The translations under genes were made by a program, and so were the position numbers. The notes beneath the pieces are model-generated. The model did not search any database. It worked only from the letters and a program-made list of their open reading frames with translations, and was not told the origin of the DNA. Of a DNA stretch of 64,000 bases, positions 1-64,000 are shown one piece after another. This DNA comes from Corallium rubrum (taxonomy: Eukaryota; Cnidaria; Anthozoa; Scleralcyonacea; Coralliidae). Each line of letters opens with the position of its first letter. Position 1 is the stretch's first letter. The DNA is taken from contig OZ036007.1 in assembly GCA_964035015.1 (NCBI GenBank), positions 4,580,997 through 4,644,996 on the forward strand, read 5' to 3'.

Positions 1-516
<516 letters not shown>

Positions 517-603
517 TGGTGTTGGCGCTGGTGTTTGTGTTTGTGTTTGTGTTGCCGCCGGTGCTTGCGTTGCCGTTTATTGTTCCTGTTTATAAACTAT
601 TAA

Positions 604-1188
604 TTAAACTCGTTTTCGTTAATTCATTTTAATTTGTTTATTTGTCCTCAATACTATAGACGTCAAACACCTAAACCTATATATGAAAGCAAATATCCAA
701 AGTTACACAAAGGTGTATTTCTAACCTCTTTAAGTCGGTTAATCATTGCTTTGAAACTGAAAATTGGTAACCTAGGTATATACAAACAGGAGGAGAAAGT
801 CAGAAAATAAATATACGTAATAATTATCTTTAAAATAAACTTTGAAACTATTAACTTCGAAACAAAAATAAAATTTAGTTTGACTCTAAACAAAAAATCG
901 ACTGATTTAAATAACTTCCCAAAAAATAAAACTTATTTTTAATAACTTGTAATCACTCCTAAGAGCAATATATGATGGATGTCTTCACAGTGAATGTCTT
1001 ACCATTCCATCCACTCAACCAATGTCTGATGTTGTCTGTCAGATAACGAGCCCACTTGACGTAAGAGATGAGAGAAGATCACATAAGAAGAATAACTGTC
1101 GAACTGCGGATTCTGAAATAAAAAAGCATGTGTATATACTAAGGTCTATAGGAACATATAGACAGGACAATAATTTGTTGGCAGTGCT
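604..1188. other. AT-rich intergenic stretch, nothing recognised
   Basis: No conserved coding, no tRNA-like boxes and no clear inverted repeat were seen between the hexamer array and the GTT array. Confidence 0.5.
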
Positions 1189-1833
<645 letters not shown>

Positions 1834-2125
1834 TGATAACTTTGAAAAGTTATAAAAAAGTCGCTACCTGTAGAAGTATAAGATAGCCAGCAAGGTCTTC
1901 GTCATCTTGTTTCCTTAAAAAAAACATAAAATAGGTGTACATTTAATGTCTGCTCGCAAAATATTTTAAATTGAAATGTCTCTTTAAAAATTAACACTTG
2001 AATAAATTCCTAAAAATGAATGTCTGTGCAGTCGTTAGAATTAACCGTGAAATTGCCAGAGCCTTGCGAATACGAATATTTATTTAACGTCGGTGGCATG
2101 GGAGTGGTTGCCCAGTCCCCCAACA

Positions 2126-2222
2126 TTAATATAACTAGCTATTTTACAATAAAATTTTACAATAAAATTTTACAATAAAATTACAACAATTAATATAACT
2201 AGCTATTTTACAATAAAATTTT
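2126..2222. repeat. Small tandem repeat of TTTTACAATAAAA units
   Basis: Four copies of a 13-14 base unit, TTTTACAATAAAA, flanked by a duplicated TTAATATAACTAGC. It lies on the 3' side of the minus-strand gene at 2390-5849. Confidence 0.7.
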
Positions 2223-2389
2223 TAAAATGTATAGTTATCTAATATAATACAAAAAGCATAAGTAAAACTATGCAGATAATTAAAAAAACTCAAGTACAAC
2301 GCATGCACTTACAACCAAGATTAATTTTGTTGGTAAAATCCAAATTACTCATGCCGTTTCTAATGACTGCACGATTAAAATAGACTTAC

Positions 2390-5300
2390 TTCTTGATGTT
2401 GCTTAGCAAACAATTGATGACTGATTTAAGGAATGTTTTCCGATGGTCGCTTGGCTATAAGAATGAACGACATGACAAAGTTGAGAATGTAAAATTTAAT
2501 TAGAAAACAAACGATATAAATTATCATTAATTCCTTGAATGATTGAATTATGACAGTTAATTAATATTTAAACGGTACTAACCAAAGCCATAATGACATC
2601 ATAGGCAAACATTACAAAGTCAATATTAATTCCATATTTTTTGTCATAGTCCTTTGGCTATATAAAAACAAGGTATATACACGGTCAAGAAATGGTCGTT
2701 GTGTTCTTCTCGTGAATAGATGATGCGTTCGAATGACAGTTCCACATTATCATCTGCAAGCAAGTTACATAATAATATACTGTACCTTGAAAACTTTAGT
2801 TAATGTTGAAAAGGAGTTGAATGTGGTTGTTAGGAATTTCAAAATGGTTGAATAATCTTTAGCTGCCTTGGCTTTCTTAAATTCTTTCCTGTTTTGGGAA
2901 AAAGTCCCAAAAAATAACAAAAAAACCCACATCATTAATTAAGTATATTTAGTAATTTTGAAGATATACGTTTAAAACTTTTTTAAGCTATAGAAGTAAA
3001 ATATGTATAATACTGCATATTAAACTTACCTTAATTCAGTGCAATTTTTAAACATGATTATGTCTTCCTCTTGTTTTAGTATCGCTGACGAACCTGTTGA
3101 CAGCGATTTTTTTTCAAGGTTATTGTGACCATTACTAGCTCTCTGATCAGTGTCAACATTCAACAGTTGCGGTGAGCTAGCATCTTTGCCTGTCTTATCA
3201 ACGTTTAAAGAACGTCCTTTAGCTTTAGAAGCAGAATTCCTTTCTTCTGAACTGGCACGACTGTTCTCCTCAGTTGACCACGGAGAACAACTTCGACTTC
3301 TCGTACAACTAGTTTGGGGACTTCTCGATTCACCAATCGCGTTTCGCAAATTTGATTCCAAGGATATCAATTGTTTTCTTGTAGTTAAAGAATTCTTTCT
3401 CGTCCTTGTTCCTGTCTTTGACTGATCCCCATCGCCTTCACTTGTTTCAACTTGTAAAGTCGTTATAGTTTGAACACTAGGAGGTTGAGGTGAAACTGCA
3501 GGAAGGCTTTCCCCAGCCTGTCGTTTGCGGTTCTTGTCATTGGCAGAACTTCTCGATGGCCGGTCAGTGGAGAAAAAACTCCGTATTCCTTTTAGGGTTA
3601 GTCGACCACCACCATTTGTCCTCCTTTCACCTTCGTCTTTTTGCTGAAGGAAAAAAATGGTACACAAAAATGTTATGTTATATTGTCACAAATTAAAAAC
3701 CTCATTTTACACATAGGAACCTATTATATTCCTTTTAGATTGTTTCTAAAATAGATATAGACCGGGTTATCTCGCTTTACCAAAGCCTTTCCTCAATCTT
3801 AAAGGATCATTAATAATTCCTGGAGAGAGGAAAACTCTCGCAAAGAAAGTCAGTATATCATTTCCGTAGTTTTATATCTGATATGAAAATTTCCTGATTT
3901 ACAGAAACTTTAGCTTTGGTTTTCTCGACTTAGACAACGTTGTTTTTCAAAATCACTACCCCAAAGAACTTACCAAATGGGTTGTTTTTTAAGCTATTCA
4001 AAACACTCGCACTACTGCTCGTCGGTTTTAAGTATATACATATTAAGAAATAGTTTCATTCAGTTTTAGGCATTTTATATAACAGGTTGGCAAGGAGCGA
4101 AACGATAACCCAGGGTGCATATACATGTTGCTAGATCACTAGATCGACCGTTTCTGGCGAGTTTGGGCACTGCCATTTGCCAATTCGTGAACGGCCGTTG
4201 CCACCATTTCGTAAGGCAACTTGAATTCAGTCTGGGGCCCCGAGTAGATTTTGATTGTCCACATCATGCACAAGCTCTATCTTATTCAAGTTACAATTGG
4301 TTCTCTAGGAATTCTCGTGAGATCAAATAATCCAATCAAATAAAAAAAATTATGAATCATATGAGTATTAAACCAATCAGAATCTATTGCTCAGATATGA
4401 GAAGCTCAGCGGGGGGTTGACAAGCCATTTCGACAAACCTGTAAAGTTCGGAATAGTACATTATACATTCAGACATGCAGGTTTGTGTGGCCTTAAGGGA
4501 GCATGCACGAGTGGCGTGTGCTGTTAGTGCGTTGCCTCTCACCAAAAAGTTAAGCCCGGTTAGACGGGGTTAGTACTTGGATGGGTGACCGCTTGGGAAT
4601 GACCCCGTTGTCGGGCTTGGACTCATGTGAGTAGAGTTGTAGTTGATCTCTCCTGTGCTTCGAGGGTTTTTCGCCGGGTTCTCTGGTTTTCCTCCCTCCC
4701 GCATAAAATCAACACCTAACATCTTAGCTGTGATCCGTGGTCTGAACTGTGTCGTTGGCGGCTGCTTGGAGGGCCTTTGATATGCCTCGACACGGCCACG
4801 TTGATCTGCGTCCTTCGCAATTCAGCCGCTGGCTGATTAGCCACCCAGTCCTTTATCTTTATAAAGCATGAAAATAAAACCTATATATATACTAGCAAGT
4901 TCTAACGCGGTTTCAAAAAGTTATCCTAAGAGGACTGCATCACTCGAAATAAAATCATGCCAGTCTAACTCCATGCTGCTTTTAAAAAACAACACTTCAA
5001 AAAATTCTCACCAAAACCACACGCAATAAAAATATTAACAGAGAATAGAAAATCACCTTAAATGACATAAAACTGATAAAACTAAAATAACGAGTTTTTT
5101 AACAACTAGAGCTTAAAATTAATATCTTAATCCCTTCCATATAATTCCGGAAAGCGGTTAGTTGTAATATACGGCAATTAATGTACTACTTTTTAAAACA
5201 GGACTACTATGCTATATTGAAAAATAAAGCGAAAAACTTCGCAGAAACACCCGAATATCGTTAGAAAGGAACGCTTTGCCATACAGTTTAAAAAAAAAAG

Positions 5301-5849
5301 AAACAACTTTAGATATTGTTTAAAAACTTAAGAAGCTGTATACGAGAAGTATATATAACCATTTATTTTTAATAATCTGAATTCGGCTTTTATAATCTGA
5401 GAAAGGTTGTTTAATTTTCCCTTTTTAATTCAATCCCAAAAAGAAAATATAGTGGCTGTTTAATAGAGCTCGCCAAAAAATATACCCCGAGTAAAATATT
5501 ATTTTGAAGTGTAAGTGCTGGGTATCTTTTAATGACATTAAAAGTTCATGCACGATTACTGGATATGAAATAAGTTTTTGTATATACTTGAAATTCTCCC
5601 AAACTCCACTAAAGTATGCGGATATTTTAATGCCATAATGTCGAGCGATAGAAAATGTGGAATCATATTTTAAAACAAAACTGATTATTCGTTTACAGTA
5701 TATATAAAATACTGACAACAACAACTCACCGCTATTGGCACAGTAATTTCTCCTTCGGCTTCGTTCGACGGACTTGAGACACGGCCTCTAATCGAAGGAA
5801 GAAATCGTCTTCTTGCTCTGTCACTGGAATCGGCTGTGCCTGTCGCCAT
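2390..5849 (-). CDS. Unrecognised basic Ser-rich protein, at least 5 exons (3' end unresolved)
   Basis: I do not recognise this gene. The start ATG is at 5849 (MATGTADSS...). Exons on the minus strand: 5849-5730 (40 codons, phase 0 donor GTGAGT), 3643-3030, 2888-2786, 2657-2583 and 2454-2390; the phases 0, 2, 0, 0 all join without stops. The first ~240 residues are low-complexity, rich in Ser, Arg, Lys and Glu, with SRSCSPWS and RKNSLTTRK stretches typical of disordered, phosphorylated nuclear proteins. Exons 3-5 look folded: KEFKKAKAAKDYSTILKF, then PKDYDKKYGINIDFVMFAYD, then a Leu/Ile-rich helix ending SNIK. From the 2390 donor (AA, phase 2) the next acceptor at 2366 gives N-H-stop, a total of about 327 residues. 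The same acceptor also opens a better-looking exon in another frame, so the C-terminus is uncertain. Intron 1 carries a 5S-derived SINE. The splice pattern makes a real gene likely; the function is unknown. Confidence 0.7.
3644..4510. other. Intron 1 of the minus-strand gene, upstream part
   Basis: AT-rich intron sequence. Apart from the SINE that follows at 4511, no coding or structured element was recognised. Confidence 0.5.
4511..4870 (+). mobile_element. 5S-rRNA-derived SINE (SINE3-like), long copy
   Basis: Positions about 4548-4618 match the 3' two thirds of 5S rRNA: AGTTAAGCCCGG, then GGTTAGTACTTGGATGGG, TGACCGCTTGGGAA and a GTCGGGCTT closing strand. This includes the internal pol III control region of 5S genes. 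A non-5S body follows (CGCCGGGTTCTCTGG, TTTTCCTCCCTCC, then a ~150 base tail ending near CTTTATAAAGCATG). Pieces outside the internal promoter do not match 5S, so this is a retroposon and not a 5S gene. A second copy lies at 9854. Confidence 0.75.
4871..5729. other. Remainder of intron 1 of the minus-strand gene
   Basis: AT-rich, with no recognisable element. The intron begins with the donor at 5729 on the minus strand. Confidence 0.5.
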
Positions 5850-6222
5850 CGACGAAAAATATCCTTAATCCCATAAAGAATACGACGTGTTTATGTACGC
5901 CATGACCTCGCCAGCCATCAGCTGCCAGAAGATTTTTTTCGGTTACCACAGGCAACTGATTGTCACCGCAAATTCTGCAGGTGCTCTGCATTTAAATAAA
6001 TTTACAATTTGCCGACACAATTTCCTCCGTTCAACGTTCAGTGCTTATAATTGACTCAGTTTTCCCTTAATGAGAAAAAGATGTCTTCTGGGGTTAACCA
6101 GAGTAAAATAGACTGGAGTTAGCCAAAATAAAAGTTAAAAGTTAAGAAATAAAGGGGAAAGTTAATAACTGAAGGTCGTACATTCGTCATTCGTACAGGG
6201 TCAATACAGTTGTCTGAATTAA
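5850..6222. other. 5' flank of the minus-strand gene
   Basis: Probable 5' UTR and promoter area of the gene starting at 5849. I see no confident TATA or initiator. A fragment TGGGGTTAACCAGAGTAAAATAG near 6088 resembles the TTAACCC repeat family described at 21801. Confidence 0.4.
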
Positions 6223-6300
<78 letters not shown>

Positions 6301-6328
6301 ATATATATATATATATAATATATATATA
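6223..6328. repeat. (TA)n microsatellite
   Basis: About 100 bases of nearly pure TA dinucleotide, with a few AATA interruptions at its right end. Confidence 0.95.
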
Positions 6329-6393
6329 ACACCAGTATAGCAACAATAAAATATACTAAATGTTATTAGTGTTTACGTACAGCGCTTGGGTAA

Positions 6394-7124
6394 AGTTTTT
6401 CATATGTTTTTGCAGTACAAGCTGTCATTTACTGCGACTTGTGGCCCAACAAGTACTTGTGACACACGACCAAGTTTTCCTTGACAAGTTCCTTGGTATA
6501 GCTTTCCTTACTCGTGTGTACGATGAACAATTTTTTCCCCCAAACATTTTCCTTGACAATTTATAATTGCTCGTGTGTACGGTTGGACAAGTTTTCCTTG
6601 ACGGCAATGGTCGCGTAATAAGCTTCGGAGATGATCTTGTCAAGTTTTCCTTGACGACTATACACACGAACAATTTTCTTTGTTCAAAAGCTGGCATGAC
6701 CAGCTTTTGAACAAAGAAAATTGTTCGTGCTCCTTATCAAGGAAAAACTTGCCAATTTGTGTCGAATACACAAACAAATAAAACTTAATAATTGTCAGTT
6801 GTTTGCTGTACAAGCTGTGTTAGTTAGTAATACTCAGAAAAACTCTGAGCTCTAAGCGGGACTCGAACCCACAACCTTCTTACTAACACCAAGCTGCAAT
6901 TTCTGAAACTAACAAATAAAACTTGTCAAGGAAAAACTCGTCAAGGAAAACTTGGTCGTCTGTGCGGCGCTTATTTGATGTACTATCTGAGTTCCAGTGG
7001 CTCAACGGTGAGAGCGTCCGGCTGGCATTCGGAAGGTTGTGGGTTCCAGTCGCTTCTGGAGCTCAGAGTTTTTCTCTGAGATTAACTTACGACAGCTTGC
7101 ACAGCAAAAACATACGAAAAAATG
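6394..7124. mobile_element. Fold-back element with two inverted tRNA-like segments
   Basis: The ends are inverted copies: TTTTTCATATGTTTTTGC on the left and its near complement on the right (7086-7124). Inside lie two inverted tRNA-like segments. One is read on the minus strand (6828-6905: GGTTGTGGGTTCGAGTCCCG, a B-box-like sequence), the other on the plus strand (6990-7075: TGGCTCAACGGTGAGAGCG as an A box, then GGTTGTGGGTTCCAGTC as a B box). Between are several copies of CAAGTTTTCCTTGAC and a perfect palindrome at 6665-6729. It is best explained as a nonautonomous element built from, or invaded by, head-to-head tRNA-derived SINE pieces. Confidence 0.55.
6665..6729. repeat. Perfect 30-bp palindrome with 5-base loop
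   Basis: Arms 6665-6694 and 6700-6729 are exact reverse complements around the loop CATGA. The arm contains AATTTTCTTTGTTCAAAAG. Confidence 0.95.
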
Positions 7125-7785
7125 TACTATGCATTGAATATCCAGGACAATTCCCAATTTAAATGTGAATGGAAACGTTTGGCATTGGCCTGAATGTAAT
7201 ATGAGATACGATATAGGACAGAAAAGCTAAGGTTATAATATAAAAAATATTGAAGTAATTTCGATATTACTTATTAATGCGTGCTTGTAATAGAAGTACA
7301 TGTACACCTAAATTTAAAAATTGAAATAGAAAACCAGCCCAGAAAATAAAATGGACTAGTGTTATCTAATAAATTATTAACATAAATAAAAAAGTTAATT
7401 GTGAAAGGTCATTTGACGTTAATAAGAATATATCCAAGAAATCTCTTTATTTAAATAGAGCAGGAATAATGTATGAGAAGTTTGAAATTTTGAAATTTAT
7501 TTCAAGGGTTGACCATGATACCTGAGGAGTGGGCAAAAGTAAGCGAGTGAGATAATCCTGTTCGACACCAGAAATTAATTTCATATTTCCAAGCTTGTTT
7601 CTTGTTTTAATTTAAAAAAGAATAGCGCTGTTGCCCCCAATTGTAGAGCAGAATAAACGTTAGTTTCAAATTAATTGAGATATATCGTTGGGTATTATCA
7701 TGAGTAATCACACGTGTTTCATAAGAAAAACATCGTTCTCAAATCATTAATAATTCACGACAAACACAAAGAAATTATTTCCACC
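7125..7785. other. AT-rich intergenic stretch
   Basis: Nothing recognised: no conserved ORF and no strong inverted repeat. Confidence 0.45.
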
Positions 7786-7788
7786 TAA

Positions 7789-8105
7789 AGATGAAGTAAT
7801 ACGGCAACATCTTTCTTCAACTTTCAATGCAACTTTATTGCGTTGCAAGTTGAAAAGCGTTGTTGCACGTATTACCACCCACCTTAAACATTGTCACGCA
7901 ACAATGATTTTGTTGTAAGTTGAAAAAAATTGTTGAAAAAAGTAGACGCCATTTCTACTTGATCCAACATCCAACATGCTGTTTCAACTTGCAACAACGA
8001 AATTATGTTGCGTGACAATGTTTAAGGTGGGTGGTAATACGTGCAACAACGCTTTTCATCTACGCAACAATGTTGCAGCAATTTGTTGCTCGTATTACTT
8101 CACCT
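7789..8105. mobile_element. MITE with ~140-bp inverted repeats, TAA duplication (Harbinger-like)
   Basis: The left end AGATGAAGTAATACG and the right end CGTATTACTTCACCT are inverted copies. The match continues inward about 140 bases, through AAGCGTTGTTGCACGTATTA and CACCCACCTTAAACATTGTC. TAA flanks both sides (7786-7788 and 8106-8108), consistent with the 3-bp target duplication of the PIF/Harbinger superfamily. There is no coding capacity. Confidence 0.75.
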
Positions 8106-8119
8106 TAAGCTAGCTCGCT

Positions 8120-8290
8120 GTCGAGGAGCATTCACCAAAACTTTCAAGAGAATCCAAAGTGTATAGTCTTTGAGCTACGATCTCTCAAAGTTTGCTATAG
8201 CCGCCATTTCATTTCTGGAGAAGTTTGGGCTCTTGATAACAATGCCTTATGACGTACGCAGATGGACAACTATGCATAAGAACAATTGAT
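8120..8290. repeat. Diverged copy of the GTTTGC..AACAATGCC repeat
   Basis: Carries AACAATGCCTTATGACGTAC and GGACAACTATGCATAAGAAC, also found at 49140-49200 and, inverted, at 49380-49460. A third partial copy is at 9270-9345 (GAACTAGCCATGGCAAACTT). Confidence 0.55.
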
Positions 8291-8518
8291 TTTGGTATCA
8301 GTGATTCATCTACATACGTTAGAAATCAATATAGGGGCCTCTGCATTTAAAAGAAACCATAGATCAGGGCATCGTGTATGCTTTATGTATTTTGTAAGAC
8401 CTTTAAAAAGCAACTATAGCTTCGACAACATGACGTTCGATAGATTAACGCCTAAGTAAACTAACAGCTTGTGCCGTTCTTTGCCACAACGTCGTCTTGA
8501 AAACGTGAAAACGCTTCA

Positions 8519-8655
8519 GGTCACGTCCACATGCACGTATACGTTTTCCTAGCGTTTTCATATTGTTTCAGGTAATGAAATCATTATTTTCTGCTCCCCT
8601 GAGGACCGAGAACAATATAAAAACGCTATGAAAACGCGTACGCGTGGACGTGGTC
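8519..8655. mobile_element. Short fold-back element
   Basis: The arms are CACGTCCAC...CGTTTTCCTAGCGTTTTCAT on the left and their complement, ATGAAAACGCGTACGCGTGGAC, on the right, about 45 bases each. The flanks repeat GAAAACGTGAAAACG. Probable MITE. Confidence 0.55.
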
Positions 8656-8787
8656 CCAGTTGAAGTTGCATGTGCAACGAGGACGGTTGTGGGATTACTC
8701 TTGGGACTGCAGATTATTCAACGCTTTGTTTTGGTTTAAAAAAATACTATTGTACTCACGTCGTCGTCGTGACGTTCCCTATTGTTC

Positions 8788-9267
8788 ATAGGCGTAGAGT
8801 ATGGGAGGGGGGCTGAGGGGCTTTAGCCCCCCGAGAAATCTCAATGGGGGGTTAAGCCCCCCACCCCCAGAAATTTTGCAGCAACTGACTCATCAATCAC
8901 CATTCACAAATTATAGGTTACTCGTTAGGCTAAAGTAACTGTTACAGTCTCATTCCTGTCAGCCAAAAGCACCCATATACAGTGATAAGTCAACCCAGTA
9001 AACACAACATCGAAAAATTGTTGAAATGTGTTGTATTTTAACTAGTTCTTATGACATTTCATGACCTTCAATGTTCTTAAAAATCACCCCTCAGAATGCA
9101 GTAAATGGCATTTCCAAGACTCTAAATTTCAAACATTTCCGAGGGAGCATGCCCCCGGACCACCCTAGAAGAGTCCCTTTTTGTAAACGCCCCCCACGAG
9201 AAAATTCTTAGAAAGACCCTGTTCAGCACTTCAGCACCCCTAAACGAAAACAAAACCCTACGCCTAT
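8788..9267. mobile_element. Nonautonomous element with ATAGGCGTAG ends
   Basis: The ends ATAGGCGTAG and CTACGCCTAT are inverted. The interior has stretches of G or C around GCATGCCCCCGGACC, and the motif AAATGGCATTTCC. The same family appears as fragments at 11250-11420, 20845-21040 and 31790-32045, all sharing GAAATGCCATTTCCTGCATT. Confidence 0.55.
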
Positions 9268-9388
9268 ATGCTATTGTTACTGAGAAACCCAAATTTTTAC
9301 AAAAACGAACTAGCCATGGCAAACTTTGAAAGTTCATAGCTCGAGAACTATATATATATATATATAATTAATTCTTTGAACGTTTTCA

Positions 9389-9498
9389 GGAAACACCACG
9401 TAAAATATTTCTTTGCTAAGCTTTCAATGCTCTGATGAAGGCCTGAGTCAACAGGCCGAAAGCTTAGCAAAGAAATATTTAATTTACGTGGTGTTTCC
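9389..9498. mobile_element. Snap-back element with hammerhead-like core (GGAAACACCACGTAAA family)
   Basis: The arms GGAAACACCACGTAAA and TTTACGTGGTGTTTCC are inverted, and the next segment AATATTTCTTTGCTAAGCTT is also inverted. The centre (9428-9470) holds CTGATGA, a short stem-loop, and GAAA; see the separate feature. The same family is present three more times at 60589-61268. Confidence 0.7.
9428..9470 (+). ncRNA. Hammerhead-like motif (putative)
   Basis: Order of parts: TGCT, CTGATGA, a stem-loop GGCCTG/CAGGCC, GAA, AGCT, T, AGCA. The outer TGCT pairs with AGCA. CTGATGA and GAA are the catalytic core strings of a type I hammerhead, and AGCT would be a self-complementary stem III of two pairs. 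There is one extra A after CTGATGA compared with the usual core. Activity is untested. Confidence 0.4.
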
Positions 9499-9603
9499 AC
9501 AAAACTTATTTATACTATATATATATATATACATCAGATTGTCTTGAAATTTTCAGTGAATGTTGCTACCAACGACACTTTTTCACTTCATATACACTTT
9601 AAT

Positions 9604-9660
9604 AACTGAACTGGAACCAAAATAAAATAAAATAAAATAAAAAATATAAAATAAATAAAG
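9604..9660. repeat. (AAAAT)n-type A-rich repeat
   Basis: Tandem AAATA/AAAAT units, about 55 bases. Confidence 0.8.
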
Positions 9661-9853
9661 AAATAATATTATACAACTGTCACTACACTTAGAAATTATA
9701 AAAAAAATACACGCCAAAAGTAAAATTTTGTATAGTTAAATCAAAAAAGTGACAGACATGAAGAGAGAAGACTGACGTCATTTTGGTGAACAGTAAATAC
9801 AGCTGCAACATGCCTGACAATGACAACACAATAATAATCATAGTATTAACTGG

Positions 9854-10052
9854 GTGGCGTGTGCTGTTAGCGCGCTGCCTCTCACCAAAAAGTTAAGCCC
9901 GGTTACATGGGGTTAGTACTTGGATGGGTGACCGCTTGGAAATGACCCCGTTGCCAGGCTTGGACTCATGTGGAGTTGTAGTTGATCTCTGCTGTGCTTC
10001 GAGGGGTTTTCGCCGGGTTCTCCGGTTTTCCTCCCTCCATAAAATCAACACC
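9854..10052 (+). mobile_element. 5S-rRNA-derived SINE, short copy
   Basis: Begins with the same GTGGCGTGTGCTGTTAG as the 4511 copy, and keeps GGTTAGTACTTGGATGGG and TGACCGCTTGG. It ends at CCTCCCTCCATAAAATCAAC and so lacks the ~150-base tail of the other copy. It differs from that copy at scattered bases, so the two inserted independently. Confidence 0.75.
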
Positions 10053-10397
10053 GGAAATTGCTAGACTTTTGAAAAGCTAAGAACAGCTCGTGTTTTGTTA
10101 CGCTTTTCTCCAGTCTCGCAATTTCCCGCGTGTTTGGATCAGAGTATCCAAACACGGGACACCATTTGGTATTTCGCACAAGTTTAGTTAATTCCAGTGA
10201 AATCACATACTCTGATGGGCTAAAACCAGACACGTGGTCAAGTTTTGTATATGCAGAAAAATTGAATGATTTATCGGAAATACGGAAATCGGGCATCATT
10301 TCGGTAACGCAAATTTATTTGCAAGACAAACCACTTATCACTGCATATTATTGTGTACTAATTATATTATAACTTGTGTAATTGTGCTGTATGTAAT
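10053..10397. other. Intergenic stretch
   Basis: Nothing conserved. A small palindrome GTGTTTGGATCAGAGTATCC..AACACGGG near 10130 makes both strands open for ~80 codons. I do not consider this coding. Confidence 0.4.
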
Positions 10398-10495
10398 AGA
10401 TACAGCATGAGCAGCCGAGCTGTATCTGATTTACAAGGCGAGCTGCAAGTAAGCCGTAGTAAATCAGATACAGCTCGGCTGCGAATGCTGTATCT
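10398..10495. mobile_element. Fold-back (AGATACAGCAT family)
   Basis: About 37-base arms: AGATACAGCAT, CAGCCGAGCTGTATCTGATT and complement. A half copy (GATGCTGTATCCGATTTAC) follows at about 10601-10619. No TSD identified. Confidence 0.6.
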
Positions 10496-10709
10496 TTCTT
10501 AAAATACAAATGCATCTAAGTAATCAAGTTCACCAACTATTTTGGGGATACGGTCTGGTTTAGCCGAGAAAATCGACGCTAAAGTTTATGTAAATCAGGA
10601 CGATGCTGTATCCGATTTACAACTACTGCTACGGTATTGATTTCTTGTGTGTTTTCGTCATGAATTATGAGTATTTTAAGTTCAGTACACTACCACCGTC
10701 CACAGTATT

Positions 10710-12413
10710 CTAATTCTTTTTCTCTTTTTTCTGTCGCCCCATTAAGTAGAACTCATCATTTGGTCTCATGTTGGTGAGGTGAGCCATTCTATTCGACAAA
10801 GCAAAAAAGGCAGCAATGGCACCAATATCCCAAGCATCCTCCTTACTCAGACCTGCATTCTCGAGTTGCTCAAAATCACCATCAGACACTGGTTGAGCGC
10901 TGGCAATCTTCATCGCAAATGTCAAAATAGCTCTTTCTCTGTCTGATAAATCAGCACACTCCCAGTTAGTCGCGACCTGGTCAGCCACCAATGGTCGTTT
11001 TGAGAAAATACGATGCAAGGCACCGTGGGCAACGACACAATACGTGCAACTGTTTGCAGAACTTGTGGCGACAATTATCAATTCTTTCTCTGCCTTCGAT
11101 AGACCAGCTTCTTTCTCCATGATGGCATCGTAATAATTGAAAAATGCTCGGAATTCATCTGGTCTGTGAGCCAAAGCTTGGAAGACATTGGGAAGAAAGT
11201 GGCTCTATAAATGAATGGTCATCATACAAGATTACTGTCCAGATGTGGTCATTGGCGTAGCCAGGGTTGACCAATTGGGCGGGCACGAAGTGACATTTCT
11301 AAAGAAGGGGGTAGCATGCCCCAGAAAATTTTTGAAATTTATGGGTTTTGAAATGCCATTTCCTGCATTTTAGGGAAAGAATTTGTAGAATTCTGAAGAT
11401 TATAAAATACGAAAATTAAATATTTACATTCTTTTTTTGAGGATTGCGGCAAATATTTTAGTTAGTTTGAACACAAATCACGCATGGAAAATGCATGGCC
11501 AGGCCACGGACTAGCATTGGAGATAATGAAAATAATGAATGATGTCATTGATGTGGATTGGCCGAGCTTGAGCCCGGCCTGGTCTGCCCTTGGCTACTCA
11601 GTACAGTATGCTTGTGACTAATCGCATTTCACTTTTGATGAAGGGCTCTGCTACTCCTTTTTCCCTCACGCAATCCCTGCCTGGAATAACCTTCCAGAGC
11701 AAATTGTTAATAACAAGTGCTCTAAAAGCTTCAGCAAGCAAGTCCTTTCTTTTCTGAATTAGCTTTAAGTTTATTAATAATTACTTTCATTTTTTAATAT
11801 TGTAGTTACAATTAGCTGTAATATAATTTAATTGTCAGTTGTATTTAGTTAAATTAGGATTTTATTACTGTACATAATTTACTTATTAATTTTTCATTGG
11901 TTGTATGTAATCAGCTTTACCAATTACTGTAAAGACACAGATACACAAATGTCAGTATTTCATTATAAAAAATTTTCTCAGCACTTTACCACCTTTTCAC
12001 TTAGCTCTATCACATAATAATTTGATCTGTGCATTTGCAGTTTAGATGATTAAATATTTATATTTGCATGTTTTTATCATTACTGAAGTTACCACATAGA
12101 TAATGAGTTACTACCCTTCCCAGACCAATTGAGAGAACTCTTCAAAAAAATTACAAATTCTAAAGCTGATTACAGCATGATGCCTCATGCACAAGACAAA
12201 AATGATAATAATTTGTGCAGCTGGGAAAAGGCACTTACAATATTCTGAAAACATCGCTGAAAGAAGTCATTAGGGCCTTTTATACAGGGCATAATTATAA
12301 TCAATAAGCTGAGACTAAAATCAACCCAGGGTTGAATAAGCCATGGTTTATTCAAGAATTTGGCCAATGTGTGTGCAGTTACAGAAAATATTCATAGCCA
12401 CCCAACACCCCCC

Positions 12414-12453
<40 letters not shown>

Positions 12454-13092
12454 AAAGGCAGTTGGAAATGCTGGATGGTTGACACCACTTCAAAAGTGGT
12501 GGGACAATGGTTGATTGCATTTGGGGAATATCTGGGGAGGTGGGGTCAGGTACTAGACAACTTGCCATCCAAGTGTGTGGGGGGGGGGGGGGGATCAGAA
12601 ATAGGAGTACATTTTCAAAGTCAGAATCAGAGATCAATTCCTAGAAATTGTCATGAATATTTAAGAGAGGAATTTTAATGTTTTAATACATGAGTAGAAC
12701 CTAAAATTTCAGTTGAGCCTCCTCAGTTGATTGGTTGAACCATAGGTTCCGTTGAACTCCATAAGCCACAAACTCCTAGCTATAGTGCTAATTAAGTGCC
12801 CCAAATCTAAATTCACCGCCCCTTGTAATTTATTTAGATGAATCATCTTTTCATTTCTACCATGGAAATCGTTTTATTTAAACCTTTTTTCCCTTTGCTC
12901 TATTTATAAAAAACCCTGTACCTTCTCTTCAACTTCGTCCATTCTTTCTTGAATATCTTTGGGCAGACTGTCTTTTGGCGGTACAGGAAAACGACTTATG
13001 TTAAACGATGAGGAACAACTTCGTTGCAAAGAACGCATTATAAGAACATTTCTTGTTCTACACAATGCAAAACTTGCTCGAAACAACGACAT
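10710..13092 (-). CDS. Carboxymuconolactone decarboxylase / AhpD-like (peroxidase-related) protein
   Basis: Two exons: 13092-12922 (57 codons, donor AAG|GTAC) and 11204-10710 (165 codons with stop, acceptor TTTATAG), joining in phase 0 to a 221-residue protein. Residues 1-35 are Arg/Ser-rich without acidic residues (MSLFRASFALCRTRNV...), resembling a mitochondrial presequence. From residue ~34 the sequence follows the peroxidase-related branch of the AhpD/CMD family: FPVPPKDSLP, then FLPNVFQALAHRPDEF spanning the splice, then LSKAEKELI and the redox motif CTYCVVAH (Cys110, Cys113, His117), and a C-terminal helix DAWDIGAIAAFFALSNRMA. In the family this Cys-x-x-Cys...His site reduces peroxide-linked disulfides, with the protein usually a trimer or hexamer; the natural substrate here is unknown. 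The ATG at 13092 is preferred because only TTG lies further upstream. The intron contains a LINE fragment and repeats. Divergent from ARL3 across a tetranucleotide array. Confidence 0.85.
11250..11425. repeat. Fragment of the GGCGTAG / AAATGCCATTTCC family
   Basis: Starts ATTGGCGTAGCCAGGGTT and contains GCATGCCCC and GAAATGCCATTTCCTGCATT, shared with 8788-9267, 20845-21040 and 31790-32045. Lies in the intron of the AhpD-like gene. Confidence 0.5.
11652..11762 (+). mobile_element. Non-LTR retrotransposon ORF2 C-terminal remnant
   Basis: Thirty-six codons and a stop: SFFPHAIPAWNNLPEQIVN, then SFSKQVLSFLN. The block FFPxxIxxWNxLPxxIV...F is the usual C-terminus of reverse transcriptases of CR1/L2/jockey-type LINEs. 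The AT-rich sequence after it would be the element's 3' end. A 5'-truncated dead copy in the intron of the AhpD-like gene. Confidence 0.7.
12417..12450. repeat. Homopolymer run of 34 C
   Basis: Uninterrupted C run, followed 130 bases later by 15 G (12579-12593). Between them lies the small inverted repeat CCACTTCAAAAGTGG. The C and G runs could pair as ends of a fold-back. Run lengths of this kind are prone to sequencing error. Confidence 0.85.
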
Positions 13093-13317
13093 AATTGACT
13101 TCAATCCAACAACAAATCGCAAACAATCCCTGTCACGTCTCTTCTAAAGGTCTTTTTCGCGGGGTCTATTTCCCGACAGGAGTTGCAAGTAGCGAGAAAC
13201 ATCACATCTACCAAAACCAACTAAAATTTCCTCATGGCCAAAAAAACAACATGTCATGTTTTTCGTCAAAACAATAACGAATCCGTCTGCATTCCGGTTT
13301 TGAAATTGACAGTGAGA

Positions 13318-15078
<1,761 letters not shown>

Positions 15079-15265
15079 AATTTCTCGATACTATAACTAG
15101 ACGTCCAGTAAGGCTTTTACCCCGGGGGAACCAAAAGTGGAGGGTAGATGAATCTGCTTGACAACAATATCTCGGGCTCAATATGTCAAGCGTCGCCATC
15201 TTGTAAGGTAAATGTTGTGATCACCTTGGTAATCTGGAAGAAGCTTCTTCCTTAGCGATTAGGAA

Positions 15266-18200
15266 ATGGTAAAAAACCTCATGTTTTAATCAGTTTATTT
15301 GTGGTTTGAAAAGCGTTATCTTATTCTTTCGTATCTTTCTTAACAGGGTTTGCTCGCTTTGTTGAAAAAACTGAAAAGTTCTCCCTCGAAAGAACTCCGG
15401 ATTCTTTTGCTTGGACTCGACAACGCCGGCAAAACAACGATATTAAAACATTTGGCCTCAGAAGAACCGTCTAACGTTACTCCAACACAGGTGAACGAAC
15501 CAGAATCTTAATTCTGTCGTTTGTCTAAACACTTTTATAGTTTTATTTATTGATATCGCGTCTTCTTTTATAATAAATAGGGTTTCAACATCAAAACAGT
15601 TCAATCGAAAGGACTTCGACTGAATGTATGGGATATAGGAGGTTTGTTATAAATATTCTGCCTGCTTTATTCATTTTTCCTTTGTTGTTTGTTTGATTTC
15701 CCGCTGCTTATATTTCCCCCTAATTGCTTTAAACCTTAGGTCAAAAAAAGATTAGACCCTACTGGAGAAATTACTTCGAAAATACAGATGTTTTGGTGAG
15801 TTTATATTTAATATGAATATATAATATATATACAGTATATATAACCTTGACTGGCTTTGGCGTAGTAATTTTTTTTTATATTTTAAATTTTTTTTAATTA
15901 TTTATAGCAATCATATTTTCATTTTGTTTTTGGTTATTTGAAAGGACCAATTGTAATTACTAATTCTTGCTTTCTTCTCATCAAGTAAATCTCATAAATG
16001 GTAATCAAAAAATATATATAAAAAAAAATATCATTAGCTCAGCTGAAGCGATAGCTCTGGTTCAGGTTTTTGATTTCTTGATTTAATTATGGTACTTACT
16101 GTACATTCAATTCATTTTTTTTAAATAATCTAGGTCTACGTTATTGATAGTGCAGATAGGAAACGACTTGAAGAAACTGGTTTTGTAAGTATTTTTTAAG
16201 AGCTTCTAAGGGGTTTTGGATCAACTTTACCTAGAATATATGTCCAGCTGACATTTTCCTTTGCATAATTTTTAAAACACCTGGGTCTTCACGTGATGAT
16301 TGTGAGAACTAGTTGCATGCTCTAGGCTTGGTTGGTAGACCTTGTGAGAACTACAAATCGAAATAAAGTAAGGTGCCAAAACATGGGATGTAGAAGTCTA
16401 ATGTTTTGAGCAAAGGCCCTTTGTCAGAGATAACTAGTGAGAACTAGTCACATCATTGCTTTAATTGTTGCACTACTGAGGTTCAGGTGGTAGACCTTAT
16501 AAGAACTACTGTAATCACATACTCTAACCATTGAACTACCAAGGCTTGGTTGGTAGACCTTGTGAAAACCAATCACCTGCTCTAACCATTAATCAGGAAT
16601 GAGTGAAGTAAGAATATTCATTTGTCTGTATCACACATCTCAGCATATTTTTGTAGCTAGTTAAAATCCACAGATATAACTATTTACATTTGCTAGTACA
16701 CTATATGAAAATGAAATAAAGATTAATTTTTTTATAAAGGAACTTGCCGAGCTTCTAGAAGAAGAAAAACTTGCAGCTGTTCCAATTTTAATTTTCGCCA
16801 ACAAACAAGATTTATTGCAAGCAGCAAAGCCAGATGATGTAAGATGGATTCTATATGATCTTTCACCAGTACTATACTATGGTAGATGACTAGCACTAGC
16901 TACTAGTCTGTGTTACCACCTTGACTCACTATGAGTAAGTAAGGTCTGTGAACACTAAGTTGCGTGAACACTAAGTTGCGTTGTTTTTGCATAAGTTAAA
17001 TCCCACGTTTTGGGGAAATAATCTATGTCATTTTAAAAACTAAGTTGTTGTAGTTTTGGTCACTATACTAGTACATATTCAACTTGCTGCTTGTGATATG
17101 CTGCCGTAGACTATATTATCTTGGCCACATCTTGCATATGGCTGCAAACCGTTTGGTGAGGTGCACACTCATTGCCTATGTTCACAGTGGTGATGTAGTA
17201 CCAGCTGGGGCCCTCCTCGAGGACTGTGAGCTGATATCATTTGAAGAGACGGCAGAAGAGAGTGAAAGCTCTCCACTAACTCTTATGAATGCTTTGTAGC
17301 GTTGCACCCAATGGGCACGTGGTGTAAAACAAACATACTGCCTAGGAATGTCTGAAGTTTCTCCCTTTGATGAGTAAAATCATCTGGTGTGACAGAGTAA
17401 AAAAAAATAGGTGCTGTTTTTGGCCAACTAAGGTAGGAATGAGTTAAATCACCAAATACAAAGTAAATTTGGAGACAGTCAGTACTTGGTTTGTAATACA
17501 TTATTAATATATGTTATTTTGGTGGATTTGATCATGTTTCATGGTAAGAATTAGCATATTTATCCGTATAATCTTTTCCAGTGTTCTCCCAGTGGGAACA
17601 TGTTCACAGACCTTACTCATAGCAATTTTGAGTCAGGGCTGACCATATCTGTAGGATAGACCAACATTATACTGTACATGATGTTGATGAGTTCAGGGAG
17701 TTTGCTGCAAAAGATGGATTTTTTTGTAATTTTTGATTGTAGATTGCTGAAGGACTCCAGCTTAATAAAATCACAGACAGAACTTGGCGAATCCAAGGTT
17801 GCTCTGCAATGACCGGGGAAAAGATCGAAGTAAGCATTGTCATCTTAAGGTGGCTCCTTGCAGTTTCTTGAAAAGTGAAAAAAATTCCACCTCAAAAAAA
17901 ATGGGCATGAATTAAGAATATTCCATAAAAAAAAAACACGAAAATAGAGTTATTAAATACTATTAACCGATAGTGTTTTATCTGTTGCTATGGCAACAAT
18001 GTTTCAAGATGGCTGCAAATTTATATTTAATCCAAACGGAGCCACTTTATGGGTTTTAATTAGTTATTAATTAATCATTAGGCAAAAAAAAAATACCTGG
18101 GTTTCCTATTTCTCTTCACAAAAACTTAGGTAGGGTAGGTTGGATTTCTTTTTTCTTTTACTTTTTTTTTAATTTAGTGCCTAGGAATAACAATAATATT

Positions 18201-19742
18201 CTTTCCAACACCAAAATTATATAATGTCAATTACACTTGAGCACATTACTAGACACCATGCTTGCTATCCCAAGATGCTGCCACTTGGGCCCATGCTCCT
18301 TAAAAATTCAATAAAAAGATTAGGGTTGGCATTTTGCTAGCAAAAAAACTAGGCAGGGTCGGGAAACCGGAAACCCAGGTTGTTTTTTGCCTTAGGGTTT
18401 GTATAATTCAGTGGTTCCCAAACTGGGGGTTGTGGCTCCCTTAGTTCAAATTTCACGCAGATTTCTTTGTTATTCATATAAGTATTTATCTCCCATACAA
18501 ACTGAATTCAATTGAATTGAATTGTCCAAGGTTCGAATTAATGGTTCATGATTCGTGATTCACGAACCAAATTACGAATTTAATGAATGCAAAAGCAAAA
18601 ATGTTAATAAAAATCACGAATCAAAAATAATGAGTGACTTTTGAAATACTAATACTGAACTGGTCTCACACAGCAACACAGTGTACATGAAGTAGTTTAC
18701 GTTAAGTGGTCAGTGGTACTGTGGAAGCATTTTTCGAGTGCCCACTTGCACCCACGCAAACTTTCCACTATGGCACAGAGTAAATGTGAACACAGCAAAG
18801 GCCTAGCACACTACAATAAGCTTTGGGAGTTTCAAAGAGAAGAAAAGACCGTGAGAAAAACTAAAATCAGGCATGTTACACATGGATATCAAGATCTCTA
18901 TAAAAAATAAACCTTTTTGTTCCTTGAGAGTATTAGTTTTGAAGGCACTGATTATTACAGGTACTTTAAAATGGAGGTAAAAAATCAGGCATTATTGATG
19001 CAACTTTTTTAAAATTCACGAACCAGTTTTCAATAGTTAATTCGAACCTTGACTGTCATTATAAATGCACGGTCTTTATCTGTATAAAGCCTAGGGAAGT
19101 ATGCAGAAAAGACAAAACCTTGTGAAATTTGAGAATTTTTTTACATGCCTTGGGAAGTATGTGGCTTAATACCTCTGGTTGCAAGGCCCAGGGGTGGTGA
19201 AACTGGCCCCTAATACCAAACTGAATTTGAGGGGGTATTTGACCAAGATCTTTGGTGCAAAGCATTTACCTCAAAAATTTTGGTGCACGTTTTTAGCACA
19301 GATTGACAAGCAGATAACTATGGTGCAGTGTTTTTTGGCGCAAGCTTTCTAGTTTTTTGGTGCACAAATAATAAATGTTTGAAAATCTTTGATGCGGAGA
19401 ATTCTGAAATTCACCCTGGCCCTAATATTTCTGACAAGGAGCTTTAACCCCTACCCCATACTGTATTTTGGAAGACAGGGCCAAGAATGACCCTTCTAAA
19501 ATAATTGTTAGATGTGTGTCAAAAAAATCTATTCATAGCCCCTCTTATATAAAATATCTTGCACTGCCAAGGCCTGTCAGCAAAGAGAGTGAAACTCAGT
19601 GGTGTAATGCTTGGTAGAGTTAGGTTGAAAACTAAGGCTCCCTAAGTATAAAAATACATTAATTAAAACATGGTCTGTTCATTTGCTTTCCTAGGATGGT
19701 ATAGAGTGGATATCACAAGTTTTAAAGGATGTAAAAAAATAG
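15266..19742 (+). CDS. ARL3: ADP-ribosylation-factor-like GTPase 3
   Basis: Eight exons: 15266-15268, 15347-15490, 15581-15641, 15740-15795, 16134-16184, 16740-16838, 17743-17829 and 19695-19742, all with GT..AG borders and matching phases. They give 182 residues, the length of mammalian ARL3. The first coding exon is only the ATG. Seen in the protein: [10 protein letters not shown] amphipathic N-terminus, P-loop GLDNAGKTT (24-32), switch I TPTQGFNIK, switch II WDIGGQ (66-71), NKQD (126-129) and CSA (158-160), ending LKDVKK. ARL3 is known to release lipidated cargo from UNC119 and PDE6D in cilia, with RP2 as its GAP. Gly2 is present, although ARL3 proteins are not normally myristoylated. Intron 6 holds a LINE fragment and intron 7 two DNA elements. 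I am confident in ARL3 rather than ARL2 from the residue match, especially [20 protein letters not shown]. Confidence 0.96.
16300..16600 (-). repeat. tRNA-like repeat fragments in ARL3 intron 5
   Basis: Read on the minus strand, GGTAGTTCAATGGTTAGAG resembles a tRNA A-box arm, followed by AAGGTCTACCA. Three overlapping partial copies (16310, 16490, 16545) share GGTAGACCTTGTGA on the plus strand. A degenerate hammerhead-like string (16398-16432, minus) lies within. Probably remnants of a tRNA-derived SINE. Confidence 0.4.
17084..17299 (+). mobile_element. Probable LINE ORF2 fragment in ARL3 intron 6
   Basis: The short frame [19 protein letters not shown] resembles the 'RRLRWLGHVLRM..RLPRR' C-terminal region of some non-LTR reverse transcriptases. 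No start, no RT catalytic motifs, and it lies inside an intron of ARL3, so this is a dead fragment at most. Identification rests on that single motif. Confidence 0.45.
18078..18394. mobile_element. TTAGGCAAAAAAA MITE, copy 1
   Basis: The ends TTAGGCAAAAAAA..CCTGGGTTTCC and GGAAACCCAGG..TTTTTTGCCTTA are inverted. A reverse-oriented second copy is at 56105-56457, sharing TTCTCTTCACAAAAAC, CCTAGGAATAACAATAAT and ATTCAATAAAAAGAT. No coding capacity. Confidence 0.7.
18527..19052. mobile_element. DNA element with CAAGGTTCGAATTAA ends
   Basis: The left end CAAGGTTCGAATTAA and the right end TTAATTCGAACCTTG are inverted; the next blocks GATTCGTGATTCACGAACC and CACGAACCAG also pair. A 65-codon frame (18713-18910: [20 protein letters not shown]) lies inside but matches nothing I know. 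Lies in ARL3 intron 7. Confidence 0.5.
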
Positions 19743-20448
19743 AATTACATGTACAGTAATAATTATAATTTAATTTTACAAAGACATTTTACTTGAAGGC
19801 AATTCATTTACAATGGTCCAACAAGTAAAGTCATATCAAGGAGGATGGTGAAAAGACCAAGACCACGTGCACTGCTAATAAATATAAAAAAACCAGTTAA
19901 TTATTATTTTATTTTAATAGTATAAAGAAAAGCAAACCAGAAACAACCTCAGTGTAAAATAAGCTATTCTTTTTTGTTTTATATGGTGGTATGGTTGAGT
20001 ACTGTAACATCAGGTCAAAAATATTACTTTAAGTGTGTACAGAGCATAGTTTGTGTCCAGTCACCAAGTTTAATTGTTCAGGTCAAGTGAGTTTGAAAAA
20101 TCTTAAGGTGTATAATATTATCACTCAAAAAAAATTTCTTGTCACAAAAATCTGAAAAAAATCAAAAAAAAATTCTGCCTGATACCGTGTAGAAAAATCG
20201 GAAAAATTTCCAAGAATAATTTTAAATCCAACAGGAGTTGAAAAATCTGAAATTTCTGTCATAAAATCCTCCTATCTTCACAAAAAATAAAAGTCCTGAG
20301 TCTTCCACAAATTCTTGAAGTCTGAGCTTCAAAATGTTCTTAATATTTTCCCTGCTGGTATGTACCCTTAATTCTTTTTCTTCATCTTCATTCTAATGAT
20401 CAGTTTTTACTCGACAAAGGTGTATGAGAGTCTCTAACTTTGTTTAAT
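19743..20448. other. 3' flank of ARL3, nothing else recognised
   Basis: Probable 3' UTR and intergenic DNA. Long A/T runs; no conserved coding. Confidence 0.45.
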
Positions 20449-20633
20449 GGGTCATTCCAGAAAAGATCCATACCTCCCCCACAGAGGAAATTTGTGCCAT
20501 CCAGGGAGGGGAGGAGGGGGGGGGTAAATCTACTTCTGATAATAGTAAAATATACTAGGATGTCCGAAGGGGAGAGGGGGTCAACTTCACATTTCCTCCA
20601 TGGGGGAGGTGTGGATGTTTTCTGGAATGACTC
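20449..20633. mobile_element. MITE with GGTCATTCCAGAAAA ends
   Basis: Left GGTCATTCCAGAAAAGATCC and right GGATGTTTTCTGGAATGA are inverted over about 42 bases, including the CCTCCCCCA block. 185 bases, no coding. Confidence 0.7.
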
Positions 20634-20844
20634 ATTTCAATTAAAGGTCAAATGCAAACATCGTAACTGTCTTTGCTTTATCTTATACGGTACTATAAAA
20701 TAAGGTGTCCTCTATCTGATTGACTGGGCTCCATGCAATTTAAGAGAACAGAGATCACTGACATAAGGTGGTGGGGAATGGCATCAGGTGGCTGGAAAAG
20801 CCAGTGAGCTCTGTATATAACTGGAGTGGTATCTTTGTGGTGCA

Positions 20845-21045
20845 GTGGTGGCACCAGGGTACGAGAAGTGGGGGGGGGGGGGGCAATGCGAGCCGCAAAG
20901 GCGTGAGCACTAGGGGAGTCCGGGGACATGCTGGAAAATTTTGGAAAATTTTGAAATCTAGAGTCTCTGAAATGCCATTTCCTGCATTTTGGGACAGATT
21001 TTACAGAATTTTGAAAATTTTAAAACTTCGTAAAAAACACTAAAA
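20845..21045. repeat. Fragment of the AAATGCCATTTCC family
   Basis: Contains GTGGCACCAGGGTACG, 14 G in a row, CCGGGGACATGCTGG and GAAATGCCATTTCCTGCATT; compare 8788, 11250 and 31790. Confidence 0.5.
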
Positions 21046-21800
21046 TCTACACATTTCAGGTCTTTGTATGGGATATTTCATGGACAATTACTAGATACTG
21101 TCAAAAAATTAAGAGAGATATCTAACAGTGCCATTCTATTTCAAATCATTGACATTAAAAAAGAAATAAAATCACAATAATTTTGAGGTGTTTTATTACT
21201 TGTCTTCATTCTTATATTATTCAAAAGTTTATTTAGGTAGGTTGCCTGCCCTTATCCCCTTCCCAACTTTTCTCCTCGAATTTGGATGAATTGCAAAATT
21301 GACCTCGGAGAGAACTGGAGGGGATGTGTCCCCCGTGGTACCGCTAGTGTTGTGGTGGACAATGTGTGGGCATATAGGCCTGAGATACGTAGAGTTCCAG
21401 TCATCTACGCAGTCTGGCCAGTCTGATTTGGTCAAAAGACTGTGTAGGAGACTCGAACTGTATATATGTCCACCATATTTGGCTTCAATCTTTACCCAGT
21501 GAATGAACAGCAGATATCACTCCAGTTGTATATTATCAGTCTGTTTCAAGATTCCTCATGTAGCATTAGTTAAGCTGTTAAATGCTATCAAAAACTGACA
21601 AACGAACAATATCATTTTCAATATGATATACAAATGTTAAATAATGGTTTTGAAAAACTGAAATATCAAGCATATATCAAAAAAACTTTTTAATATACCA
21701 AAAACCAAAAATACACCATTTAAATTACTACATTCTTCTACAATGTTATTTCTTACAACTACAATATTATTTTGTACTAATGAAATTATGCTACCATGGT
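21046..21800. other. Intergenic stretch
   Basis: No conserved coding. Two short overlapping opposite-strand frames (21229-21502) show no family features. Confidence 0.4.
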
Positions 21801-22014
21801 ATTAACCCTATATTGCCCAGTAGCCACTCCATTGACGAGTAAAATAATCTGGTGTTTATGGCCAGAGCAAAATACTAGAGACACTGTTGGGCAATAAAGG
21901 GTTAACTGAGATAGTCTATTAACCCTTTATTGCCCAATAGCCAATGACGAGTAAAATTGTCTGGTGTTAGCCAGAGTAAAATACTAAAGACACTGTTGGG
22001 CAATAAAGGGTTAA
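21801..22014. mobile_element. Dimer of a 100-bp palindromic element (TTAACCCTTTATTGCCC)
   Basis: Two head-to-tail copies (21801-21905 and 21919-22014), each bounded by TTAACCCT and AGGGTTAA, with GCCCA..GGGCAATAA inverted inside. Both contain ATGACGAGTAAAAT, TGTCTGGTGTT and AGCCAGAGTAAAATACTA. The same core occurs in reverse, also as a dimer, at 53953-54167. Confidence 0.7.
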
Positions 22015-22112
22015 ACAGAGTATAATAATTAATATTAAATGTTGTGTTATAAAACTACAGAGACTTTAGTTTTACACCTCTCGAGGCCTAGTGTTTAGGT
22101 AACTACTGTACA

Positions 22113-22718
22113 TCATATCACATAGGCATATATATTTGCCATTGCCGATGCACCTATGCACTTTTTTACATACGGTCGCCGTTTTATCACAGATCCGCGT
22201 TCCAGGACTACCTGTCCTTTCATATAGTCCAGAAGTTCTGGTCTTTTAGCGATCCAATCAACACGATTCTGACAAACCAAAAACCTAGCCTTTGGTCTTG
22301 GTTGATGATGTTTAATGAAAGGTAGATCTGCCCTCCCAAATTTATCTTTGGCATATCTTCTGGGTACCAACTTTTCTGGCAGATCCTTTGTACCATCTGT
22401 GATTATTTGTTGGTACTGCCTCACTTTTGTTTCATATTCTCCTTCTTCCCTTTTTCTTCGTTCTTCGTCCGCTTTCTTCTTTGCTATTTTTTCTTGATAT
22501 TCTTGCTCATGCTTTTCACACCATACATCGCGATCCCATCGGTCAATTGTGTAAGACATATACGCTCTATCAACATCCTTGTATATATGTCTTAAAATAC
22601 AACCACATTTGCTTCTTCGTCGTCCGCCGTCCACAATTTCATCATCATTTCGTCTGTAATCAGGACCCTGTGCGGGATCATTGTCGCCTGGACTGGTTAA
22701 ATACTGATGTCCACCCAT
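22113..22718 (-). CDS. Intronless gene, 201-residue protein of unknown function
   Basis: I do not recognise the family. The frame from ATG 22718 (MGGHQYLTSPGDND...) to the stop at 22113 is free of low-complexity repeats. It has a balanced, charged composition: SKCGCILRHIYKDVDRAYMS, then IDRWDRDVWCEKHEQEYQEK, a Lys/Glu-rich coiled-coil-like helix (about residues 85-115), then LPEKLVPRRYAKDKFGRAD and CQNRVDWIAKRPELLDYMKG, ending in a basic segment. The frame is open a further 25 codons upstream but only from a TTG, so the ATG at 22718 is chosen. Such short, Arg/Lys/Trp-rich proteins without introns are common among cilium- or testis-expressed proteins, but that is only an impression. Codon texture and length make it a likely real gene. 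Confidence 0.6.
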   Translation of the reverse strand: MGGHQYLTSPGDNDPAQGPDYRRNDDEIVDGGRRRSKCGCILRHIYKDVDRAYMSYTIDRWDRDVWCEKHEQEYQEKIAKKKADEERRKREEGEYETKVRQYQQIITDGTKDLPEKLVPRRYAKDKFGRADLPFIKHHQPRPKARFLVCQNRVDWIAKRPELLDYMKGQVVLERGSVIKRRPYVKKCIGASAMANIYAYVI

Positions 22719-22889
22719 ATTTATTAGCTTCTCGTTATCCGTTATAAAAAACACTTTTACCTTCAACTTGATTTTCTTCGTAAATGCCGCCAAAAAGGCT
22801 CTAGCCTGCGAAGCAGGCTCTTTGGGAGGCGCGGGCGCGGAGTGGGCGGAGTCAGGCTAAAAAGGCTCTGACCATTCAACATGGCCTGG

Positions 22890-23283
22890 TCTCGTTCCGT
22901 ATGATGATCATATAACATAGAACCCAACACGCGTGTATGATGCATTTCATCGTACATGTGCATGATGCGCCAATTAACGGATTAAAACTCACTGCGCATC
23001 CCACAATCTTTGTCAAGAACTGTTGACCATAAATTACAAACACTATTAGGGGGGTTGGACGGGGAGGAGGTGTTTAAAAAAAAACCCCGACACTTTACAA
23101 GTTAGGGTTAGGGTTCCCTCCGGGAAATTCACATTTTGGAGATTAGGGTTAGGGGGTTCGGGGGGGGGGAGGGGGAAGGGTTTCATTAATAAACTCTTTA
23201 TTAAAAAAACATGCACATGTATGATGAAATGCATCATACACGCGTGTTGGGTTGTATGTTATATATCATCATACGGAACGAGA
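22890..23283. mobile_element. MITE with ~75-bp inverted repeats (TCTCGTTCCGTATGATGAT)
   Basis: Left TCTCGTTCCGTATGATGAT and right ATCATCATACGGAACGAGA are inverted. The match continues through CAACACGCGTGTATGATGCA and TACATGTGCATG. Two GTTAGGGTTAGGG stretches lie inside (23102-23112 and 23143-23155); these are too short to be telomeric. It sits about 170 bases upstream of the 22718 ATG, so it could affect that promoter. Confidence 0.75.
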
Positions 23284-23430
23284 GACTGTATTGGACCATT
23301 GGGCTTTGGGCTCTGACTGGTTAAACGTTCGACGCCTACTGCGCCTGCGCAGATAATTTCACACCCATGCTCCCAGCGCGGTCGTTTTTGGCAGGAAAAT
23401 TTGGTAACCACATGGGGGCCGCCATTACCT

Positions 23431-23609
23431 TAGCCTGGTACCCTGGCCCAATCAAAGAATATGGGCCAGGTAACCACTAAAGACTTCTGCTTTCCTATTG
23501 GTTGAAATTTCGCGCGTTTTTAGTGGATTTAGCCCTGATGACGCGAGAATGAGATTAGTGTTTACCTGGCCCATATTTCTTTTGAAATTGGGCCAGAGTA
23601 CCAGGCTAC
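23431..23609. mobile_element. hAT-like MITE with 8-bp target duplication
   Basis: TAGCCTGGTAC at the left and GTACCAGGCTA at the right. The inversion continues through TGGCCCAAT..AAAGAATATGGGCCAGGTAA. CATTACCT flanks both ends (23423-23430 and 23610-23617), an 8-bp duplication as made by hAT transposases. 179 bases. Confidence 0.8.
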
Positions 23610-23617
23610 CATTACCT

Positions 23618-24040
23618 ATGATATTTCAGTCAATTGGTTGGCAAATGTACCAGACACAGTCCTTTGCCAACCAACGCGCCTAATGTTTGCCTCCAAAAAT
23701 ATCCAAGTTGGTTACCCGCGGTTGACTGAAATCAAGTTAGGATGCCCCCTCTAGTATTTATATGATCTCTATGACCTGTACGTGGAAGCGGGGGGAAAAG
23801 GGAGGAAAGGAGGGGAGGGAGAGGAAAAAAATATTATTTTCCTAAACACACCACGATCGAGTGTGACACAGGTGCCCACGCTCTGCCAAGATGGCTCGTG
23901 GTCGGTCTAGAATTCAGGATAATCCGGCTGAATATTAAATAAATGAAATCCCAATCCCAATCCCCCCCAGCAACCCTAAATCTAACCAACCTCCCAGGGA
24001 CGTGGGTGGTGGATTCTATCTGGTCGGTGACTAAGTGCTC
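23618..24040. other. Intergenic stretch
   Basis: Short CCCAATCCCAATCCC tract near 23950; nothing else recognised. Confidence 0.4.
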
Positions 24041-24182
24041 ATGAAACGAAAATTAAGTTTGTCTTATTTGAAAGTACTTTTGAAATGACAAAGTAGCATC
24101 TTTTGCTATTTTTTTGTCGCCTTGCTTCGTTTTGGAGATATTTCAGTTTGTTTTGTATGTGAAACTAACCAATGACGTCACA

Positions 24183-24241
24183 TATATCTTTGCTATTATT
24201 AAACGGAATCAGTGATTCCGTTTAATAATAGCAAAGATATA
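24183..24241. repeat. Perfect 28-bp palindrome, 3-base spacer
   Basis: Arms 24183-24210 and 24214-24241 are exact reverse complements (TATATCTTTGCTATTATTAA and on to GGAATC), with spacer AGT. It would extrude as a near loop-free cruciform. Confidence 0.95.
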
Positions 24242-24389
24242 CAAATCAGTTGAAAATGTATATTTTTGTTGTTGTAGAAAAGATATATAACTTTCCCCAG
24301 TAAAAAGCTTCTAGGACAGCGTCGGCCACGGTTGAAATCCAAATATTACCAGGGTTAAGTCACGGTGGCCTGAAAAACAGAGAAAAATC

Positions 24390-24427
24390 TTCTCGACGTT
24401 TCGAGCGAAGGCCCTTCGTCAGGAGAA
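24390..24427 (-). ncRNA. Hammerhead-like motif (putative)
   Basis: On the minus strand: TTCTC, CTGACGA, a loop region AGGGCCTTCGCTC, GAA, ACGT, C, GAGAA. TTCTC pairs exactly with GAGAA (stem I) and ACGT is self-complementary (minimal stem III). Same layout as 9428 and 61154 but with a different stem I sequence. There is one A more than the standard core before stem II. Activity untested. Confidence 0.4.
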
Positions 24428-24848
24428 ATTAGTAAACAACTCACATGTGGTCACGCGTATTTATAGCAGAGCTACAATGGGAATCACGTGAACACATGTA
24501 AACCAATAAAAACAAAGTAAACAAATAAATTAATATGTAATTTTAGCCTGTGTGCAGGTGCTGACCCAATTTGTGGGTCAGCTACCTGCAACTAGGCAAA
24601 GAAACAGGTTATAAATTACTATTTAAATCATCAGAAAAAGGTTAAGGAAAAGGTGTGGAATATGGTATAAGTAAAAAGACCTTTTACAATCCATGGTTTC
24701 ACATATAAAACAAACTGTGATATCTCAAAAACGAAGCAAGAAAACTGTTATGTTTTCTTGTCTTTATTTCAGAGACAAAAAACAGCAAAAGATGTTACTT
24801 GTCATTTCAAAAGTACTTTCAAATAAGACAAACTTAATTTTCGTTTCA

Positions 24849-25395
24849 TATACAATTTAAGGGTTCGTAACCGGTTTGAAAATTTATTAACATTTTTTCA
24901 ATCCCAAATCGATTTCAAATTTATCCGCGATACGTCACTGACCCGGGGCCTCACGATTTCTCCCAGCCACGGTTACTGCTGGAGGACATGCCTAGCGGTT
25001 TCCCCACCCCTGAAACTGACAGGAGTCACTGGGAATTGCTGGGAGATTTTTCAAGGAAATCCCGGTCCAATTTTTTCAGTTCTGGGGGACAAATCTGTCC
25101 CTTCCCAACCGTAGTACCATGAGCAAATTTTATATACATCACTAATTGTAAACATGTTTGCACGGATCCAATTATCACGCTTCGATATACTATAATATAT
25201 TTGCATGCGGATTTTTAATATATACATGTACTTCTTGTACATAACATTTGGCCAGCCTTGGTTTTCTGTACAGTAATATTCGGTATTTTCTAATCAAGAC
25301 ATTTACATTTTTGCGTATTCTAATTCTCAGAAATTTCTAGTTCAGCGAGGCAATGAACAAGCAGTTAGGGGAGGGGGAGAGAAAACGCTTGCTTC
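24849..25395. other. Intergenic, 3' side of the IDH3B gene
   Basis: No conserved coding. Probably includes the 3' UTR of the minus-strand IDH3B gene just beyond 25396. Confidence 0.4.
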
Positions 25396-32603
<7,208 letters not shown>

Positions 32604-32868
32604 TTTGTTTACAATGTTTACATATTTCAAGCGCATTTGTGTGACGCATTAATTATGACGCAGCTACCGCTGACTGACTGTGGGCTCAATTTGGTTCTAA
32701 GTGGTGATTTGAGTTACAGTGGATTAGTGGAAGGGAAAATGGACAAATGGTAACTTGCTTCATGGCTGCTTTGCGTCATTTAAAAGATAATACATGATTA
32801 ATACCATAAAGTGTGGACTGGGATTTGAACCCAGAGAAATGAATTTGATTCCCACACCTGGGCACACT
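32604..32868. other. 5' flank of IDH3B
   Basis: The likely promoter of IDH3B. Contains AATTATGACGCAGC and a TGACTGACTGTGG; I cannot assign a defined core promoter. Confidence 0.35.
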
Positions 32869-32869
32869 T

Positions 32870-33995
32870 TTTTTTTTGGTATGTTTGGTACTTCTGTACC
32901 ATATAGAAAGATTGAAAATACAGCTGTCATTGTATGGTTATTTTTTGTTTTGGTATGTTTGGTACTTCTGACTGTACCATATAGAAAAGTTGAAAACAGC
33001 TGTCATTGTATGTATATATTTTTTGTTTTGGTATGTTTGGTACTTCTGTACCATATAGAAAGGTTGAAACCACAGCTGTCATTGTATGTATATATTGTTT
33101 GTTTTGGTATGTTTGGTACTTCTGTACCATATAGAAAAGTTGAAAACAGCTGTCATTGTATGTATATATTGTTTGTTTTGGTATGTTTGGTACTTCTGTA
33201 CCATTATAGAAAGGTTGAAAGCAAGCTGTCATGGTTATTTTGTTGTTTTGGTGTATATTTGGTACTTCTGTACCATATTTAGAGAGGTCGAAAACACAGC
33301 TGTCATTGTATGGTTGTTTGTTTTGGTATGTTTGGTACTTCTGTACCATACAGAAAGGTTGAAAATACAGCTGTCATTGTATGGTTATTTTTTGTTTTGG
33401 TATGTTTGGTACTTCTATACCATACAGAAAGGTTGAAAACACAGCTGTCATTGTATGGTTATTTTGTTGTTTTGGTGTATATTTGGTACTTCTGTACCAT
33501 ATTTAGAAAGGTTGAAAACACAGCTGTCATTGTATGGTTGTTTGTTTTGGTATGTTTGGTAACTTCGCTACAGAAAGGTTGAAAATACTTTTGTATGGTT
33601 ATTTTTTGTTTTGTTCGCCTTTATGTACTTTTATACCATACAGAAAGGTTGAAAACACAGCTGTCATTGTATGGTTATTTTTTGTTTTTAGTATGTTTGG
33701 TACTTCTGTACCATATAGAAAGGTTGAAACATAGTCAATCGAGATATGGTCTGGAAACTCCGCTAAAGTCTTTAGTTATCTTTTTGTTCGCCTGCACGGT
33801 GTAAGGTACGGTTCAACATAAAATCACAGCTCATTATAGGCGCTTTGAAGTTTGCCGAGTTTCCAGACCATATCTCGATTGACTATGGTTGAAAACAGCT
33901 GTCATATATTGTATGGATATAAATTGTTTGTTTTGGTATGTTTGGTACTTCTGTACCATATAAAAGGTCGAAAACACAGCTGCCATTGTAATTTT
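32870..33995. repeat. ~75-85-bp minisatellite, about 14 copies
   Basis: Unit: GTATGTTTGGTACTTCTGTA, CCATATAGAAAGGTTGAAAA, CACAGCTGTCATTGTATGG, then TTATTTTTTGTTTTG. Copies differ by small indels, so frames shift along the array and the ~100-codon open frames have no meaning. Interrupted by a MITE at 33730-33886. Confidence 0.95.
33730..33886. mobile_element. MITE inserted in the minisatellite, 8-bp duplication
   Basis: Exact ~30-base inverted ends (ATAGTCAATCGAGATATGGT and on to CTGGAAACTC). GGTTGAAA, part of the satellite unit, is duplicated at 33722-33729 and 33887-33894. An 8-bp duplication suggests hAT; one base of the border is ambiguous. Confidence 0.8.
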
Positions 33996-35502
33996 TAACT
34001 ATTGTAACTGTCAATGTATATTTTGATACCTTTTTGGTTTATCGACCATTTTAGCTATTGTGCGATCTAATTCTGGCCCTATATCGAAATTTACAGCGAG
34101 ACAGTCTTGTGTGCTGCAACAAAAAACTACAACGTCAGAGAGGCCAGGAAAAACCTTAATTTATAAGGAAACCTGAGTCAGGCCAAGATGTTGTAGTGTC
34201 CCCTGACAGGACTCAACAATTATGTGTTTACAAATCTTACAATTATAGAAATTAATAGACAATGAGGTGTCTGAGAAGCAACTATTGTTGTAATTGTGAA
34301 GTGCATGTGTACAGCATGGGAAGGAGTGCTCAGTTCCTCATACAATTGCTGATAATACTATAATAGTAATTACTTTTAGCTATTACATTTTACCCAATCA
34401 TTACTAAAATATAGAAGAATGAAACATGGACAAATTTATTTTTATTTAATTTTTCTAACTACATACATTCAACTTAATTATTTAATGAACAAAAAACCTG
34501 CAAAGCAAATGTATGATTAGAATCTTAGAATAATTTTATGAATAGCAAATGGTCATTTCACTATTCATTTTATAAATTTTAATGCTGGTTACCTGTGGAG
34601 CAGAGTAAAGAGACAAACACAATTTATTAAACCCTTTATTTACTACTGACAATTACTCGTTTACAAGTGCAATAAAACAGGAAACAGTAAGTCTAAGTAG
34701 GATATTGGACAGTGGACTACATGTAAGTGTAATCGGAGTGGATTTTGACCACCGGGTGCAAACATTAACCAGAGAGCTGAATATTTCTCATTGTACAGTA
34801 ATTATAGTGCAGCTTTAAGGACTGTAGTCTATACATTTTGAATCCCTATCTGAAAATTGCTGCACAGTTATGTGTACTGTAGCACCTTTTTTTTTCAATT
34901 TTTGTACCATTAACATATTTTACCTTATATAGTTACAAAATAAAACAAGTCTTTGATACAGAATTTTAACCAATAATTTTTTATTGAATGGGTAGACAAA
35001 CTGTATACCCATCATTCCACTAATTAAAGTTACTTAGTTTATAGTTATAGCTAGTGTATGGATCAAATTCACCAATACCACAATTATAATGTAAGACTTT
35101 TTTGGTCAAATAAGTTTTCCTACTTTGGGAAAATGTCTTTGGAAGATAATGAAAAGTAGCCATTAAAATATACATTACTTGGTGGAATTCATAAAGTTGG
35201 TCCATTCACCAATCCCGGTGGCACATGCAAGCATTATAATGGTACAAGAGGGTGAATCTTTCCAAGCACATCATTGGGAAATGAATCGTTTCCCTCAGTA
35301 ACTTGTTAAGCTGGTTCCCTCAGTAAATATTAATTACACTAATTAATCTGTCTAATAACTGCAAACTGAACTGCTGCCTACAACAATTTAAAAATGTACA
35401 CACCTGATCCAAATGGTGATGAGAGTCCATGGAAGCTAAAAAAACTAAGACTAAGATATACTTATATTATTACCAATGCTAATTAATTAATCTATTGTAG
35501 TA
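33996..35502. other. AT-rich intergenic stretch
   Basis: No conserved coding or inverted repeat noticed. Confidence 0.4.
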
Positions 35503-35787
35503 TAACATTTATTGATTTAAACTGCTGACATGCAGTACAATAAATGTTAATTACAGACATACACTCAAAATAATCTGCAACAAGTATATAATTTTGCATA
35601 AAGTCTGAAATTAAATATTTATTGGTTTAAACTGCTGGTATGCAGTACAATAAATAGTTGCATGCACCTGAGAATTAATAATTAATATTGGTTTAAACTG
35701 CTTTCAGTACAATATCTGTAATTACAATATCTGTAAAAATTATCAATAATAACTTATTGATTTAAACTGTTAACAGTACAATAAGTT
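35503..35787. repeat. Hairpin repeat cluster A (four copies)
   Basis: Copies at 35503-35549, 35616-35656, 35685-35715 and 35751-35787. Plan: outer arm ending TTATTG, ATTTAAACTGC or similar, short loop, GCAGT, A, CAATAA... The outer arms pair fully in each copy but differ between copies, e.g. AACATTTATTG with CAATAAATGTT, and AACTTATTG with CAATAAGTT. Inner stem ACTGC/GCAGT. An internal ATTTAA is unpaired against a single A. See the finding. Confidence 0.75.
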
Positions 35788-36410
35788 GGTTCATTACATG
35801 CTCTGATCTAAAGATGTATACATAAGGCTAAAAGTAATTTGTACTAATTATACCAGTCATAGTAATTTGTACCTATACTCAATACCTGCTGTCCACCATG
35901 ACTAGATGAATGTCCACCATAGCTGTTATCCACCAGATGCAGGGTACAATTTGTACCCAGAAGACTAGTTGGCCAAGAAATCCTATACCAACAGTCTACA
36001 GCAATGGGTAGTTTTTAATAACCCAGCCTGTCCCCTGGACCACACATGCCTCAAGACTATGGTCAGGGGCACAGGGTGTGGTTTCACCAAACTGTTGATT
36101 AATGGTATAGCTTTTCTTGTGTAATCTATCTATATTCTGCTCTATCTAAAGCACTGTATATAAGTTTTAATGTATATATATTTTTTTGCCACCAGGATTC
36201 TAACCTTCAGCTTTCTTAACCCAATTTGGATTTCCATCCAGTTGACCATGACTGCAGACATCCACCATGTTGACCACTCAACAGATTTCCAATGACCATT
36301 GTATAAATCCATTTAAGTCCATGTAAAACCATAAATCTCAGAGGTCAAAGTGTTCAAAATTGTCCAAGGTTTAATCTTTGTGGAAATAGAGTTCTCCCCC
36401 AAAATATATA

Positions 36411-36605
36411 TACAGGGTATACCAATAAAAATTACACTGTAATTGCATGATCAGTGCATCAGATGTGAAATTATAAATTTTAATAGAAAATTTAGTGCCA
36501 GGCTTTGGCAGTAAAATGAGACAATGTTTTCATTTGGAATTAATTGTCTTTGAAAGAGAAAACGAACTTTATTGTATAACTGATCATAGGGGACCACACC
36601 CTGTA
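36411..36605. mobile_element. mariner-like MITE (TACAGGGTATACC)
   Basis: TACAGGGTATACC at the left, GGGACCACACCCTGTA at the right, TA at both borders. Ends of the TACAGGGTG type are common in Tc1/mariner elements. 195 bases. Confidence 0.5.
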
Positions 36606-36616
36606 TGTATATTTGA

Positions 36617-36656
36617 AGAAATTAGCATTGATTTAAACTGCTAAACACTAAATTTC
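36617..36656. repeat. Hairpin repeat, diverged single copy
   Basis: AGAAATTAGCATTG, ATTTAAACTGCT, then CTAAATTTCT. The outer arm sequence has changed completely compared with clusters A and B, yet AGAAAT/ATTTCT still pairs. Confidence 0.5.
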
Positions 36657-36710
36657 TGAAGAGCCATTTCATACACGTGCAAGCTGAATGAAAATATCGT
36701 TAAGCATTTT

Positions 36711-37209
36711 TGCAGGCTTTGGAAATAAATGTGACCAGGTGTCATTCAGTAGCTGGCACTCTTGTTCAATCGTTTTGTATTCAGAGACCTTGATTGGCTC
36801 TCTGATTCATCATGAAAAACACTGGTGGTTATTGCCTGTAGTCAAGGATAATTGCTTCCACACCTGCTTGGCAACCAGGAATTTTTCAATTGTGCATTTT
36901 AACTACAGTTTTGGTTTTATTTTAATCCTAGCTAGTGTTTATAGTCCTAGTTAATTTTATTTTGAGTTCTTAAGTTTAAGGTTTAATTGGTTTATGTTAA
37001 TTAATCCTAGCTAACTTAAAATGCCCAAATATAAAAAAATTCATAATTGTCAAACAGGAATGGAAACAACCATCCCTGACTACAGATAATAAACCAGTAT
37101 TTCCCATGATGAACCAGAAAATCAGTGAAGGCACCAAAATGCAGAACAATCGAATAAGTGTGTCAGCCACTGGATGGCATCTGACTATCTTTATTCTCAA
37201 AATCCTGCA
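36711..37209. repeat. Old inverted duplication, ~240-bp arms
   Basis: The left arm (from TTGCAGGCTTTGG) and the reverse complement of the right arm (from TTGCAGGATTTTG) stay alignable through GATTCATCATG.AAA.ACTGGT, CTGTAGTCA.GGAT and GCATTTTAA. Identity by eye is only about two thirds. Lies between the two hairpin clusters. Confidence 0.6.
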
Positions 37210-37236
37210 ATAGTTGCATCAACTGAGTAATCAGTA

Positions 37237-37557
37237 ATTTATTGATTTAGACTGCTAATTACAGTACAATAAATATTGCTATAAAGACAAAACAATTAAC
37301 CCATACTTATTGATTTAAACTTGTAACAGTACAATAAGTATATTTGCATAAACTGAAAATCGTTGATACTTTCGTCTCGGAATAATAAATATTTATTGAT
37401 TTAGACTACTGATAGTACAATAAATATTTGCATAAACGAATTAGCTAATCAATGCTTATTGATTTAGACTGAACTCACAGTACAATAAGTATATTTGTAT
37501 ACACTCAGAGTAATCAATATCTATTGATTTAGACTGCAAGCAGTACAATGAATATTG
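37237..37557. repeat. Hairpin repeat cluster B (five copies)
   Basis: Copies at 37237-37274, 37304-37340, 37387-37429, 37455-37489 and 37515-37557, spaced 60-83 bases. Spacers share TTTGCATAAAC and GTAATCA, so this is a tandem array of a ~67-bp unit containing a hairpin. Outer arms again vary but pair: TACTTATTG with CAATAAGTA, AAATATTTATTG with CAATAAATATTT, CTTATTG with CAATAAG. Confidence 0.75.
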
Positions 37558-38989
37558 CCACACACTCTGGAACATTGTTTGTTTTGATGATATATTAAAA
37601 GCAGATTTTTAGGGAAAACCCAGTGTCACAAATCATTGAACCATGTCAATTAGAATCAACCTAAAAACAATTAGAAATAATTATTACACATTGCATTTTA
37701 AAACTATAAGCATAAACAGTCCACATGAATGTATATAATATAATCGGGAACTTACGAAATTCGCTCGAATTTTTGCTAATTAAATTAACTTAATTTCCCT
37801 TGGTCCCGAGAAACGTCAAATTGTCGACAAGCGGCAGAAAATGTGTTAATACTAAACCTCCAAATGCAAAGTTTTCAAAATTATACTAAAAATGAATTTA
37901 GTGTGCTATTCTTTAGGTCACGACACTTCCTCGACTCGGCCTTTTTTTGTTAAATTTAATTTAACAAGTACAGTACCGAAGCTGGTGTCGAAGTTGCCTT
38001 TGGTTGGGTGACAACCTGAATTTGTTCGACCGTTATTAGGTACGTGACATGACGTCTTGCTCCTTCCGCTGTTCTCAAGTTAAATAAATCCGACTGGGTT
38101 TTGTTTGTTGCCCGAAGTGACATGCAATTTTCTTCGTTTGGTCCGGCAGTTTCGAAATTACATTCTTGCTTTGCTTTCGGTGGGCCGACAAGCGACAAAA
38201 AATTGGAAAAAAATTGTTAACAAATATCCAAACTTCCAAAACTACAAGAATTTGTTCGAGTTCTGTAGAAATTAAAACAGAGAAATAGTTAGAACACTGA
38301 ATACTGTAGACGGCTAGTTATAAAATCTCACCGCACGCGCCTGATTTAACTTCAAACCAAACTCGACATTTTCAGGCAAAATGCATACCAAAACGGTTGA
38401 AAATGCTTTGGAAACGTTTCCTTGTACTCGAGGAGACTTAAAGGCAATACTTCAATCGACAAATAGTCGTAAATGAACACTAAATTCGAAGCAAACGGAC
38501 AGCCGAAAGTGCCGAAGGCAAAACACAAAAAGCTCAGTGCAGATTCGGACCGAACTTTTTGGTTAAAATTGACTGGAATTCTCTTGAAATGTTCAGCGGA
38601 GCTTCTGAAGACTTTATCAACGATAGATAGACGAAAAACGAATGTCAAAGAGTCGCAAAGCCGGAGTATCCGAGACCAGAACTGTTGAATGGCTGCATAG
38701 TCGGCACGACACGTGAAAAATTCGGGCCCCAACGAGCGGTACCTTTCACCGCCAAAAAATCATTTAAAATTCAAAAGAACACACAAGAAATGCAAATATA
38801 TACCTAAGTTTGCTGTGAAGAAGGCTTCTCGACGGGTTTCTTCCAACTGCCGCCGGTATTTGAGGTCAGTTTAACTTCGACGAAGAACACAGCAAACCTT
38901 TCCTTTGAGAAGCCCAACTTGAAGTGCGGGGCAAAAAGTTTGAAAAGAAATGCCAAGGAATCGAGGAATTCCCAAGGGTGGCGCGATTC
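37558..38989. other. Intergenic stretch with unassigned GC-richer blocks
   Basis: From about 37,900 to 38,960 the base composition rises and both strands hold 70-126-codon frames, none starting convincingly or resembling a family. It may be regulatory or a non-coding transcript. I assign no gene. Confidence 0.35.
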
Positions 38990-39115
38990 CCAATAACCGG
39001 TTGTGATTGGCTGATACGCAAAGTGGTTGCTCATTATTGGTCAGTTTTCAGCAACTGTCATTGGTCCTTTTTTCACTGATCCTTCGGCCATCGTTCTCAA
39101 AAATTTTGATCCGTT
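38990..39115. promoter_or_regulatory. Cluster of CCAAT/ATTGG boxes
   Basis: Within 75 bases: CCCAATAACCGG, GATTGGCTG, ATTATTGGTC and CATTGGTCC. Clustered CCAAT (NF-Y-type) boxes are typical of animal promoters. Which gene it would serve is unclear; RRP12 starts 1.1 kb downstream. Confidence 0.3.
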
Positions 39116-40224
39116 GTGTTTCTTTTAATATTTTCCAGAGGAATTACTCGTCCGGATTTGGGGTTTTGGTACATTTGTACAAATGGGAACAAAAACAAAG
39201 ACGTCGTTTAACTGAAAATACGAATACATTTTAATATCTCTTCTTAAAACTCGAGTTATGAAGCCTCGAAGGTAAAAGAGCTTTTGATCTTTGGGGCAAT
39301 AAACAACATAAATGCCAAATAATACCATTATAAACAAAACGAAAGAACAACATTACAGTTATTTTGGATAATTGGGCAAGGGTTCTTGCTGGATTCAGAA
39401 TTATTTGTGTCATAAAGATGATTTTTGAGAGTGAAAAATGCGATTTTGGATTTGGAACAAACACACGCTTGAGCTTGGCTTGGGTAAGGATCAAACGAAC
39501 GGCGGACCTCTGCGAAGACACCACCTGAATGGCTCAAACATTGGAGGGATGACATAGCGGTGTACGTACGTCATGGATGACATTAATTGTTTTAATACTG
39601 TAAGTTATCGTGAATTATTTAATTTCTTGACGAAAAGTTCAAACTGCTGCAAGTGTATCAAGCCAATATCAAGCTTGTATGCAGTCCGACATATTAGTTG
39701 GAACGATATACTGTCCGGAGAGTTAATTTTTAATTTATAGCATACATGAATGGCAACATTTAGATATTTGCAGACTACCTCTGGAAAAGAGGGATTGGAA
39801 AGAGAGTGGAGTAGGGGAGAGAAAACTCAAAAGGGAGCTGAGGAATTTCGAAAAGGGGAACAATGGGAGAAGAGTATAACTATGGGAAAAGGGAAGTGGG
39901 CCTGAGGGAAGACTAGAAAGACCATCCCTTCCCCACCCGCCCTTCCAGCCACCCTCCCCCTAGTCGACGCCCTTCCCCAGTAATCACGGTATATAGGTAT
40001 ATGGTGATATAGAGTACAAAATAGACTTGCTCCAAGTCTCTCTCTCGCTCTGCTCTCGCTGCGGCACGCAAAAACAAACAAAACAAAAGAACAGAAGGAC
40101 AAACGCAGGCAAAAGCTACGCAATACAGTATTAGGGGTACATAAAGTACTGGTGATAATTATTACCGCAGACATTGTGTTGTCGCTGTCTCGCTTGTGCA
40201 CATGGATCAACAGAACATTTCAAA
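39116..40224. other. Upstream region of RRP12
   Basis: No coding recognised. The segment 39,900-40,224 is likely promoter and 5' UTR. TATATAGG at 39991 is a possible TATA-like site, uncertain. Confidence 0.35.
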
Positions 40225-63904
<23,680 letters not shown>

Positions 63905-63942
63905 GTAGGTATTCCTCGTCCATTACGACGGTTGACCGTATC

Positions 63943-63954
63943 GTCTGTCTATCT

Positions 63955-63985
<31 letters not shown>

Positions 63986-64000
63986 CGTCCGTCCGTCCGT
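63943..64000. repeat. Start of a (GTCT)n/(GTCC)n array
   Basis: GTCT then CCGT units, running off the window; 39 bases after RRP12 exon 30. Same unit family as 13318, 26743 and 52609. Confidence 0.9.

Follow-up and report, generated by a model that had tools for sequence, protein, structure and literature searches.

Covarying hairpins in Corallium rubrum lie within a dispersed 6.7-kb unit that may be a structured noncoding RNA gene

Short hairpins in the window

Between 35.5 and 37.6 kb of a 64,000-nucleotide stretch of Corallium rubrum DNA lies a group of short hairpins whose outer arms differ in sequence between copies and still pair. We refer to the whole stretch (contig C28 of genome G000, positions 4580997-4644996) as the window; the genome comprises 474 Mb in 312 contigs, and loci are named by contig or by our own numbers (W for the window, L009 onwards). 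The question is what keeps these arms complementary: the work of a folded RNA, a property of the DNA itself, or a process that serves no function.

The preliminary description counted ten hairpins. Nine are intact and form two clusters, one at 35503-35549, 35613-35659, 35679-35721 and 35748-35790 and the other at 37233-37278, 37301-37343, 37387-37429, 37450-37494 and 37515-37557, all assigned, as the likelier strand, to the minus strand. Each matches covariance model R1, which finds these nine copies in the window at E up to 1 and none outside 35.5-37.6 kb; the model was built from 97 copies that include the nine, so their recovery is by construction. When a 17-base left motif is searched for with as many as 3 mismatches, the window yields 12 matches, and 10 of these fall on the plus strand within 35.5-37.6 kb; chance predicts 0.79, and the maximum in 100 shuffles is 3. 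This motif marks the tenth copy (36619-36662, likewise assigned to the minus strand), which the covariance model misses; it is broken, being without its CAGTACAAT half and folding no better than shuffles (z -0.95). Since five other loci (L009, L010, L012, L013 and L014) each have, between two clusters, a lone hairpin whose core is intact or nearly so, decay is the best reading of the window copy, and the AGAAAT/ATTTCT arm pair, which was offered as an example of covariation and rests on this copy, is withdrawn. The two clusters stand, and the ~67-bp period ascribed to them is approximate, with spacings of 66-110 bp in the first and 63-86 bp in the second. Folding every copy singly, as had been proposed, gave on the minus strand z below -2 in 5 of the 10 hairpins and not in the other 5, so that folding energy alone is modest evidence.

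Covariation and constraint among hairpin copies

The possibility that the unit is found only here, raised in the preliminary description, does not hold. The strict pattern TTGATTTARACTG-N3-14-CAGTACAA has at least 66 matches genome-wide (474 Mb) and none in the control, and all of them fall in 11 loci: five on C28, two on C20, and one each on C22, C23, C32 and C49. Within each locus the matches share a single orientation. The exact hairpin 17-mer occurs at 18 places in 7 loci. Several loci repeat the arrangement of two hairpin clusters with a single hairpin between them, and the C23 locus holds about 25 copies.

Covariation was scored on alignment A1, which contains 97 of the 108 listed copies (95 distinct sequences); 11 decayed or indel-bearing copies, including the broken one in the window, were left out by eye. 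The covariation score was 0.165. None of 500 shuffled alignments scored as high (0.085 +/- 0.006), and sliding the partners gave at most 0.073; 87.8% of cells pair. The paired arm changes reported between copies, apart from the withdrawn example, are real: 11 of the 16 pairs have changed on both sides. Related sequences can beat shuffles without any structure, and it is the slid control, together with the several pair types seen at outer pairs 6 and 7, that argues against such an artefact of kinship. Across 127 candidate copies (at least three of them, in L047, L054 and L055, probably spurious), none of 2,000 shuffles scored as high as outer pairs 5, 6 and 7 or inner pair 1; one did for inner pair 4 and two did for outer pair 2. 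The 1% level was not attained by the remaining outer pairs (1, 3, 4 and 8-14) or by the second and third inner pairs. Double Watson-Crick changes, counted on a tree of 118 copies, number 23 in outer pairs 1-12 and 3 in the inner pairs. Outer pairs 6-11 show 15 double changes in register versus 1 with the partner slid by one, and single breaks are commoner on the tree than double changes.

The asymmetric internal loop is also constant, as had been claimed: it reads ATTTAA or ATTTAG in 106 of the 127 candidates and faces an A in 126, figures inflated by the use of that very motif in picking the candidates. Among seven loci, the hairpin core is better conserved than the spacers in all 21 pairwise comparisons (p from 3.1e-5 to 1.9e-21), for example at 96% of 332 core sites versus 82% of 521 spacer sites between L009 and L010. 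Spacers were taken within 80 columns and a copy was counted if found in either locus, so these values carry some bias from motif-based copy finding, and the sites are not fully independent.

A long stem between the clusters

Folding and comparison of loci revealed a second structure, a stem of about 150 pairs situated between the two hairpin clusters, with arms at 36708-36899 and 37019-37212 (putatively minus strand). The minus strand of 36,690-37,220 folds at -200.8 kcal/mol, compared with -111.7 +/- 6.6 for 100 shuffles (z -13.6). The stem is present in all nine hairpin loci examined (W, L009-L014, L045 and L049), with 151-178 long-range pairs and minimum free energies (MFE) of -172 to -240 kcal/mol; the partial copy L046 is without it. 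Its arms are 70-78% identical within a locus, and corresponding arms are 69-97% identical between loci. RNAalifold predicts a consensus of 161 pairs, 149 of them in the long stem, with compensatory changes in 27 of the 161 and a small covariation term (-0.8). Two-sided changes occur in 28 of the 161 pairs versus 16.5 +/- 2.7 in shuffled and at most 16 in slid alignments, and the covariation score is 0.256 versus 0.215 +/- 0.007 and at most 0.115, respectively. For further pair types the margin over shuffles is less clear, with 14 of 500 scoring as high. Both the short hairpins and the long stem thus covary beyond shuffled and slid controls; for the hairpins this answers the doubt, voiced at the outset, that the pairs might not covary.

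Long inverted repeats that form a stem occur in hpRNA or endo-siRNA loci, and the coral inverted repeat resembles them in this respect. The locus could accordingly be an hpRNA source whose long stem is diced into siRNAs against some target, with the short hairpins secondary. Retention of the stem in nine of nine loci, at the folding energies given above, speaks for this; arms of just 70-78% identity would be poor material for perfect siRNAs, the arrays of short hairpins on the flanks are unlike hpRNA loci, and their covariation would be left unexplained. We regard an hpRNA source as doubtful.

Wobble pairs and the choice between RNA and DNA

If the folded form is RNA, one strand should tolerate wobble pairs better than the other. 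Breaks on the hairpin tree, read on the plus strand, comprise 44 A.C, 24 G.T and 95 others. An A.C on the plus strand is a G.U in minus-strand RNA, so the excess of 44 over 24 points to minus-strand RNA. More copies fold better as the minus strand (76 of 118) than as the plus strand (39 of 118), and the long stem is more stable on the minus strand in nine of nine loci (G.U 222 versus A.C 126); the stem-less L046 goes the opposite way. G.U variants occur at 61 of 130 consensus Watson-Crick pairs and A.C variants at 41, a count biased by prediction of the consensus structure on the minus strand. Because the copies share ancestry, neither the wobble nor the covariation counts are independent observations. 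Judged from the sequences, the asymmetry moderately favours minus-strand RNA.

This asymmetry bears on two readings that do without an RNA. In one, the hairpins are regulatory DNA, near-palindromes that bind a DNA-binding protein or extrude as cruciforms, which would account for their two-fold symmetry, their clusters and the conserved spacer words. A loop that ranges from 0 to over 10 bases fits a stem-loop better than fixed half-sites, and strand-specific wobble would not be expected of a cruciform; we consider regulatory DNA very unlikely. In the other, there is no function, and template switching or conversion between arms, a known process, keeps the palindromes symmetric. The AT-rich arms and the many single-sided breaks on the copy tree would suit such a process, which had been suggested for these hairpins and may underlie some of the paired changes. 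By itself, conversion should erase the asymmetric ATTTAA/A loop, yet the loop is kept, and it predicts neither the core constraint nor the wobble bias, so that an absence of function is the least likely of the readings considered here. The earlier view that the folded form matters is supported by covariation and core constraint, with the wobble asymmetry favouring RNA over a DNA cruciform, and the folded shape of an RNA is probably under selection.

A paralogous unit of about 6.7 kb

The hairpins had been described as a field. They are in fact part of a unit of about 6.7 kb (32809-39530, putatively minus strand), defined by homology among seven loci, that the earlier account missed together with its promoter-like end, the ~150-pair stem and a tRNA-like end; it is likely a noncoding RNA gene with its promoter. 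Read from right to left, the unit consists of a 17-mer, three CCAAT boxes, the hairpin clusters around the long stem, a tandem array of 74-bp units and, last, an A tract with a tRNA-like sequence. Alignment of the seven loci extends over about 32.8-39.6 kb; the stretch 37.7-38.1 kb has diverged, and L014 differs left of 34.8 kb. Similarity stops sharply at the left end in six loci and at the right end in twelve. Most units of the 74-bp array (32868-33729, strand again assigned as minus) hold a hairpin of the form TGGTAC-loop-GTACCA, of which there are 10 in 31.5-41.5 kb. An inverted repeat with nearly perfect arms of about 29 bases (33731-33759 / 33858-33887) interrupts the array and looks, by eye, like a small insert.

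The unit is located between isocitrate dehydrogenase exons (27.4-28.5 kb, minus strand; Pfam Iso_dh) and, at 40.2 kb, a reading frame that we take to resemble the start of RRP12, for which a Pfam search gave no match. Within the unit, none of 10 ORFs had a Pfam match above its cut-off; the array ORF had two sub-threshold matches, one of them CxC3 (E 0.018, 15.3 bits versus a cut-off of 26.6). Possible splice donors and a minus-strand frame rich in glycine and histidine (35.88-35.94 kb) at first suggested a coding gene. That reading was rejected, as indels between loci break this frame and many frames carry stops in other loci; short spliced peptides are still conceivable.

Dispersed copies with sharp ends, partial copies elsewhere and the lack of recognised coding sequence in the unit are what one would also see if it were a non-autonomous mobile element, spread by a transposase or retroelement that recognises the hairpins and the tRNA-like end. 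Such an element would have to be reconciled with few copies and old divergence, and with a core constraint (96% versus 82% between L009 and L010) of the kind left by function kept after duplication. Neither a target-site duplication nor a terminal inverted repeat was seen by eye at the aligned ends of the unit, and the 10 ORFs held no mobile-element Pfam domain above the cut-off. We judge a mobile element unlikely.

The promoter-like right end

At the right end, three CCAAT boxes start at 39006, 39036 and 39060 (39006-39065, putatively minus strand; 30- and 24-bp spacing), and the 17-mer GGACCTCTGCGAAGACA occupies 39504-39520 on the plus strand. The 17-mer is present in 12 of 18 loci (L010, L011, L013, L014, L045-L048, L051, L052, L055 and the window) and was not found in the fetched DNA of the other six (L009, L012, L049, L050, L053 and L054). 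All of the 12 except L046, L047 and L051 have three CCAAT boxes beside it, at spacings of 30-35 and 24 bp. Allowing one mismatch, GGACCTCTGCGAAGACA occurs at ~439 places distributed across the contigs listed, compared with 1 for the control; it is perhaps a promoter or boundary element, or a long zinc-finger site.

No right-end block was found at C20:12.07 Mb. The one at C28:11.3 Mb is separated from the hairpins by about 14 kb. A genome search with 37.6-39.6 kb brought up further relatives, including partial copies. On C39 (8233718-8570416) the right-end block occurs at ten places, spaced 12-54 kb apart. Four of them (L052-L055) were fetched and contained no hairpins by the covariance model and no tRNA-like end.

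The tRNA-like left end

The left end of the unit is a tRNA-like sequence (32809-32869), preceded directly on the minus strand by an A tract (32868-32877), both assigned to that strand. A 21-mer that includes its T-arm has eight exact matches in the genome, which are six hairpin loci and the small contigs C184 and C238, alike in their local sequence, and it recurs with one mismatch in the hairpin loci at C20:13.06 and C28:11.34. The tRNA-like sequence is therefore at the left end of 8 of the 11 hairpin loci, with no match within 2 mismatches at C28:10.09, C32 and C49. At up to 2 mismatches the T-arm search gave 43 places and its reversed control 158, so the count itself is no evidence, and we use only the eight exact matches and the left-end placement. 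In nine copies read (W, L009-L013 and L056-L058), the closing stem AAGTGTG/CACACTT is constant, the T-arm CTGGG-TTCAANT-CCCAG varies at N alone, and a GG placed by eye at the D-loop is constant; the L010 copy is shorter. The Rfam alignment uses a different closing stem, GUGUGGG/UCCACAC, so the fold given here is provisional.

In 8 of these nine copies the A tract directly precedes the tRNA-like sequence; it is interrupted in L011. The A-rich stretch also forms part of the 74-bp array unit and so counts as independent evidence in C184 and C238 only. In these two contigs (C184:117720-117890 and C238:165700-165870) the same tRNA-like sequence follows A-rich and U-rich tracts, and there is no match to the right-end block. 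A U-rich tract lies some 890-1,390 bases upstream in L009, L011 and L013, about 37 in L012 and about 45 in L057, and none was found within 1.5 kb upstream in the window or L010. The U-rich motif, which at MALAT1-type 3' ends forms a triple helix with the A tract, is not a constant feature of the family.

What the tRNA-like sequence is can be narrowed by scores. It is not recognised as a canonical tRNA: it reaches 18.9 bits with Rfam tRNA (gathering score 29), and ARAGORN makes no call there. mascRNA-menRNA (RF01684) is among its best minus-strand Rfam matches, at scores below the gathering score of 42.5 bits (18.8 in the window, 19.0 in L056, 16.0 in L057), and neither tRNA nor mascRNA was matched, at E up to 10, in a scan of the whole 7-kb unit. 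Membership with MALAT1 was rejected on this score and on the inconstant U-rich motifs. A SINE or plain tRNA was also rejected, as three one-mismatch T-arm matches elsewhere (L059-L061) are without the closing stem, and so was a plus-strand Pol III transcript ending in a T run, as no sequence before the T run is conserved in six aligned loci. On a 101-base stretch the highest-scoring family is Plastid-ycf2, a plus-strand match with 19.2 bits (E 0.049) where gathering requires 65.7; it is taken as chance, as are the Rfam matches to TUG1_1 and MIR7533.

Elsewhere in the window, a tRNA-Ala at 6,991 is the sole tRNA called by ARAGORN and the sole Rfam match at the gathering threshold, in keeping with the earlier statement that the hairpins belong to no named family. 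The window also has many simple repeats, among them long arrays with units of 15 bp and 30 bp in tandem (44489-45941 and 56739-59637).

A candidate family of structured noncoding RNAs

One RNA-gene family would join the promoter-like end, the single orientation, the lack of recognised coding sequence, the two covarying structures, the wobble bias and the tRNA-like end. We therefore favour the reading in which a long structured noncoding RNA, made by RNA polymerase II, contains the hairpins as internal repeats that dock a protein, and in which at least 11 paralogous genes make up an old family of such RNAs; as the U-rich and right-end results are not uniform, our confidence is moderate. In this scheme, RNA polymerase II would begin at the CCAAT-box promoter near 39.0 kb and transcribe the minus strand as far as about 32.8 kb. 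The ten or so stem-loops with their constant internal loop would be repeated docking sites for an RNA-binding protein, and the ~150-pair stem between the clusters would add a double-stranded platform. In most members the 3' end may be set by the tRNA-like fold, cut by tRNA-processing enzymes as MALAT1-type ends are by RNase P and RNase Z. Tandem stem-loops act as multivalent protein docking sites within a long RNA in the roX RNAs and the Xist A-repeat; the coral unit has tandem stem-loops in common with both, and its stem and loop sequences differ.

A MALAT1-like, tRNA-type 3' end is possible and unproven. PMC10869381 reports MALAT1 from jawed fish and tetrapods and not from lampreys, and PMC12941219 describes MALAT1 and NEAT1 as the sole lncRNAs using the tRNA-processing machinery. 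Like MALAT1 and NEAT1, which carry mascRNA and menRNA ends in jawed vertebrates, the coral unit is noncoding, several kb long and has an A tract by a tRNA-like sequence at its putative 3' end. Unlike them, it scores far below gathering for RF01684, lacks a U-rich tract within 1.5 kb in the window, and belongs to a family with other neighbours, at least 11 loci, hairpin arrays and a long stem. By analogy, the coral family would at most work like MALAT1 and NEAT1, and is not a member. Far more tentative is the idea of an undescribed multi-gene lncRNA class that combines an independent MALAT1-type 3' end with stem-loop arrays and a ~150-pair stem and acts as the architectural RNA of a nuclear body.

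Our literature search recognised no paper describing the hairpin motif, the 17-mer GGACCTCTGCGAAGACA or such an RNA family, and this looks like a hairpin RNA gene family so far undescribed. Few lncRNAs have a structure backed by covariation, and those are disputed. The eleven paralogous loci offer more than 100 stem-loop copies and nine examined stems of ~150 pairs in one genome, and with so many paralogous copies the structure is statistically testable within that genome.
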